From positions 186,001 through 250,000 of the forward strand of contig NZ_JRAA01000003.1 of NCBI RefSeq assembly GCF_000787395.1: a DNA stretch of 64,000 bases. Direction: 5' to 3'. Within the stretch, counting starts at the first letter, position 1. Each line of letters opens with the position of its first letter. Below, piece after piece: positions 1 through 64,000 of the stretch. Below the pieces are notes generated by a model that saw only the letters and a program-made list of their open reading frames with translations, did not search any database and had not been told where the DNA came from. This DNA comes from Solemya velum gill symbiont. Lineage in GTDB: Bacteria > Pseudomonadota > Gammaproteobacteria > Chromatiales > Chromatiaceae. The position numbers and the translations under genes are program-made.

Positions 1-1
1 A

Positions 2-847
2 ATCACTAAACTGGACACGAACGAGGTCCTCGCTAGCGTCGATTCTGACTCTCTTGCAGGGGCTGATCTCAGGGAAATGGAATTACAGGGGGCAGATCTA
101 AGGGATGCTGATTTAACCGGTGCCAATCTAACAGGCGCAAATCTTGGTGGTTCAGACCTGCGTGGCGCTAATCTCTCCAGGACGATCCTGCGCGAGGCAA
201 ACCTGGGTCATTCAAACCTGGAAGGCGCCAACATGACTGCTGCACAGTTCGGCAGCGAGTTGCGTTCGACCGCGGCAAACCTTGAGTCCTGTAATCTCGC
301 TAATGCGAACCTGAGCCATGCAGATTTCAGACGCGTCATGATGAGCAATTCAAATCTGTCCAATTCGAGGCTTGAGGGAACTAACTTGAGTTATACAGAT
401 ATGCACTCAAGTGATCTCACCAATGTTTTTGCACAGGGCTGCAGGATGATCAAGTCCAATCTTTCAAACTCAAAACTGAATGATAGTGACTTCCGTGACA
501 GCCATCTGAATGGAGCAATGTTTTTAGAGTCCGATCTCAGTAATATCAACCTGGAAAGTGTCCGCAATGACGGTTTCAGCGTGATTAATCTTGCCAATTT
601 CGATGATGCAAATATGAAGGGTGCAAAAATGCGTAATGTGCTGGCTGAGGACTGCAGAATGCGAGGAACCAACCTGACTGATGCAGATTTAAGCCATGCC
701 GTCATGAGTGGCTCTATTCTCAGGCGCGCTATTGTTACAAACGCAAATTTTGATGATGTCGAATTGGCCACTGTCACAATGACATTCGCCAATTTTTCAC
801 AAGCACTGAATGCAGATATTCCATCCTACGTACGCGATTTACGATAA
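2..847 (+). CDS. Pentapeptide-repeat protein (5' end outside window)
   Basis: The reading frame is open from base 2 and the repeats already occur before the first ATG at 77, so the gene starts upstream of the window and this is its C-terminal part. Almost the whole product is built of A(D/N)LxX-type five-residue units, which fold as a right-handed quadrilateral beta-helix in known family members. The repeats become more degenerate (S/N-rich) in the middle. No signal peptide or membrane segment is visible in this part. Pentapeptide proteins include DNA-gyrase mimics and scaffolds, but nothing here fixes a function. It ends 84 bases before an RND pump gene. Confidence 0.85.
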   Translation: MTKLDTNEVLASVDSDSLAGADLREMELQGADLRDADLTGANLTGANLGGSDLRGANLSRTILREANLGHSNLEGANMTAAQFGSELRSTAANLESCNLANANLSHADFRRVMMSNSNLSNSRLEGTNLSYTDMHSSDLTNVFAQGCRMIKSNLSNSKLNDSDFRDSHLNGAMFLESDLSNINLESVRNDGFSVINLANFDDANMKGAKMRNVLAEDCRMRGTNLTDADLSHAVMSGSILRRAIVTNANFDDVELATVTMTFANFSQALNADIPSYVRDLR

Positions 848-931
848 TGGGCAAAATGCCCGTCGCGTATAGTTAGAATTACAAAAGTCGAGCAATCGTT
901 ACAGATTTAGTTCGTATAAAGGAGGTTCGTA

Positions 932-3900
932 ATGAAACTCCCTGAGAAGGTCCGAACACGACGGCCTGCACCCGGCCATCCGCCACAGCCTCATGAAGAG
1001 AAGGTCTCTCTCGGGCTGGCTGGAAATCTTGCGCGTACATTTATCACTTCTCCATTGTCACCGATGCTGCTTATTGCCAGCCTCTTCATTGGTATATTGG
1101 GACTGCTGTTTACGCCACGACAGGAAGATCCGGAAATATCGGTCCCAATGATCGATATATTTATTTCATATCCCGGGGTTTCCCCTCAGCAGGTCGCCAG
1201 CCTCGCTATTGATCCGCTTGAACGCATCATGAGTGATATTCCCGGGGTCAAGCATGTCTACTCTGCATCCGAGCGTGGCCAGGGCATGGTTACAGTACGT
1301 TTTAAAGTCGGAGAAAAACTCGGTCCTTCGATCGTCAAGGTTCATGACAAGCTCCAGTCAAACCTTGACAGGATTCCCCCCGGGGTATCGATGCCACTGG
1401 TGAAGCCCAAGGGAATTGATGATGTTCCAGTGGTGACAGTCACGCTCTGGTCTGAAGAGGTTGATGATTCAACGCTCAGAGTGCTGGCCACAGATGTTTT
1501 GCAGCGTCTCAAGGAAGTACCGAATACTGGTCAGGGATTTGTCGCAGGAGGGAGAAGTCAGCAGATTCGTATCGAAGTACTGCCTGAGCGCCTGGCAGGA
1601 TATAACATCAGTCTTGACCAGATAGCCAGAACCATTCGTGCAGCCAATGAAGAGAAAAGAGTAGGTACGATTGAAAAAAACACTTCGCATTTCACTATTA
1701 CCTCAGGCCATTTCCTGAAGAGTGGAGAGGAGGTCGGTCGACTCGTGATAGGTACGCATGATGGTGCCCCCATTTATGTTGCAGATATTGCAAACGTAGT
1801 CGACGGGGAAGAAGTGCCGACCAGGATGGTTAACTACTTCAGTGGCCCGGCAGGTAGCAGCGATAAGCTGACCGGGGTAGCACCGGCTGTCACAATTGCG
1901 ATTGCAAAAAAAGAGGGCACAAATGGTGTCACGGTAGCAGAGGATATCCTCGCGAAACTGGAATCGCTCAAAGGGCGTCTCGTTCCGGATAATATCAACG
2001 TGGAAATTACCCGCAACTACGGTAAGACAGCCAATGACAAGGTTAATGAACTTCTGACCTCACTGCTTGGTGCCGCTATTGCCGTGTCACTATTGTCCTG
2101 GATCACAATCGGCAGGAGGCCTGCAGTTGTTGTTATAACGATCATTCCGATTGTTATCCTTATCACCATCTGGTCTGCCTGGGTTATGGGCTACACAATT
2201 AACCGTGTCAGCCTGTTCGCACTGATTTTCTCCATCGGTATTCTTGTCGATGATGCAACCGTTGTGGTGGAGAATATATTCCGGCGTTGGCTGCATGATG
2301 GCGAGACTCGTATAGACACGGCAGTGGATGCGGTTCGAGAAGTCGGAAACCCCACGATTATTGCAACACTGACAGTCCTTTCGGCACTGCTGCCAATGGG
2401 TTTTGTCAGTGGCATGATGGGGCCCTACATGTTCCCTATACCTTTGTTCGGTTCTGTTGCGATGGCCTTTTCACTCTTTGCTGCCTTTGTTTTTACGCCG
2501 TGGTTTGCCTACAAGCTGCGCCCGAAAATGAATGCCCTGAACAAGGCTGCTATTCGTGAAGAAAAAACTCAGGATCTGATCGGTAACATCTTTCGTCCGG
2601 TGATCGAGCCGCTTATCCAGAGCAAGTTCAAAGGCCGCGTCTTCCTGGCTGTCATTGTTGTTCTGTTTTTTGCGGCCTGCTCGATGTTTTATACAAAGGC
2701 CGTGGCAGTCAAGATGCTGCCATTTGATAACAAGCCGGAATTTAACGTGGTGATCAATCTTCCTGAAGGAACGCCACTACCAACTACTGCAAGCTTTACC
2801 TTCAAGCTGGTCGATGCGCTGAAGGGCGTGGAAGAAATCACCGCGATGCAGAGCTACGTCGGTACTGTTTCACCATTCAATTTCAATGGCATGGTCAGGC
2901 ACTACTACTTGCGCATGCAGCCATGGCAGTCTGACATACAGGTCATGCTTCTTGATAAGGGAGATCGTGAACGTAGCAGCCACGAGATTGCTGAATCTGC
3001 ACGCGCCCTGTTAACACCTATTGCCGAGAAGGCGGGTGCGAAAATCGCCGTTGTCGAAATGCCGCCGGGACCACCCGTGCTGCAAACCATGGTAGCCGAG
3101 GTCTATGGCCCGGATGAGGAGACAAGGCGCCAGGTTGCACACGATATGGAACAGATGTTTATCGAGGCGCCAGGACTCGTTGATGTTGATACCTACATGG
3201 CGGATGCAAATGAACGCTGGCATTTCGAGGTTGATACTGAAAAGGTCACGCGCCTGGGCGTTGATGTAGAAACCATTAACAGAAATCTTGATATGGCGAT
3301 GGGTGGTTACATTCTTGGTGATGCCAAGCGGGGACGAGGGCTTGAGCCGACTCACCTGGTGATTGAACTGCCGCTGCACGTACGTTCCCAGCTACCCCGA
3401 TTGCACAACCTGCCTATTCCAACCAGTGCAGGTGGTACCGTCCCTTTAACTGAACTTGGACATTTCGTCAGTTTGCCCGAAGACCCCATTCTCTATCACA
3501 AGGACCTGCGTCCAATGGAGTATGTCGTGGGAGAGATGGAAGGCAAGCTTGGCGCGCCGATCTACGGCATCATGGCGGTGGAGGATCTGCTGGATCATTA
3601 CACCGCTCCGGATGGTGTTTCGATCAGCGGCACCATGATGGGTCCACCTGCTGATGATATGACGTCTGGCTTCGAGTGGAGTGGCGAATGGGTTGTCACC
3701 TACGAAACATTTCGAGATATGGGGCTTGCCTTTGCAGCTGCCCTTGTGCTGATTTTTATACTGTTGGTATGGGAGTTCGGCAATTTTATACACCCGGCCA
3801 TTATTATGGCACCGATTCCATTAACGCTCATCGGTATCATCCCGGGGCACTGGATAATGGATGCTGAATTTACCGCGACATCAATGATCGGATTTATCGC

Positions 3901-4252
3901 GCTTGCGGGAATCGAGGTGCGTAATTCAATCCTGTTGGTCGATTTTGCACGTAACGAGGTGCATCGTGGTACACATCATGTTGAGGCTGTGGTCACTGCT
4001 GGGCAGATTCGTATGCGGCCAATCTGGGTTACGGATTTGACCATGATGGCAGGAGCGGCTGCGATTATTCTCGATCCAATTTTTGAAGGCATGGCGATAT
4101 CACTGCTCTTTGGTCCTATCGTGGCAGTGCCACTGACCATGATTGTTGTTCCGCTTGGCTGTATTTCGGCCTGCAATGCATTTAAAGCAGACAGGCCAGC
4201 CGAAGATGATAATAACGGATATATCTGTGAGGTGGAAAACGACGGAGAATGA
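932..4252 (+). CDS. RND-family efflux transporter permease
   Basis: An inner-membrane proton-driven pump of the AcrB/MMPL type, 1106 aa, the usual length. The start follows a strong AAGGAGG site. After a cytoplasmic N-terminus of about 45 residues come TM1, a periplasmic pore domain, a TM bundle with the paired aspartates of TM4 (GILVDDATVVVEN), a second porter domain, and a C-terminal TM bundle. In TM10 the lysine usual in AcrB-type pumps seems to be arginine (GIEVRNSILLVDF), a conservative change. No membrane-fusion protein or outer-membrane channel lies beside it, so partners must be elsewhere. It converges on hypE with only 36 bases between. The substrate cannot be inferred. Confidence 0.9.
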   Translation: MKLPEKVRTRRPAPGHPPQPHEEKVSLGLAGNLARTFITSPLSPMLLIASLFIGILGLLFTPRQEDPEISVPMIDIFISYPGVSPQQVASLAIDPLERIMSDIPGVKHVYSASERGQGMVTVRFKVGEKLGPSIVKVHDKLQSNLDRIPPGVSMPLVKPKGIDDVPVVTVTLWSEEVDDSTLRVLATDVLQRLKEVPNTGQGFVAGGRSQQIRIEVLPERLAGYNISLDQIARTIRAANEEKRVGTIEKNTSHFTITSGHFLKSGEEVGRLVIGTHDGAPIYVADIANVVDGEEVPTRMVNYFSGPAGSSDKLTGVAPAVTIAIAKKEGTNGVTVAEDILAKLESLKGRLVPDNINVEITRNYGKTANDKVNELLTSLLGAAIAVSLLSWITIGRRPAVVVITIIPIVILITIWSAWVMGYTINRVSLFALIFSIGILVDDATVVVENIFRRWLHDGETRIDTAVDAVREVGNPTIIATLTVLSALLPMGFVSGMMGPYMFPIPLFGSVAMAFSLFAAFVFTPWFAYKLRPKMNALNKAAIREEKTQDLIGNIFRPVIEPLIQSKFKGRVFLAVIVVLFFAACSMFYTKAVAVKMLPFDNKPEFNVVINLPEGTPLPTTASFTFKLVDALKGVEEITAMQSYVGTVSPFNFNGMVRHYYLRMQPWQSDIQVMLLDKGDRERSSHEIAESARALLTPIAEKAGAKIAVVEMPPGPPVLQTMVAEVYGPDEETRRQVAHDMEQMFIEAPGLVDVDTYMADANERWHFEVDTEKVTRLGVDVETINRNLDMAMGGYILGDAKRGRGLEPTHLVIELPLHVRSQLPRLHNLPIPTSAGGTVPLTELGHFVSLPEDPILYHKDLRPMEYVVGEMEGKLGAPIYGIMAVEDLLDHYTAPDGVSISGTMMGPPADDMTSGFEWSGEWVVTYETFRDMGLAFAAALVLIFILLVWEFGNFIHPAIIMAPIPLTLIGIIPGHWIMDAEFTATSMIGFIALAGIEVRNSILLVDFARNEVHRGTHHVEAVVTAGQIRMRPIWVTDLTMMAGAAAIILDPIFEGMAISLLFGPIVAVPLTMIVVPLGCISACNAFKADRPAEDDNNGYICEVENDGE

Positions 4253-4288
4253 ATTTGACAGCGTTTTGACCGTGACTCTCTATATTGC

Positions 4289-5290
4289 CTAGCAGATTCT
4301 CGGTAGTGGATCGTCTTCCAGTTCTTCAAGTATGCGTTCTCCACCGATCTCGGTTTCGATAATGACTTGCCGAGTTGCTGTACTGATGTGACCGATGATT
4401 GCAGACTCTTCTCCGCCCTTTATATTTCGCCATGTCTGCAGCAGTGTGTCGGCACTCTCCGGATTAATGATCGCGACCACGCGCCCCTCGCAGGCGAGGT
4501 AAAGCGGATCATAGCCCAGCATGTCACACACGGCATGGACAGGGTCGCGTACAGGAATATCGGTCTCTATAAGCCTTACGCCCATGCCTGTCGCCCGGTT
4601 TAATTCTGTACAGACAGTAGCGAGACCACCACGAGTAGGGTCACGCATGAAGCGTAGGCCGGGAAACTCGTGGGCTGCACGGGTGAGATTCAGAACACTG
4701 GCAGCATCGGAGAGTATCTCTCCGTGCAGGCCAAACTCCTCCCTTGCCAGCATCACGGCAATACCGTGATCGCCAACCGGGCCGCTGACAAGAATGGCAT
4801 CTCCGTCATGAATGTTTTTCATCGATAGCAGGTGGCCATTACGGATGCCGATACCGGTTGTTGCCAGGTAGACACCACCACCTTCACCTCGGCGCAATAC
4901 CTTGGTATCACCAGCTACAATTTTCACATCGATTTCTGCGGCTGCCTCAGCCATTGATTTGATAATGCGCTCCAGTAATGCGACTTCCGTTCCCTCTTCT
5001 ATGAAGGCGTTGAGACTCAGGTACTTGGGTGTGGCACCGGAGACGGCGAGATCATTGGTCGTGCCATGGACTGCGAGTGAGCCGATATTGCCACCGGGAA
5101 ACTCCAGTGGCTGTACGGTAAAACCGTCAGTTGTGAAAAGCAGTTCATTGTTTTCAACAGTAATGGAAGCAGCATCGGCTTCTACATCAAGATCCGGATT
5201 GGCAAGATATTTTGCAAACAGCTCCTCGATCAGTTCGCGCATGTATCGGCCACCGTTGCCGTGTGCCAGTGAGATGTGGGTGTCCTGCAT
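4289..5290 (-). CDS. hypE: Hydrogenase maturation protein HypE (carbamoyl dehydratase)
   Basis: HypE converts the carbamoyl group that HypF places on its C-terminal cysteine into a thiocyanate, which supplies the cyanide ligands of the NiFe centre. The protein is 333 aa, normal for the family. It begins with the typical LAHGNGG motif, contains the AIRS/PurM-type nucleotide-binding motif GTTNDLAVSGA, and ends in PRIC, so the essential terminal cysteine is present. It is the last gene of the leftward hypC-A-B-D-F-E run and starts 44 bases after hypF stops. Confidence 0.97.
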   Translation of the reverse strand: MQDTHISLAHGNGGRYMRELIEELFAKYLANPDLDVEADAASITVENNELLFTTDGFTVQPLEFPGGNIGSLAVHGTTNDLAVSGATPKYLSLNAFIEEGTEVALLERIIKSMAEAAAEIDVKIVAGDTKVLRRGEGGGVYLATTGIGIRNGHLLSMKNIHDGDAILVSGPVGDHGIAVMLAREEFGLHGEILSDAASVLNLTRAAHEFPGLRFMRDPTRGGLATVCTELNRATGMGVRLIETDIPVRDPVHAVCDMLGYDPLYLACEGRVVAIINPESADTLLQTWRNIKGGEESAIIGHISTATRQVIIETEIGGERILEELEDDPLPRIC

Positions 5291-5334
5291 TATCTGTTCC
5301 TTATGTCCGGCTGCACTCTGTTTATAACTTGTAA

Positions 5335-7584
5335 CTATCTACCGCATCCATACTCGATAACCTGTCCGAAGCTGATGCCCGCATCGTTGACGGGTATACG
5401 TACCGGCAGGTGAACAGTGAAGTTCTCTTCTCTCAGCAGGGAGGCTGCCAGTTCGGTCAGTACGCGGTTCTGAAAAACGCCGCCGCTGAGGGTAACATGA
5501 CTCACGCCATGACGCTGACGGATCAGTTGTGCCTTGCGCAGCAGGGTATGTGCCAGCGATGCATGAAAAGTGGCGGCGCGCTGTGCCTGTTCAGTCGAGC
5601 TGTCCGTCATCACTGCAAGCAGCGGCTGCCAGTCAGCAACAAGCATATCGTTTGATTCGCTGATATCAAGGGGCACATGCGTTGCCTTGTGATTGGCAAG
5701 GGCCTCCAGCAGCATCGCTCCCTGTCCCTCGTAGCTTGCCACGCTGCAAACACCACTTAGTGCAGCGGCGGCATCGAAGAGGCGGCCAACTGAACTGCTG
5801 CTTGGTGCATTGATGCCCTGTTCCCAGGCCTTTCTGAGCAATGGATCCTTCTCGGGTATCTGCGGGTATGGGTGGCCGGATTGCCAGCACAGTGCAGCAG
5901 CGCTGCGCCATGGTTCCCGGGCGGCCTTGTCACCGCCGGGCAGGCGAAACGGTCTGAAGCTTGCCACGCGCTTCCAGGAGCCTGGTTTGCCGAGAAAAGT
6001 TTCACCACCCCACAGCGTCTCGTCAGCGCCTAAACCGATACCATCCCATGTAAAGGCGATCACCTCCTCATGGCAGTAAAATTCATAACTGGCCGAGGCA
6101 GCATGGGCGTGGTGATGCAGAACAGTATGAACAGGCAGATTTTGCTTTTCTGCCCAGCGTGATGCGGTGTAACCCGGATGCGTATCACAAATGAGCACCT
6201 CTGCCTTCACCTGGTAAAGTTGCTGTAAATCGGCAATGGTCTCTTCGAACACCTGCAGTGCACGTGCAGTATTCATCTCACCAATGTGCGGTGAAAGTAC
6301 AGCTCGCTTGCCCCATGCCAGTGTAATGACATTCTTCATTTGCGTACCAACTGCCAGTACGGGGTGTTCAAGGGTGAATGGCAAGGCGAGTTCAAAGGGT
6401 GCGGTTCCACGGCCAAGGCGGATGGGTCTTGGCATGCCCTCGCTGATGCGAAACACGGGGTCGTCCGCCGGACGTGCGATGGGGCGATTGTGATGCAGGA
6501 AGCGATCAGTGATATGGGCAAGGCGGCGTTCGACCTCGATACCATCTGTGAGTACCGGTTCACCACTGATGTTGGCAGAGGTTGCAACCAGTGGTGAAGC
6601 AAAGCTGTCCAGCAACAAGTGATGCAGCGGACTGTAGGGAAGCATAACGCCGATTTCCCCAAGTCCGGGTGCAAGTTGTGGAGAAAGTGCCGGTAACTTG
6701 TGTTTGTCGATCAGCAGGATCGGGCGACTGGGCTGGTTGAGAAAATCTGATTCATCTTGTTCCAGTGCCAGGCCATTGGTTTCGGCAGGGAGCATGACCG
6801 CCAGTGGCTTGTCTGGGCGCGGCTTGTTTCTACGCAGTTGCTTGATCACATCATCATTGGTTGCATCACAAACCAGGTGGTAACCGCCGATGCCCTTGAC
6901 TGCAACAACGGCTCCGGATTTTAAAGCCTCGACTGTCGCAGTAATCGCCTCATCATTCCCCTCGATGGTTTGTCCGGCACGGCAAAACTGAAGAGATGGG
7001 CCGCACACCGGGCAGGCGATCGGTTCAGCGTGGAAACGCCTACTATTCGGATTCTCGTACTCCTCCTTGCACGATTCACACAAGGGGAACGTTTTCATCG
7101 TGGTGTTGGGCCTGTCGTAGGGAAGGGCTTCGATCAGGGTATAGCGGGGTCCGCACTGGGTGCAGTTGATGAAAGGGTAGCGATAGCGCAGATCAGACGG
7201 ATTTTGCATCTCTGCAAGGCAGTCGTCACACAGATAGAGGTCTGTTGGCAGGCTGATCTCGGGATGCCCTGCATCCAGACTGTTCAGAATTTCAAAGCTT
7301 TCTGTTTGTTCACAAGCGACAGCTGTATCTGACTCCAGTTTCGGCTTCGCCAGCGGTGGGTGTTCTGTGAAAACAGCACTGAGGAAATCATTCTGTGCAC
7401 TGACCGGACCCTGCACATGGATTTCGACTATCCCGACACAATTTCTGACCCAGCCGGTGAGGCGGTGTTGAGTTGCAAGTCGATAGATAAAGGGGCGAAA
7501 GCCAACCCCCTGTACCTTGCCCGAAAGAGTGATTTTCCTGGCTGAGATATCAACAGGACCTGCAGCAGGGCGGTTATCAGGCAA
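5335..7584 (-). CDS. hypF: Carbamoyltransferase HypF
   Basis: HypF makes carbamoyl-adenylate from carbamoyl phosphate and passes the carbamoyl group to HypE. The frame is open far upstream into hypD, but homology begins only near 7540. A TTG at 7584, overlapping the hypD stop by 8 bases and preceded by a purine-rich AGAAGAGA stretch, gives 749 aa, the usual length. Domains are an acylphosphatase unit (GKVQGVGFRPF, residues 22-32), four CxxC zinc pairs (C119/122, 141/144, 169/172, 191/194), a YrdC-like domain (KGIGGYHLVCDA), and a Kae1-like domain with HHHAHAAS. The TTG start is inferred; no ATG fits. Confidence 0.93.
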   Translation of the reverse strand: MPDNRPAAGPVDISARKITLSGKVQGVGFRPFIYRLATQHRLTGWVRNCVGIVEIHVQGPVSAQNDFLSAVFTEHPPLAKPKLESDTAVACEQTESFEILNSLDAGHPEISLPTDLYLCDDCLAEMQNPSDLRYRYPFINCTQCGPRYTLIEALPYDRPNTTMKTFPLCESCKEEYENPNSRRFHAEPIACPVCGPSLQFCRAGQTIEGNDEAITATVEALKSGAVVAVKGIGGYHLVCDATNDDVIKQLRRNKPRPDKPLAVMLPAETNGLALEQDESDFLNQPSRPILLIDKHKLPALSPQLAPGLGEIGVMLPYSPLHHLLLDSFASPLVATSANISGEPVLTDGIEVERRLAHITDRFLHHNRPIARPADDPVFRISEGMPRPIRLGRGTAPFELALPFTLEHPVLAVGTQMKNVITLAWGKRAVLSPHIGEMNTARALQVFEETIADLQQLYQVKAEVLICDTHPGYTASRWAEKQNLPVHTVLHHHAHAASASYEFYCHEEVIAFTWDGIGLGADETLWGGETFLGKPGSWKRVASFRPFRLPGGDKAAREPWRSAAALCWQSGHPYPQIPEKDPLLRKAWEQGINAPSSSSVGRLFDAAAALSGVCSVASYEGQGAMLLEALANHKATHVPLDISESNDMLVADWQPLLAVMTDSSTEQAQRAATFHASLAHTLLRKAQLIRQRHGVSHVTLSGGVFQNRVLTELAASLLREENFTVHLPVRIPVNDAGISFGQVIEYGCGR

Positions 7585-8713
7585 GCGTCTCTTCTCTCTC
7601 TTCTTGTGCTGCTGGTTCTCGAATGCCGGCAGACCACCAGATGCGACAGGCGCCCTCGTCGGAGACCATGCAGGGTCCAATCGGGTTGCGTGGCTTACAC
7701 GCCGTGCCGAAGAGGCGGCACTGGTTGGGATAGAGCTTGCCGAGTACGACCTGGGCGCAGTCACAGCCCGGTGGCATTTCACCGGCGCGCTTGCGTGCAT
7801 CATCTGCATAGGTCGGAAATCTCTCTCTTGCATCGTGTGATCGATAGGCTTCAGCCAACTGGTAGCCGGATGCAGGGATGATGCCGATACCGCGCCAGTT
7901 GGCATCGACGACCTGCATGGTAGTAGCAAGATGCGCCTGGGCAGACTTGTTGCCTCCCGCTCGTACCAGTTGCGGGTAACAGTTGTCGAGAAAACAGCGT
8001 CCCTCAATGAGCTGGCGCAGAGTTGAGTACATGGCTGCCAGCAGGCTCTCAGGGGTGAAACCGGCAACAGCGGCAGGAATCTTGTGATCCTTGACCACAA
8101 ACTCCCACTCCTCGGGTCCCATTACGGTAGAGACATGACCTGGGGCGATCAGTGCATCGAAACCGGGCGTGCCGGAATCGAGCAGCATGGCAACAGCGGG
8201 CCATGTCAGGCGGCCCGAGAGAAGGATGGAAAGGTTGTCAGGTACGCCTTCGGCGAGCATGGCGGCAACCGGCGCCGTGGTGGTTTCAAAACCTGCAGCG
8301 AAAAAGACCACCTGTGTACCAGGATTGTCCCGTGCGATGGAGATTGCTTCCGTGGGTGAGGCGATAGGGCGAATGTCTGCGCCCTGTGCCTTTGCCTGTT
8401 CAAGCGTGCGTGCTTCGGCCTTGGCAACATTCACAGGGACGCGCAGCATGTCGCCAAAGGCAACCAGGATAATCTCTTCATGCAGTGCGAGCTGAATGGC
8501 CTCGAAGATATCCTCTTCCGGACAGATGCAGACGGGACAGCCGGGTCCCGGTACCAGTTCAATTGTATCGGGAAGCGCCTTGCGCAGACCGGCCATGGTG
8601 ATGGAGCGTTCATGACCGCCACAGACGTTCATGATCTTTATCGGCCGTCCATCAGCTTTATCAAGTGGCAGGGCACGAATACGCTCAAGCCAGGTTTTTG
8701 CGCTTGCGCTCAT
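7577..8713 (-). CDS. hypD: Hydrogenase maturation protein HypD
   Basis: HypD carries a 4Fe-4S cluster and, with HypC, is the scaffold on which the Fe(CN)2CO unit is assembled. The 378-aa product has CGGHE (residues 31-35), GPGCPVCxCP (56-65), and the C-terminal cysteine-rich region with PPGCDC, NQC, ACKPRNPIGPC and GAC. Length and motifs are complete. It begins 3 bases after the hypB stop codon and its end overlaps the proposed hypF start, so hypB, hypD and hypF are tightly coupled. Confidence 0.97.
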   Translation of the reverse strand: MSASAKTWLERIRALPLDKADGRPIKIMNVCGGHERSITMAGLRKALPDTIELVPGPGCPVCICPEEDIFEAIQLALHEEIILVAFGDMLRVPVNVAKAEARTLEQAKAQGADIRPIASPTEAISIARDNPGTQVVFFAAGFETTTAPVAAMLAEGVPDNLSILLSGRLTWPAVAMLLDSGTPGFDALIAPGHVSTVMGPEEWEFVVKDHKIPAAVAGFTPESLLAAMYSTLRQLIEGRCFLDNCYPQLVRAGGNKSAQAHLATTMQVVDANWRGIGIIPASGYQLAEAYRSHDARERFPTYADDARKRAGEMPPGCDCAQVVLGKLYPNQCRLFGTACKPRNPIGPCMVSDEGACRIWWSAGIREPAAQEEREETLA

Positions 8714-8716
8714 CTG

Positions 8717-9556
8717 TTATGAACTGTGGGCGTGACTGTGCGTGTGCTGATGTTCGTGCTCGTGTGTGTGGTGCTTGTGTTCTGATGCGACCGGGTGTGC
8801 TTCAAGATAACTTCTTCTCTCTGCCGCCTGTTGTGCGACCCAATCGGCCCAGTCAGACATGCCCTCACCACTTTTTGACGAGAGTTCGATGATGGGTGCA
8901 GTGCTGGCGATATCCTGCAGGTAGCGCCTGGTACGCTCGGTTTTGAAGTCGTCGAGGTAAGGTAGCAGATCCGTTTTACTGATCATGACAAGGTCGGCGC
9001 TGCGGAACATGACCGGGTATTTGGCCGGTTTGTCGTCACCTTCGGGCACTGACAGCAGGGCAACATTCTGATGCTGCCCGAGATCGAAGCTCGCCGGGCA
9101 CACAAGGTTGCCGACATTTTCGATAAAAACAACGTCGTATTCCGAGAGGTCGAGATTATGCAGTGCATCGTGGATCATGTGAGCATCAAGGTGGCAGGCA
9201 CTGCCGGTTGCAATCTGGATCGCTTTAACACCGTGCTTGCGAATACGCTCGGCATCATTCTCTGTTTCCAGGTCACCCTCGATAACTGCGATTCTCAGCT
9301 TCGGATCGAGTTGCTTGATTGATGCTTCAAGCAGGGCAGTCTTTCCTGCACCGGGTGAGGACATCAGGTTGATCGCGAGGACGTTGTGTGAGTCGAAGTG
9401 CTCACGGTTGTGGCTGGCCGTGTGGTCATTCTCGTGTAACAGGCTGTGCAGTACGGTCACTGCCTCGTTGCCGCTCTCGGTCTTGGCAAGCTTGCCACCG
9501 GGTCTGATCAGTTCTTCATTGCCGGGTGTGATATTACAACCGCAGGTGTTACACAT
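8717..9556 (-). CDS. hypB: Nickel-insertion GTPase HypB with a His-rich C-terminal tail
   Basis: HypB is a SIMIBI-class GTPase that, with HypA, delivers nickel to the large-subunit precursor. I use the ATG at 9556 because it gives the canonical MCxxCGC nickel-binding start and has GGAG upstream; a frame extension to 9586 adds ten unlikely residues. The Walker A motif SSPGAGKT lies at residues 66-73. A modest His cluster follows the N-terminal CxxCGC. The unusual part is the last 21 residues, where ten histidines fall within 18 positions, alternating with E, T, S or Q. Histidine stretches for nickel storage in HypB are usually near the N-terminus. Confidence 0.96.
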   Translation of the reverse strand: MCNTCGCNITPGNEELIRPGGKLAKTESGNEAVTVLHSLLHENDHTASHNREHFDSHNVLAINLMSSPGAGKTALLEASIKQLDPKLRIAVIEGDLETENDAERIRKHGVKAIQIATGSACHLDAHMIHDALHNLDLSEYDVVFIENVGNLVCPASFDLGQHQNVALLSVPEGDDKPAKYPVMFRSADLVMISKTDLLPYLDDFKTERTRRYLQDIASTAPIIELSSKSGEGMSDWADWVAQQAAERRSYLEAHPVASEHKHHTHEHEHQHTHSHAHSS

Positions 9557-9644
9557 GGTGTTCTCCGTAATAATTCGACCTGTCACTATGACTTCAAGTT
9601 GGCGTAACAGAATTCAGTACTATTATATCAGTCATGCCTTGTCC

Positions 9645-9709
9645 TGTAGGAGCGGCGCCTTCGCCGCGATTTTCTCCCTAGCTTGTAGGAGGGGCGTCCC
9701 CGCCGCGAT
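9645..9709. repeat. Two tandem REP-like palindromes between hypA and hypB
   Basis: Two copies (9645-9670 and 9684-9709) in the same orientation share TGTAGGAG and CCGCGAT ends around a GC-rich stem (CGGCG..CGCCG in copy 1, GGGGCG..CGCCCC-like in copy 2), spaced 39 bases start to start. The layout resembles gammaproteobacterial REP/BIME elements carrying a GTAGGAGCG-type head. Copy 2 lies inside the 3' end of hypA; copy 1 is intergenic. Such hairpins often affect mRNA stability between operon genes. Confidence 0.75.
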
Positions 9710-10058
9710 TCTCAGCCGTCTGCAGTTCCACGCTCATTAATAATAGCTCATCACCGCTGATCAGTGTGGTGCGCCATTCACCACACGCCGGGCAAACCAG
9801 CTTGTTCGGTGGGACATCGCTTTCAGTTTCGCAGGCGTTACACCTGATGCGGGTGGGTAGTTCGTCAATCATTAATTCAGCATCCCTGGCAACGGTGCCT
9901 GCACTGGCAACGGGGTAGGCGTGTTTCAGCAGCTGGGGTTCAACACCAGACAGTGCGCCAAGCCCGATCGTGATGGATACAACAGATTCAGCTTGCCGTT
10001 CATGCGCAATCGCTTCGACCTGGTCAATCAGTGACTGGCATATTGCAAGTTCATGCAC
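9678..10058 (-). CDS. hypA: Nickel-insertion protein HypA
   Basis: HypA binds nickel through the N-terminal MHE motif and holds a structural zinc through two CxxC pairs, here C73/C76 and C89/C92. The 126-aa length is slightly above the usual 113-120 because the last ten residues (NRGGDAPPTS) and the stop codon are supplied by a palindromic repeat at 9684-9709. The conserved protein probably ended near residue 116 before the repeat arrived. It lies 11 bases after hypC. The 121 bases to hypB hold the second repeat copy. Confidence 0.95.
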   Translation of the reverse strand: MHELAICQSLIDQVEAIAHERQAESVVSITIGLGALSGVEPQLLKHAYPVASAGTVARDAELMIDELPTRIRCNACETESDVPPNKLVCPACGEWRTTLISGDELLLMSVELQTAENRGGDAPPTS

Positions 10059-10069
10059 TAAAGACTCCT

Positions 10070-10297
10070 TCAGCTGTCTGCTGCGAGCATCTGGTCGTAC
10101 AGTTCCCAGGCAGTTTGCGCCTCTTGTTCAGAAATTTTCTGGATGGCGTAGCCGACATGTACGACAACGAAGTCATCTACATTGAGTTCTTCCTCCTGCA
10201 TCATGAAAAGGCTGACATCGCGGCTCACCCCTTTTGCTTCACAACGGGCGGTGTAATTCTCGATCGATTTGATCTGCATTGGGATGCCAAGACACAT
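10070..10297 (-). CDS. hypC: Hydrogenase assembly chaperone HypC
   Basis: A 75-aa HypC/HybG-family chaperone starting MCLGIPM, whose Cys2 holds the Fe(CN)2CO unit with HypD and transfers it to the large-subunit precursor. It is the first gene of the leftward hypCABDFE operon, and its start faces the divergent structural operon across a 141-base spacer that carries an FNR-type site. Confidence 0.97.
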   Translation of the reverse strand: MCLGIPMQIKSIENYTARCEAKGVSRDVSLFMMQEEELNVDDFVVVHVGYAIQKISEQEAQTAWELYDQMLAADS

Positions 10298-10358
10298 AAT
10301 GAGGAATATCCGGTTAAATAATTGAACTTATATTCAGTCAGTCAGGGAAAAGCTAATT

Positions 10359-10382
10359 GCTTGTTGATATTTATCAACAAGC
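10359..10382. promoter_or_regulatory. FNR-type box in the divergent hyp/hydrogenase spacer
   Basis: A perfect 10-bp inverted repeat (GCTTGTTGAT, 4-base loop, ATCAACAAGC) contains the exact FNR/Anr consensus TTGAT-N4-ATCAA at 10364-10377. Its centre at 10370.5 lies 41 bases upstream of a plausible rightward start near 10412 with TATCAT at 10401-10406, the class II FNR activator spacing. The surrounding bases are also partly inverted (AGCTAAT..TGATTAGGCT). It sits between two operons with one function, so shared anaerobic control is likely. Confidence 0.75.
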
Positions 10383-10438
10383 TGATTAGGCTTAGTCAAG
10401 TATCATATAACTATAAATTAAGGGCAAGAGTTGAATTC

Positions 10439-10948
10439 ATGTCTATTGACAAAGAAACTACCTTGATACTCGGAGTCGGCAATACCCTCCTTACTGATGA
10501 GGGTGCAGGTATCCACGCCCTTAACCATCTTGAATCACTCTATCCCGATACACCACATCTAACCTTCCTTGATGGCGGAACACTCAGCTTCACGCTGGCT
10601 GCCTATATAGAAGAGTGCAACAACCTTATCGTTTTTGACGCCGCTGAACTTCATCAGCCTGCCGGCAGTGTGAGCGCTTTCGTCGGTGAGGAGATGGATG
10701 AGTTTCTGGGCCGTGCGAGACGCAGTGCACACGAGGTGGCCCTGCTTGACCTGATTGATATCGCACGACTCACCGGACACATGCCTGAGCATCGCGCATT
10801 GATTGGAATCCAGCCTGAGACGATCGAATGGGGCATGGAACCATCAGATGTTGTACGCGCGGGAATCGACAAGGCCCGGGACGAAGCGGTCACTCTGATA
10901 GAGCAGTGGCATCCATCAGGCGAAGAGAGAGTGGCGACAGTTGCCTAA
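10439..10948 (+). CDS. Hydrogenase maturation endopeptidase (HupD/HyaD/HynD family)
   Basis: This protease removes the C-terminal extension of the large subunit after nickel insertion. The frame is open from 10322, but the ATG at 10439 (MSIDKET) puts the conserved strand GVGNTLLTDEGAG at the usual position and gives 169 aa. Nickel-sensing residues equivalent to Glu16, Asp62 and His93 of E. coli HybD appear as E21, D67 and H98. It is the first gene of the rightward operon. Its likely substrate site, after His563 of the large subunit at 15031-16767, is present in the same operon. Confidence 0.93.
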   Translation: MSIDKETTLILGVGNTLLTDEGAGIHALNHLESLYPDTPHLTFLDGGTLSFTLAAYIEECNNLIVFDAAELHQPAGSVSAFVGEEMDEFLGRARRSAHEVALLDLIDIARLTGHMPEHRALIGIQPETIEWGMEPSDVVRAGIDKARDEAVTLIEQWHPSGEERVATVA

Positions 10949-11014
10949 AGAATCTTTCATCAGGATTGTTCCGACAGATAGATATAACGATTTCAGTGCA
11001 AGGATAAAATTGTA

Positions 11015-11467
11015 ATGGACCAAACAGATTCAGTTATTCATTTCAACATCCAGGCCAGTGATCAGCTGACGTGGAATGTCGAGCCCTTGCTGCACGAAGT
11101 GAAACATGCGTTGGAGCGTCTCGCGACTGAGGATGAAACCTCGGTGATTGATCTGCGCAGCATTCCCCTTGCACCGGGTGAAGAGGATCGAATCCTGGAA
11201 ATCCTCGGTCTTGGTGAAGTGGTGGCAAGACTCAATGTGCTGGGTTCAAGCGATGTGGTCGAAACAGAATACAGCGGAGTATGGGTAGTCACCCATTACA
11301 ACGAAAATGAGGAGACTATCGGTCGATTCATTGAAGTGACCAGGATGCCAGAAATCCTTCGTTCACAGGCAGAAGATGTAGCCGAGGCAAGTGAGCGTCT
11401 CGCTCTTCGCCTTGAGGATGAACAGCAGGAAAAACAGACAAGTAACAAGCTAGCGGTGGAGAAATAA
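11015..11467 (+). CDS. HupH/HyaF C-terminal-domain protein
   Basis: A 150-aa cytoplasmic protein resembling the conserved C-terminal region of HupH/HyaF hydrogenase expression proteins, with the stretch SGVWVVTHYNE followed by IEVTRMPEIL near residues 88-113. Family members with two copies of the fold are about 280 aa, so this is a single-domain form. In rhizobia and E. coli such proteins help process the small subunit. It ends 2 bases before the small-subunit ATG, which supports that role here. Confidence 0.75.
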   Translation: MDQTDSVIHFNIQASDQLTWNVEPLLHEVKHALERLATEDETSVIDLRSIPLAPGEEDRILEILGLGEVVARLNVLGSSDVVETEYSGVWVVTHYNENEETIGRFIEVTRMPEILRSQAEDVAEASERLALRLEDEQQEKQTSNKLAVEK

Positions 11468-11469
11468 GC

Positions 11470-12567
11470 ATGGCAAGTCATAGCGATAAAGAGAAGACCC
11501 TTGGTGATGTTCTGCGCAGTCATGGTGTATCGCGACGCAGCTTTATGAAATATTGTGCGACCACGGCATCAATGATGGCGATGTCGCCGGCAATGATTCC
11601 GATGATCGCCGAGGCACTTGAGAATGCGAAAAAGCCCTCGGTCATCTGGCTTTCGTTTCAGGAGTGCACCGGTTGTACAGAATCCCTGACCAGGGCCGGA
11701 GCATCAACTGTAGAAAACCTCATTTTCGACAGTATCTCGCTCGATTATCACCATACCTTGCAGGCAGCCTCGGGCCACAGGGCTGAAGAGGCAAAAGAAG
11801 AGGCGATGCACGAGAATCACGGTAAATACCTGCTGGTGGTTGATGGTTCAATCCCGATGGATAATCCCGGTTATTCAACCATTGCAGGCATCAGCAACTA
11901 CGACATGCTGATGGAAGCGGCCGAGGGTGCTGCTGCAATTATCGCAGTTGGCACCTGTGCCACCTACGGTGGTCTTCCCAAGGCGAGCCCGAATCCGACA
12001 GGCGCAGTCTCCGTCAGTGATCTGATCAAGGACAAGCCGATTATCAATGTACCCGGCTGCCCGCCGATTCCGGTCGTTATCACCGGTGTGTTGACCCACT
12101 TCCTGACTTTTGGAGCCCTGCCGGAACTCGACGATCTCGGTCGCCCCAAGGCTTTTTATGGGCAGAGTATCCACGACCGCTGCTATCGCCGTCCTTTCTA
12201 CGACAAGGGCCTCTTTGCCGAGACTTTTGACGATGAAGGTGCGAAAGCGGGATGGTGTCTCTACAAGCTGGGCTGCAGGGGGCCAACAACTTACAACGCT
12301 TGCGCAACCACCAAGTGGAATAACGGCACCAGCTTCCCGATCGAGTCCGGACACCCATGCCTTGGCTGTTCTGAGCCCGAGTTCTGGGACGGTGGCGGTT
12401 TCTACAAGGCACTCTCGATTCCGACAGCTGATGTTGGAGAGACCGTGCTTTATACGGCTGCAGGTGCGGCAGCAGCAGGTGTAGCACTTGGTGCATTGAA
12501 CCGCGCAACGAAGGGAAGTGCGAACAAGGCGCACGAAAAAGTTACTCTTGAAGATCTGGAAAAATAA
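11470..12567 (+). CDS. hynS: [NiFe]-hydrogenase small subunit (Isp-type, group 1e-like)
   Basis: The Fe-S electron-transfer subunit, exported by the Tat pathway: SRRSFMK at residues 21-27 is followed by a hydrophobic stretch. Proximal-cluster cysteines begin with ECTGC (C66, C69), and later groups include GTCATYGG, NVPGCPP, and the C-terminal distal/medial cluster region CYRRPF..CRGPTTYNAC..HPCLGCSEPEFWD. A C-terminal alanine/glycine-rich hydrophobic segment (about 323-342) may anchor it to the membrane. The 365-aa length is typical. The start has GGAG 8 bases upstream. The following isp1 and isp2 identify this as the HynS/HydS type. Confidence 0.95.
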   Translation: MASHSDKEKTLGDVLRSHGVSRRSFMKYCATTASMMAMSPAMIPMIAEALENAKKPSVIWLSFQECTGCTESLTRAGASTVENLIFDSISLDYHHTLQAASGHRAEEAKEEAMHENHGKYLLVVDGSIPMDNPGYSTIAGISNYDMLMEAAEGAAAIIAVGTCATYGGLPKASPNPTGAVSVSDLIKDKPIINVPGCPPIPVVITGVLTHFLTFGALPELDDLGRPKAFYGQSIHDRCYRRPFYDKGLFAETFDDEGAKAGWCLYKLGCRGPTTYNACATTKWNNGTSFPIESGHPCLGCSEPEFWDGGGFYKALSIPTADVGETVLYTAAGAAAAGVALGALNRATKGSANKAHEKVTLEDLEK

Positions 12568-12591
12568 CGGTTCTACTGAAGAGAAGAAATC

Positions 12592-13251
12592 ATGAACGAA
12601 ATAGCATTACTTGAATGGGTACGTGGTACTGGTTTTCAGATTGCGACAGTGGTTCTTGTCGCGGGCGTGATAATCCGTATATTCGAAATCCTCATGTTGG
12701 GGCGCAAGAAAAATCTTGCTGAAGCCAAGGGAAGTGAATTTTCCAGTGGTATGCGAACGATCGTGTCACGATCTGTACCTGAGTCTGATTCTTTCAAACG
12801 TTCGGCATTCACAATTGTTGCCGGATACATATTCCATATCGGACTCTTCGTGACTATTTTCCTGTTTGCTCCACACATCCTGTTAATTAGCGAGTTGACA
12901 GGTCTTGGCTGGCCGGCTTTGCCGACTCCGATTGTTGATGCCGTCGCAGTTCTCAGTATCATCGCCTTGCTCGCAATCCTGGTTCACAGGTTCAATAACA
13001 AGATATTGCGTTACCTGACAACACCAGGTGACCTGTTCATCTGGTTTGTGACCATCGCGCCACTGATTACCGGTTACATCGCTTTTCACCGTATCGGTAT
13101 GAGCGGTCCAATGTTGCTGGCTGTCCATATTCTTAGTGTCGAGCTGTTGATGGTCGTGTTGCCATTCAGCAAGCTCACACACGTTTTTACAATCTTTATG
13201 GCAAGGTGGTACAACGGCGCCATTTCAGGTTATCGGGGGGTTCAATCATGA
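12592..13251 (+). CDS. isp1: Isp1, b-type cytochrome-like membrane subunit
   Basis: A 219-aa integral membrane protein with about five hydrophobic spans and histidines suited to haem b (for example FHIG near residue 81 and AFHRIG near 162), related to NarI/DsrM-type cytochromes. In the HynS-Isp1-Isp2-HynL arrangement it takes electrons from the periplasmic hydrogenase into the membrane. Its stop overlaps the isp2 start as ATGA, so translation is probably coupled. Confidence 0.9.
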   Translation: MNEIALLEWVRGTGFQIATVVLVAGVIIRIFEILMLGRKKNLAEAKGSEFSSGMRTIVSRSVPESDSFKRSAFTIVAGYIFHIGLFVTIFLFAPHILLISELTGLGWPALPTPIVDAVAVLSIIALLAILVHRFNNKILRYLTTPGDLFIWFVTIAPLITGYIAFHRIGMSGPMLLAVHILSVELLMVVLPFSKLTHVFTIFMARWYNGAISGYRGVQS

Positions 13252-14507
13252 GTGCATCACTTGAGAAGGGAGTCAACGCCCTGAAGCAGCAGGTCGATTC
13301 ATCCGTTGCAGCATTTTTCAGCAGTTGTGTGCACTGTGGCATGTGTGCGGATACCTGTCTCTTCCAGACGGAAACCGGTAACCCGGCAAGCACGCCAATT
13401 GCCAAGGCCGAGCCATTGCGTCGTGTATGGAAATCGGAATACACCCTGCTGGGCCGCATTGGAAAAATGTTCGGGCTTAGCAAGAAGGTCGATGAGAAGT
13501 TGCTGACAGAGTGGGAAACCATGGTGTATGACAACTGCACCCTGTGTGGCCGTTGCTCAATGGTCTGCCCGGTGGGTAACGATATTGCGTTAATGATTCG
13601 TAAGACCCGTGAAGGCATGGCAGCAGCCGGTCATGCGCCGGAAGGGCTGATTGGTGCAACCAACCGTTCGATCAAGATCGGCAGCCCCATGGGCGTCAAA
13701 CTGCCGGCACTGCTGGCTCAGATTCGTCACCTGGAAGAAGATACCGGTTTGAAGGTTCCTGTTGATGTCGAGGGTGCGGAATACATGCTACTGCTCTCGT
13801 CGATGGAAATTATGAATTTCCCGGAATTCATGGAGGCGATTGCAAGAATTTTCGACAAGGCTGGTGCTACATGGACAATCTCTTCGGAAGCGTTCGAGGC
13901 GACCAATTCAGGTATTCAAATCGGTGTCAGTGATCTCGCTGCCGAATTGGTACAGCGAGTTGTTGATGCGGCCGAGAAGCTGAAAGTGAAGACTGTTATC
14001 AGTCCTGAATGCGGACATGCCTACATGGCGATTCGCTGGGATGGACCAAACCTGGTCGGTAAGGCCTTTAGTTTCAAGGTGCGTCATATTCTCGAGGTAC
14101 TTGATACCTTTCGCGAGGAAGGACGCCTCAAGCTTAAAGACAAGATTAGTGAGAAGGTTACCTATCACGACCCATGTCAGATTTCACGTCGTGGGGGTGT
14201 GATTGATCAGCCACGCAGGTTGATTGACCTGTTTGCTGATGATTTTGTCGAGATGCCGGATGCCGGAAAGATGAACTGGTGTTGCGGCGCTGGCGGTGGC
14301 GTCAGTTCCAACGAGCGTGCAGACGAAGTTCGTTTACAGGTATTCAAGCGCAAGAAAGCGCAGCTCGAAGAAGTCCAGCCTGATGCGATTATCAGTGCCT
14401 GTTCCAACTGCCGTATCCATATTGAAGATGGACTCGAGGAGTATGGAATGGATATTCCGTTAATGAGTCTGACAGAGACGCTGGCTGAACACCTGGCCGA
14501 TGATTAA
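13248..14507 (+). CDS. isp2: Isp2, HdrD-like iron-sulfur subunit
   Basis: A cytoplasmic electron carrier resembling the heterodisulfide reductase HdrD/DsrK family, 419 aa from the ATG at 13248, which overlaps the isp1 stop. Two 4Fe-4S motifs lie at C27/C30/C33/C37 and C97/C100/C103/C107. Downstream are CCG-type cysteines in PECGHA, DPCQISRRGG, WCCGAGGG and CSNC, which in HdrD/HdrB bind a non-cubane cluster. The domain content suggests electrons from H2 can reach a disulfide or quinone partner. Confidence 0.93.
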   Translation: MSASLEKGVNALKQQVDSSVAAFFSSCVHCGMCADTCLFQTETGNPASTPIAKAEPLRRVWKSEYTLLGRIGKMFGLSKKVDEKLLTEWETMVYDNCTLCGRCSMVCPVGNDIALMIRKTREGMAAAGHAPEGLIGATNRSIKIGSPMGVKLPALLAQIRHLEEDTGLKVPVDVEGAEYMLLLSSMEIMNFPEFMEAIARIFDKAGATWTISSEAFEATNSGIQIGVSDLAAELVQRVVDAAEKLKVKTVISPECGHAYMAIRWDGPNLVGKAFSFKVRHILEVLDTFREEGRLKLKDKISEKVTYHDPCQISRRGGVIDQPRRLIDLFADDFVEMPDAGKMNWCCGAGGGVSSNERADEVRLQVFKRKKAQLEEVQPDAIISACSNCRIHIEDGLEEYGMDIPLMSLTETLAEHLADD

Positions 14508-14548
14508 CGGTTTAATTGCTGAAAACGAATACTCTGGAGCAAGATAAA

Positions 14549-15007
14549 ATGAACCAAATAACCAGTGACGAAGAGTTCAGGAAGGCTTTGCAAGATCTGA
14601 ACGAAACACAGCAGAGAGTCATTGCTGCCAAATTTGTGGAGCATGTTCTGTCGTTGTCAACTGACGAGCGAGTCGGTCGCGTGGTAAAAGTTGCTGCTGA
14701 TGAAAGTGCCTCGCAGGATGAGCTTGCAGCTGCACTGAAATCAGCAAAGGCAGCAGCCATCGAAAGCCATACGCGTTGTGGTTCTGAAGGCGACTGGACC
14801 GAACAGGCCGGTTATTTTGTTGCACGCGCAGCAGTTGCTGCGGTTACGCCGCAGGCACAGGCAAAAAAGAACCCGGTATGGAGTGCGGCGATGAGCAGTC
14901 GCATGGCCCGCACCAGTATGTTAATAGATGATGAGCAAAGTGCAGGAAAAACGCACTCTGAAAATGAGTGGCAGTACGACACCCTGTCTGAATATTTACA
15001 GTCATAA
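14549..15007 (+). CDS. Unknown 152-aa protein between isp2 and the large-subunit gene
   Basis: Not recognised. From the ATG at 14549, with GGAG 11 bases upstream, it encodes a 152-aa soluble, helix-prone, alanine-rich protein with no signal peptide, no membrane span and a single cysteine near residue 79. The 42-base and 24-base spacings to isp2 and the large-subunit gene place it firmly in the operon. Described Isp operons often read hynS-isp1-isp2-hynL directly. A role as an assembly or specificity factor is a positional inference only. Confidence 0.8.
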   Translation: MNQITSDEEFRKALQDLNETQQRVIAAKFVEHVLSLSTDERVGRVVKVAADESASQDELAAALKSAKAAAIESHTRCGSEGDWTEQAGYFVARAAVAAVTPQAQAKKNPVWSAAMSSRMARTSMLIDDEQSAGKTHSENEWQYDTLSEYLQS

Positions 15008-15030
15008 GCGAATAAGTAGAGAGACATATC

Positions 15031-16767
15031 ATGAGTACATCCGGCGGAAACGAAAGAATTGTAGTTGACCCGATTACCCGAATCGAAGGCCATCTGCGCA
15101 TTGAAGCGGAGATGGATGGCAACAAGATTGGCAGCGCCTACTCGTCAGGAACAATGGTGCGTGGTATCGAGACAATCCTGAAGGGACGCGATCCGCGAGA
15201 TGCCTGGGCATTTGCACAGCGTATCTGTGGTGTGTGCACGCTGGTACACGGGCTTGCATCGATCCGTTCGGTCGAGAATGCGCTGAGTTACAAGGTTCCG
15301 AAGAATGCGGATCTGATCCGCAACCTGATGAGCGGCGCGCAATACATCCATGACCATGTCATGCACTTCTACCACCTCCATGCACTCGACTGGGTTGACG
15401 TGGTATCAGCGCTGGATGCCGATCCGAAGGCGACTTCCGAACTGGCACAGTCACTCAGCAACTACCCGCGATCCTCTCCCGGCTACTTCTCCGATATGAA
15501 GAAGAAGCTGAAAGGCTTTGTCGAGGCAGGGCAGCTGGGCATTTTTGCCAAGGCATACTGGGGCCACCCGGCCTACAAGTTGCCACCTGAAGCGAACCTG
15601 ATGGCAGTTTCCCACTACCTCGATGCACTCGAGTGGCAGCGTGATGTGGCACGCCTGCACACGATCTTTGGCGGCAAGAATCCGCATCCCAATTTTGTTG
15701 TCGGCGGTGTGCCCTGTGCGATTGATTTGAACTCCGATTCTGCCATCAATGCCAAGAAGCTTGCGCAGGTGCAGGAGATCATCAACAAGATGAAGGTCTT
15801 CGTCGAGCAGGTCTATATTCCTGATACGCTGGCGATTGCCGGTTTTTACAAGGACTGGGGCAGCCGTGGCGAGGGCCTGGGCAACTTCATGACCTATGGT
15901 GACTTCCCGTCCAACGGTATGGAAGATCCTTCCGGCTTCATGCTTCCGGCAGGAGCAATTCTCAATCGCGACCTGAGTAAAATCCACGAGGTCGATATGC
16001 ACGCCCCCGATGAGATTCATGAATACGTCTCTCACTCCTGGTATGACTACGAGGGTGGCAAGGATACCGGGCTGCATCCGTATGATGGTGAAACCACCTT
16101 CAACTACACCGGGCCAAAACCGCCTTATAAACACCTCGATGTTGACCAGGCATACTCGTGGCTCAAGTCACCGCGTTGGAAAGGCCATTCAATGGAGGTC
16201 GGACCGCTGGCACGCGTCCTGATGCTCTATGCAACAGGTCATGAACAGACCAAGGACCTGGTCGGCATGACGCTCAGCAAGCTCGATGTGCCGGTTGAAG
16301 CGCTCTTTTCAACACTTGGCCGTACTGCGGCACGCACGCTGGAGACCAAAATCTTCGCCGATGCCATGCAGGGCTGGTTCGATGACCTGGTTGCCAATAT
16401 CAAGGCTGGCGACACAAAAACCTTCAACGAGGTGTTGTGGGAGCCTTCATCCTGGCCGAAGAGCGCACAGGGCGTCGGTTTCATGGAGGCGCCTCGCGGT
16501 GGCCTTGCTCACTGGATTGTTATTGAGGACGAGACCATCAAGAACTACCAGGCGGTTGTTCCCAGTACATGGAATGCCGGCCCGCGCGACTCAAAAGGAC
16601 AGCCTGGTGCCTACGAGGCAGCGCTGGAAGACAACCATGAACTGCACGATCCGGAGCAGCCGATTGAAATCCTGCGCACAATTCACAGTTTCGATCCCTG
16701 CATTGCCTGCGCAGTGCACGTGAGTGACTCGGATGGTAATGAACTGATTAATGTAAAGGTGAAATGA
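15031..16767 (+). CDS. hynL: [NiFe]-hydrogenase large subunit precursor
   Basis: The catalytic subunit that binds nickel-iron. Length is 578 aa. The N-terminal motif RICGVCTLVH (C66, C69) and the C-terminal motif DPCIACAVH (C557, C560, ending at H563) give the four cysteine ligands. The 15 residues after H563 are the propeptide that the HupD-type protease removes. It has no signal peptide and would be exported bound to the small subunit. Its stop overlaps the next small gene as ATGA. Confidence 0.97.
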   Translation: MSTSGGNERIVVDPITRIEGHLRIEAEMDGNKIGSAYSSGTMVRGIETILKGRDPRDAWAFAQRICGVCTLVHGLASIRSVENALSYKVPKNADLIRNLMSGAQYIHDHVMHFYHLHALDWVDVVSALDADPKATSELAQSLSNYPRSSPGYFSDMKKKLKGFVEAGQLGIFAKAYWGHPAYKLPPEANLMAVSHYLDALEWQRDVARLHTIFGGKNPHPNFVVGGVPCAIDLNSDSAINAKKLAQVQEIINKMKVFVEQVYIPDTLAIAGFYKDWGSRGEGLGNFMTYGDFPSNGMEDPSGFMLPAGAILNRDLSKIHEVDMHAPDEIHEYVSHSWYDYEGGKDTGLHPYDGETTFNYTGPKPPYKHLDVDQAYSWLKSPRWKGHSMEVGPLARVLMLYATGHEQTKDLVGMTLSKLDVPVEALFSTLGRTAARTLETKIFADAMQGWFDDLVANIKAGDTKTFNEVLWEPSSWPKSAQGVGFMEAPRGGLAHWIVIEDETIKNYQAVVPSTWNAGPRDSKGQPGAYEAALEDNHELHDPEQPIEILRTIHSFDPCIACAVHVSDSDGNELINVKVK

Positions 16768-16934
16768 TGAAAAAACTTCTGACACTTGCATCCACTCTTG
16801 GAAGCAGCGCTGCCATGGCGCATCCCGGTCATGCCCTGGGTGAAGCGATGCATGGTTTCTGGCATGCAGAGCACATTCTGCTGTTGCTGGCGATTGCAGT
16901 CGTTGCTGGCCTGGTAGCCTGGCACAAGCGCTGA
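16764..16934 (+). CDS. 56-aa His-rich small membrane protein coupled to the large subunit
   Basis: The ATG at 16764 overlaps the large-subunit stop; a second in-frame ATG follows at once. The peptide has a lysine-then-hydrophobic signal-like start ending AMA, a histidine-bearing middle (HPGH, MHGFWHAEH), one hydrophobic span (residues 36-52) and a WHKR end. HPGH is the mature N-terminus motif of HupE/UreJ nickel transporters, but those have several spans. This could be a small nickel-handling or hydrogenase-anchoring subunit. Function is not established, but length, signal, coupling and in-operon position argue for a real gene. Confidence 0.6.
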   Translation: MMKKLLTLASTLGSSAAMAHPGHALGEAMHGFWHAEHILLLLAIAVVAGLVAWHKR

Positions 16935-17131
16935 ATCAGTCGCGCCCGTTTTTTTTACATCTAAAGCTTGTCAGCGCTTAGACCCCGAGATTTTTGTTGT
17001 TTTATTACAACAGGGAAATTCATGTTGACTGAATCGATGAATTAGCATATATTTGCACATGTGAATAGGTTTATTCAGATTCGGTTTTATTGACCGTGTC
17101 TTTGGAAGTTTGTATTCAAAGGGGAAAATAA

Positions 17132-18484
17132 ATGAAAAAAATTATTATGGCTGCATCAATCGCTGCTGCAATGGTCATTCCTGCAGCACATGCCGGTGTC
17201 ACTATCTACGGCAAGATGCATGCATCGATTGATTACACTGACGTAGCCCTGGGTTACGGAGTTTCTTATTATGTCGATTTAGATGGCACTCGTTTCGATG
17301 ATGATAATTTCTCTGGCCCACTCGGTGACGAGCAGATGTGGGGCGTCAATAGCCGCGCCTCGCGCATTGGCTTCAAGGGTACCGAGGATCTTGGAAACGG
17401 CCTGAGCCTGGTCTGGAAAGCTGAAACCGGTTATGACATCGCAGACGGCGGAGCATGGGGCGGTGCACGCAACGCCTACATCGGTCTTGCCGGTGACTGG
17501 GGTACATTCCTTTACGGTATTCACGACACGCCATACAAAATGTCAACCGGTCGCCTTGACCCATTTGCTGATACTGCGGCAGACTTCAATGCGCCGACTG
17601 ATTTCGGCTTTTTTACCACCAACATGTTCTCGTTTCAGGATGTGCGTGCTGAAAACGCGATTGCTTATGTCAGTCCCAACATGAATGGCCTGACATTCGC
17701 AGCTGCAATTGTGCCTGGAGAAGGCGCAGCGTCATCTTCTGCATTTGTTCCAAGTGCTTTTCCGGGTGATGATAGCGATTGCATAATAAACCACGATTTC
17801 TGTTTTGATATCGACGAAGATATCCATGATGGTCTTGCAGATGCCTATTCTGTTGCTGCCATGTATGAAAACAACGGCCTCTATCTCTCCGCTGCTTATG
17901 AGTCTCTCCCAACTCACTCAACAAGCTGGGGGGGATTTGATGGTTCCTCTTTCTCATCATTGCCCACCGGACAGCAAGACAAGTATCGCTTGGGCGCCGG
18001 CTACACCATGAACAATCTGACCATTAATGGTGTCTATGAAAACCGTACAAGGGATTTTGGTTCAATCTCAGTGTTCGAGTATGACCAGAAACTGGAAGCT
18101 GATAGCGACATCTGGCAGGTATCTGCTGTTTATACGTTCGGCAATAGTGCACTGAAACTGGCTTATGGCCAGGGCGATATGTCCTTGGCTATGAGTGGGA
18201 GTAATCTTGGTGAGACTTATTCTGCGTTCGGTTATACAGGTGATCTCGACGCTGCCAAACTAGATCGTTATGGCGAGCAGGAAGTGATCTCGGTCGGCCT
18301 GGAGCACAACTTCAGCAAGCGTACCAAGGTCTATGCGCTCTATACCATGCAAGAGGCTGATCTTGGATTTAATGACTCTGCACAAGGAACTGATGATGGT
18401 GCAGGCCCCTTCGATGTCGGTGTCGACGCCCATTTGACTGCTGAAAACGATACCTTCTCAATGGGTATGATTCACTCCTTCTAA
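17132..18484 (+). CDS. Gram-negative porin (450 aa)
   Basis: An outer-membrane general porin with a signal peptide (MKKIIMAASIAAAMVIPAAHA), then the GVTIYGK start of the mature barrel and a terminal phenylalanine (GMIHSF) typical of BAM substrates. Conserved porin blocks include RIGFKGTEDLGNGLSLVWKAE-like sequence and GDWGTFLYG. It is longer than the two other porins here, with Asp/Ser-rich loop insertions. The start has AAGGGGAAA upstream. The 197-base upstream gap is AT-rich and holds a TGTTGT-N6-ACAACA inverted repeat at 16995-17012. A strong terminator follows. Confidence 0.93.
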   Translation: MKKIIMAASIAAAMVIPAAHAGVTIYGKMHASIDYTDVALGYGVSYYVDLDGTRFDDDNFSGPLGDEQMWGVNSRASRIGFKGTEDLGNGLSLVWKAETGYDIADGGAWGGARNAYIGLAGDWGTFLYGIHDTPYKMSTGRLDPFADTAADFNAPTDFGFFTTNMFSFQDVRAENAIAYVSPNMNGLTFAAAIVPGEGAASSSAFVPSAFPGDDSDCIINHDFCFDIDEDIHDGLADAYSVAAMYENNGLYLSAAYESLPTHSTSWGGFDGSSFSSLPTGQQDKYRLGAGYTMNNLTINGVYENRTRDFGSISVFEYDQKLEADSDIWQVSAVYTFGNSALKLAYGQGDMSLAMSGSNLGETYSAFGYTGDLDAAKLDRYGEQEVISVGLEHNFSKRTKVYALYTMQEADLGFNDSAQGTDDGAGPFDVGVDAHLTAENDTFSMGMIHSF

Positions 18485-18512
18485 GTTGTTTTTTACAACC
18501 TGATGAAGAATC

Positions 18513-18542
18513 AACGGGACCTTCGGGTCCCGTTTTTGTTTT
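18513..18542 (+). terminator. Rho-independent terminator after the porin
   Basis: AACGGGACC, TTCG loop, GGTCCCGTT, then a T-rich run. The stem and tetraloop are nearly the same as those of the terminator after the second porin at 53318. Confidence 0.9.
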
Positions 18543-18729
18543 ACGTCAGCGTGTGTATTGCTTCTCTTGGTCTATCAGTACGGTTCCGGCCGTTGCGCTG
18601 GATGAAGATGATAACGGTCTTCTGTTTGAGTTGTTGCCCTGCACCATACTTGTCACTGGTTTCGATCACTTCATGGGTGGAATACGGGCCAAATTTTATC
18701 ACGTGATTTTCATGAATTTGTAGTTGCAT
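18541..18729 (-). CDS. Possible 62-aa hypothetical protein
   Basis: In the 372-base gap between porin and autotransporter, a leftward frame encodes a polar 62-aa protein (starts MQLQIHENHV, contains FIQRNGRNRTDRP). Its composition is protein-like, but no clear ribosome-binding site precedes the ATG and I do not recognise the family. It ends at the back of the porin terminator. Treat as tentative. Confidence 0.3.
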   Translation of the reverse strand: MQLQIHENHVIKFGPYSTHEVIETSDKYGAGQQLKQKTVIIFIQRNGRNRTDRPREAIHTLT

Positions 18730-18856
18730 TTAGGGTTCGGTACTGCTTAAATTGAATGTAATTGTGCCGCTGTATTTGCGGTAGGAATGCGTGCAAGCAT
18801 TTAATTTTTAATAATCAATAAGTTACGAGTTGAGTCAAGACCTCCGGAGGGTCAGT

Positions 18857-21800
18857 ATGAATCATAAAGCTTCGTTGAATCAGAATAAATCTGTGGAACC
18901 GAACTCTTTGCAGGGTATGCGTCGCACTGCAACAGCCATAGCTGTTGCATCAGTTCTTTCAGTTGCAACACTCCCTCAGGCTACCGCAGGATTCAGCTAC
19001 GGTAGTGGAGATACCATTGCGATTACTGGCCCAGTCACCGCACACAACAACGATGGTTCTGATCTTGTCAATGTGAATGCGTACTTCGCTGATGACATCA
19101 GCGGCTCATACGGCGTTCTTCTCCGGGGTGATTCTGGAGCCAGTAGCAACACCATCACTAATAATGGCTACGATGCCGATGTCTCCGGTTCGGCAGCAGC
19201 CATCGAAGTTGGTTACATTCCAGGCCCTGATGATGTAAGGGCGCATAACAACACAATTACAAACAGCGGTAGAATGGAAGGCAGTGGCGGCAGAGCAGTA
19301 CCGACTGGACGCACCGGCGTTGCACCTCGCATTGTCATTACTCCCCCTGGAACATACCTTCAATATGAAGGTACTGTCCATATCACAGCATTTGCCGCTG
19401 AAAATAATACTGATGCAGATGCAGAAGTTGATAACAACCTGATAGAAAACTCCGGAACTATCTCAGGCGATGGGACATTAGCTGTCCACCTGGGCTCATT
19501 CGCATATGTCTCTGGAAGTAGCGCTCACAAAGGTACAGCTGAAGTCGGCAATAACAGCGTCAATAACTCAGGTGGAATTGTATCCGACTCTACCGGCGTA
19601 CAATTTCTCTCTATCGCGGGAGGCTTTTCAGGCACTCATGCTGAAGCCACTGTCAATGATAATGTCGTCAGCAATGCATATGATGGCGATATTAATGGAG
19701 GAATGCTCAGCGGTATTGACATGACAGCCATAGCTGCTACTTCTAGTAGCTGCTGTGGTCCACAAGGTAATGCAGACGCGTCTGTTGAGGGCAACAGTAA
19801 TACCAATGATGGTTATGCTGGCGACTCTCTTCTGAGTGGCGCATCAATGAATGCCATCGCGGCTTCAGGTTATATGCCATTTGCCAGAGCAGATGCCGAG
19901 GTGAACAGCAACGAGATCACAAATGCCGAAAATGCCAATATTGAAGGCAAATACAACGGTATCGCACTGCGTGCTGCGGGCGAAGATATTAAATATGCCG
20001 GTGATGTAGCTGTTAATAGCAACATGATCTCCAATGACGGAACGGTTTTTGCTAGCGAAGATCAGTTCGCAGATAGTGCAGTGAAGCTTGCTTCATATGG
20101 CAACCTGGCCAACATGTTCAGCAAAGATGATGGCCACGGATTACCTTTCGCGAATGACACTGATGTCAACAGCAACACTATAACTAATAGTAGTACCGGT
20201 GATATGGTGAACTCTGCATGGATGGTTAGAGATTCAGCTGTCAGCCTGCGTGCTGATTCCAGTACCGGTGATCGGTATGACACACCATTCAGCGGCAGTT
20301 CATCAGCTGAAGTCAACTCAAACTCGATAGAAAATCACGGCTTTATCGGTTCATTTGCACAGTATAACTTTGGCGGCGGTATCGAACTTACTGCAGATGC
20401 CGGTGGTGATGCTTATGAATATGATTATATTAGTAGTGGTGGCTTCATAGATCATGAAGAGCGAATTGGCGTATCTGCTGGAACTGCTGATGTCAATAAA
20501 AATACCGTTTCCAACACGAGCTCTGACACAATTGCCGTCGGTGGTTATGTACTGTTTGACGCTGATGGAATTGAGCTGAATGCGGATGCAAGTGCTTCTG
20601 CTGAGACTTATATCGATATAAGTGGCGGATTCAGCGATGCTTCAGGTAGTGCTGACAGCTTAGCCTTTGCTGGCGATGCCGATGTCAATAATAACCAGGT
20701 TGAAAATAGTGGCTCAATAGAAGTCACCGGTTACATGGGTGAAGACTCGCAGGGTATCGTTCTCGCAGCTGACGCCTGGGCATATGCAAACAGTGACGTA
20801 ACGGCGCAATCCAGCGGCAGCTCAAGTGCGGATTCGTTCGGTATGGCCAGTGGCGGTACTACATTTGTGAATAACAACGACGTCATTAACAGCGGCGATA
20901 TACTGACCAGTGGTGAAGATTTCCCGAGCCAGTATATGCAGGGTATCCTCCTGACCAGTAGCGCTTCAGCTTTTGCGTACTCTGAAGCTACAGCAGTATC
21001 TGGAGGTGGTAATGGAGATGCCAGTGGCGGTGCAACAGCAATGGCTGGAACCGCAGAGGTGCATAACAATAACGTTGTGAACAGCGGAACGATTAGCACC
21101 GATGGCGAGGACTCATCAGGCATCGAACTGTCAGCTTTTGCATGGGCAGATGCGGATGTAGATCTCTCAGGTAGCTCTACTACAGATTCTGATGGCACAA
21201 CTGCATCTGGCGGTTTTGCCAGCGTGGCCAACAATACCATCACTAATAGCGGTGACATCACTACCGCAGGTGGACGAGGTGCAAGTTCGACAGGCATTCT
21301 GCTCTACGCCGATGTGAGTGCGTGGGCGGAAAGATTTAGTGATGATACTGATGGTTCTGACGTAGCACGAGCAGGTATTGCAGAGATCACTGGCAACAGT
21401 GTCGATAACAGCGGAGTCATCGATGCCTGGGAAGGTATCGTGCTGGAAGCCAGGGCATCAGCCTTTGCAGACAATTACGCTCGAAGTGGTGAGGCATACC
21501 TGACTGATAACACGATTACCAACAGCGGTACGATCATTGCTGACAATGTCGGTATCGCAATCAGGGGTGAAGCTAGCGGTTCTGTTATTAACACTATATT
21601 CACCCATGGTAACTCGGTCGACAACTCAGGTTCCATGGAAGTCTACAATGGCTCAGGTATTATTGTAGGTGAAGAAGCTCCATCCGGCTCTGGCAGTTAC
21701 ACCTGGGATAACACGATCAACAACACGGGTACAATCCTTGCCGGTGAAGACACGGCGATTGGTATCTACGGCGATGCTGAATATTATGGCAGCGGTGGCA

Positions 21801-23011
21801 GCGGCAGCAGTGGCAGCAACACGCTCATTCTGGGCGCACCAGGATTCATCGCTGGTGACATCATCCTTGATGGAGACGCCAACGTGGATGTCACACTGAC
21901 ATCAGGCGCAGGCAACTCTGTGGCATGGACGTTTGATGATAGTGGTAGTAATGGCCCAAGCCTCCCCGTGATGACAGACGGCCCGTTACCATGGTTCACT
22001 GACTCCAACAGCGGTGGTTCAACATGGGCGACCATTGATCCGACAGCTTTCGCAGCTGCTCACAACCAGGTTGCTGATCTTGCCGGCATGGCATCAGGCA
22101 TGCAATTCGGTAGCATGGGGCAAGATGATTCCGGAATGGCTTCCGGTGACCCGATGACCTCGATGGATGATGGTGGTCTCTGGTTGGCGATTGAAGCAGG
22201 CGAAAGCGATTACGATGGTGACGGTGTGACAACCCTTGACCAGGAAACAACCCTGACTGGAATTGCTGCAGGTTATTCTGCGAAACTCAATCCAGAGACG
22301 CGAGTCGGCGCTATGCTCGGGTATGGCAAGTCTGAACTTGAGGTCGATAGTAATATCGGCATCGCAACCGTCAAGTCCTACGAGAGTGAACAGGATGGTA
22401 TCTTCGGTGGTATCTACGGACGAGCCAAGCTGGGTTCAATCTATCTTGACCTTGCACTCAATGCAGGCTGGCAGTCACATGACCAGGCACGCCTCGTCAA
22501 TGATAACCTGCAGAATGACGGTACGGATTTCGCGAATGCCAGTTATGACAGTTTCTGGTTCAGTCCTGAGATCGGTGTAATGCTGCCGATCATGGTGAGC
22601 GATACCCTGACTGTTACACCTAACTTGCGTGCACGTTACGTTTCTCAGTCAATCGACGGTTACACCGAAAAAGATTCGAACAGCAATGCGACTGTCGATG
22701 ACATTGATATCGGTGTGACGGAACTGAGAGGTGGCCTGGATGTAACACACAGGACCTCGGTAATGGCCCTGACTGGAACCATCGGCTACATGAGTCGTAG
22801 TGGAAGCGGAGATGACAGCGTGAATATCACCATGATTCTCGATAATAACGATGTCGGATTCAACTACTCTGATGTAGATGCGGCATATGGTGGTATCAGT
22901 TTCGCCTACAAGATGAACGAGGCAACTACCCTGAAGCTGAATGCCAGCGTCACTGTTGGTGACGATATTGATGCAGCTAGCGCAAGCGCCAGTGTCAATA
23001 TGAAGTTCTGA
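18857..23011 (+). CDS. Large autotransporter-type surface protein
   Basis: A 1384-aa protein from the ATG at 18857, which has GGAGG 6 bases upstream (an upstream TTG is less likely). An extended signal region ends near ATAGF (about residue 45). A long Asn/Ser/Gly-rich passenger of about 1050 residues contains some 19 imperfect repeats of the form NNxIxNSGxI, spaced roughly 35-70 residues, as expected for a parallel beta-helix. The C-terminal 270 residues form an autotransporter beta-barrel ending SVNMKF. The passenger is unusual in having a CC pair (SSSCCGP). No protease motif is visible; adhesion or surface display is the likely role. Confidence 0.9.
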   Translation: MNHKASLNQNKSVEPNSLQGMRRTATAIAVASVLSVATLPQATAGFSYGSGDTIAITGPVTAHNNDGSDLVNVNAYFADDISGSYGVLLRGDSGASSNTITNNGYDADVSGSAAAIEVGYIPGPDDVRAHNNTITNSGRMEGSGGRAVPTGRTGVAPRIVITPPGTYLQYEGTVHITAFAAENNTDADAEVDNNLIENSGTISGDGTLAVHLGSFAYVSGSSAHKGTAEVGNNSVNNSGGIVSDSTGVQFLSIAGGFSGTHAEATVNDNVVSNAYDGDINGGMLSGIDMTAIAATSSSCCGPQGNADASVEGNSNTNDGYAGDSLLSGASMNAIAASGYMPFARADAEVNSNEITNAENANIEGKYNGIALRAAGEDIKYAGDVAVNSNMISNDGTVFASEDQFADSAVKLASYGNLANMFSKDDGHGLPFANDTDVNSNTITNSSTGDMVNSAWMVRDSAVSLRADSSTGDRYDTPFSGSSSAEVNSNSIENHGFIGSFAQYNFGGGIELTADAGGDAYEYDYISSGGFIDHEERIGVSAGTADVNKNTVSNTSSDTIAVGGYVLFDADGIELNADASASAETYIDISGGFSDASGSADSLAFAGDADVNNNQVENSGSIEVTGYMGEDSQGIVLAADAWAYANSDVTAQSSGSSSADSFGMASGGTTFVNNNDVINSGDILTSGEDFPSQYMQGILLTSSASAFAYSEATAVSGGGNGDASGGATAMAGTAEVHNNNVVNSGTISTDGEDSSGIELSAFAWADADVDLSGSSTTDSDGTTASGGFASVANNTITNSGDITTAGGRGASSTGILLYADVSAWAERFSDDTDGSDVARAGIAEITGNSVDNSGVIDAWEGIVLEARASAFADNYARSGEAYLTDNTITNSGTIIADNVGIAIRGEASGSVINTIFTHGNSVDNSGSMEVYNGSGIIVGEEAPSGSGSYTWDNTINNTGTILAGEDTAIGIYGDAEYYGSGGSGSSGSNTLILGAPGFIAGDIILDGDANVDVTLTSGAGNSVAWTFDDSGSNGPSLPVMTDGPLPWFTDSNSGGSTWATIDPTAFAAAHNQVADLAGMASGMQFGSMGQDDSGMASGDPMTSMDDGGLWLAIEAGESDYDGDGVTTLDQETTLTGIAAGYSAKLNPETRVGAMLGYGKSELEVDSNIGIATVKSYESEQDGIFGGIYGRAKLGSIYLDLALNAGWQSHDQARLVNDNLQNDGTDFANASYDSFWFSPEIGVMLPIMVSDTLTVTPNLRARYVSQSIDGYTEKDSNSNATVDDIDIGVTELRGGLDVTHRTSVMALTGTIGYMSRSGSGDDSVNITMILDNNDVGFNYSDVDAAYGGISFAYKMNEATTLKLNASVTVGDDIDAASASASVNMKF

Positions 23012-23036
23012 TCCTGTATCAGTAACTGACTGGCAA

Positions 23037-23070
23037 GAGAGCGGCGCATGCAAATGTGCCGCTCTTTTTA
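23037..23070 (+). terminator. Terminator after the autotransporter
   Basis: AGAGCGGC pairs with GCCGCTCT across a partly paired loop, followed by TTTTTA. Confidence 0.85.
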
Positions 23071-23140
23071 TTGAGAGAATTCGGGTAGAATCCTGTAATC
23101 GGAATATTGTCTGTAGTAACCAGGTTAAGAGATAAAGAGC

Positions 23141-24304
23141 ATGGCTGAAGAGATCAAAGAGGGCGTCGCTGAAGAGACTGGTGCGGAATCAGAGTACCAG
23201 CAAGTGAAACAACCGGCAGATGCTAAAGCGCAAGCCGCTGATGAGAATGCAAAACAGCAACAGGAGCCGGTCAAGTACTCAATGTCCGGCGGGTTTGCCG
23301 ATTTCCTTTTGTCACATAAAATCAGCGTTGCAATGACATCCTATCAGTCGGGCCGTCTTTACCTGCTCGGACGTAATCCCAAGGGTGGCCTGATGGTGAA
23401 TGAGCAGTTTTTCAAGCGCGCCATGGGTCTGCACGTTCATGAGAAGAGTCTCTACATGGCTGGAGTAGGGCATATCTTCCGTATGGAGAATATCCTGCAG
23501 GAAGGTCAGTGGATCAACGAAACCTTTACCCAGTGTTTTGTGCCACGTACGGATTATTTTATCGGTAGTCTAGACGCGCATGATGTTGGCCTTGCTGCTG
23601 ACGGACGAATTCTGTTTATCAATACCAAGTACAACTGTCTCGCATCCGTGAGTGATGTGCATAGCTTCAAAGAGGAGTGGCGCCCACCATTCATCTCCAA
23701 GCTGGTCCCCGAAGACCGCTGCCATCTCAACGGACTGGCAATGGAAAATGGCGAAGCGCGTTATGTCACGGCTGTATGCAAATCAGATACCATCGATGGC
23801 TGGCGTGATCGCCGTGCAGATGGCGGTATCGTCATGGATCTGGCGACAAACGAGACTGTTTGTGAAGGCTTGTCCATGCCGCATTCACCGCGCCTCTACA
23901 ATGGCAAGCTTTGGGTGCTTAATTCCGGCACGGGTGAACTGGGCAGCGTCAACCTTGAAAGAAAAAGTTTTGAACCCCTGGCGTTCTGCCCTGGATTTGT
24001 GCGCGGACTGGCATTTCACAGCCATTTCGCTTTTGTCGGCCTTTCACGCCCCCGTTATGATCGATTTGAAGGTCTGGATCTTGACAGGCGTTTGAAGGAA
24101 GCAGATTCCGAGCCATGGACGGGTGTGCAGGTGATTGACCTGAATACCGGGGCTGTAGTGCACTGGTTCCGCATTGATGGTCCTGTAGCAGAGATGTATG
24201 ACGTTGCAGTGATGCCAGATGTGATCTGTGCCAAGTCAGTGGGGCTGGGAACAGCCGAGGCCCTTGCCCTGATTACAATCGAGCCTGAGCCAGAGACTGC
24301 CTGA
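23141..24304 (+). CDS. TIGR03032/DUF4915 family protein
   Basis: A 387-aa soluble protein with an acidic, Gln/Glu-rich N-terminal 45 residues, then the typical family sequence (SGGFADFLLSHKISVAMTSYQSGRLYLLG; MPHSPRLYNGKLWVLNSGTGEL; GFVRGLAF) that suggests a beta-propeller-like fold. The family is uncharacterised biochemically as far as I know and is often found near glycan or peptide-tailoring genes. There is no signal peptide. It lies 57 bases upstream of the NarX-like kinase gene in the same direction. Confidence 0.75.
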   Translation: MAEEIKEGVAEETGAESEYQQVKQPADAKAQAADENAKQQQEPVKYSMSGGFADFLLSHKISVAMTSYQSGRLYLLGRNPKGGLMVNEQFFKRAMGLHVHEKSLYMAGVGHIFRMENILQEGQWINETFTQCFVPRTDYFIGSLDAHDVGLAADGRILFINTKYNCLASVSDVHSFKEEWRPPFISKLVPEDRCHLNGLAMENGEARYVTAVCKSDTIDGWRDRRADGGIVMDLATNETVCEGLSMPHSPRLYNGKLWVLNSGTGELGSVNLERKSFEPLAFCPGFVRGLAFHSHFAFVGLSRPRYDRFEGLDLDRRLKEADSEPWTGVQVIDLNTGAVVHWFRIDGPVAEMYDVAVMPDVICAKSVGLGTAEALALITIEPEPETA

Positions 24305-24361
24305 ACCGGACCTGGAGTTGCAGCCGATGCCAGTTAGCCCCAAATCGGGTAAGCTGATGCC

Positions 24362-26263
24362 ATGTTCAATTCGAAACTGATTCACTCTCTCCAGGCACGA
24401 CTTGGTCTTGCCATGGCAGCTATCCTGGCGCTGGCTATAGTCAGCATCGGTAGCTCGGTCATCATAACGCAGACCGCGAAAGGATTTGCTGCGGCAATCA
24501 ACCAGGCCGGTACACTACGCATGCAGTCCTACCGTATCGTGGCAAGCCTTGTACCTGCTGCCGGTGAGGAGGTACTCTCACCTGGTGTGCGCACCCGGTC
24601 ACTGGTATCGGAATTCCGCGACCGCCTCGCGAGTGACCGAATTCAATCTGTGATGCAGAAGAATCCCTCGTTACCGGTTCAGGATTCCTATCGATTACTT
24701 GTAGAGCGTTGGGAGAGTGTGCTGGCTCCGCTAATAAGCGAGTATATCAGCCAGGCGCTGGCTGCCGAGCCATCCCGCCTGTCGCCCGACAGGCTAACCA
24801 ACCTGCGCCAGGCCTACATTGCAGAAGTTGACCCTTTTGTTGACGTTATCCACCAATTTGTGCGCGCACTGGAAGTTGAGGCAGAGTCAAAAATCGAGAG
24901 ATTGCAACTGATCCAGTTGATTGTTCTCATCCTGACGCTGGTTGTCGTCGTCGTACTCCTGTTTGTTAGGCGTGATCTGCATAGGCCGATGCGCGAACTG
25001 CTGGCCACTGCAGGTGCAGTGAGGCACGGTGATTTTTCTGTCAGGTGCAGTCACCCGCGCGATGATGAGCTGGGACAGCTTGGCGCTGCATTCAACCTGA
25101 TGGCTGCCGACCTGTCTCATACCTACGAAGAGTTGGAGGAGCGCGTCGCCAGAAAGACAGCCGACCTTGAGAGAAGCAACCGTTCACTGGAACTGCTCTA
25201 TACCGTCAGCAGGCGTCTGTCGGTGGAGACATTCGATGAAAAGGTATTGAGTCAACTGGTTGATGAGGTTGGACGCCTGATCGGTGCGAGGGGTGGTGCT
25301 ATCTGCCTGGGTCAGCCGGGCGATGAGCAGGCCTTCAGGCTTGCAACGACTGCATTGAGTGATCTTCCCGCGGATGACCTGTGCATTGAGAGCAGTGATT
25401 GCGTTCGCTGTTTCGGTGATGGCAATGCACACATGATAAAGCTGCAATCAGAAAACGGTGCCTACCGTTATTCTACGCCGGTAGCCGACAAGGGAGAGCA
25501 GTATGGTGTCCTGTTGATGGACATTGATGAGGCCTCGTCGCTTGAGGAGTGGCACAAGCGCCTGCTGGATACGGTGGCATACCATATCAGCCTCGCAATT
25601 CAGCGTGAGCAGCAACTGTCGCAGAACCGCAAACTTGCACTGATGGAAGAGCGCAGTGTCATTGCACGCGAATTGCACGACTCACTGGCACAGACACTCT
25701 CATATCTGAAAATACAGGTGAGTTTGCTTCGCAATGCATTGCCGCAGGCCGGCGATGAAAAGAGTATCGAGATTCTTGAGCGTTTGCACAGCGGACTTAA
25801 TAGCGCCTACGGTGAGTTGCGTGAACTTCTCACCACGTTTCGCCTGCGCCTCGGTGAGGGTGGTTTTGAGGCTGCACTGGAGCAGACAGTAGAGGATTTC
25901 CGTAAACGTGGTGAAATCAACCTGGTACTTGAAAACCGGATCGGGAACTGCCGCCTGAGCCCGAATGCCGAGATCAACCTGGTGCAGATCATTCGAGAGG
26001 CGCTTTCCAACGTTGTGCGACATTCTGATGCCAACGAGGCTTGTGTGTCGATCGATTGTGATCATGAAGGCCGTGTCACCCTGCTGATCGAAGACGACGG
26101 TGTCGGCATGCCCGGTGTTGAACAACTGGAACATCATCATGGACTGGCGATTATGCGGGAACGTGCCCGTGGGCTGGACGGGGTGCTGGATGTCGGTCGT
26201 TCAACGCATGGTGGAACAGTCGTCAAGCTCAACTTTCATGCAATGAGTGGGCAAGGAGAATAA
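24362..26263 (+). CDS. NarX-like nitrate/nitrite sensor histidine kinase
   Basis: A 633-aa membrane sensor. After TM1 (residues 15-38) the periplasmic PilJ/NarX-type domain carries the P-box-like INQAGTLRMQSYRI. TM2 lies near residues 182-202, followed by HAMP, a GAF-like region with cysteines C340 and C346/C349 in ESSDCVRC, and a HisKA_3 dimerisation helix with the phosphoacceptor in ARELHDSLAQTLSYLK. The ATPase has NLVQIIREALSNVVRH and DDGVGM. It should phosphorylate a NarL-type regulator, but none is adjacent, so it is an orphan in this window. The product could also sense nitrite. Confidence 0.9.
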   Translation: MFNSKLIHSLQARLGLAMAAILALAIVSIGSSVIITQTAKGFAAAINQAGTLRMQSYRIVASLVPAAGEEVLSPGVRTRSLVSEFRDRLASDRIQSVMQKNPSLPVQDSYRLLVERWESVLAPLISEYISQALAAEPSRLSPDRLTNLRQAYIAEVDPFVDVIHQFVRALEVEAESKIERLQLIQLIVLILTLVVVVVLLFVRRDLHRPMRELLATAGAVRHGDFSVRCSHPRDDELGQLGAAFNLMAADLSHTYEELEERVARKTADLERSNRSLELLYTVSRRLSVETFDEKVLSQLVDEVGRLIGARGGAICLGQPGDEQAFRLATTALSDLPADDLCIESSDCVRCFGDGNAHMIKLQSENGAYRYSTPVADKGEQYGVLLMDIDEASSLEEWHKRLLDTVAYHISLAIQREQQLSQNRKLALMEERSVIARELHDSLAQTLSYLKIQVSLLRNALPQAGDEKSIEILERLHSGLNSAYGELRELLTTFRLRLGEGGFEAALEQTVEDFRKRGEINLVLENRIGNCRLSPNAEINLVQIIREALSNVVRHSDANEACVSIDCDHEGRVTLLIEDDGVGMPGVEQLEHHHGLAIMRERARGLDGVLDVGRSTHGGTVVKLNFHAMSGQGE

Positions 26264-26319
26264 CGGGCCCCGGTGTAGCCTGATGACGATGGAGTAAAAC
26301 CACCAGGCTTCTGGTTGTT

Positions 26320-27198
26320 CTATTCACCCGGAGTCAGTTGGTGCATCCTGTTAATTTCATCCACAGCAAGGAGTCGATTTGAATCAGCACTATTTGCCCA
26401 TGTTTCAAGATCAAGTGACTGTCGCTGTTGCATATCGGGAAAATCAACCGCGTAGAAATGATAACGGGAGTCTGTTACTGGCAACATGTCTGTTTCACCG
26501 CTACGCGGATCAAACAAGCCCGCCACGGGAAGGTGAATATTGATCGCTGTTTCTGACAGCCATGAAGCGAGCCATGAAAAGGAGCTGATGCCTAAAACGA
26601 CATGTTTTGAGTGGCGTATCGTCTGAAAGTCCGAAATTGCTGATCCCTGACGGAGAAAGCGGGCACCGCGAAATCTCTTTTTGAGCGCTAATGAGTAATT
26701 GTCCGGACCGATTTGACCCATGAAAACAGGTTCAAGGCCGGTTGAATCGATTATCTGCTCATAAAATGGATATGCCAGTGGGTAGTAGCTTGGGTGCCAC
26801 CCGGTCAGAATATCTTCTCCCCTGATGTTGATGAGTAACTGCTTGTCGGAGAGTGGCTGGAAGTCAGTATTCGTCTGAAACAACTGCTGGTAGCGGGAAG
26901 GAGAGCCGAAATATTCAAGGCGCATTCCCCAGCCTTCGATAACAATAGAGTTGACCAATCCTTCTGCCAGGGCTTTTGCAGCCTGGTGAAAGTCAAAGCG
27001 ATGCCTGGGTAATAGCAGTGCGTTGCCCTGGATTGTACGCGGTTTTAAAGGCTGACTCGCCAGACCCCACTCAGGCAGGGAGAACCCCATTATTTGCGCT
27101 TCCGGTACGAGCTGTTTCAGCTCAAATGCGAGCATGAGCTGGAACATCTGGTTTGCAAGCCTGCCATCACTCCTGATGGCAATGATTTTTTTACTCAT
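26320..27198 (-). CDS. GT11-like glycosyltransferase (fucosyltransferase family)
   Basis: A 292-aa cytoplasmic enzyme resembling family 11 alpha-1,2-fucosyltransferases. GRLANQMFQ near residue 13 matches the donor-binding GxxxNQMFQ motif and HSKHVVLGISSFSWLASWL matches the second conserved block. The acceptor is unknown. Its ATG overlaps the end of the DUF2264 gene by 8 bases, so the two are cotranslated. It ends the leftward glycan cassette and converges on the NarX-like gene. Confidence 0.75.
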   Translation of the reverse strand: MSKKIIAIRSDGRLANQMFQLMLAFELKQLVPEAQIMGFSLPEWGLASQPLKPRTIQGNALLLPRHRFDFHQAAKALAEGLVNSIVIEGWGMRLEYFGSPSRYQQLFQTNTDFQPLSDKQLLINIRGEDILTGWHPSYYPLAYPFYEQIIDSTGLEPVFMGQIGPDNYSLALKKRFRGARFLRQGSAISDFQTIRHSKHVVLGISSFSWLASWLSETAINIHLPVAGLFDPRSGETDMLPVTDSRYHFYAVDFPDMQQRQSLDLETWANSADSNRLLAVDEINRMHQLTPGE

Positions 27199-28348
27199 CG
27201 TCAGCCTTGTCCAGGGGTATATCTATCCCGCTATAGAGTTTCTGGCTTGTAAACTGCACATCAGGATTGCTCCAGAATGTTGATTCCGGGGAGATGCCAA
27301 GAGGAAGAAAGGCGAGAGTCGACCAGTATAGGCTGCCTGTCGTAATGTAGAATTCTGCAAGACTGGGCTGTTGTCCACAAAAACCGATATTAAGCCAGCC
27401 GTGTTTATCAAAGGTGTTTTCTGCCCCGAGGGTGCGTTTAATGACCGAAGTCATTGCACATCGTACTTGCTCCGGGGGAAGGCTGGAGGGGAGTTGACCG
27501 GCTAATGCGAGATCTCCAAGTGCATGCAGGTTGCCACAGCGATAGGAGAGAGATCTGCCCATAGCCGGCATGGCGCCCTCCGGGGAGATTGAGCGTTCCA
27601 GCAATTCACAGTAGCGTTGCGAACGTTTGAGTTGTAACGGTACGAGACTGTTCCACTTCCTTGTATGCGAGGTTGCATTGAGAGTGGCGAGTAAAAACGG
27701 ATGTATTACGTAAGAGTTGTAATAATCGGCATGGAAAACCGGACCGTCAGAGTAGTGTCCATCTCCAACATACCACTGTAGCATCTGCCTGAAAGCGTAT
27801 TCGATGCGCATGGAATCATACGTGATACCTGCTTTGCAGAAGAGGGCCTCGATTATTGCAGAGAACAGCAGCCAGTTATTGAAAACGGGTGTTATTTTTC
27901 GTGATGAAAGGAGTGCCTCGATAATATTTTTTTTGTTCGCTTCAGGCAGTTCCAGCCACAGTGACTGTGGGGCACGCAGTATAGCCAAAGCGATAAGGGC
28001 TGCATCAACCAGTGATTGCGCCCCGACATCGAAAGGTAAAAAATCCGGTGAGTTCCTGTCGGTAATTGAGATGATTGTCGAACGTGCCTGTTGGCGCGCA
28101 TTTGACTGTAACAGGGCCTCGTCGCCCTGCAGGCCGCTCAGTTCAAGCCAGGGAGCAATACCAGAAAGTGTTCTGCCGACAGCTTCCAGGTGCGAGACCT
28201 TTATGCGTTTTTCTCGCTCTGGCCCCTCGACCGGCATATTTTTCTTCAAGGTTCCGTTGGCACCATTCTCCAGGACCGGAGATGCAATCCTGATCAAAAA
28301 GGAGAGCCACTCATTTCGTGTTTGTTGTTGAGGGGGGGATTGGTTCAT
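27191..28348 (-). CDS. DUF2264-domain protein
   Basis: A 385-aa protein of the DUF2264 family (about 360 residues), which has an alpha/alpha-toroid-like pattern related to glycan-active proteins. I use the ATG at 28348 (MNQSPPQQ); the frame runs to 28417 but would then overlap the upstream GT2 gene. Recognisable stretches are WLSFLIRIASPVLE near the start and GDGHYSDGPVFHADYYNSYVIHPF in the middle. No signal peptide. Position between glycosyltransferases suggests a role in polysaccharide modification. Confidence 0.8.
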   Translation of the reverse strand: MNQSPPQQQTRNEWLSFLIRIASPVLENGANGTLKKNMPVEGPEREKRIKVSHLEAVGRTLSGIAPWLELSGLQGDEALLQSNARQQARSTIISITDRNSPDFLPFDVGAQSLVDAALIALAILRAPQSLWLELPEANKKNIIEALLSSRKITPVFNNWLLFSAIIEALFCKAGITYDSMRIEYAFRQMLQWYVGDGHYSDGPVFHADYYNSYVIHPFLLATLNATSHTRKWNSLVPLQLKRSQRYCELLERSISPEGAMPAMGRSLSYRCGNLHALGDLALAGQLPSSLPPEQVRCAMTSVIKRTLGAENTFDKHGWLNIGFCGQQPSLAEFYITTGSLYWSTLAFLPLGISPESTFWSNPDVQFTSQKLYSGIDIPLDKADDE

Positions 28349-28367
28349 AGAGAATTTTTCTTTCCGT

Positions 28368-29294
28368 TCACGAGCGCTGTCCGATAGCGGATAGTGCCTG
28401 TATCCCCGCGGAAGCAAAATGCCGAATCAAATTGCTGAGAACTTCGCGTGATTCCCCATACCGGGAAACTGTATATTTTTGTGCCTTGTTGGCTGCAGCT
28501 ATGCCGGCACAAGCATCGGTAATTTGCAGTGACCTTCCACTTTCCATAAGGCGTGCAATGGCGGTCATTTCCGCATGTGTCAGATCCGGGAAGAATAGCC
28601 CCAGGAGTTTGATTCGATATTGCAGCTTGTCAGAGTGGAGTCTGCGCAGGTTTGTATTGGTTTCTGCCGTGATGTTGGTGTCATGGCGCCTGTATGTGAG
28701 CAGATGCTGTTTCAATAGATGAAACTTTGCACCTGCAGCCATCGCTTCGATCCAGAGGCCATGATCGCTGTCGGTGCGGGACAGGGGGTATTGAATGGAG
28801 TTCATTCTGAGAAAGCCGGTACGCATCATGGTCGTGGGATGAATCATCGAAGAGCCGTCCATCGCAAGCAGGCGTGACTTGATCACGGCATCCTCCTGCG
28901 GATGATTCATTCTGCCCTCTTCCCCGGCTACGATTTTGACGGCATCTGTACCAAGAATATGTACATCCGGATGCGCCTCCATGAATGAGACCTGTGCCGT
29001 AAGGCGGCCTGGAAATGCGATGTCATCCGAATCCATCACCGCGATGTAATCGCCGGTGGCACAATTCATTCCGATATTACGTGAGATGGATACGCCGCTG
29101 TTTACAGGGAGCTCTACGACTCGCAGGCGAGGATCATTGTAGTTTGCGAGTATCGCGGCGGTGGAGTCGGTTGAACCATCGTTGACTATGATGAATTCGA
29201 AATTGCCGTAATCCTGTTTCAGAATTGAATCAATCGCCTCACTCACCATTGACTGGCGATTGTAGACTGGCATGACAACAGAGACTTTTGACAT
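28368..29294 (-). CDS. GT2 family glycosyltransferase
   Basis: A 308-aa GT-A fold enzyme: VSVVMPVYNRQ at the start, NDGSTD near residue 38, and the DxD-type metal motif MDSDD near residue 92, with a C-terminal helical region. It uses a nucleotide sugar, and the acceptor is unknown. It stops 19 bases before the DUF2264 start and is 41 bases from the GT4 gene upstream. Confidence 0.92.
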   Translation of the reverse strand: MSKVSVVMPVYNRQSMVSEAIDSILKQDYGNFEFIIVNDGSTDSTAAILANYNDPRLRVVELPVNSGVSISRNIGMNCATGDYIAVMDSDDIAFPGRLTAQVSFMEAHPDVHILGTDAVKIVAGEEGRMNHPQEDAVIKSRLLAMDGSSMIHPTTMMRTGFLRMNSIQYPLSRTDSDHGLWIEAMAAGAKFHLLKQHLLTYRRHDTNITAETNTNLRRLHSDKLQYRIKLLGLFFPDLTHAEMTAIARLMESGRSLQITDACAGIAAANKAQKYTVSRYGESREVLSNLIRHFASAGIQALSAIGQRS

Positions 29295-29335
29295 AATTAT
29301 CCGGGATATTATGAGTGTTTCATCTATTCTAGCTG

Positions 29336-30652
29336 TTAAGCCGGGTCTGATGTCTGCTGATGAGACTCCGGTACATCAGCAAGACCGTGTCGGTGCGTTG
29401 ATTTCAGATTCTCAACAAGATCTGCATCCCCTGCTTTCTGCTCGAGCAGTGGTTGCAGGGCCGCTTCGAATCTTGCTGTACTTGCCTCGAGGCTGTGCAG
29501 GCGTTTTCCTACTGCATACGCCTTTTTGACCTCTTCCTGGTAAAGCTGTTCATTATCAAACATGCTGGTAATCCAGTCGGCAGCTTCATCGAGCTTCTCT
29601 TTTCTAGGCAGACGCGTGTAAGGTTTCTCATGCATCAGGTCATGCAGGTGAAGTTGATAGCCTGCGTCATCAATCATCTCGGGCATACCACCACGGTCGG
29701 TAATCAGCGCAGGGATACCGTTGAGCATCGCTTCGGCAAGAATGCGTCCTGAACTTTCCCACCACAGGCTGGGTGCCAGTAGCAGCCTGGCGCGGCCATA
29801 GACGGGACGCATGTCGGTCGTGTGAGATGTAATGACGATGTTGTCCAGGCTCTTGCGATCCTGGCCAAGCTCCTTTAAAACGGCATCGAATATGAGTTGC
29901 CAGTTACCGCGAGACTCCACCACTTCGAAAATGATGTCCGGTCGACTCTTTTCGAGCAGCAGTGCAAGCATTATGACGATGCTGACACCCTTGGCCCACG
30001 AGGGATTGATGAACAAGACATGCTTGCGTTCGTGTTGTGTCGCAATCACGGGTTCAGGATCGATAAATGCACCTATCGGTGTGACGGGAATACCGCTGCG
30101 CTCAAGGTACATGTCAGCTGTCGCCCGGCTGTCCGTCAGTATCAGGTCGATATCCCGATTCCAGCGTGTACCATGGTAATTGCCATTGGCAAGATAGAAG
30201 GCCACCGGGATGCCTCGTGCGCGTGCCTCATCCGCAATATCCCAGTCGCTGATCATGCCGCCATATAAGTAGACCAGGTCAGGCTTGAATTCGTGCAGTG
30301 CAGTGGTATACCGGGAAATCCACTTGAAGGTCTCATCAGTGCCAAGTTGGCCCCGTACGATCGAGCGGGTGATCAGCAATGTATGCTTGAGATCTCCGTC
30401 ACTAATGGTGGTAAATTTACCCTGGTTGTCCTTGTTGAAGACGCCGTGTTTTGCAAGCTTGCTTTTGCCCTTGTCTGCATCGAAAACAGTCGCGCCGAGA
30501 ATGGCTATTTCATACCCGCGTTTTGCCAACTGAATTAACATTTCACGTACGGCCATGGAGGCCCCGCTCGAACTGTCCATCAGGCAATAGAAATTTGCCC
30601 AAAGAATTCTCGGTTTACGTGTTGGAGTTTTTTCATCTGTTGATGTATTCAT
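29336..30652 (-). CDS. GT4 family glycosyltransferase
   Basis: A GT-B fold transferase, 438 aa from the ATG at 30652 (an ATG at 30673 would add 7 residues). The C-terminal half has the family pattern of donor binding: FINPSWAKGVSI, then APSLWWESSGRILAEAMLNGIPALIT with the catalytic-type E..G...AEA spacing. It is the first gene of a leftward cassette with GT2, DUF2264 and GT11. Such clusters decorate lipopolysaccharide, capsule or glycoproteins. Its spacer to the divergent TPR gene is 150 bases. Confidence 0.9.
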   Translation of the reverse strand: MNTSTDEKTPTRKPRILWANFYCLMDSSSGASMAVREMLIQLAKRGYEIAILGATVFDADKGKSKLAKHGVFNKDNQGKFTTISDGDLKHTLLITRSIVRGQLGTDETFKWISRYTTALHEFKPDLVYLYGGMISDWDIADEARARGIPVAFYLANGNYHGTRWNRDIDLILTDSRATADMYLERSGIPVTPIGAFIDPEPVIATQHERKHVLFINPSWAKGVSIVIMLALLLEKSRPDIIFEVVESRGNWQLIFDAVLKELGQDRKSLDNIVITSHTTDMRPVYGRARLLLAPSLWWESSGRILAEAMLNGIPALITDRGGMPEMIDDAGYQLHLHDLMHEKPYTRLPRKEKLDEAADWITSMFDNEQLYQEEVKKAYAVGKRLHSLEASTARFEAALQPLLEQKAGDADLVENLKSTHRHGLADVPESHQQTSDPA

Positions 30653-30802
30653 CAATCTCACCGGTTTTGGCATTCGGGCATCATTTTATGCTTCGGATTC
30701 TATCAAACACGGGTGATATAATCCTGTTATTCAGCCTGACGGGTGGCCTGCACGGGATTCACCCTGTGCAGAATTCAAGAGAGGCTTCTCCAGGAGAATT
30801 TG

Positions 30803-31999
30803 ATGACGATGACCAGAATGATCGTGGCCGCTATGTTGCTGGTTGCATCTGTTGCAGTCCATGCACAGCAGGGTAAGTGGCAGCAACTCAACAAGGTGGT
30901 CACCACGCTCTACAGCCAGGGCAATTACCCGAAGGCCCTGTCAGTTGCCAAAACAGCCTTGTCTGTTGCTAAAGATGAACTGGGAAAGAAGCATCCTGCT
31001 GTCGCCAGTGCTCATACCAATATCGGTCTTATACACAAATCCCTTGGCCAATACAGTGAGTCGGAAGCTGCCTTCAAGCGTGCCTTGTCACTACGTAAGC
31101 AGTTGTATGATGAAAACAGGGACGTAGCTAACAGCCTCGCTAATCTATCGAGTCTCTACCGCACCATGGGGCGTTACAAGCGTGCAGAGAAGTTTGGCAA
31201 GCGTTCTCTCAAAATGAGAGAGAAGCTATTCGGTCCTGATAACCCTTCGGTGGCGATTGCCCTGGACAGTCTCGCAGCGCTCTACAATGAACAGAGCCGA
31301 TTTAAAAAGGCGGAGCCGCTCTCTCTGCGAGCGCTTCAGATCTATCGGAAGGCGTATGGACCTGAACACGCAGAAGTCGCCAGTAGTATGAATAGCCTTG
31401 CGGTTGCCTACGAGGCCCAGGGATTGCACGATCAGGCTGAGCCCATGTTCAGACGCGCGCTTGATATCCGTCAGAAAGTGCTTGGTAAAAATCATCTCTC
31501 AGTTGCCGCGAGTCAGAGCAACCTGGCCTTCTTCTATTTCAGCCAGGAACGTTACGATATGGCTGAACCGCTGTTCCGAAAAGCGTTGCAGACCAGAAAA
31601 AAAGCACTTGGCAGGAATCACCCGGATGTAGCGACAGCTATGAGTAACCTGGCTTCTGTCTATCGTAAACAAGGCAAATATCGCAAGGCGGAGTCGCAAT
31701 ATAAAAGTGCACTGAGAATTCAGGAAAAGAAGCTCGGTAAGTCACACCCCTCGGTTGCCATAACACTGCATAACCTCGGCGTTCTCTATGTCGACCAGGG
31801 CAAGCATAAACGGGCGGAACCACTTTTCGAACGCTCACTGGCTATTTTCGAATCATCATTCGGACCCCAACATGACGAGATTACCTCAACGCTGGAAGGG
31901 ATGGCTGATCTTTACCGTGAGATGGGCAAAGAGAAAGCCGCGCAAGAGGTTGAATTGCGGGTGTCGAGAATTCTTGAGGAGAGGAAAGCCAAGAATTGA
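30803..31999 (+). CDS. Secreted TPR-repeat protein (kinesin-light-chain type)
   Basis: A 398-aa protein from the ATG at 30803, which is preceded by AGGAG; a longer frame to 30743 lacks a signal. Residues 1-22 form a signal peptide ending VHAQ. About eight to nine 42-residue TPR_12/TPR_10-type units follow, with the recurrent pattern HP(D/S)VAxxxxNLAxxYxxQGxYxxAExxxxxALxI. It is a probable periplasmic protein-interaction scaffold with no enzymatic motif. It is divergent from the glycosyltransferase cassette. Confidence 0.88.
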   Translation: MTMTRMIVAAMLLVASVAVHAQQGKWQQLNKVVTTLYSQGNYPKALSVAKTALSVAKDELGKKHPAVASAHTNIGLIHKSLGQYSESEAAFKRALSLRKQLYDENRDVANSLANLSSLYRTMGRYKRAEKFGKRSLKMREKLFGPDNPSVAIALDSLAALYNEQSRFKKAEPLSLRALQIYRKAYGPEHAEVASSMNSLAVAYEAQGLHDQAEPMFRRALDIRQKVLGKNHLSVAASQSNLAFFYFSQERYDMAEPLFRKALQTRKKALGRNHPDVATAMSNLASVYRKQGKYRKAESQYKSALRIQEKKLGKSHPSVAITLHNLGVLYVDQGKHKRAEPLFERSLAIFESSFGPQHDEITSTLEGMADLYREMGKEKAAQEVELRVSRILEERKAKN

Positions 32000-32081
32000 T
32001 TCGATGAGTTCACTATTTTTCGGCCATCCATGGCGGTCACGGAACTTGGTGGAGTCCCTGGTGCTGTAAATTATGTATATT

Positions 32082-32106
32082 CAGATCCCCGCATTCGCGG
32101 GATGAT
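32082..32106. repeat. Short palindrome between convergent genes
   Basis: CCCCGC-ATT-CGCGGG-type palindrome (cagatccccgcattcgcgggatg) of the class seen as small dispersed intergenic repeats in gammaproteobacteria. It may also end transcription from the TPR gene, though the following T-run is absent. Confidence 0.4.
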
Positions 32107-32119
32107 GAGTAAAAAAAGA

Positions 32120-32491
32120 TTATGGTAGTTTTACGCTCATTGTTACGCCGCCGTCAGCATGAACTGAATCATAGCCACGAATGGTGACCGAACGGACACC
32201 TTCCGGAATCGCGACGCCTGCCAGGCTACGGGTAAATGGCTGCTCATTCTCATGCGGATGGTGCAGTACCCTGGTGCCCAGAACATTGCCGTCACTATCG
32301 ATAACATCCCACTTGTTTGCATAATGATCCCAGCCTGTATCCCCGTGCAGCAGGCTGACATGGAAAGTGTATAAGCCGCCTGGTGTCTTGTAGACGTTTA
32401 CATCAACAACGTCCGCTTCCCCGGCCTCGGTTGCAGTCATCATCATGATCAGAATGATCGCAGTCGCAATGGGTTTATGTAAGAAACGCAT
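32120..32491 (-). CDS. Small secreted protein, unknown
   Basis: A 123-aa protein from the ATG at 32491, with GGAG 10 bases upstream. A signal peptide (residues 1-23, ending TEAGEA) precedes a compact beta-rich domain with HVSLLHGDTGWDHYANKWDV, HHPHENEQPFTR and VTIRGYDSVHADGG. The many histidines and aspartates could bind a metal, but no known family is recognised with certainty. It is a single gene transcribed away from the Nrt operon. Confidence 0.7.
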   Translation of the reverse strand: MRFLHKPIATAIILIMMMTATEAGEADVVDVNVYKTPGGLYTFHVSLLHGDTGWDHYANKWDVIDSDGNVLGTRVLHHPHENEQPFTRSLAGVAIPEGVRSVTIRGYDSVHADGGVTMSVKLP

Positions 32492-32622
32492 CTGCTGCTC
32501 TCCATAAGAATTGATTGGCAGTGTCTGCCGAATATACACCAGCACGCACGAGGCGTTGACAGAAATATGACTTGTTCAGGCTAATCACAGGCCAATCGGG
32601 AACGATTACTTATACCTCCAGT

Positions 32623-32645
32623 GGGTGCACAATTTGTGTGCGCCC
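32623..32645. promoter_or_regulatory. NtrC-like enhancer site
   Basis: An inverted repeat with 9-bp arms (GGGTGCACA / TGTGCGCCC, one mismatch, 5-base spacer) includes TGCAC-N7-GTGCG, one base from the NtrC consensus TGCAC-N7-GTGCA. It lies about 120 bases upstream of a sigma-54 promoter, normal enhancer distance. Confidence 0.6.
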
Positions 32646-32739
32646 CAGGTATGGGCAGTGTTTATTCTGGCGCGGCGCACCATCCTCAAGTCATTGTCAA
32701 CTCCAGCAGAAAGCCTTGTATAGCGGTTAATTTCCATGT

Positions 32740-32755
32740 TGGCACGCTACATGCA
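32740..32755 (+). promoter_or_regulatory. Sigma-54 promoter of the Nrt-type ABC operon
   Basis: TGGCAC-N5-ATGCA, with GG at 32741-32742 and GC at 32753-32754 separated by exactly 10 bases, matches the -24/-12 consensus (TGGCAC-N5-TTGCW) except for one T. The start would be near 32765, leaving a 39-base leader before the ATG at 32804. Confidence 0.75.
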
Positions 32756-32803
32756 TTAGAGATCTCTAACAGAGTTTATTTTCACAATATTGGAGATCAG
32801 TAC

Positions 32804-34210
32804 ATGGTTATCAGTAATAAATCCAACCGCAGGCACTTTATTAAGAAGGCAGCACTCGCAGTGGGCTCAGCCCTGTTGCTTGGCGGCAGCCTGCTTCCTG
32901 CCAGTGTTATGGCGGAATTAGGGGAGCCTGAAAAAGAGGAACTGAAATTCGGTTTCATCAAGCTGACGGACATGGCGCCGTTGGCAATCGCCTATGAAAA
33001 AGGGTATTTCGAGGATGAGGGCCTCTATGTCACGCTGGAAGCACAGGCAAACTGGAAAGTCCTGCTCGACGGCGTGATTGACGGGCAACTCGATGGTGCG
33101 CACATGCTCGCCGGTCAACCCCTTGCTGCCACAATCGGCTTTGGCACCAAGGCACACATTGTCACGCCACTATCGATGGATCTGAACGGTAACGGCATCA
33201 CGGTCTCAAACGAGATCTGGGAAAAGATGAAGGCGCATGTTCCGATGGGAGAGGACGGCAAGCCTGTCCATCCGATCAAGGCGGATTACCTCAAGCCTGT
33301 TGTCGAGGAGTACAAAAAGGAAGGCAAGCCATTCAACATGGGTATGGTTTTTCCTGTTTCGACGCATAACTACGAACTGCGTTACTGGCTGGCGGCTGGT
33401 GGTATTCACCCCGGTTACTATGCACCTGCAAAAGGCGACATCACCGGTCAGATCGATGCGGATGCACTGCTATCGGTCACTCCACCTCCACAGATGCCTG
33501 CAACACTCGAAGCAGGAACCATCTACGGATATTGTGTTGGAGAGCCCTGGAACCAGCAGGCTGTCTTCAAGGGTATCGGCGTTCCTGTCATCACCGACTA
33601 CGAAATCTGGAAAGACAATCCTGAAAAAGTTTTCGGTATGACAAAAGAGTTTACCGAGACATACCCGAACACCACTGTTCGTGTAGTCAAGGCGATGCTG
33701 CGTGCAGCCAAGTGGCTTGATGAGAACGACAATGCCAATCGTATGGAGGCTGTGAAGATCCTTTCCAAATCTCAATATGTTGGTGCGGATGCAGATGTTA
33801 TCGCGAACTCAATGACCGGCACATTCGAGTATGAGAAGGGCGACAAGCGTGAAGTGCCTGACTTCAATGTCTTCTTCCGCTACTTCGCAACATATCCGTA
33901 CTACTCTGATGCTGTCTGGTATCTCAGCCAGATGCGTCGCTGGGGACAGATTGCCGAGCCAAAGAGCGACGACTGGTACATGGAGACTGCGAAGAGTGTT
34001 TACCGTCCAGACATCTACCAGAAAGCGGCTGAAGCGCTGATCGAAGAAGGCACTCTGTCTGCAGACGAGTTCCCCGACTTTGCTACTGAAACCGGTTTTC
34101 GTGCTCCACAGAGTGAATTCATCGACGAGGTGACATTCGACGGAACCAAGCCGAATGAATACCTGGAGAAATTCAGCATTGGCCTGAAGGGCGAAGAAGT
34201 CATCAAGTAA
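32804..34210 (+). CDS. nrtA: ABC substrate-binding protein, NrtA/CmpA type
   Basis: A 468-aa periplasmic or lipid-linked binding protein for nitrate/nitrite (or bicarbonate) uptake. I choose the ATG at 32804 with GGAG upstream; the frame is open earlier but that part carries the promoter. The N-terminus has a twin-arginine-like [15 protein letters not shown] signal ending VMA. The domain begins [23 protein letters not shown], characteristic of NrtA/CmpA/SsuA-type binders, and includes [10 protein letters not shown]. The upstream sigma-54/NtrC arrangement supports nitrogen rather than carbon uptake. Confidence 0.88.
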
Positions 34211-34276
34211 AAGGAAATCCATGCTCCATGGATGGAGCAGTCACACAACAGTTTAAAAGAGATTAACGGGGCTACA

Positions 34277-35281
34277 ATGAAACTCCTGAAATTAACAACC
34301 GGCTGGCTGGAACCTGTCATCAAGCTGCTCAAGGGCGAAAACCCGAAACAGCAGCTGACGATTATTGGCCGCAGCCTGATTGTGCCGCTGATAGGTATCG
34401 CCGTGTTCCTGGCGATCTGGCAAGGCACAGCACCACGAATCGTTACCTCGCTGGGTGCTTTTCCCGGTCCTGTGCAGGTTTGGGAGCAATCCGTCAACCT
34501 CGTTGCAGAACATAACGAAGAGCGGGAAAAAGCCGAGGCATTCTACGAGCGTCAGCGACTGCGTAACGAAAAGAAGCTGGCCAAAAACCCGGATGCGAAA
34601 GTCAAGATTCGCTCTTACACTGGCAAGCCGACATTTCTTGACCAGATAGTGACAAGCCTTGTCACGGTAATGACAGGCTTTCTTCTTGCCTCGGCAATCG
34701 CGATACCGGTTGGCATTCTGATTGGTCTGAGTCCGACGCTGTATGGTGCAATCAATCCGCTCATCCAGTTGTTCAAACCGGTCTCTCCGCTTGCATGGCT
34801 GCCCCTGGTGACCATGGTGGTCAGTGCTGTCTATGTCAGCAGTGATCCGATGTTCTCAAAATCATTTATTACTTCAATGCTGACAGTGCTGCTGTGCTGC
34901 CTGTGGCCCACCATGATCAATACTGCTGTCGGCGTCGCCGGTATCAGCAAGGATCTTCTCAATGTCAGCAAGGTGCTGAGCCTTGGCTGGTGGACGCACA
35001 TATTCAAAATCGTACTGCCATCGGCAATACCGATGATGTTTACTGGCCTGCGCCTGTCGCTGGGTATTGCGTGGATGGTTTTGATCGCAGCCGAAATGCT
35101 GGCTCAGAATCCGGGGCTCGGAAAGTTCGTCTGGGATGAATTCCAGAACGGCAGTTCAAATTCACTTGGCCGCATCATGGTCGCCGTACTGGTGATTGGA
35201 TTTATCGGTTTCATTCTTGATCGCATCATGTTGTCGCTGCAGAAAGGCGCTTCATGGGACAAGTCTGCAGTACTGCGCTAA
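34277..35281 (+). CDS. nrtB: ABC permease, NrtB type
   Basis: The membrane subunit of the nitrate-type importer, 334 aa from ATG 34277. After TM1 there is a charged segment of about 45 residues (EEREKAEAFYERQRLRNEKK onward) before the remaining five spans, longer than in cyanobacterial NrtB (about 280 aa). The EAA loop and GLRLSLGIAWMVLIAAEML motif mark the NrtB/SsuC/TauC group. It lies 66 bases after nrtA and 12 before the ATPase gene. Confidence 0.9.
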   Translation: MKLLKLTTGWLEPVIKLLKGENPKQQLTIIGRSLIVPLIGIAVFLAIWQGTAPRIVTSLGAFPGPVQVWEQSVNLVAEHNEEREKAEAFYERQRLRNEKKLAKNPDAKVKIRSYTGKPTFLDQIVTSLVTVMTGFLLASAIAIPVGILIGLSPTLYGAINPLIQLFKPVSPLAWLPLVTMVVSAVYVSSDPMFSKSFITSMLTVLLCCLWPTMINTAVGVAGISKDLLNVSKVLSLGWWTHIFKIVLPSAIPMMFTGLRLSLGIAWMVLIAAEMLAQNPGLGKFVWDEFQNGSSNSLGRIMVAVLVIGFIGFILDRIMLSLQKGASWDKSAVLR

Positions 35282-35293
35282 CAGGAAATTATC

Positions 35294-36163
35294 ATGACTA
35301 TTTCACACCTGGAACTAACCGATGTCTGTATCGATTTCCCGACACCAAACGGTCCCTTTCGTGCTCTTAATCACGTCAATCTGAATGTTGATAAGGGTGA
35401 ATTCATTTCACTTATCGGCCACTCCGGCTGCGGCAAATCAACTGTGCTGAATATTGTTGCCGGTCTTCATCAGGCGACCCAGGGCGGTGTCGTGCTGGAT
35501 GGAAAGGAAGTTGATCAGCCGGGACCGGAACGTGCCGTTGTATTTCAGAACCATTCACTGCTGCCATGGTTGAGCGCTTATGAAAACGTCGAGCTTGCCG
35601 TCAAGCAGGTTTTTAAAAGAAGCAAGACAAAAGCGGAGATGCGGGAATGGATCGAACACAACATGCAACTTGTTCACATGGAACATGCGATGGACAAGCG
35701 CCCTGGTGAAATCTCCGGAGGCATGAAGCAGCGTGTCGGAATCGCACGTGCACTGGCGATGGAACCAAAGGTTCTGTTAATGGATGAGCCTTTCGGTGCG
35801 CTTGATGCACTGACGCGTGCGCATCTGCAGGACTCCCTCATGGAGATTCATGCGGATCTTGGTAACACGGTCATTATGATTACGCATGATGTCGATGAGG
35901 CAGTACTGCTGTCAGATCGGATCGTCATGATGACCAACGGACCTGCTGCGACCATTGGCGATATCCTGAAGATTGAACTGGAGAGGCCGCGTGAACGTGT
36001 CTCCATGTCCGAATCGGAAGAGTACAACCATTACCGCCATGAAGTTCTCAAGTTTCTTTATGAGCGTCAGCGTAATCCTGCAGATGTTGAACCTGAAGTT
36101 GCTGAAGAGAAGCCTGACAAGGGCCCGGAACTGGAACTGGTTGGCAAGGAAGACGCTGCCTGA
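35294..36163 (+). CDS. nrtD: ABC ATPase, NrtD type
   Basis: The cytoplasmic ATPase of the importer, 289 aa: Walker A GHSGCGKST, Q-loop VVFQNHSLLPWL, signature SGGMKQRVGIARAL, Walker B LLMDEPFGALDALTR, H-loop ITHDVDEAVLLSDR. The last 25 residues are acidic (EPEVAEEKPDKGPELELV). Only one ATPase gene is present, so this is the three-gene form without an NrtC fusion. The operon ends here; the channel gene follows 83 bases later. Confidence 0.93.
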   Translation: MTISHLELTDVCIDFPTPNGPFRALNHVNLNVDKGEFISLIGHSGCGKSTVLNIVAGLHQATQGGVVLDGKEVDQPGPERAVVFQNHSLLPWLSAYENVELAVKQVFKRSKTKAEMREWIEHNMQLVHMEHAMDKRPGEISGGMKQRVGIARALAMEPKVLLMDEPFGALDALTRAHLQDSLMEIHADLGNTVIMITHDVDEAVLLSDRIVMMTNGPAATIGDILKIELERPRERVSMSESEEYNHYRHEVLKFLYERQRNPADVEPEVAEEKPDKGPELELVGKEDAA

Positions 36164-36246
36164 TTCTTCGTGGCACTCGACACTATCTCCCAGATGTGCA
36201 ACATTATTCATTGCAGATGAATACTTGCACGTGGGAATAGAAGGGT

Positions 36247-37044
36247 ATGGAATTAAAAAAACGCACCTGGGAGATAGTCGAGTCCGCCAAGCCTGGTGAT
36301 CATGTCAGCAGGGTGTTTGATATCTGCCTCATGGTATTGATTATCACCAATGTGACTATGGTGATATTAGATAGTGTCCCCTCAATTCACAGCAAATACG
36401 GTGATCTGTTTTTCTGGTTCGAGGCATTCTCTGTCGCGATTTTCACAGTTGAGTATATTGCAAGAATCTGGTCGTGCAACGTCAGTGAACGCTATGCAAA
36501 GCCATTTTTCGGCAGGTTGAGATTTGCAGCTCATCCCTTGCCTCTGATCGACTTGATCGCAATCCTTCCGTTTTTCCTTCCACTGCTTGGCGCAGATCTG
36601 CTTATTGTTCGTATATTCCGATTGCTGCGGATACTCCGTATCTTCAAGCTGGTTCGGTATTCGCGTGCTTCTTCACTCATTGGCGGGGTATTCAAGGACA
36701 AGACAGAAGAGTTGGCCCTGTCAACGATCTTGCTGATGTTTATGCTGATTGTATCGGCAGCACTAATGTATCACGCCGAACATGAAGTACAGCCAGAGGT
36801 CTTTTCGAGTATTCCTGCTGCAATCTGGTGGTCGGTTGTAACCTTGACAACAGTCGGTTATGGAGACGTCTACCCACTAACTGCGATGGGGAAGTTTTTT
36901 GGTGGAGTGATCGCAGTTATTGGCATAGGTATTGTTGCCTTGCCAACCGGTATTCTGAGTGCGGGATTTGTCGAGGCAATTAACAAGAGCCACGCTAAAT
37001 CTGCTGAATCAAAATGCCCGCACTGTGGCAAAGACCTGCATTAG
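36247..37044 (+). CDS. Voltage-gated potassium channel family protein
   Basis: A 265-aa inner-membrane ion channel with six spans. The S4-like helix carries regularly spaced arginines (VRIFRLLRILRIFKLVR), and the selectivity filter TTVGYGD is intact in the P-loop before S6. The C-terminus ends in CPHCGKDLH, a single CxxC that may form half of a zinc site. It lies downstream of the ABC operon without a clear intervening terminator and converges on the next gene 24 bases away. Confidence 0.92.
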   Translation: MELKKRTWEIVESAKPGDHVSRVFDICLMVLIITNVTMVILDSVPSIHSKYGDLFFWFEAFSVAIFTVEYIARIWSCNVSERYAKPFFGRLRFAAHPLPLIDLIAILPFFLPLLGADLLIVRIFRLLRILRIFKLVRYSRASSLIGGVFKDKTEELALSTILLMFMLIVSAALMYHAEHEVQPEVFSSIPAAIWWSVVTLTTVGYGDVYPLTAMGKFFGGVIAVIGIGIVALPTGILSAGFVEAINKSHAKSAESKCPHCGKDLH

Positions 37045-37068
37045 CAGTAATGCTTGGCGGCCAACCCC

Positions 37069-39282
37069 CTATTTTTGTACAAGCCTGATCCAGTCGATAC
37101 CCGCAAGATAGCCTGTCGATGCCTTATTTTTACCCGAGATCGTCAAGCGTATCTGATTACTGCCTGCCTTGAGTGTAAATGCCCCGAGATCTAGTTTGAC
37201 AGGGCCGGATACCCGCCTGGCATAACCATCAAATTTCACTTTGGCAGACTTCCCATTCACATTAAACTTCAGTTTTCCGTAGTCAGGCGCCTTTGTCAGG
37301 TAAATCTCAACTTTCCATTTACCTGCTTGTGGAACTGTTACATTCAGATCAAGTGTTGATTTCTTTTTTCCACCAGACCAGAAAAGTTGCTTCCCGCCAC
37401 TCCAGCTATTACCAAACCTTTTCATGTACTGCACCACGACCTTTCCGCCGCGTAAAAAGCTCTTGTTAAGCATGGTTAGCGTCTCGGCCTCGATTGTTAC
37501 TGCTGTAGCCCGTTTTGGAATCTGTTTGCCGGTAAATACCGGTTTTATAATTTTGGGGGCTTTAATTGCCTCAGGTTTGGCAGCAGGTACCGGGATGATG
37601 CTGGCTGGAGGTTTGGCCGGCAGCGGAATTGTCTGCTGCGGCTGTTGTTGCTTTTTGCCACCAGGAATGATGCTTCCGCCAAATTCCTTTCCCGGTTTCG
37701 GTATCGTAATCGGTGTCTTATTACCCGGCATGGGGATCGTTTGTGATGGTCCCTTCGGGAAAGAGGGAACAGTGATAGGCGGCACATCGACCCTGCAATA
37801 TTTCCTTCCATCTCTGCGGAAAATAGAGAGGCAATGTGTATGACCCGGGAAGTTGTCACAAGTGACCGCCAGGCCACTCTTGGCAGCTTCTTCCTTGCCG
37901 GGTGACACGCAGCCCCTGTTTTTCAGGTCGCCGAGCTGAATAATCAGCCTGAGTGACTCGCTGGCAAACTCCTGTGCATAGCGGGGCTCCATTCCCTCGC
38001 AGGCACGAGTCCAGACAGTTGGTTGAACATCCTGTGTCTTGATGTCGGCGTAACACTCGTCTGCGAGTTGGTCGAATAGCGCTTTGAAATGCGGAATTTG
38101 TTTTCCCTTGTCACGCAGAAGCCTGCAGCGGGCATCAGTGGGCTCCGGGAACGGGAAGCGTTTGCGTACCTGGAAAGCACAGTTTTGCACGAAGAACTTC
38201 TGTCCAGGCAGGTCCTGTGCCGACGGTTTGCCGAAGGATGCCAGTACGGCGGCACGAATGGCCGGGCGGGCGACCGTATCGAAATAGCCGTCGACTGCGA
38301 TTGGCAATGCCCTTGCGAAGGCATGAACTTCCGGATTGAAACGCTTGTCACGCATGTCATCACAGGTTTTGCGTGCAGTTGAACGATACTGGTTATGAGA
38401 ATCGAAATAGTCAACGCAGGGATGCCAGATTTTGCTTGATATTGGTCCCAGGCTCTGCCCATTCAGTACCAGTGCCGTGGCATAGTGATACCAGGGTTGC
38501 CAGTAAAGGGCGTAGTAGGTGTCGTACGGCATGTGACTGTCATCACCGAAGATTAGGTTCTCAAGTGCATCAACACCGGCGACGACGCCCTGTGCCACCT
38601 TGTCTGCCATCTCCTTGGCACCACGCAGTATCTGGCCGAATGTTCCACAAACAAGATCTTTTGCGGTACCTGCGACTCCATCACCGGGGATGAATGTACA
38701 CACCCCGGGGCCAAGTAGTTCTACCACACCCCACCAGTCAGGGCCTTTGAGAACCCCATACGCCTTGTCGATTACGCTGACGTTGTTGGCTATGACCCAG
38801 CCGATTATATTGCAGGCAGGCTGTTTTGCAGGTCCCTGTACCGGCAGTACCGCGCAAGAAACTGTTTTGGCTACAACTTCACCACCGATTGTGACAACAT
38901 CCATCCAGTGTTCTTTGCGGGCAGCATCAAAAACTGCCACGGCCTTCTTGATGCGGTCATCTTCCGGACCAATCGGAATCACCCCCGGGACCTGTTTCTC
39001 TGCTGCCTCGGTTGCACAGGCTGCAGCACTGCCACCGCCGGCCAGGCACTCAATCAGTGGACGTGCGGGCAAGAGTGTCGGATCGACTGCCTCAATGACC
39101 CAGTCAAGCAGGTCTTTTGCACTGGCTGGTCCTGCGAAAAGGAGTAATGTCGCCGTAATCGTGATGCGCAGGAATTGAGAGATGGAGTTTTTGAGCTTGC
39201 GTCGCCGGGATTTGGTCAAGCCAGGATCCTGTTTCGGTGAGCAGCAAGAGCCTATGGTAATGATGGAATCCTGAACATTCAT
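37069..39282 (-). CDS. Large secreted protein with Pro-rich linker and carbohydrate-binding-like C-terminal domain
   Basis: 737 aa from the ATG at 39282 (GGAG 9 bases upstream; an ATG at 39300 is also possible). A long charged N-region precedes a signal peptide ending PASA. Residues about 60-460 are cysteine-rich and unrecognised. A Pro/Gly/Lys/Gln linker (repeats of PIPMPG, TIPKPG and IIPVP) follows, and the last 145 residues form a jelly-roll-like domain (TVEAET.., GKWKVEIYL, GYLAGIDWIRL) of the CBM6/CBM35 kind. Export and sugar binding are inferred; the main domain's function is unknown. Confidence 0.75.
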   Translation of the reverse strand: MNVQDSIITIGSCCSPKQDPGLTKSRRRKLKNSISQFLRITITATLLLFAGPASAKDLLDWVIEAVDPTLLPARPLIECLAGGGSAAACATEAAEKQVPGVIPIGPEDDRIKKAVAVFDAARKEHWMDVVTIGGEVVAKTVSCAVLPVQGPAKQPACNIIGWVIANNVSVIDKAYGVLKGPDWWGVVELLGPGVCTFIPGDGVAGTAKDLVCGTFGQILRGAKEMADKVAQGVVAGVDALENLIFGDDSHMPYDTYYALYWQPWYHYATALVLNGQSLGPISSKIWHPCVDYFDSHNQYRSTARKTCDDMRDKRFNPEVHAFARALPIAVDGYFDTVARPAIRAAVLASFGKPSAQDLPGQKFFVQNCAFQVRKRFPFPEPTDARCRLLRDKGKQIPHFKALFDQLADECYADIKTQDVQPTVWTRACEGMEPRYAQEFASESLRLIIQLGDLKNRGCVSPGKEEAAKSGLAVTCDNFPGHTHCLSIFRRDGRKYCRVDVPPITVPSFPKGPSQTIPMPGNKTPITIPKPGKEFGGSIIPGGKKQQQPQQTIPLPAKPPASIIPVPAAKPEAIKAPKIIKPVFTGKQIPKRATAVTIEAETLTMLNKSFLRGGKVVVQYMKRFGNSWSGGKQLFWSGGKKKSTLDLNVTVPQAGKWKVEIYLTKAPDYGKLKFNVNGKSAKVKFDGYARRVSGPVKLDLGAFTLKAGSNQIRLTISGKNKASTGYLAGIDWIRLVQK

Positions 39283-39512
39283 GGTTACGGTCTCCGTCAT
39301 GAATGAAGCGAATATGAGGTAACTGCGTAACGATGACCTCTACACACTAAGTAATAGTATAGATTTTGGTGCTGTGCCAATATACATTTCCTGCCGGGAA
39401 AAGATGAGTGTATGAGGAGATTTCCTCTGTTTAATCCGTCTGAATTTTGCCGGATAACATGTGCTATATTCAGATGGTCCCTTATAGATTAATTACTTAG
39501 CGGGTACTGAAA

Positions 39513-39773
39513 ATGACATTAGAGAGCTTGACTAATGACGCAGTAGGTCAGATTGAAGAGGTGTTTTCAAAGAAACTCACTGCCCAGGAGACCGAGAAAG
39601 TCCCGAAAATTGTCGAAAAGACATTAATCAAGGCAGTCACCGGAGTGACCAAACACTATGTTGATGCAGCATCGTTATGCTGTGGCCCGGAAGCGGATAT
39701 GGCTCATAAAATCAAGGAAGAGGTGGAGAGAAAGAAACACGCCCTGTTTGGCAACCTGATCAGTTTACGCTAA
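39513..39773 (+). CDS. Small conserved-looking protein, unknown
   Basis: An 86-aa acidic/basic helical protein without signal or membrane span; a CC pair (SLCCGPEAD) lies near residue 57. It is followed 42 bases later by the DehI-like gene on the same strand. I do not recognise the family. An upstream gap of 230 bases (39283-39512) is AT-rich and may carry promoters for this gene and for the divergent secreted protein. Confidence 0.65.
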   Translation: MTLESLTNDAVGQIEEVFSKKLTAQETEKVPKIVEKTLIKAVTGVTKHYVDAASLCCGPEADMAHKIKEEVERKKHALFGNLISLR

Positions 39774-39815
39774 AGCTGTTTTTCTTTACCGCCTGCAACA
39801 CCAGGAGTTCATTCC

Positions 39816-40634
39816 ATGGCCAAAGATACCCTGCCCGCGATCGGCGAAGCTGAAGCCAGTGGTGAGATTGCCGAGCTTTATGACGATATTCGTGAAACGC
39901 TGAATGTTACTGCTATTAACTATGTCTGGAGGCATATTGCCACCATAGACGGCGGCCTGCGCTGGGCTTGGGATGTGGCAAAGCCTATGTTCGTCTCGGG
40001 AAGGGTGGAGAGTGAATGTGAACACCTGCAGGCGCAGTTGTCTTACCCGAAACTGCCCGCCTTGAGTGATACGACACTCTCTCTCGTGGGTGTTGAAGAT
40101 GACGGCCGAAATATGATTGGTGCGATTCTCGATACCTATAACCGCGGCAACCTGCTCAACATGGTTTCCCTCTCCGCACTGCTTGCCGAGCCTGAGATGC
40201 CGCCTGTCGGGAATCGTTCACGCGTTGATTTGCCATTCACTGATATTGCTTTGCCGCCGATTCCAGAGGTTGTTGACCTTTCGGGAGAAGTGAGTGAGCA
40301 AGTGCTGGTGCTGAATGATCTCGGTGCCAAACCCGGTCCAAATCGCGTTGTTGCCAGTATCTATAAACATATTGCCCTGTGGCCAGGCTATCTCTCCCTG
40401 AGCTGGGTGCAACTCGCCGAGATGCACAGCGATGGGTCTCTGCTAAAACTGATCGAAGAGACACAGCAGGCTGCCCGTCTGCATGCAACTTTTCTTGCGG
40501 CTGATCTTGGTCCGCGCCCTGATGGAGCCGTGGCAGATCAGGTTCGCAGCACTGTATTTGAGTTCACCGATACGGTGATTGCACGAATGATTCCCATTGG
40601 ACAGATGCTGCGTCAGTCGCTTATAAAAACATAA
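39816..40634 (+). CDS. DehI-family (group I haloacid dehalogenase-like) protein
   Basis: A 272-aa cytoplasmic protein resembling half of a DehI-type fold: EIAELYDDIRETLNV..NYVWRHIATIDGGLRWAWDV near the start and GAKPGPNRVVASIYKHIALWPGYLSLSWVQL near the middle. True DehI enzymes hydrolyse D- and L-2-haloacids, but many chromosomal relatives have no proven substrate, so only family level is claimed. It is flanked by small unknown genes in a loose cluster. Confidence 0.6.
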   Translation: MAKDTLPAIGEAEASGEIAELYDDIRETLNVTAINYVWRHIATIDGGLRWAWDVAKPMFVSGRVESECEHLQAQLSYPKLPALSDTTLSLVGVEDDGRNMIGAILDTYNRGNLLNMVSLSALLAEPEMPPVGNRSRVDLPFTDIALPPIPEVVDLSGEVSEQVLVLNDLGAKPGPNRVVASIYKHIALWPGYLSLSWVQLAEMHSDGSLLKLIEETQQAARLHATFLAADLGPRPDGAVADQVRSTVFEFTDTVIARMIPIGQMLRQSLIKT

Positions 40635-40658
40635 CTTGCAGTATTTTTAGCCAGAGTT

Positions 40659-41114
40659 ATGAAAGCTGCCTTCATTATTCTCATATTGCTTGCAATCGCA
40701 GTAGTGGTAGCCCTTCACTTTCTGGGCAAGTCATCGAGGTCAGGCGCTCCGGCAGGAGTTATTGATGGGAAACTTGCCATATGCCCGGGCACTTCGAATT
40801 GTGTTTGCAGTGAATATAACCAGGGGCCAAATTATATTGAACCTATGGGCTACCTTGAATTGGCAGGGAGAGATATTTCGGATATTGCACTGATTGTGCA
40901 AAGCATGGGTGGAACTCTCCAAGAGCAGACCGAAGACTATCTCTCTTCAACTTTTGAATCCAGCCTGTTTGGTTTTACAGATGACCTGGAGGTCAGGATT
41001 GACAGGCAGCAGGAGATGATGCACTTTCGCTCTTCATCCAGGGTGGGAAGGAACGATTTAGGTGTGAATCGTCAACGCGTTGAAAAGCTGAAGCTACTGC
41101 TTTCCGATATGTAA
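40659..41114 (+). CDS. DUF1499 membrane-anchored protein
   Basis: A 151-aa protein with an N-terminal membrane helix (residues 3-23), then the DUF1499 pattern: LAICPGTSNCVCSE with paired cysteines, and a beta-rich domain that ends RSSSRVGRNDLGVNRQRVEKL. It lies 24 bases after the DehI-like gene, perhaps cotranscribed. The function of the family is unknown. Confidence 0.8.
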   Translation: MKAAFIILILLAIAVVVALHFLGKSSRSGAPAGVIDGKLAICPGTSNCVCSEYNQGPNYIEPMGYLELAGRDISDIALIVQSMGGTLQEQTEDYLSSTFESSLFGFTDDLEVRIDRQQEMMHFRSSSRVGRNDLGVNRQRVEKLKLLLSDM

Positions 41115-41417
41115 AATTTGAACTAAGTAAAGCCCTCTATTTCGATGTATCCAACGATAGCGAAAACATAAAATCATCGTATCTTGAATATCTTTATAGG
41201 ACGTATAGGAATCATTATCCATAGAGCAAGGAATAGGTCTAACCATTATCAGTTGGAATAAGAATAATATCGTTGTAGCAATTTCCGCTTTTCTATAAGC
41301 ATATGAACTGATAGAGTATTTATATCATTTGTTTAAGGAATAAACACTAGTTGCTCTATATGGGTTTTCATAATCCAGTATTGACGTAACTCGAGCGGCT
41401 GCCAATGGAATGTATGC
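41115..41417. other. AT-rich intergenic stretch
   Basis: 303 bases with low GC, no frame of note and no hairpin. TTGACG at 41382 could be a -35 for the sensor gene downstream, but no convincing -10 follows. Confidence 0.4.
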
Positions 41418-44400
41418 ATGATGCCAATCTACTCGAAGAGTAAACTCCTTGCCGGCAAGTTATTCTTGCTACTTGCGATTCTCTGCCTGGGCCTGATATC
41501 ACTGTGGCCTGTTTCTGGTTATTCAGCTAGCAACAAGAATAGCTCAATCCAACTGACGCCAGAAGAAGCAGCCTGGCTCGAAGCCAACCCTGAAATCAGG
41601 GTTGCAGGTGATATTCAATGGCCACCATTCAATTTCTCTGAAGATGGAGTCCCTCAAGGCTATTCGATCGGCTATATAGAGATGTTGGCGAAAAAAGTCG
41701 GGCTAAATGTAAAATATGTGACTGGCCCGGTCTGGAATGAATTTCTCGAGATGATGAAGGCGGGAACGCTCGATGTCATGCTCGATATCGTCAAAACACC
41801 TGAGCGACAAGAGTATCTTCTCTACACGCCGCCGTATGTCAGCAATCCGAATGTTATTCTCAGTCGCAGCGCGTCAGCCTACAAGAGCGTGGAAGAGCTC
41901 TTTGGCAAGACTGTTGCAGTAACAGCAGGTTCGTTCTACGAGGAGGTTCTTGAAAGAGATTATCCCCAGATAAATATCCTTGGAGTCGCAGACACATTCG
42001 AAACGATCAAAGCAGTCAGTTTTCTGAATGCCGATGCCGCTTTTGGTGAGACAGCTGCAATCAGACATTTAATGAAAAAACATCTGACCACCGGCTTGGT
42101 GATTTCAGGTGAATTGAAAATGGGTGATCCGGAGTTGGCTCTATTGCACATTGCGACACGTAAAGAGCTGCCACACCTTGCATCTATCCTGAGAAAAGGT
42201 ATGGCTGCTGTCAGTGAAGATGAAAAACAGGCGATACACAGGCTGTGGGTTACCGAGGAAGACAAGGTTGACTCTGTTGATCAGACGATTGACTTGAGTG
42301 AGGCTGAGAAACAATGGTTAAAACAACATTCGGTAATTTCAGTTGTTGATGACTTTGCATGGCCACCATTCACATTTCTGGATGAGGACGGCAACATGGC
42401 CGGTCTTGCTTCCAGCTATATTCGCCTGTTTGGCGAGAGACTTGGTGTCGAGTTCCGGCCAAAATTTGGGCGTAGCTGGGACCAGGCTCTTGATGAAGTT
42501 AAATCGCGTCAAAGCGATACGGTTCCGTTGCTGATTCCTACCAAGGAGCGTGAAACATTTTTATCCTTCACCAAGCCCGTCATCTCATTTCCTCTAGTAC
42601 TTGCCACTCGTAACGATAGTTCATTTATCGATAGTCTGGATGATCTTTCCGGGAAACGTGTGGGTGTAGTGGATGGTTATCTCAATGATAAGAGACTGAA
42701 AGTGGGGTATCCGGCCATTGAAGTGGTTCTATACGGAAGTGTTTCTGAAGGATTGGAAGCTGTGGATGGAGGAGAGATAGACGCTTTTGCTGCTAGCCTC
42801 GGTGTGATTGAGTATGAACGTAGTCGACTGGGACTGGATAACATCAAGGTCGCTGCACCTACACCCTTTGTCGATAATCTGAGTTTTGGAATTCGTAAAG
42901 ATTGGCCCGAACTGGTTTCAATGATCAATAAAGTTCTTGATTCAATTACTGATCGGGAAAAGACTGCGATCAAAAAAAACCTGGATAGGGATTACATTTA
43001 CTCTTGGTACACAGATTGGAACCATAGTGAAATGGACCGTTCCGATTGCTCTCATTGCCCTCGTGTTTATTACTTTCATCGTGATCTGGAACCGGAAGTT
43101 GAAAACTGAGGTAATTGAGCGTATGGAAGCTCAACGTCGGCAGGCTGAACTGCTGCGTGAGTTGAATTTCCAACAGTTTGCACTTGACCAACACTCTATC
43201 GTCAGCATGACTGACAGCGACGGCAAGATCACTTATACCAATGGCCGTTTTTGTAAAATCAGTGGCTACTCCGAAAAAGAACTGCTGGGTAATAATCATC
43301 GCATTCTTAAATCCGGCGTTCACCCTGAAAGCTATTACAATGAAATATGGGACACGATCAGTAAAGGTTTAACCTGGCGCGGGGAGGTCTGCAATAAGGC
43401 AAAGGATGGCACTTTATATTGGGTGAATGCATCCATTGTTCCATTTATGGGCGACTCGGGCCCGGAGCGTTATATTTCCATCCGTACTGATATCACAGAG
43501 CGTAAGAGGGCAGAAGAGGCCCTGCGTGCAGCGGAGGAGCGTAGTCGCTTGCTGTTGGAGTCGGTTGGAGAGGGGATTTTCGGGATCGGTGAAGATGGTT
43601 TGGTGGATTTTATTAATCAGGAGGCGTTGAAGTTACTCGGTTATGAAGCGGATGAGCTTATAGGCCAAAAGATTCATCCGATTATTCACCATACTCATGC
43701 AGATGGCAGTCATTACCCCATAGAAGAGTGCCCTATGCATAAGTCGGCGACTGAAGGGAGCTTTCACAAGGTTGAGGATGAGTTGCTTTGGCGAAAAGAT
43801 GGTTCCTGTTTTCCGGCTCAATACACCAGTGTCCCGATTGTTAAAGGCGGCAAGTTATCAGGTGTCGTGGTGCTGTTCCGTGATATTACAGAACAGCAGC
43901 GGGCGAACCAGGCGATATCGGAAGCAAGAACTGCTGCGGAAGAGGCCACCAGGGCCAAATCAGACTTTCTCGCCAACATGTCTCATGAGATACGCACGCC
44001 AATGAATGCCATTATCGGCATGAGTCACCTTGCGATACAAACTGACATGGATTCCAAGCAGCGTGATTATGTCAACAAGATACATCATGCTGCTGATTCT
44101 CTTCTCGGGCTGATTAATGACATTCTCGATTTTTCCAAGATAGAAGCCGGCAAGCTTGATATGGAAACGATTCCCTTCAGCCTAGACGACACGCTGGAAA
44201 AGTGTGCAACTCTGATTTCTGTCAAAACGGTGGAGAAAGGACTGGAGTTGCTCATTGACATTGATCCTGATGTGCCGCACGGACTGGTTGGTGACCCTCT
44301 TCGTCTTGGCCAGGCCCTGACTATAACCTGGCGAACAACGCAGTCAAATTCACCGAGCAGGGTGAAATCATTTTACGCATCGAGATGGTAAAGGAAACTG

Positions 44401-44975
44401 AAGATAAGGTCACAGTTCAATTTTCTGTCATTGATAGCGGAATTGGTATGACTGATAAACAGATGAAAAAACTGTTTCAGTCATTCAGCCAGGCAGATGC
44501 TTCAACTACGCGAAAGTATGGTGGCACAGGTCTCGGTCTGACGATAAGTAAAACACTGGTAGAAATGATGGGGGGGAAATCTGGGTGGAAAGCACCCATG
44601 GAGAGGGCAGTACTTTTTCCTTTACCGCAAACTTCGGTTTGTCAAAACCTGATGAGGTCAAGAGTCAATCATTGGTGTCGGATTTAAGCGGTCTTTCGGT
44701 ACTGGTTGTGGATGACAGTCTTGCGTCATTGAAAATCATGCAGAATATGGCGGAGAGCCTCGGCCTCGAGGTGGAACTGGCTGAAGATGGCGTAGAGGCG
44801 CTGGACAAGGTGCGCCATGCTGATCAAGCTGGGACTCCCTACAGAATTGTGTTCACAGATTGGAAAATGCCGAATATGAACGGTATTGATCTGTGTCGAC
44901 AGATCAAGTCTGATACCAGCCTCAATACTCCTCCGAAAGTGGTTATCGTCACGGCCTATGATAATGATATGTCGC
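41418..44975 (+). pseudogene. BvgS/EvgS-like hybrid sensor kinase, 5' part (frameshifted)
   Basis: Originally one large hybrid kinase. Order: signal/TM, two periplasmic SBP_bac_3 domains (about 41580-42260 and 42300-42990), TM (PIALIALVFITF), PAS (43190-43500), PAS (43540-43900), HisKA with SHEIRTPMNAIIGMS, HATPase (44280-44640), and the start of REC1 (VVDDS..FTDWKMPNMNG). It is broken by three frameshifts: one extra base near 43000-43035, a two-base insertion in CTATAACCTG at 44321-44330, and one G too few in the run at 44570-44576. REC1 is then cut by an IS30-family element. Each shift restores a recognisable domain in the next frame. Confidence 0.88.
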
Positions 44976-46039
44976 GGATTCAACTCACTAGTGCAACGGA
45001 TGGGTTAATCCCGAAAAATACTTGATTGGGCGTTTTAATGCCAAGACATTTTCGGGGACGATTGTTCAGTTTATTCATCACCTGGTTGATTTCCGCCTGA
45101 GTGATGGTTGTAAAGTCCCGATGCTTTGGGAAGTATTGGCGAATGAGTCCATTGGTGTTCTCATTCAAGCCACGTTCCCAGGAGGCATAGGGATGGGCAA
45201 AGAAGAACCTGGCACTGAGGCCTTTAGCGATGGTCTCGTGACCGGCGAATTCCTTACCATTATCTGAGGTCAGCGTGTGAACGCGGCCGGCGATGGGTTT
45301 GAGCAGTTTGAGGATAGCGCTGGTGACGTTGCTGGCGGTTTTTCTCTCCACCTTATGGATGAGCGTCAATCGGGATTTACGCTCGGTGATTGAAACGATG
45401 GCCTGTTTGTGGCCTTTTCCGATAATGGTATCAAGTTCCCAATCACCGAAGCGTGAACGCTCATCAACCACGGCAGGACGTTCATCGATGCTGACTCGGT
45501 TAATCAGTTGCCCTCGGCGGCTATAGCTGCCATAGCGCTTTCGACGCTGCTTCTGGCAACGCAGGTGGCGGTATAGGTTACCGCCCATGGATTTGTTCTG
45601 GAGAACGTACTGGTAAATCCACTCATGAGAGATTTGAATGTCAGCCTCATTGCACAGCCACAGGCTGATTTGTTCCGGACTCCAGTCCTCGCGCAACAGA
45701 TGCTCGACTCGCTCCCAGTGGGTAGTGGCAATACGGGGCTGGCTCTTGCTCTGACGGCGCTCTACAGACAGCCGATGGGCCTGTTTGGGGCGATAGCCGC
45801 GCAAGCCACGGTTACGCCTCAGTTCGCGGCTGACAGTGGATTTGTGGCGCCCAAGTATCTTGGCTATCTCTGTTTGATTGTGACCTGCTTTCATCAGTGC
45901 CTGAATCTGGTATCGTTCTTCCTGGGTAAGCTGCGTGTACATGGTGCTCCTCTAACTTTGGTCGGTGAGAGAAGCTACCTATGCTACCGCAGCTTGCCCT
46001 CTAACCAACTCTGTTGAGTTGCACTTGGAAATTGAATTC
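44976..46039 (-). mobile_element. IS30-family insertion sequence
   Basis: About 1.06 kb. Terminal inverted repeats are imperfect but recognisable: the left end 44976-44997 and the inverted right end 46018-46039 share ATTCAA and AGTGCAAC. It carries one transposase gene reading leftward. Ends are uncertain by about 3 bases and no direct target duplication is clear. It splits the REC1 domain of the hybrid kinase between DNDMS and LNHIGN. Confidence 0.85.
44980..45942 (-). CDS. IS30-family transposase
   Basis: A complete 320-aa DDE transposase. The N-terminal helix-turn-helix (QTEIAKILGRHKSTVSRELRRN) is followed by the core with DWELDTIIGKG, TLTSDNGKEFAGH and the NENTNGLIRQYFPK glutamate region. 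No internal stop, so the element may still be active. The stop lies within a few bases of the left inverted repeat. Confidence 0.95.
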   Translation of the reverse strand: MYTQLTQEERYQIQALMKAGHNQTEIAKILGRHKSTVSRELRRNRGLRGYRPKQAHRLSVERRQSKSQPRIATTHWERVEHLLREDWSPEQISLWLCNEADIQISHEWIYQYVLQNKSMGGNLYRHLRCQKQRRKRYGSYSRRGQLINRVSIDERPAVVDERSRFGDWELDTIIGKGHKQAIVSITERKSRLTLIHKVERKTASNVTSAILKLLKPIAGRVHTLTSDNGKEFAGHETIAKGLSARFFFAHPYASWERGLNENTNGLIRQYFPKHRDFTTITQAEINQVMNKLNNRPRKCLGIKTPNQVFFGINPSVALVS

Positions 46040-46041
46040 AC

Positions 46042-47238
46042 GTGTTAAATCATATCGGCAATGTTCAGTTAGATGGTCATTTACCTAAACCTGTTTTATT
46101 TGCAGGCCTGCGGGATGTAACCATGGCGGCCTTGGGCCACAAAGAACAGAAACCGATTACTGGTAAGCGTGATCCTGGACTGGAGATGGTTAAAGCGATC
46201 CGCGGTGCAAATATCCTTCTCGTTGAGGACAACATCGTAAACCAGCAGGTCGCCACTGAGTTGTTAGAGCATGCCAGGTTGAATGTCACGGTCGCTGACA
46301 ATGGCCAGGTTGCGGCTGAAAAAGTGAAAAAAGAAGCTTTTGATGCTGTATTGATGGATGTGCAGATGCCGGTGATGGATGGCTACGCTGCAACTCGTGA
46401 GATCCGCAAAGAGCCACAGTTTAAAGAGCTTCCCATTATTGCCATGACTGCTAATGCCATGATGGGTGACCGTGAGAAAAGTCTGCAAGCCGGTATGACT
46501 GATCATGTATCCAAGCCCATTGTCCCAAGAGAGTTGTTTGGCGCATTGGCACGATGGATTGCGCCAGGTGAGCGCGAAGTTCCCAAAATTATTGATGAGG
46601 AGATCCCTGGTATGGAAGAACCTGTTACAGGAACCCCTCTGGAACTACCCGGTTTTGATGTTGAAAACACCTTGGCACGAATGGGAGGTAGTCATGATGT
46701 TTACCGTAAGATTCTGGCAAAGTTTGTGGAGTCCGAGGAGGGGGCATTTGAGAAAATCCTGCTCGATATGCGTGAGGGAAATGTCAATGATGCCATGCGT
46801 GGTGCACATACGATGAAAGGTGTTGCCGCTATGGTTGGTGCTACCACTTTAAGTTCTGATGCGGGTGAATTGGAAAAGGCGCTCTTAGCCGGAGTAGAGA
46901 CTGTACCGGATGATTTAATAGCACGTGTCAGGCAAACCTATAACAACACGCTGGAGATCGTTAAAACTGCATTGAGTATAAAAGTGGATGAAGACATTAC
47001 GATAAATGAAGAAGTGATTTCAAAGGCAGAGCTTCTGGGTGAATTGAGAGGCATTGCAAAGCGAATTGAAGAGTTTGACTCCACTGTTGAAGATGCTGTC
47101 GAGAAATTGATATCGAGAGTCGATGAGCCAAAATTGAGCGCATCTCTTGGTAAGCTACAATATTCTCTTGGTAAATATGATTTTGATGTGGCTGATTCCT
47201 TGCTGACCAAAATTGTGGAGGATCTTTCCGATAGCTAG
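46042..47238 (+). pseudogene. BvgS-like kinase, 3' part: end of REC1, REC2, Hpt
   Basis: The frame begins with GTG at 46042 right after the IS and continues REC1 (LDGHLPKPVLF). REC2 (NILLVEDN, DAVLMDVQMPVMDG, DHVSKPI) spans about 46200-46550, and an Hpt domain with RGAHTMKGVAAMVGA follows at 46640-46960. This 398-aa piece is itself intact and could make a soluble REC-Hpt phosphorelay protein if read from the IS or from an internal start. It ends 49 bases before the HD-GYP gene. Confidence 0.8.
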
Positions 47239-47287
47239 ACTCTGATGGTATTGTCAGATGTTATTTTTGATTTAGGGAGTAATACTA

Positions 47288-48412
47288 ATGAAGCAGGATG
47301 TTTCTGAAATAACAGTTCTCGTGGTGGATGACACACCAACGAATATAGATGTGGTCAAGGGGATTCTGGCGGAGAGTTATTTTGTACAAGCTGCCGTCAG
47401 TGGAAAAATGGCACTGCAAATCATCGCCAGGAAAAAGCCGGATCTGATCCTGCTGGATATCATGATGCCTGATATGGATGGTTATGAAGTCTGTCGACGA
47501 CTCAAAGACAATCAGGAAACACATGATATACCCATCATCTTTTTAACTGCAAAGGTTGAAGTTGATGATGAGGCCAGGGGCTTGGAGTTAGGAGCAGTAG
47601 ATTTCATCGCAAAGCCAATCAGCCCTCCTATTCTGAAAGAGCGCGTTAAAACACATCTTGAATTGAAGCTCGCACGTGATTCCCTGGAAAAGCAGAATGA
47701 AATTCTGGAAGAGAAGGTGATAAAACGCACGCAACAGTTGGAAGAGATACAGGATGTTGCCATGGTGGCATTGGGTTCACTGGCTGAGACACGGGATCCG
47801 GAAACCGGCAACCATATTCGTCGTACGCAACGATATGTGAAATTGCTGGCATTACAACTAAAGGATAACCCTCGCTTTAGTGACTTGCTAACCCCTGAAA
47901 ATATCACGTCACTTTATAAATCAGCTCCACTTCATGATATCGGTAAGGTTGGTGTTCCAGATTATATTCTCCTTAAGCCGGGCAAGTTGACGCCCGAAGA
48001 GTTTGAGGTGATGAAAAAACATACAACATACGGCCGGAATTCAATTGAAGCAGCAGAGTTGACTATTAGCTGGGCCGATAATTTTCTTGTTTTTGCCAAG
48101 GAGATTGCATACTACCACCATGAGAAATGGGATGGCTCCGGCTATCCGGAAGGCTTGTCCGGGGATGATATTCCTGTCTCTGCACGATTGATGGCGATTG
48201 CAGATGTTTATGATGCAATGATCAGCAGGCGAGTGTATAAATCACCATATCCGCATGATAAAGCCGTTGCGTTCATCCAGGATGGAAAGGGCAGTCATTT
48301 TGATCCCGACATGGTTGATGCCTTTATGGAAGTAGCCGGTCAGTATTATGAAATTTCCAGGAAGTACGCAGATTCCGAGGAAGAGGTTATTGCCAAGGCC
48401 GGGCTTTCCTGA
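47288..48412 (+). CDS. HD-GYP response regulator (c-di-GMP phosphodiesterase)
   Basis: 374 aa. The REC domain has VVDDTPTN and the phosphoacceptor in LILLDIMMPDMDG, followed by a short coiled-coil linker and an HD-GYP domain (HDIGKVGVPD, YYHHEKWDGSGYPEGLSGDDIP, ADVYDAM). It hydrolyses cyclic di-GMP to pGpG/GMP in characterised members. Located right after the Hpt of the hybrid kinase, it was likely that kinase's output, which is now orphaned by the breaks. Confidence 0.93.
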   Translation: MKQDVSEITVLVVDDTPTNIDVVKGILAESYFVQAAVSGKMALQIIARKKPDLILLDIMMPDMDGYEVCRRLKDNQETHDIPIIFLTAKVEVDDEARGLELGAVDFIAKPISPPILKERVKTHLELKLARDSLEKQNEILEEKVIKRTQQLEEIQDVAMVALGSLAETRDPETGNHIRRTQRYVKLLALQLKDNPRFSDLLTPENITSLYKSAPLHDIGKVGVPDYILLKPGKLTPEEFEVMKKHTTYGRNSIEAAELTISWADNFLVFAKEIAYYHHEKWDGSGYPEGLSGDDIPVSARLMAIADVYDAMISRRVYKSPYPHDKAVAFIQDGKGSHFDPDMVDAFMEVAGQYYEISRKYADSEEEVIAKAGLS

Positions 48413-48656
48413 AACTGATGAAAAGTAATCTGCCACCTTCATTGGAATAAAGAACGCGTTAATAGCAAATATAAATAATTATTACTTCCTGAGGTTGTGT
48501 CTAAAGCGTATATTTTTTAATAAGAGGCTTCGTAACTTCTAGCCTGTCATTTGGCGTGGGAGAAACAATCATGTTTTTAGCCGAAGCAATCATTGCTATT
48601 GTTTCATCTTGGTTGTACAGCAAGATACAATATGGCTGCATTTGCGAAGAACTCTT

Positions 48657-51512
48657 ATGAATGAAGGTCTGACATGGGGCTTTGAGGCATCGCTTTCAGA
48701 GTGGTTAATTGTCCTTGCTTTGCTGGCCATTCTTGCTGTTGCGGGTGGTGTGGTAACCAGGCGCCTGTCACTCAAAATATCCAGTAAGCCAACAGCTCCA
48801 GCAAGTGAGCCGGATTCAGTATCTGAAAGCTGGCATGCCGAAACTGCAGCAGAAGTCATACAACGACTCCTCTCAAAAACAGAAGGTCTCTCCAGGGAAG
48901 AGGCGGCAGACAGGCTGCTCAAGCACGGCCCAAACCGGCTTCCAGAGGCAGAAGCGCACGGCCCGTTGGTGCGATTTTTCTTCCAATTCCATAATGTACT
49001 GATCTACGTACTGCTTGTTGCATGTGTTATCACGGCCATACTCGGACACTGGGTCGATTCCAGCGTGATACTTGGCGTTGTTGTCCTTAACGCCATCATT
49101 GGATTTATCCAGGAAGGCAAGGCCGAGAATGCGCTGAAAGCAATCCGACAGATGCTTTCCCAGAATGCCGTCGTTGTACGGGACGGACAACAAACGACTA
49201 TTTCCGCCGAGGAACTCGTACCCGGTGATATCGTACAGTTGCAATCAGGCGATAAGGTGCCGGCAGACCTGCGTTTGTTTCGTGTGAAGGGGCTCCAGGT
49301 TCAGGAGTCGATCTTGACAGGTGAATCAATGGCGGTAGAAAAGACCATTGATCCTGTTGCTTTCGAATCTGTTATCGGTGATCGACGCTGCATGGCCTAT
49401 TCGGGCACACTCGTTACCCACGGGCAGGGCGGTGGTGTGGTGGTTTCTACGGGCGCGCAAACCGAGATAGGTCGTATCAGCACGCTGGTATCTGAAGTTG
49501 AATCTGTGACGACGCCCCTGTTACGTCAGATGGCACAGTTTGGTGGCTGGCTCACCCTGGCAATACTGGGTATTGCTGCTATTACTTTCGCTTTTGGCTT
49601 GTTGATCAGGGGTTACGCAGCCACAGATATGTTTCTTGCAGCTGTCAGCCTGGCAGTCGCAGCAATCCCGGAGGGGCTGCCTGCGATTATGACAATCACG
49701 CTGGCTATCGGTGTGCAGCGTATGGCCAAGCGCAATGCCATTATTCGTAAACTGCCGGCAGTAGAGACGCTGGGAGCAGTAACAGTTATCTGTTCAGACA
49801 AGACAGGCACCCTGACGCGTAATGAAATGACTGTACGTACGATTGCAACTGCCGGTAACCTGATTGAACTGGAAGACTCCGGTGATGGCGTTCATGAGAC
49901 ATTTACACGTGCACGGGAGGGCATGCCTGTGCATGAGCAGTCGCTCTTGCAGGAGATGGTTCGCGCTGCGGTGCTTTGTAATGATGCATCGCTGGAGCAA
50001 GGAGAGAGGGAGTGGTTCGTTAGCGGTGACCCGATGGAAGGGGCGCTGCTGGTGGCCGGTTTAAAGGCCGGTATAGATATAAAAGAGGAGGGTAAACAGT
50101 TTCCGCGCACCGATCATATCCCTTTTGAATCAGAACATCGTTTTATGGCGACACTTCATCGTAGCTACAGCGATGAAGTTTTCATCTTTCTGAAAGGGGC
50201 TCCCGAGCGCGTCCTTGAGATGTGTACTCACCAAAGAACCGGTGATGAAGCTCAGCCGCTGGATAAAACTTACTGGTTGGATCGCATTGAAGAGATTGCA
50301 CAGCAAGGCCAGCGGGTTTTGGCGATTGCAACCAAGCAGGTGGGTTACGAACAGACAGAGATAAAGTTCAGTGATGTAGAAGATGAGCTGGTCATGCTTG
50401 GCATGTTCGGCTTGATTGACCCTCCTCGTGAGGAAGCAATTGACGCAGTAAAGGCCTGTTCTGTTGCAGGTATCAAGGTGAAGATGATCACGGGCGACCA
50501 CGGCGCTACTGCACGCTCCATTGCCCAACAACTGAGCCTCGCTAATGCCGATGATGTGCTCACCGGGGAAGACCTTGAATCAATGAGTGAAGATGAACTG
50601 CGTCAACGTGTGCATGATGTTGATGTGTATGCGCGTGTCAATCCTGAGCACAAGCTGTTGTTGGTCAGATTGTTCCAGGAAGAGGGTTTGATTGTTGCAA
50701 TGACTGGTGATGGCGTGAATGATGCGCCTGCATTGAAGCGAGCTGATGTTGGAACAGCCATGGGCCGCAATGGAACAGAGGCGGCCAAGGAAGCATCTGA
50801 AATGGTACTGGCCGATGACAATTTCGCATCAATCATTCATGCCGTGGAAGAGGGGCGCACTGTTTACGACAATCTTAAAAAAGCCATCCTGTTTATTCTG
50901 CCGACCAACGGTGGTGAAGCGCTGGTGATATTTGCCGCGATTCTGTTTGGCTTTCACCAGTTGCCCCTGACACCGGTTCAGATACTCTGGGTCAACATGA
51001 TCACGGCGGTTACGCTGGCGTTGTCCCTTGCGTTTGAACCGCCTGAGCGGAATGTCATGCAGCGTGAACCGCGTGATGCCTCTGAACCAATGCTGTCGTC
51101 TTATCTTATCTGGCGTATTGCATTTGTCTCCATCATTTTGATGGCAGGAACATTCGGTCTTTTTATCCTGGAAATAGAGCGAGGTGCCAGTGTCGAGTAT
51201 GCGCGAACAGTCGCAGTGAATACACTGGTCATGTTCGAGATATTTTACCTCTTCAACTCCCGCTATATCACTGCCTCGGTATTTAACTGGGAGGGCTTGT
51301 CAGGCAATCGATATGTTTTGATGGCAATTGGTGTACTCATCCTGTTTCAGCTGGCATTTACCTACTTGGGACCGATGCAGTCACTGTTCGGTACAGCAGC
51401 AATCGACCTGAATATCTGGTTACGTATTCTGTTAGTCTCATCATCTGTATTGTTTCTGGTCGAGTTGGAGAAATCTATTGTGCGCTACATGTATAAAAAA
51501 CGGACAGGCTGA
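48657..51512 (+). CDS. P-type cation-transporting ATPase (type IIA-like)
   Basis: 951 aa from ATG 48657 (a frame to 48609 is also open). It has an extra N-terminal membrane span ([18 protein letters not shown]) ahead of the usual actuator region. Core motifs are present: [23 protein letters not shown] and [18 protein letters not shown]. In M5 the NGGEAL segment keeps N and E of the Ca2+ site, but in M6 NMITAVT has Ala where SERCA has Asp800, so calcium specificity is uncertain. It probably exports a cation. Confidence 0.9.
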
Positions 51513-52149
51513 AGAATGCTGTTCTAAGCAGGCATCTAGCCGGGTTTATTCGAAAGCACCATTGTTTCTAACTGCATGGCTATTTTTATTGGCCTGTTTG
51601 GTTTCAGTGCAGGTTTCTCATGCCGCTTTGTCACCTGAAGCTCAAGCGCATCGCGAAGAAAATCGTGTTTTAGAAAGCGAAGTGCTCAAAGGGAAGGTTG
51701 TTTACAGTGTCAGAATGGAAGAGCTTGATACAGCAAGACTCTATATCGTAGAGGCCGACTGCACATACAGATTCCTGGTCGAGTATAAGAAAAACTGGCT
51801 TGGACTCTTTGGCTGGGTTGGACCGCAGAAATTCAATGTTGAACTCGCAGGGGAACCCGATTGTGATCCTGTTGCACACCTGCCTGTCGATAAGGCCTTG
51901 TTTCGCCAGATCATATTCAGCTCCGTTTCCAGAATATATTCCCTCCCGCTCGAGACGATTCAGGAATCTACTCGTCTGTATAAAAAGCCTGCCGACCCCG
52001 TCAGGTTAAGCATGGATTTTCGAATCCTTGCGCTACGCGGCTATCTTGAGGAGCGCGTTGGCTGTCGTATCACTGATAGGAAATTCAAAAAACTTCGTAC
52101 AGTTGGAGGTTTATTGAAGGTTACCGAGGCGGATTGTAACCAGAAATAA
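51478..52149 (+). CDS. Secreted protein of unknown function
   Basis: A 223-aa frame beginning with TTG at 51478, inside the ATPase gene; no ATG precedes the hydrophobic stretch, so the true start is unsure (a TTG near 51565 would leave a short signal peptide). A signal-like segment (FLTAWLFLLACLVSVQVSHA) is followed by a mature domain with YKKNWLGLFGWVGPQKFNVEL and conserved-looking cysteines (C near 97, 127 and 202). The domain is not recognised. A sigma-70-like promoter for the next gene lies after it. Confidence 0.6.
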   Translation: MCATCIKNGQAEECCSKQASSRVYSKAPLFLTAWLFLLACLVSVQVSHAALSPEAQAHREENRVLESEVLKGKVVYSVRMEELDTARLYIVEADCTYRFLVEYKKNWLGLFGWVGPQKFNVELAGEPDCDPVAHLPVDKALFRQIIFSSVSRIYSLPLETIQESTRLYKKPADPVRLSMDFRILALRGYLEERVGCRITDRKFKKLRTVGGLLKVTEADCNQK

Positions 52150-52187
52150 GCGTGTTTAGGCTTGATTTGTGTTATTTCTGCAACAAA

Positions 52188-52216
52188 TTGGGTGGGGGAA
52201 ACTATTGTGTTATAAA
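52188..52216 (+). promoter_or_regulatory. Sigma-70-type promoter of the second porin
   Basis: TTGGGT, 17-base spacer, TATAAA. The predicted start is about 80 bases upstream of the ATG at 52301. Confidence 0.5.
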
Positions 52217-52300
52217 GCCAACACATCTAAACTGTGCACTTATGAGCAAGTCTCGACAGGCTCATACAAATTCACAATTCTTGGATCAAAGGGAGATACC

Positions 52301-53290
52301 ATGAAAAAAAGTATTCTGGCTGCAGCAATCGCTGCTGCAGTAGCTGCACCGGCAGTTAATGCAAACGTCACCATTTACGGCAAGGTTCACGTCTCTGTTG
52401 ATAATATTGACGGTGATATGTACAACTGGCCTGACAAAGACGGCTACAGACATGATGATTCTATAAGTGATCTCGATCAATGGCAGGTCAAGTCACGCGC
52501 TTCACGCATCGGTTTCAATGGCACCGAAGACCTCGGTAACGGTCTGAGCCTGATCTGGAAAGCTGAAACCACTTATGATTTCGCTGACGGCAGTGCCTGG
52601 GGTTCTGGTCGTAATGCTTATATCGGTTTGACCGGCGACTGGGGTACTTTCCTCTATGGTCGTCACGACACCCCTTACAAAATGGCTTACTACGCCGGCG
52701 GCGTTGAGATGATGGGTGATACCATTATCGATTTTGGTGAAACTGGCTATCTTGATTCCACGTACTCTCGCGTCCGTGCAAGCAACGCAATCGCCTATGT
52801 TTCTCCAAACATGAATGGTCTGACCATTGCCGCTGCTATCGTTCCTGGCGAAGGCAACAACTTCGACAAAGGAACCGGTCTTGCTGATGCAGTTTCTATT
52901 TCTGGTATGTACAGCAACAATGGCCTGAAGCTGGCTGCAGGCTATGAAGACCTGGGCGACGATGACAACAAGTTCCTTGTTACCGCCGGTTACACAATGA
53001 ACAATTTCACTATCGCTGCTCTCTACCAGAATGCTGATTTTGAAGATCAGGATATTGATACCGTTCTGCTCGCTGGTAGTTATTCAATGGGCAATAACAC
53101 CTTCGTGGCCAAGTGGGGAAGAACAAAAGACAGCTATAGAGATGGTACTCGAGCAACAGTCTGGAGCCTAGGTGCAGAGCACAAACTGAGCAAGCGCTCC
53201 AGCGTCTATGTCGGCTACACCAATGCAGACGAAAACTATCAAGATGATTCAATGGATGGATTCTCAGTCGGTATGATTCACAACTTCTAA
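52301..53290 (+). CDS. Gram-negative porin (329 aa)
   Basis: An outer-membrane porin: signal MKKSILAAAIAAAVAAPAV..NA, mature start NVTIYGKV, barrel ending SVGMIHNF. I use the ATG at 52301 with GGGAG 6-10 bases upstream, since the open frame to 52169 lacks a signal. It is a close paralogue of the porin at 60612 (shared blocks TTYDFADGSAWGSGRNAYIG and YKMAYY) and more distant from the porin at 17132. A strong terminator follows. Confidence 0.95.
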   Translation: MKKSILAAAIAAAVAAPAVNANVTIYGKVHVSVDNIDGDMYNWPDKDGYRHDDSISDLDQWQVKSRASRIGFNGTEDLGNGLSLIWKAETTYDFADGSAWGSGRNAYIGLTGDWGTFLYGRHDTPYKMAYYAGGVEMMGDTIIDFGETGYLDSTYSRVRASNAIAYVSPNMNGLTIAAAIVPGEGNNFDKGTGLADAVSISGMYSNNGLKLAAGYEDLGDDDNKFLVTAGYTMNNFTIAALYQNADFEDQDIDTVLLAGSYSMGNNTFVAKWGRTKDSYRDGTRATVWSLGAEHKLSKRSSVYVGYTNADENYQDDSMDGFSVGMIHNF

Positions 53291-53317
53291 GTTTTTTAGA
53301 AACTTGTGTGTTATAGA

Positions 53318-53343
53318 AACGGGATCTTCGGATCCCGTTTTTT
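53318..53343 (+). terminator. Rho-independent terminator after the second porin
   Basis: AACGGGATC, TTCG loop, GATCCCGTT, then Ts; differs from the one at 18513 by a single compensated pair. Confidence 0.9.
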
Positions 53344-53484
53344 CATTTGAGTGCCAGAAATCTGAAAACAGTTTGGGTGTTCTCCAGGAAATTATGAGTA
53401 ACGTCACTTTCTCCGAAACTGCTATTATTCCGATAAAATCAGAACACGTCGTATATAGACACAGAAACAGGTTAGATATTCACC

Positions 53485-54627
53485 ATGAGCGACAAGATAC
53501 CGGGGCTCCCGACACTCAATTTCAGTATGAAATCTGCAAACAAGGCGCCGCCTAAGAGTGTGCAGAGAAAGCCAGTCATGCTGCATATCAAGGCGATTCC
53601 CGACAGTAACACTATCGAGGTAAAGCACTTCGATCATGATATCGGCGCTTTTATCTATGCTCGCTCCGGAAATGTCAAACTGTTGGACAATGAGCGCCTC
53701 GATGGGCTGGATCACTCAAGCCTTATCCTTGGGGGGCTGAGTCCTAAACCTGCAGAGATCAATCCTGGGGATTTTGCATTCAACTTCATCAGTGACCCTG
53801 ATCAAAACAGCAAGGCACTCGATGATGCAATCGACTTCGTTGAAAAGAATCAAATCTACTGCTTGAATCACCCCGCCAAGGTAAAACGTATGACCCGGGA
53901 TGGGCTCTACCAGCAATTTGGAGAGTTGGAGGGAGTTGTCATTCCTAAAACCTTGCGTGTTTCGCCCCGTTACGACAGCGATATCCGGGAGATGGTAGAA
54001 GCTGGTGACATCTCTCTGCCAATGATTGTGCGCCCGGCTGGAGGGCATGATGGCAAGAACATGCTGCTAGTGGAGTCACTGGACGATATCCGCGAACTTC
54101 AGAGTTTTGCCTTTAATGGCAGCGACTATTTCCTGATTGAGTTCCAGGATTACTGCGGCGCCGATGGCTTTTACCGAAAGTACCGCATGATGTGGATTAA
54201 TGGTAAAGCTTATCCCCGTCACCTGATTCTTGACCGCAAGTGGAATATTCACGGGAAGAACCGTGAAAATCACATGGTGGATAATGAACAACTGCGTAAC
54301 GAAGAGATTGCCTTTTACAAAGATCCTGAATCTTCACTAGGCGCCAGGAACTACGCATTAGTACACAAGATTTTTACAGGTATTGGTCTGGATTACTGTG
54401 GTATGGATTTCAGCATTCTTCCAAACGGGGATCTCGTTATATTCGAGGCGAATGCCGCTATGAATGCAGTTTCGACAGATCCAACGGCACTCCACAAAGA
54501 GTCCCTTATCGGTGATGTTTTTGATTACCAGAATGCCTATTGGCAGGAGCAGGAGAAAGCCAAAGTTTCCATGTTAAGAGAAGCGGCAGCTCTCGGTGTC
54601 GGAAGTCAGTCTACCCCCACGAACTGA
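53485..54627 (+). CDS. ATP-grasp family protein
   Basis: A 380-aa cytoplasmic ATP-grasp ligase-like protein. The nucleotide-binding part has LPMIVRPAGGHDGKNMLLVE; the metal site is in DYCGMDFSILPNGDLVIFEANAAMN, where acidic residues and N match the family. A first domain of about 150 residues differs from RimK, D-Ala-D-Ala ligases and purine enzymes, so the substrate is unknown. It converges on an HDO-type gene with 24 bases between the stops. Confidence 0.8.
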   Translation: MSDKIPGLPTLNFSMKSANKAPPKSVQRKPVMLHIKAIPDSNTIEVKHFDHDIGAFIYARSGNVKLLDNERLDGLDHSSLILGGLSPKPAEINPGDFAFNFISDPDQNSKALDDAIDFVEKNQIYCLNHPAKVKRMTRDGLYQQFGELEGVVIPKTLRVSPRYDSDIREMVEAGDISLPMIVRPAGGHDGKNMLLVESLDDIRELQSFAFNGSDYFLIEFQDYCGADGFYRKYRMMWINGKAYPRHLILDRKWNIHGKNRENHMVDNEQLRNEEIAFYKDPESSLGARNYALVHKIFTGIGLDYCGMDFSILPNGDLVIFEANAAMNAVSTDPTALHKESLIGDVFDYQNAYWQEQEKAKVSMLREAAALGVGSQSTPTN

Positions 54628-54651
54628 GAGATTGCTTATGTGCAGCTTCTG

Positions 54652-55299
54652 CTAGTGCAACCTCTCTCTCTTGACGCCAAATGAGACCTCGTTTCTTTCA
54701 TGTAACAGATTCGCTACTTCGTTAATGATCTGGTCGATATCGGTCTCTTCATGAAGCTTCATCTCTTCAACGAAGGCTTCAATCATCTCTTCGCCGTGAT
54801 CAATATCGACTTCTGCGTGTACCTCAGTGTACTGCAGGTCTTCGCTTCCCAGGCGCTTGGATAGTTCATGCATCAAGCGGATGTTGCCTGCCATATTCTC
54901 TGCAAAGGTGATGAAGGTGAGACTTCTCATTGCATCATTGTTCTCTATGGCATTGCTGAAATAGTGTCGAATTTTTCGCACTATCGCACTGGTTTCCTCG
55001 TAGGTTTTTTCACTTGGAAAAGCATCTGCAGAGCGCAGGAAGTCTGCGAGTAAATCCTGGTGGCCACCACCAATCTCTTCAACCAGGTTGTGTTCCAGAA
55101 GCTGTTTGGCCGTCTTCGATTTGACAGTAATCATTGCAGCGGATATCTGTGGGATGAAGTTAGATTCAAGAACTAATGCGCATCGCCTGATAACGTCCCT
55201 CATTTCATCAGGATTATCTGTAAGCAAAGCTTGCTCTACTAACTGGTCAACATCCTGCTGAAAATCATCTATCGCACTGGTAATCTGGTCTTTATTCAT
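54652..55299 (-). CDS. Heme-oxygenase-like (HDO) iron-protein candidate
   Basis: A 215-aa all-helical protein. Likely iron ligands are E74/E75 with H80 (NLVEEIGGGH), E134 (FAENMAGN), and H161-D165-H168 (HAEVDIDH). The H-x3-D-x2-H spacing matches the heme-oxygenase-like diiron family (CADD, UndA, SznF type), which oxidises or cleaves substrates with O2. No signal peptide. Substrate unknown. Assignment rests on pattern, not on an alignment. Confidence 0.6.
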   Translation of the reverse strand: MNKDQITSAIDDFQQDVDQLVEQALLTDNPDEMRDVIRRCALVLESNFIPQISAAMITVKSKTAKQLLEHNLVEEIGGGHQDLLADFLRSADAFPSEKTYEETSAIVRKIRHYFSNAIENNDAMRSLTFITFAENMAGNIRLMHELSKRLGSEDLQYTEVHAEVDIDHGEEMIEAFVEEMKLHEETDIDQIINEVANLLHERNEVSFGVKRERLH

Positions 55300-55440
55300 A
55301 TGGGCTTTACTTGGAGGCCATCAACGATGTAATTATATCAAGAATTCGCTATGTATCATTAGCGGGTATTCATAATCAGCCGTGAGAACTCCTCTTCCGA
55401 CCGGTCAGCTTTGAAGCTAGGGTAGCAACAATGAAAAATG

Positions 55441-55477
55441 ACCACCAGGAGGTGAAATTCTGCACTAACCTGGTGGT
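55441..55477 (-). terminator. Stem-loop, probable terminator of the DUF302 gene
   Basis: A perfect 9-bp stem (ACCACCAGG / CCTGGTGGT) with a 19-base loop, followed on the minus strand by CATTTTTCATT. It lies 21 bases past the DUF302 stop and upstream of the HDO gene. It could also be a leader structure. Confidence 0.5.
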
Positions 55478-55497
55478 GCGGTGTCAGCGGAAATGGC

Positions 55498-55887
55498 TTA
55501 TAAAGAGTCTCTCACATTCATTAGCTTTGCACGAACTTGCCCGGCAAGCTCCTCGATACCCGGTTTATCGACCATGCCAAGAACGGCTACCGGATCCATG
55601 AAGGCAACGGTGACTGATCCATCTTCCTCTTCTCGCACGAGTACATTGCATGGAAGTAGAAGACCAATATCCGGTTCTGCTGAGATGGCCTGATGCGCCA
55701 GCTTGGGATTACATGCCCCGAGAATTGTGTAAGGTTTGCCATCAATATCAAGCTTGGCTTTCATCGTTGCCTGGACATCAATAGTTGTCAGCACGCCAAA
55801 ACCTTCTTCAGCAAGCGCTGCTTTTGTGCGCTCAATCGACTCTTCGAAGCCAACATTTGTCTTTGTTGAGAATCCATACATCATCAA
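55498..55887 (-). CDS. DUF302 protein
   Basis: A 129-aa small soluble protein of the DUF302 fold. It shows the family pattern ESIERTKAALAEEGFGVLTTIDV and ILGACNPKLAHQAISAEPDIGLLLPCNVLV, with a conserved cysteine in each half. No signal peptide. The function of the family is unsettled; some members are linked to redox stress. It is a single gene with its own probable terminator. Confidence 0.9.
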   Translation of the reverse strand: MMMYGFSTKTNVGFEESIERTKAALAEEGFGVLTTIDVQATMKAKLDIDGKPYTILGACNPKLAHQAISAEPDIGLLLPCNVLVREEEDGSVTVAFMDPVAVLGMVDKPGIEELAGQVRAKLMNVRDSL

Positions 55888-56060
55888 TCACCTTGAGTTA
55901 GTTAAATAATAAATTGAGAAATTGTTTATAACGAATGCTGCTGAATCCAGTCCGCAAATTATTCTATCCTGAAATTCAGAATTGATCTCGATCGGCATTA
56001 TATACAAGGGATCAATCGAGTCTGACCCCGTAGGTTGCATGGAAGTCCCAAACCCAATCT

Positions 56061-56375
56061 TTACCTGCCACCTTCTCTCTGAAGAATAATGCCTCTCTCA
56101 TCAGCTTTTCTTTGCAGAATAATCCCTTTCTCTTCCTCTGGAGAAGATTGAGGTTCATCCACTTTTGGAATAGGTACTGGCAGGCCTGCCTCTGGTGGAG
56201 TCGTTTCCGGTAAGGGGATAGGTAGGCCTCCAACAGGTGATCCTGGCGGGTTCTGAGGCTCAGCGACTTTTGGAATTTTTATAGGAGTAGCACCAAAAGC
56301 TGATGTCGCCGTAAACAGTAATGCGATTGCCATAAGAAATGCCGCTAACTTGGTAAACTGTCTTGCCTTCATCAT
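56061..56375 (-). CDS. Small secreted Pro-rich protein
   Basis: 104 aa. A signal peptide (residues 1-29, ending FGA) is followed by a Pro/Gly/Val-rich stretch containing two copies of IPKV(A/D)EPQ and later two copies of RGIILQR / KGIILQR. It has no enzymatic motif and low complexity. It could be a periplasmic linker or cell-wall peptide. It sits between the DUF302 gene and the antiporter, all leftward. Confidence 0.6.
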   Translation of the reverse strand: MMKARQFTKLAAFLMAIALLFTATSAFGATPIKIPKVAEPQNPPGSPVGGLPIPLPETTPPEAGLPVPIPKVDEPQSSPEEEKGIILQRKADERGIILQREGGR

Positions 56376-56506
56376 GGCGGTAACCTCCTGACCATTTATG
56401 TATGGCCTCTAATAGAAGGTTAGTAAGAAATGCCCCGGTTTTCTTGATGATAATCAAAGAAATGATGATCTGTTGTGAAACATCGTTTTCAGTACAAAGC
56501 GGAACT

Positions 56507-58135
56507 TTAGTCATGCTCCGGCAAAGGGCAATATCCCTTTTTTTGCAGATTCTCCTGAATGTGACCGGCAAAACCGGCACCAGCCTCGGCGTAGATGTTG
56601 AACACACAGGTTGCACCGGCCTCGCTTAAGAGTAAATCCTCATCCGGATAGCGTGCTATAGCGGCAACCCTGCCTTCGAAGGCAGTCTCACGTAGCTGTG
56701 CCAGGGCATCAATGTTGGCTTCCAGGTTAGGTAGTGCCAGCATCACTAATTCGATGCCGTGATCCTTGTGGATATTATCCCAGAAGTCAGCATCACTGGG
56801 ATCACCACGCATTACGTTGCGCCTGGCCTCCTGGTGTCGTCGGACTCGCTCGGTATCGAAATCTACGCCCACGACGGTATCACCGTAGAGCTCACGCATC
56901 TTGTCATAAGCGCCAGTACCTACCCGGCCCATTCCGAAGATGGCAATCTTTGCGTTGAGGGTATCCAACTGCTGATCGTCGGGGAGGCGTTCCTTGCGCT
57001 GAAACTTAAGCCAGAAAAGCCGGTAGGAGCTGTAGATTGTGTCGTCCCGGCTACTGAGGCGTGCAGCAATGACGAACGATAGTGAAAGCGCAATTGCAAT
57101 GACGACAAGCCATTCCGCATCAATCCATCCATTGGACACGCCGATCGCTGCCACAATCAGGCCAAATTCACTGTAATTGCTGAGATTCAGAGTCGCCAGC
57201 AGAGAAGTTCGCGCACGCAGTTTGAAGCGGGTCATCAGCGCATAGAAGAGTACCGACTTGAAGAGCACGAAGGGCACCAGCAGAAGACCTATCATCAGGG
57301 CCTCCAGGGAGAGTTGCCCAGTCATACCGATCGAGAGGAAGAAGCCCACAAGGAACAAGTCTTTGAAGCCCAGCATGGTTTTCGACATCTCGGCGGCTTT
57401 CGGGTGAGTGGAAATCAACAAACCCATGATCAGTGCACCGAGGTCATCCTTCACACCACCGAGTTCGAACAGCTCCGCACCGCCCAAGGCGAGCACCAGG
57501 CCGTAGAGAATCAGCAACTCTCCGTGGCCGGTACGCTGTAACAACAGGTGGAACAGGGGACGCATTGGGATCAACAGGAACAGCAGTAACGCCCAGGGAG
57601 AAGGTAACTCGCCAGTGGATGCGGCCAGAAAGACCACTGCGGCCAGGTCCTGCATGACCAAGATGCCAATGGCAATACGGCCATGCAGGGCCTTCATCTC
57701 ACCCTTTTCTTCCAAGGCCTTGACCACAAACACGGTACTGGAAAAGCTCAGGGCGAACGCCAGCATCAGGGCCATCTTGAAATCCAGGCCGGTGAACAGG
57801 GGCAGGCCGACCAGGGCGAGAGAAAAGATTCCCATGCCAAAGATTGCGATCACCAGGCCAATATGGATGCTGGTGACTGCCCACACCTGGGGCCGTAGCA
57901 GCATTTTCAGGTTCAGCTTCAGGCCTACTGCAAACAACAACAGGGTTATACCCAGGTCGGCGAGTTTCTGCAGCATCTCACCGCTGGTGATGCCCAAATA
58001 GTTCAGCACGAAGCCGGTGGCAAGAAAGCCCACCAGGGGCGGCAGGCCGATCAGACGGGAGCCAAATCCCAGTACAAAGGCCAGGGAAATCCAGGCAACA
58101 TCACCTAGTGCTATAGCTACCCACTGAAAATCCAT
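56507..58135 (-). CDS. CPA2-type cation:proton antiporter with TrkA-N domain
   Basis: A 542-aa KefB/KefC-like membrane protein. About twelve spans in residues 1-380 (GLPPLVGFLATGFVLNYLG, ALSFSSTVFVVKAL) are followed by a Rossmann-type nucleotide-binding domain (IAIFGMGRVGTGAYDKM, GVDFD). Such systems move K+ or Na+ out against H+ and are often gated by nucleotides or glutathione. It is divergent from mqo. No ancillary KefF/G gene is seen. Confidence 0.92.
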   Translation of the reverse strand: MDFQWVAIALGDVAWISLAFVLGFGSRLIGLPPLVGFLATGFVLNYLGITSGEMLQKLADLGITLLLFAVGLKLNLKMLLRPQVWAVTSIHIGLVIAIFGMGIFSLALVGLPLFTGLDFKMALMLAFALSFSSTVFVVKALEEKGEMKALHGRIAIGILVMQDLAAVVFLAASTGELPSPWALLLFLLIPMRPLFHLLLQRTGHGELLILYGLVLALGGAELFELGGVKDDLGALIMGLLISTHPKAAEMSKTMLGFKDLFLVGFFLSIGMTGQLSLEALMIGLLLVPFVLFKSVLFYALMTRFKLRARTSLLATLNLSNYSEFGLIVAAIGVSNGWIDAEWLVVIAIALSLSFVIAARLSSRDDTIYSSYRLFWLKFQRKERLPDDQQLDTLNAKIAIFGMGRVGTGAYDKMRELYGDTVVGVDFDTERVRRHQEARRNVMRGDPSDADFWDNIHKDHGIELVMLALPNLEANIDALAQLRETAFEGRVAAIARYPDEDLLLSEAGATCVFNIYAEAGAGFAGHIQENLQKKGYCPLPEHD

Positions 58136-58443
58136 AGACTGAATACCCCGGTTGGCTGTCCGCCCGTCTCACCCACTGTTTTGAATATTGTAAGCGAATA
58201 ACGACAGAGGAAGGAATTTCAATAACCAGGGGTAGCAGATCACTTTTTTATCCGCTTCCGGACGAAAGCGCTCCTTCGTGGATGTGTGATGAACCGGGAT
58301 TACTAAACAATCGAGATCAACCTAAACAGGCAGTCTGGCATCGAGATTATGGCTGAAAATCGGTAAGCATCTGAATATAAGCAAAAAAATCGACACTTTA
58401 GTCCGAAAAATTCGAATAAACCCGATAATTTCTCATATTTTTA
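58136..58443. other. Intergenic region, antiporter/mqo divergence
   Basis: About 310 bases between divergent genes. No frame or stable hairpin is evident. The AT-rich right half leads into the mqo promoter. Confidence 0.4.
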
Positions 58444-58471
58444 TTGCAGTGCAACATATGTACTCTACAAT
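58444..58471 (+). promoter_or_regulatory. Sigma-70-type promoter of mqo
   Basis: TTGCAG, 16-base spacer, TACAAT, 34 bases upstream of the ATG at 58505, which has GGAGG. Confidence 0.6.
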
Positions 58472-58504
58472 ATACCCGATTCTGATTGATCTGGAGGCAG
58501 CCGT

Positions 58505-60031
58505 ATGACGATGCATAAAACAGATGTTCTGTTGATTGGTGGCGGTATCATGAGCAAGACACTGGCAATGCTGGTGACGCAGCTTGATCCCTCTCGCCAT
58601 GTCACCCTGGTTGAGCAAGCGGCAAAGCTGGGCACAGAGAGTACACATGCCTGGAATAATGCAGGCACAGGACATGCTGGTTACTGCGAACTTAATTACA
58701 CCCCGCAGCAAAGTAATGGTGAAATCGAGATCGAAAGAGCCTTGGGGATAAACGCCCGTTTTGAGGAGTCCCTGCAATTCTGGAGCGGTTTGGTTCATAA
58801 AGGTGCACTGTCGGAACCTACCGACTTTATCAATCCAGTACCGCATATGAGCTGGGTTCAGGGCAAGGAAAACGTCAATTACCTGAAGAGTCGTCAAAAA
58901 GCATTAGTGATGCATCCCCTGTTCGAAGAGATGGAATATGCGGATGATCCTGCCTCACTCAACGAATGGCTGCCACTGATGATGGCTGGGCGTGATATGG
59001 AACAGCCGATGGCCGCAACGCGTGTGGCACACGGAACAGATATCAACTTCGGCGAATTAACTCGTGCGATGGGGGAGCATTTGTCACATGAGGACTCAGT
59101 TGACTATTGGCTTTCAACATGGGTTTCCGATTTAAAAAAGGTTGGCGATCGTTGGCATGTGACAACCAAGCACGCGCTTGCAGGTACGCGAACCATCGAG
59201 GCGCGTTTTGTATTTGTTGGCGCTGGTGGATGTGCTTTGCCTCTACTGCAAAAGGCAGGCGTGGAAGAGGTTCGGGGTTATGGCGGTTTTCCTGTTTCAG
59301 GCATCTGGCTTGCCAGTGAAAACATGAAAGCAGCAGCGACACATAATGCCAAGGTTTATGGCATGCCACCTGTTGGTGCACCTCCAATGTCTGTACCACA
59401 TCTCGATACCCGCGTGATCGATGGGCGGCCCGCGTTACTCTTCGGCCCCTTTGCAGGTTTCACCACGCGCTTTCTGAAGAAGAGCAGTCTTTTTGACTTG
59501 ATCAATTCGATTCGATCTCACAATCTCAAACCCATGTTGGAAGTTGCAAGAGAACATTGGGCGTTAACGCGTTATCTCATCAAAGAGGCCATGAGCTCCG
59601 GCGACCAGCGGGTCGAACAGCTGCGTGACTTTCTCCCTTCGGTGCAGCCCGGTGAATGGCATCTTCGCCGCGCGGGCCAGCGAGTGCAGATCATCAAGCT
59701 GGATAAGAAGGGGCGTGGCAAGTTGCAGTTTGGTACCGAGGTAATCAAGACAGCTGATCGCTCTCTGGCGGGCTTGCTGGGCGCCTCCCCCGGAGCTTCA
59801 GTCAGTGTGTCTGCCATGTTGGAAGTTATAGAAAACTGCTTGCCTGACCTGGTTGAAGGTGAGGCAAGGCAGCGCCTGGAGACTTTGATCCCTTCCTATG
59901 GTCACTCTCTGGATGATGATCTCGACCTGGTTCATTCTGTACGACGATATACCCTGGAAACCCTGGCTCTGGATGATAGAAAACTCGCAGAAGATCCGGA
60001 GCAGGAAGAGTTGTTGCAAACAGGTACTTGA
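58505..60031 (+). CDS. mqo: Malate:quinone oxidoreductase
   Basis: A 508-aa membrane-associated FAD enzyme oxidising malate to oxaloacetate with quinone reduction, an alternative to NAD malate dehydrogenase in the TCA cycle. The N-terminal FAD fold has VLLIGGGIMSKTLAML and the family motif TESTHAWNNAGTGHAGYCELNYTP. Later stretches GVEEVRGYGGFPVSG and PSVQPGEWHLRRAGQRVQIIK are also typical. The start has GGAGG. The gene ends 31 bases before a terminator shared with the former ssrA gene. Confidence 0.96.
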   Translation: MTMHKTDVLLIGGGIMSKTLAMLVTQLDPSRHVTLVEQAAKLGTESTHAWNNAGTGHAGYCELNYTPQQSNGEIEIERALGINARFEESLQFWSGLVHKGALSEPTDFINPVPHMSWVQGKENVNYLKSRQKALVMHPLFEEMEYADDPASLNEWLPLMMAGRDMEQPMAATRVAHGTDINFGELTRAMGEHLSHEDSVDYWLSTWVSDLKKVGDRWHVTTKHALAGTRTIEARFVFVGAGGCALPLLQKAGVEEVRGYGGFPVSGIWLASENMKAAATHNAKVYGMPPVGAPPMSVPHLDTRVIDGRPALLFGPFAGFTTRFLKKSSLFDLINSIRSHNLKPMLEVAREHWALTRYLIKEAMSSGDQRVEQLRDFLPSVQPGEWHLRRAGQRVQIIKLDKKGRGKLQFGTEVIKTADRSLAGLLGASPGASVSVSAMLEVIENCLPDLVEGEARQRLETLIPSYGHSLDDDLDLVHSVRRYTLETLALDDRKLAEDPEQEELLQTGT

Positions 60032-60062
60032 ACCGGTTCGGGAGAGAAGCCCGGCAGAATAC

Positions 60063-60090
60063 AAAAAGGCCACCCGAAGGTGGCCTTTTA
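60063..60090. terminator. Bidirectional terminator
   Basis: AAGGCCACC, CGAA loop, GGTGGCCTT with A-tract and T-tract on both sides. It ends mqo on the plus strand and, on the minus strand, lies directly behind the CCA end of the ssrA fragment, as a native ssrA terminator would. Confidence 0.85.
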
Positions 60091-60098
60091 CATTTCAT

Positions 60099-60130
60099 TG
60101 GTGGAGGCGGCGGGAATCGAACCCGTTTCC
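60099..60130 (-). ncRNA. tmRNA (ssrA) 3'-end fragment, probable attachment-site remnant
   Basis: On the minus strand the sequence reads a T-arm and acceptor end (GGGTTCGATTCCCGC then CGCCTCCACCA) with a T positioned to form the G3-U70 pair diagnostic of tmRNA/tRNA-Ala. The homology stops about 30 bases in; no tmRNA tag or 5' half is found in the following 400 bases. It therefore looks like the duplicated 3' end left by an integrase that targets ssrA. No complete RNA is claimed. Confidence 0.65.
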
Positions 60131-60611
60131 TATTCCTCTCCCAAATGCTTGATTTACTTAGGTGGAGTCAAGCTTCTTGTGTCGATTTGTACTGTATTTG
60201 TACCAAAGTTTTGTACCGAAAGGAAGTCATAGACATTCCAGATGGCTTAGGCCATGTGTAAAAGGATTCTTACAAGCCTTCCCTATCCGGGGGCAAAGGA
60301 GGGACTTGACGATTATCAGAGGGAACCTGCAACAGTCGCTCCATAAGAAACAAAAGGGACTTTAATGGGAATTCATCAGTATGTCGGTTTTCGGCTAGTA
60401 GCGGGCTATCAAGGTACTGCCTGTGAACGACTGCTACTCGACTATAGCAGTCGGTGAGATTTGTAAATTACAGGGGCGTGACCAGCTCTCCACTTGTAGA
60501 AATGTGCATCAATAAATTACCGCAAGAACGTGGAAAATGTTTTCAATTTTCTTCAATAAAAAAGGGGAGCCGAAGCCCCCCCCCTGAATGATCCAATGAG
60601 TATTAGTCGAA
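60131..60611. other. Gene-poor stretch beyond the ssrA fragment
   Basis: About 480 bases without a credible gene. It holds repeated TTTGTACC-type words (60186-60218), like those beside integrase attachment sites, and a perfect 9-bp inverted repeat at 60428-60453 (CGACTGCTA / TAGCAGTCG, 8-base loop) that resembles dispersed intergenic repeats. No integrase gene remains in view. Confidence 0.45.
60557..60580 (-). terminator. Terminator after the third porin (minus strand)
   Basis: A G-rich/C-rich hairpin around GCTTCGGC followed by TTTTTTATT on the minus strand, 31 bases past the porin stop. Confidence 0.8.
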
Positions 60612-61580
60612 TTAGAATTTGTGGATCATACCGACAGACAAAGCACTGTCATCGTCTTCACTATCAGCATATGCAACATATGCCATTGAGCGTTTGCTCA
60701 GCGCGTGCTCTACGCCAATTCCCCAGACCCAGTCGGAGTACCTATCCAGATCATCACCACATTTAACAACAAAGTTGTTGTTTCCTGCCCTGTATGAGCC
60801 GGCAACGAGAAGTGCTTTATGATCGCCGCCGTCGTCCATTCCACTATCTTCATTGTAGGTTACAGCAAGAGTCATGTTGTTCATGGTGTAGCTTGCGCCT
60901 ACGAGCCATGAATCATCATCACCGTCTTCGTTTGACTCATAGGCCATGGCGAGCTTGAGGCCATTATTTGCATACATGGCAGCAAGAGAGACTGCATCAG
61001 CGAGGCCGTCGCCACCAGGGCCGCCAGAGTTGGCGCCAGGTACAATTGCACCGGCAATAGTCAGTCCGTTCATGTTGGGAGAAATATATGCAATTGCGCC
61101 ACTGTATAGGTCGCCGTGCCAGAATTCAATATCATCAAGATTACTACCGTTGTGCATACTGTCTCCCATCCTTATGAAATCGAGGATGGTATCGCCCATC
61201 ATCTCAATGCCGGTAGAGTAGTATGCCATCTTGTATGGTGAGTCGTGACGACCGTAAAGGAAAGTACCCCAGTCACCGGCCAGGCCGATGTAGGCGTTAC
61301 GACCAGAACCCCATGCGCTGCCGTCAGCGAAGTCATAAGTGGTTTCAGCTTTCCAGATGACGCTCAGGCCGTTACCGAGATCCTCGGTGCCCTTAAAGCC
61401 GATCCGTGAAGCGTTTGACTTGACTGCCCATACGGCATCCTGAATCACTCCCCATTCGTCCTGAAAGCCATTGTATTTCTCGATCGCTACGTGGACCTGG
61501 CCGTAAATGGTAACGTTCGCGCTTGCTGCAGGCGCTGCAACCAGAGTTGCGATCGCTGCTGCGAGAATTGCTTTTTTCAT
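60612..61580 (-). CDS. Gram-negative porin (322 aa)
   Basis: A third outer-membrane porin, 322 aa from ATG 61580 (GAGGGG upstream). Signal MKKAILAAAIATLVAAPAA..SA, mature start NVTIYGQV, end ALSVGMIHKF. It is close to the porin at 52301, sharing long blocks, so the two are recent paralogues. One cysteine (VVKCGDD) is unusual in a porin strand. It lies on the island side of the ssrA fragment and has its own terminator. Confidence 0.94.
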   Translation of the reverse strand: MKKAILAAAIATLVAAPAASANVTIYGQVHVAIEKYNGFQDEWGVIQDAVWAVKSNASRIGFKGTEDLGNGLSVIWKAETTYDFADGSAWGSGRNAYIGLAGDWGTFLYGRHDSPYKMAYYSTGIEMMGDTILDFIRMGDSMHNGSNLDDIEFWHGDLYSGAIAYISPNMNGLTIAGAIVPGANSGGPGGDGLADAVSLAAMYANNGLKLAMAYESNEDGDDDSWLVGASYTMNNMTLAVTYNEDSGMDDGGDHKALLVAGSYRAGNNNFVVKCGDDLDRYSDWVWGIGVEHALSKRSMAYVAYADSEDDDSALSVGMIHKF

Positions 61581-62004
61581 GATACTGAATCCCCTCAATT
61601 GTTATAAAACTGCCATTCCCTAGCAATAGAAATACCATTTACTCAGTCACATTTAACCTTTGACAGGGCTTATGGTCAAGAAATATATGCTTTTTATCGA
61701 CAGTAGCTAGGAGCTGTTGTATTTATGCAACCATGTGCTGCGCAAGATCAGCTATTTCAGAGGGCAGACGTGATAGTGCCGTATTCTGCTGAATGACCAC
61801 TTTCGACCCAAAGCGGACGTTCAGAATTGTAGAGTTTGACCCTAATTCCAGTTTTTTACCAGAGTGTAAACAAATGTCTACACCTACACTATTTCCTTCT
61901 GGAATCGGTATGAACTCCCTGATATTTCTAAATACCCTATTACATACAAGGACTGCATATTAGACAGCATCAATAATTGGTCTATATTGTTTCTCTTGTC
62001 CAAA
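61581..62004. other. Intergenic repeat-like region
   Basis: About 420 bases. Around 61793-61826 the words GACCACTTTCGACCC and AAAGCGGACGTTC resemble a partly palindromic dispersed repeat seen in gammaproteobacteria, followed by GAGTTTGACCCTAATT. A related GAGTCTGACCCC word lies at 56019. No gene is visible. Confidence 0.4.
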
Positions 62005-63936
62005 ATGACAATAATCATAATGACACTTGCATTTCAGCCGCATCAGAATCTTCGTCGCCTTTTTTTATGGGACATTAGCACCCGCGCCCTTTCTATAGCC
62101 CTGTTCACAATTATTACAGTCTGGATTTTTTACTACGCGGGAATAAATAAACAAAAGCATCAGCTGGCTGATGTGGTCAAGGGCCAATCAGCGCTAATCA
62201 GAGCTATGGCATCACATGCTGAGCATCATTACTTAACTATTAACAAAGCAAATATCTTGGATCAGTTACGTGATGCTCAAGAGAGTTTTCCAGGGATAGG
62301 TGAAACAGGAGAAATCTCTCTCGCTCATATAGTTGATGAGAAGATCACCTTCCTTTTACATCACCGTAACCAACACGATAATGACACCGATCCTACTCGA
62401 GTACCCATGGACGGCAAATTGGCTGAGCCTATGCGTCGCGCTCTTCAAGGAAAGAAAGGGGTATTAGAGGGTGTTGACTATCGGGGGAAGAGAGTATTTG
62501 CTGCTTACTATCCATTACCTGACTTGGGGTGGGGCATAGTAGCCAAGATCGATTTTTCAGAAGTCAGCACCCCTTATTTCACAGTTGGTGGGATTGTTGG
62601 TCTACTCGCCTTTCTGGTTGTAATTATCAGTGCCTATTCAGCAAATAAATCGTTGTTGGTGGTTCGCGACCAGTTGAATGAGATTAATTCACAGCTGAAC
62701 CTAGCTACAGAAGCAGGAAATATTGCTATTTGGATATGGAATATACCCACGAACAAATTGAATTGGAATGACCTCCATTATGATCTCTATGGAATTCCAC
62801 ATGACAGAAAAGTGACTTATGAGACTTGGAGGTCTGCAGTCCATCCTGATGACATTCTTGTGGCTGAGAGGCATTTGCAAGAGGCTCTGGAAAACCAGAA
62901 CAAATTTAGTATGGAGTTCCGCATAGTGCTACCAGATGGAGGGGTTCGCCATGTAAAGGCAGCTGGCATAGTAGAGCGCAATAAATTAAATCAGCCGGTA
63001 CGCATGGTCGGTGTCAACTGGGACATTAGCGAAATGAAGAGGACTGAGAAGATTCTTGGTCAGCACGCTGTTGTTTTCGAGTCGGTAAAAGAGGCCGTTG
63101 TTATTACGGATGTTAATCGAAGAATTCAGGAAGTTAACCAAGCATTCACCGACATGACTGGTTACTCGGCACAAGAAGCTATCGGGGGGTCTCCGCGCAT
63201 CATTCGCTCAGGACAACATGATGATGCATTTTATGACAACTTGTATCAGACATTGGAGGAGGAAGGACAGTGGCGGGGAGAAATCTGGAATCGGCACAAG
63301 AACGGAGAAATCTTTCCAGTCTGGGAGAGCATCACTGCTGTGAAAAATGGGAAAGGTGAACTTACACAGTACATCGCCATTTTTTCCGATATTTCGGAGA
63401 AAGTTCACGCAGAGGAACGTACCCGCCACCTCGCCAATCATGACGCACTAACTGATTTACCTAATCGGCTGTTATTTTCTGAACTTTGCGAGCGTGCTTT
63501 GGAACATGCAAAGCGGGAAAAGAATATCATGGCGGTAATGTATCTTGACCTCGATCAATTCAAGCCTGTAAACGATAAATTTGGACATTCAGTGGGCGAT
63601 GAAATGTTGCAGTCGATTTCGTCACGATTAAAAGAAAACATCCGGGAATCAGACACGATTGCAAGGTTAGGTGGTGATGAATTCTCTGTGATTCTTGAAA
63701 AAATAACCCACCCCAAAGATGCCGTAAAGGTAGCTTCTAACATCATTGAAAGTCTGGGCAGGCCATTTGAGATTAAGGGGAACACCCTCAATATCGGTGT
63801 GAGTATCGGAATCAGCATATACCCAGAGGATGGAGAAAATATGACAAGTCTTGTTAAAAATGCAGATGAGGCCATGTATCGTGCAAAACAACGAGGGCGG
63901 AACTGTTACGAATTCTATTCCGAGAGGGAACTCTGA
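62005..63936 (+). CDS. Membrane sensor diguanylate cyclase (Cache-PAS-PAS-GGDEF)
   Basis: About 643 aa from ATG 62005; a TTG at 61987 or ATG at 62020 is possible and no good ribosome-binding site decides. An N-terminal span (ALFTIITVWIFYYAG) and a second near SVGGIVGLLAFLVVII-type sequence flank a periplasmic Cache-like domain (PMDGKLAEPMRRALQGKKG). Two PAS domains precede a GGDEF domain with the intact active site LGGDEFSVIL and an RxxD inhibitory site (RESD) exactly five residues before it. No EAL domain, so it should make c-di-GMP with product inhibition. Confidence 0.93.
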   Translation: MTIIIMTLAFQPHQNLRRLFLWDISTRALSIALFTIITVWIFYYAGINKQKHQLADVVKGQSALIRAMASHAEHHYLTINKANILDQLRDAQESFPGIGETGEISLAHIVDEKITFLLHHRNQHDNDTDPTRVPMDGKLAEPMRRALQGKKGVLEGVDYRGKRVFAAYYPLPDLGWGIVAKIDFSEVSTPYFTVGGIVGLLAFLVVIISAYSANKSLLVVRDQLNEINSQLNLATEAGNIAIWIWNIPTNKLNWNDLHYDLYGIPHDRKVTYETWRSAVHPDDILVAERHLQEALENQNKFSMEFRIVLPDGGVRHVKAAGIVERNKLNQPVRMVGVNWDISEMKRTEKILGQHAVVFESVKEAVVITDVNRRIQEVNQAFTDMTGYSAQEAIGGSPRIIRSGQHDDAFYDNLYQTLEEEGQWRGEIWNRHKNGEIFPVWESITAVKNGKGELTQYIAIFSDISEKVHAEERTRHLANHDALTDLPNRLLFSELCERALEHAKREKNIMAVMYLDLDQFKPVNDKFGHSVGDEMLQSISSRLKENIRESDTIARLGGDEFSVILEKITHPKDAVKVASNIIESLGRPFEIKGNTLNIGVSIGISIYPEDGENMTSLVKNADEAMYRAKQRGRNCYEFYSEREL

Positions 63937-64000
63937 GCTAGATGGTTAACGATCATCCATCTTGAGAGATTAAACGCTGAAATCCTTGAGATAACTCCAG

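Follow-up and report, generated by a model that had tools for sequence, protein, structure and literature searches.

HupE/UreJ proteins are described as six-helix transporters that carry the motif HPXXGXDH in helix 1 (PMC7689651). Other membrane proteins that handle metals include the Ang-HupE/UreJ-2 "anglerases", which have two domains, a folded metal-binding domain and a full permease (PMC12537917), and CbiN of the cobalt transporter CbiMNQO, a small membrane protein whose segment on the outer face is required for cobalt to be taken up (PMC7689651). One account counted 62 bacteria that have nickel enzymes but lack nickel transporters, whether known or of unassigned function (PMC2667541). Here, we describe a 56-codon gene that overlaps the end of hynL in the gill symbiont of Solemya velum, and whose product is probably a one-helix relative of HupE/UreJ. 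Short forms of this kind are called minis below.

Hydrogenase operon and the 56-codon gene

The window (the whole stretch of DNA analyzed, 64,000 nucleotides) holds a hydrogenase operon in the order hynD-like protease, HupH-like, hynS, isp1-like, isp2-like, 153-codon open reading frame (ORF), hynL, and mini-HupE-like gene. The genes hypC, hypA, hypB, hypD, and hypF lie upstream of it on the opposite strand.

5335 to 8100, minus strand: hypF open frame, true start inside (TIGR00143 over cut-off, frame residues 190-915)
7577 to 8713, minus strand: hypD (TIGR00075 over cut-off)
8717 to 9586, minus strand: hypB, nickel incorporation GTPase (TIGR00073 over cut-off)
9678 to 10058, minus strand: hypA, nickel metallochaperone (TIGR00100, 84.3 bits, just under the cut-off of 88.1)
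10070 to 10297, minus strand: hypC (TIGR00074 over cut-off)
10439 to 10948, plus strand: hydrogenase maturation protease, hynD-like (TIGR00072)
11015 to 11467, plus strand: HupH-like maturation protein (PF04809)
11470 to 12567, plus strand: hynS, hydrogenase small subunit (TIGR00391, 440 bits)
12592 to 13251, plus strand: isp1-like membrane cytochrome b protein (TmcC/HmcE matches below cut-offs)
13248 to 14507, plus strand: isp2-like Fe-S/CCG protein (PF02754 over cut-off; DsrK/HmcF/TmcB below cut-offs)
14546 to 15007, plus strand: conserved ORF of 153 codons between isp2 and hynL (no family match over cut-off; homologue in 9 of 37 loci)
15031 to 16767, plus strand: hynL, [NiFe]-hydrogenase large subunit (PF00374, 798 bits)

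The homologue of the 153-codon ORF in genome G426 sits downstream of hynL. The isp1- and isp2-like genes (12592-14507) are placed between hynS and hynL, which contrasts with the hup operon as far as the account in PMC4287430 sets it out.

The 56-codon gene and its parts are as follows.

16764 to 16934, plus strand: mini-HupE-like gene, 56 codons (ATGA overlap with hynL; kept frame; dN/dS 0.11)
16764 to 16820, plus strand: predicted signal peptide, residues 1-19, with an AMA end before His20 (from sequence; A19 and H20 invariant in alignments A2 and A4)
16821 to 16832, plus strand: HPGH, residues 20-23 (His20, His23), predicted mature N-terminus (from sequence; H20 invariant in 10 of 10 rows of A4)
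16833 to 16925, plus strand: long helix, residues 24-54, with a single membrane span at about residues 38-54 (from sequence and AlphaFold2)
16851 to 16874, plus strand: H-X5-E-H motif (His30, Glu36, His37; H30 and H37 invariant in 10 of 10 rows of A4)

The peptide of 56 aa is MMKKLLTLASTLGSSAAMAHPGHALGEAMHGFWHAEHILLLLAIAVVAGLVAWHKR; its ATG stands at 16764, its stop codon ends at 16934, and the start overlaps the hynL TGA (16765-16767) as ATGA, with AAAGGTG immediately 5' of the start codon. MHGFWHAEH forms residues 29-37, and a single hydrophobic stretch follows the signal. AlphaFold2, run on the single sequence, modeled residues 24-54 as one helix (mean pLDDT, 81.4; block means of 91, 97, and 92 across residues 31-56), which sets residues 30, 34, and 37 on a common side. 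An earlier note on this DNA had proposed a 56-aa frame whose ATG overlaps the hynL stop, with a signal, HPGH and MHGFWHAEH motifs, and one membrane span; all of these are present, and the frame is conserved in the gill symbiont of Solemya elarraichensis.

The 56-codon frame at 16764-16934 is a real gene under purifying selection. In the S. elarraichensis symbiont (G014, locus L009) the frame is 91% identical and free of indels; 12 silent and 5 replacing changes (41.7 and 126.3 sites, Nei-Gojobori) give a dN/dS of 0.11 (Fisher p = 3.6e-5), with 0.04 for hynL of the same pair. The stop position is kept, as TAG, the sequence beyond it diverges, and H34 is replaced by Tyr. Among 11 pairs of minis tested, which share members, dN was below dS in 10 and p was <0.05 in 9; the exception was G125/G122 (dN/dS, 1.06). 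Just after the stop in the S. elarraichensis symbiont there is a hairpin with 15 uninterrupted core pairs and a T run (−24.1 kcal/mol; z, −5.9; 0 of 200 shuffles as good), which is a likely terminator, the peptide gene being the final one ahead of it. The equivalent sequence of the window folded no better than shuffles. A promoter and terminator scan returned nothing useful in the window, and the L009 hairpin detected by folding was also absent from that scan.

Relation to HupE and UreJ

Alignment A4 comprises ten minis (G000, the window genome, with G014, G346, G427, G526, G333, G566, G173, G097, and G187) and has four invariant columns (A19, H20, H30, and H37); alignment A3 comprises six full HupE proteins. 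In hhalign, the A4 profile, which includes the window peptide, matched A3 at 96.7% with a score of 58.9 over the first 56 HupE positions; when the mature columns were shuffled and the signal peptide kept, the best of 60 controls scored 28.6. Without the signal peptide, the score was 39.8, against at most 25.6 in 60 shuffles. Judged by these profiles, the mini family is shown to be homologous to the N-terminal module of HupE/UreJ. The window peptide itself had no PF04955 (HupE_UreJ) match in Pfam up to E 10 (gathering cut-off, 23 bits), and its relation to HupE therefore rests on the ten-row profile. Eight minis exceed the PF04955 cut-off (G427, G190, G097, G187, G173, G252, G094, and G192), all matching inside the stretch 2-53 of the 179 model positions; lower scores were obtained, for example, for G566 and a form from genus g47. 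The signature region of the window peptide is HGFWHAEH, in which both histidines are spaced as in HPXXGXDH, Glu stands for Asp, and Pro and Gly are missing. Minis of relatives read HPFFGAEH and HPFVGLEH at the same place.

No NCBIfam match to the ten seed minis was better than E 0.013, PDB sequences gave no match to the seed profile up to E 1, and tblastn of the G187 mini in plasmids gave none. Weak single Pfam matches of minis (DUF7649, MerE, HupE_UreJ_2, and TrbC) were taken as chance. CbtB is a one-helix subunit of CbtAB; its model, which Pfam presumably contains, was not among the matches of the window peptide up to E 10. On the question of repeated origins of minis from a local HupE, the 42 minis were each compared with minis of other genera and with 39 full HupE N-termini: the better score went to a mini for 34 and to a HupE N-terminus for 7, with 1 tie.

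Distribution of minis

Searches with the A4 profile covered 210 genomes at the level of the order (limit, E 0.05) and 369 at the level of the class (limit, E 0.01). The order search gave 94 rows, 32 of them short, meaning an open frame of at most 145 codons (a cut set after the list had been viewed), with G173 added, whose frame extends outside the peptide. Thirty of the 32 lie in nickel-enzyme clusters (27 hydrogenase, 3 urease) in an order that is rich in hydrogenases to begin with, as 160 of its 210 genomes have a hynL match; when the five seeds among them are left out, 25 of 27 short rows are in hydrogenase or urease clusters. The short rows of G096 and G200 were rejected as such genes. 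The longer rows numbered 62, and a HupE-like frame was present in 39 of 42 loci drawn from such rows and from PF04955 matches.

The class search gave 14 short rows, including G566, whose frame runs on. After removal of six seeds and of G122, already counted, 6 of 7 were in hydrogenase or urease clusters: G283, G310, and G480 beside hynL, G218 with urease, and G252 and G431 near hydrogenase maturation genes only. The row of G290 was rejected as a frame with stops.

Altogether 42 minis were collected, five of them in urease clusters, with lengths of 56-88 aa (several starts chosen by us; G092 has a start codon other than ATG, and the contig ends within the G041 mini). A motif search after the first four mature residues found H-X6-H in 28 (21 as H-X5-[DE]-H); 13, all from genus g47, have H-X3-[DE]-H instead, and one urease form has neither. 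All 42 have a mature N-terminal His, although this His guided our choice of starts and cleavage sites, which makes the count partly circular. In 41 of 42 (all but the mis-started G092) no Lys or Arg stands between the cleavage site and the helix, and a basic tail usually follows the helix; together these suggest an N-out, C-in topology.

The region after hynL

Forty loci, whose hynL matches ranked best in the class search below that of the window itself (63-88% identity; G497, which runs off its contig, was left out), were scanned for 1.5 kb after hynL. With a profile that was built with the six clear minis included, six loci had a clear mini, two a degenerate mini, six a full HupE, and 26 neither; fewer than 1.5 kb follow hynL in G491 (171 bases), G375 (626), and G362 (948), so a mini could be missed there, above all in G491. 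The scan also detects minis in which different residues flank the motif (G310, G508, and G566). Loci with neither mini nor HupE include G223, G407, and G537, as well as G426, which has after hynL a frame that we take, by recognition from sequence, to be NicO-like. Selenocysteine in the G223 hynL, for which one TGA was reported, was rejected, as an ordinary DPCIAC motif is present. isp1 was present in 32 of 37 hynL loci scanned; in G333, one of the six with a clear mini, neither isp1 nor isp2 was found in the operon. The degenerate ORFs of G218 and G508 lie at L042 +112..300 and L075 −39..293 relative to the hynL stop, and are perhaps on their way out or a further variant.

The presence of minis at hynL is patchy. 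Within genus g51, a full HupE follows hynL in G163, G165, G171, and G172 and a mini in G168 and G173, and G165 has an additional mini at a second hydrogenase. G553 has no mini and G346 of the same genus has one. Eight further loci, including G021 (hynL 86% identical), showed no clear mini or HupE, with one weak match (G186). The earlier note had made conservation of the frame in relatives that keep the operon the check on its proposal; run here, this check found the frame kept in some relatives and absent from most hynL loci examined, which makes the peptide an accessory and not a required subunit. A structural subunit of the Isp type should be present wherever hydrogenase genes are, and neither form occurs in 26 of the 40 loci.

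Nickel and cobalt uptake and a second candidate

In the window genome, neither PF04955 (E limit, 0.01) nor NicO (E limit, 0.001) gave a match. CbiM reaches 34.7 bits (cut-off, 23.1) but in a frame with an in-frame TAG (C1:873575-874174), possibly a lost cobalt/nickel transporter gene. Of 41 mini-bearing genomes, 14 are without a PF04955 match and 7 more have only the mini itself; CbiM is over the cut-off in 30 and NicO in 5, so other nickel or cobalt uptake often exists. Searches for HupE_UreJ, NicO, and CbiM found at most the mini in G014, G041, G094, G310, G427, and G526, some of which are incomplete assemblies.

A second candidate of 83 codons lies in the window genome between urtE and urease genes (L192 5763-6014; C4 approximately 455762-456013). 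It has a signal peptide and, ahead of one hydrophobic stretch, AHGGH and HAITNNQH. UrtE and UreC were confirmed as neighbors by family match; a further neighbor, without an NCBIfam match, we take by recognition to be UreD. Similarity is weak (E 0.87 with the 56-aa peptide; 19.5 bits with the A4 profile), there was no Pfam match, and the frame did not reach E 0.05 in the order search. It is a possible mini-UreJ and the weaker candidate of the two.

Interpretation

The reading that we favor, at a probability of about 0.6, is that the window peptide derives from, or is related to, the HupE/UreJ N-terminus, has one helix, and captures metal on the periplasmic side for nickel-enzyme maturation. Its ATGA overlap should yield the peptide in step with HynL by translational coupling. 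The peptide would then be exported by Sec and cleaved to leave His1, the predicted mature form beginning HPGHALGEAMHGF. One helix would hold it in the inner membrane, with a short lysine/arginine tail on the cytoplasmic side. The mature periplasmic part would offer the N-terminal HPGH (His20, which becomes His1, and His23) and, at the outer end of the helix, His30, Glu36, and His37. A divalent transition metal, most likely Ni2+, would be bound at the outer face of this membrane, and entry of the bound nickel would be favored, leading to HypA/HypB-dependent insertion into HynL. Other routes are conceivable, namely an oligomer that passes nickel itself, handover to another permease, or metal buffering.

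Minis cluster beside nickel enzymes; from this clustering and from HupE homology we infer the metal, its transport, and a partner, and the nickel handling put forward in the earlier note is the likeliest role. The "minimal HupE-like" character that it also suggested is supported by the profile homology, by the full HupE in the same slot of some relatives, and by the urease association. Some features speak against the favored reading: H34 is not conserved, the window peptide shows neither the Pro and Gly nor the Asp of HPXXGXDH, and the g47 forms have H-X3-[DE]-H. The same applies to the missing PF04955 match of the peptide itself, to the 26 of 40 hynL loci with neither form, to the CbiM matches in 30 of 41 mini-bearing genomes, to the general richness of the order in hydrogenases, and to the position of DUF6732 beside a chelatase-like gene. 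That the mature peptide of approximately 37 residues homo-oligomerizes, rebuilding the HupE entry site and pore from identical single helices, is a speculative and rather unlikely version; if true, the oligomer would be one of the smallest dedicated transition-metal permeases, recurring in place of full HupE next to hydrogenases and ureases.

Several other explanations compete with metal capture for nickel enzymes. The clusters that minis occupy belong to nickel enzymes, and it is accordingly unlikely that the peptide handles cobalt, zinc, or copper instead, or that it protects the periplasmic enzyme by sensing or buffering metal, even though a histidine that follows a signal peptide at the N-terminus can in general bind transition metals (PMC12537917), some HupE proteins carry cobalt (PMC7689651), and the similar DUF6732 adjoins a chelatase-like gene. 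The peptide could instead be a structural or anchoring subunit, as the earlier note also proposed, whose helix docks the hydrogenase heterodimer or Isp1 and whose histidines serve a cofactor or a contact. Its gene overlaps hynL, many minis directly follow hynL, and the single helix probably faces the periplasm, where the mature enzyme sits. The homology, however, is to a permease, most hynL loci examined are without a mini, and 5 of the 42 minis belong to urease clusters, urease being soluble and cytoplasmic and in need of no anchor; an anchoring role is thus improbable, and that part of the proposal is not supported.

Decay is a further possibility, the peptide then being a functionless remnant of a full HupE. 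In some relatives a full HupE does stand where the mini would be, the G218 and G508 forms are degenerate, and presence is patchy, but the window gene has a dN/dS of 0.11, and 9 of 11 pairs give p <0.05. Downstream of the minis, no credible trace of later helices was found in 23 loci (best E, 0.67); together with the selection, this makes relic status quite improbable. Lengths of 56-88 aa with a mostly basic tail also argue against a relic, as do the 21 of 41 genomes without a HupE_UreJ match apart from at most the mini. A chance ORF might be suspected, given the short length and an overlapping 80-aa frame on the opposite strand; it is rejected with near certainty by the silent-site bias in the peptide's own frame, the kept length, and the homologues in the same position.

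Overlooked or annotated as hypothetical, one-helix proteins that resemble HupE are a candidate for part of the gap represented by the 62 bacteria mentioned above, and raise the question of how little of a six-helix permease suffices for nickel supply. No description of such a protein was found in the available parts of the literature searched (on HupE variants, DUF6732, and small membrane proteins of hydrogenase and urease operons).

Comparison with known systems

The only Pfam resemblance of the window peptide is to DUF6732 (PF20506; 20.5 bits; E 0.00044; cut-off, 27), a model that at E up to 1 also gives sub-cut-off matches in 6 of 14 control genomes. Profiles of the minis and of DUF6732 compare at 95.0%. 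The two share size, signal peptide, an H-x-G-H mature end, and one helix; DUF6732 has an AGHxH motif and an acidic tail, whereas the window peptide has AEH and a hydrogenase operon. DUF6732 genes (L089-L095, from 7 of 299 phylum genomes) stand in 7 of 7 cases directly before a chelatase-like gene and in none beside a hydrogenase. The chelatase-like gene has a His-rich end, and we take it, by recognition from sequence, to be a cobalt chelatase. This neighbor is a hint of cobalt, and DUF6732 may be the cobalt counterpart of the minis. Membership of the window peptide in DUF6732 was rejected on its score below the cut-off and its different neighbors.

On an Alteromonas macleodii plasmid, a gene between hynL and hypC (L198 10897-11112) encodes WP_012516859.1, a 71-aa protein annotated as hypothetical. 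It shares with the window peptide the slot, the signal peptide, and one hydrophobic stretch, and its mature end is HPGHQGDH; it differs in being without the H-X5 stretch (scoring 15.7 bits against the mini profile), and it has no HupE_UreJ match in Pfam up to E 1. Genes of this type occur in 7 Alteromonas plasmid records and 1 Glaciecola plasmid record. The A. macleodii HynSL system has been expressed in E. coli and Synechococcus (PMC3102683), and the construct lists consulted from that paper do not name the 71-aa gene.

CbiN and the window peptide are both small membrane proteins with an outer-face segment, as CbiN is described in PMC7689651; CbiN differs in having two helices and in working with CbiM, and was not among the window peptide's Pfam matches. 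In the anglerases, too, the N-terminus behind the signal peptide is a His, which is offered to a membrane part of HupE type (PMC12537917). The closest comparison is with HupE/UreJ (PF04955) itself. HupE/UreJ proteins have about six helices, whereas the window peptide has one after the signal, and the later HGxxH region of HupE (F125, A126, H129, G130, and H133, invariant in A3) is absent from it. Signal peptide and mature N-terminal His are common to both, and the H-X5-D-H at the start of HupE/UreJ helix 1 resembles the H-X5-E-H of the window peptide. Like HupE/UreJ genes, those of the window peptide and its relatives stand in hydrogenase or urease clusters.
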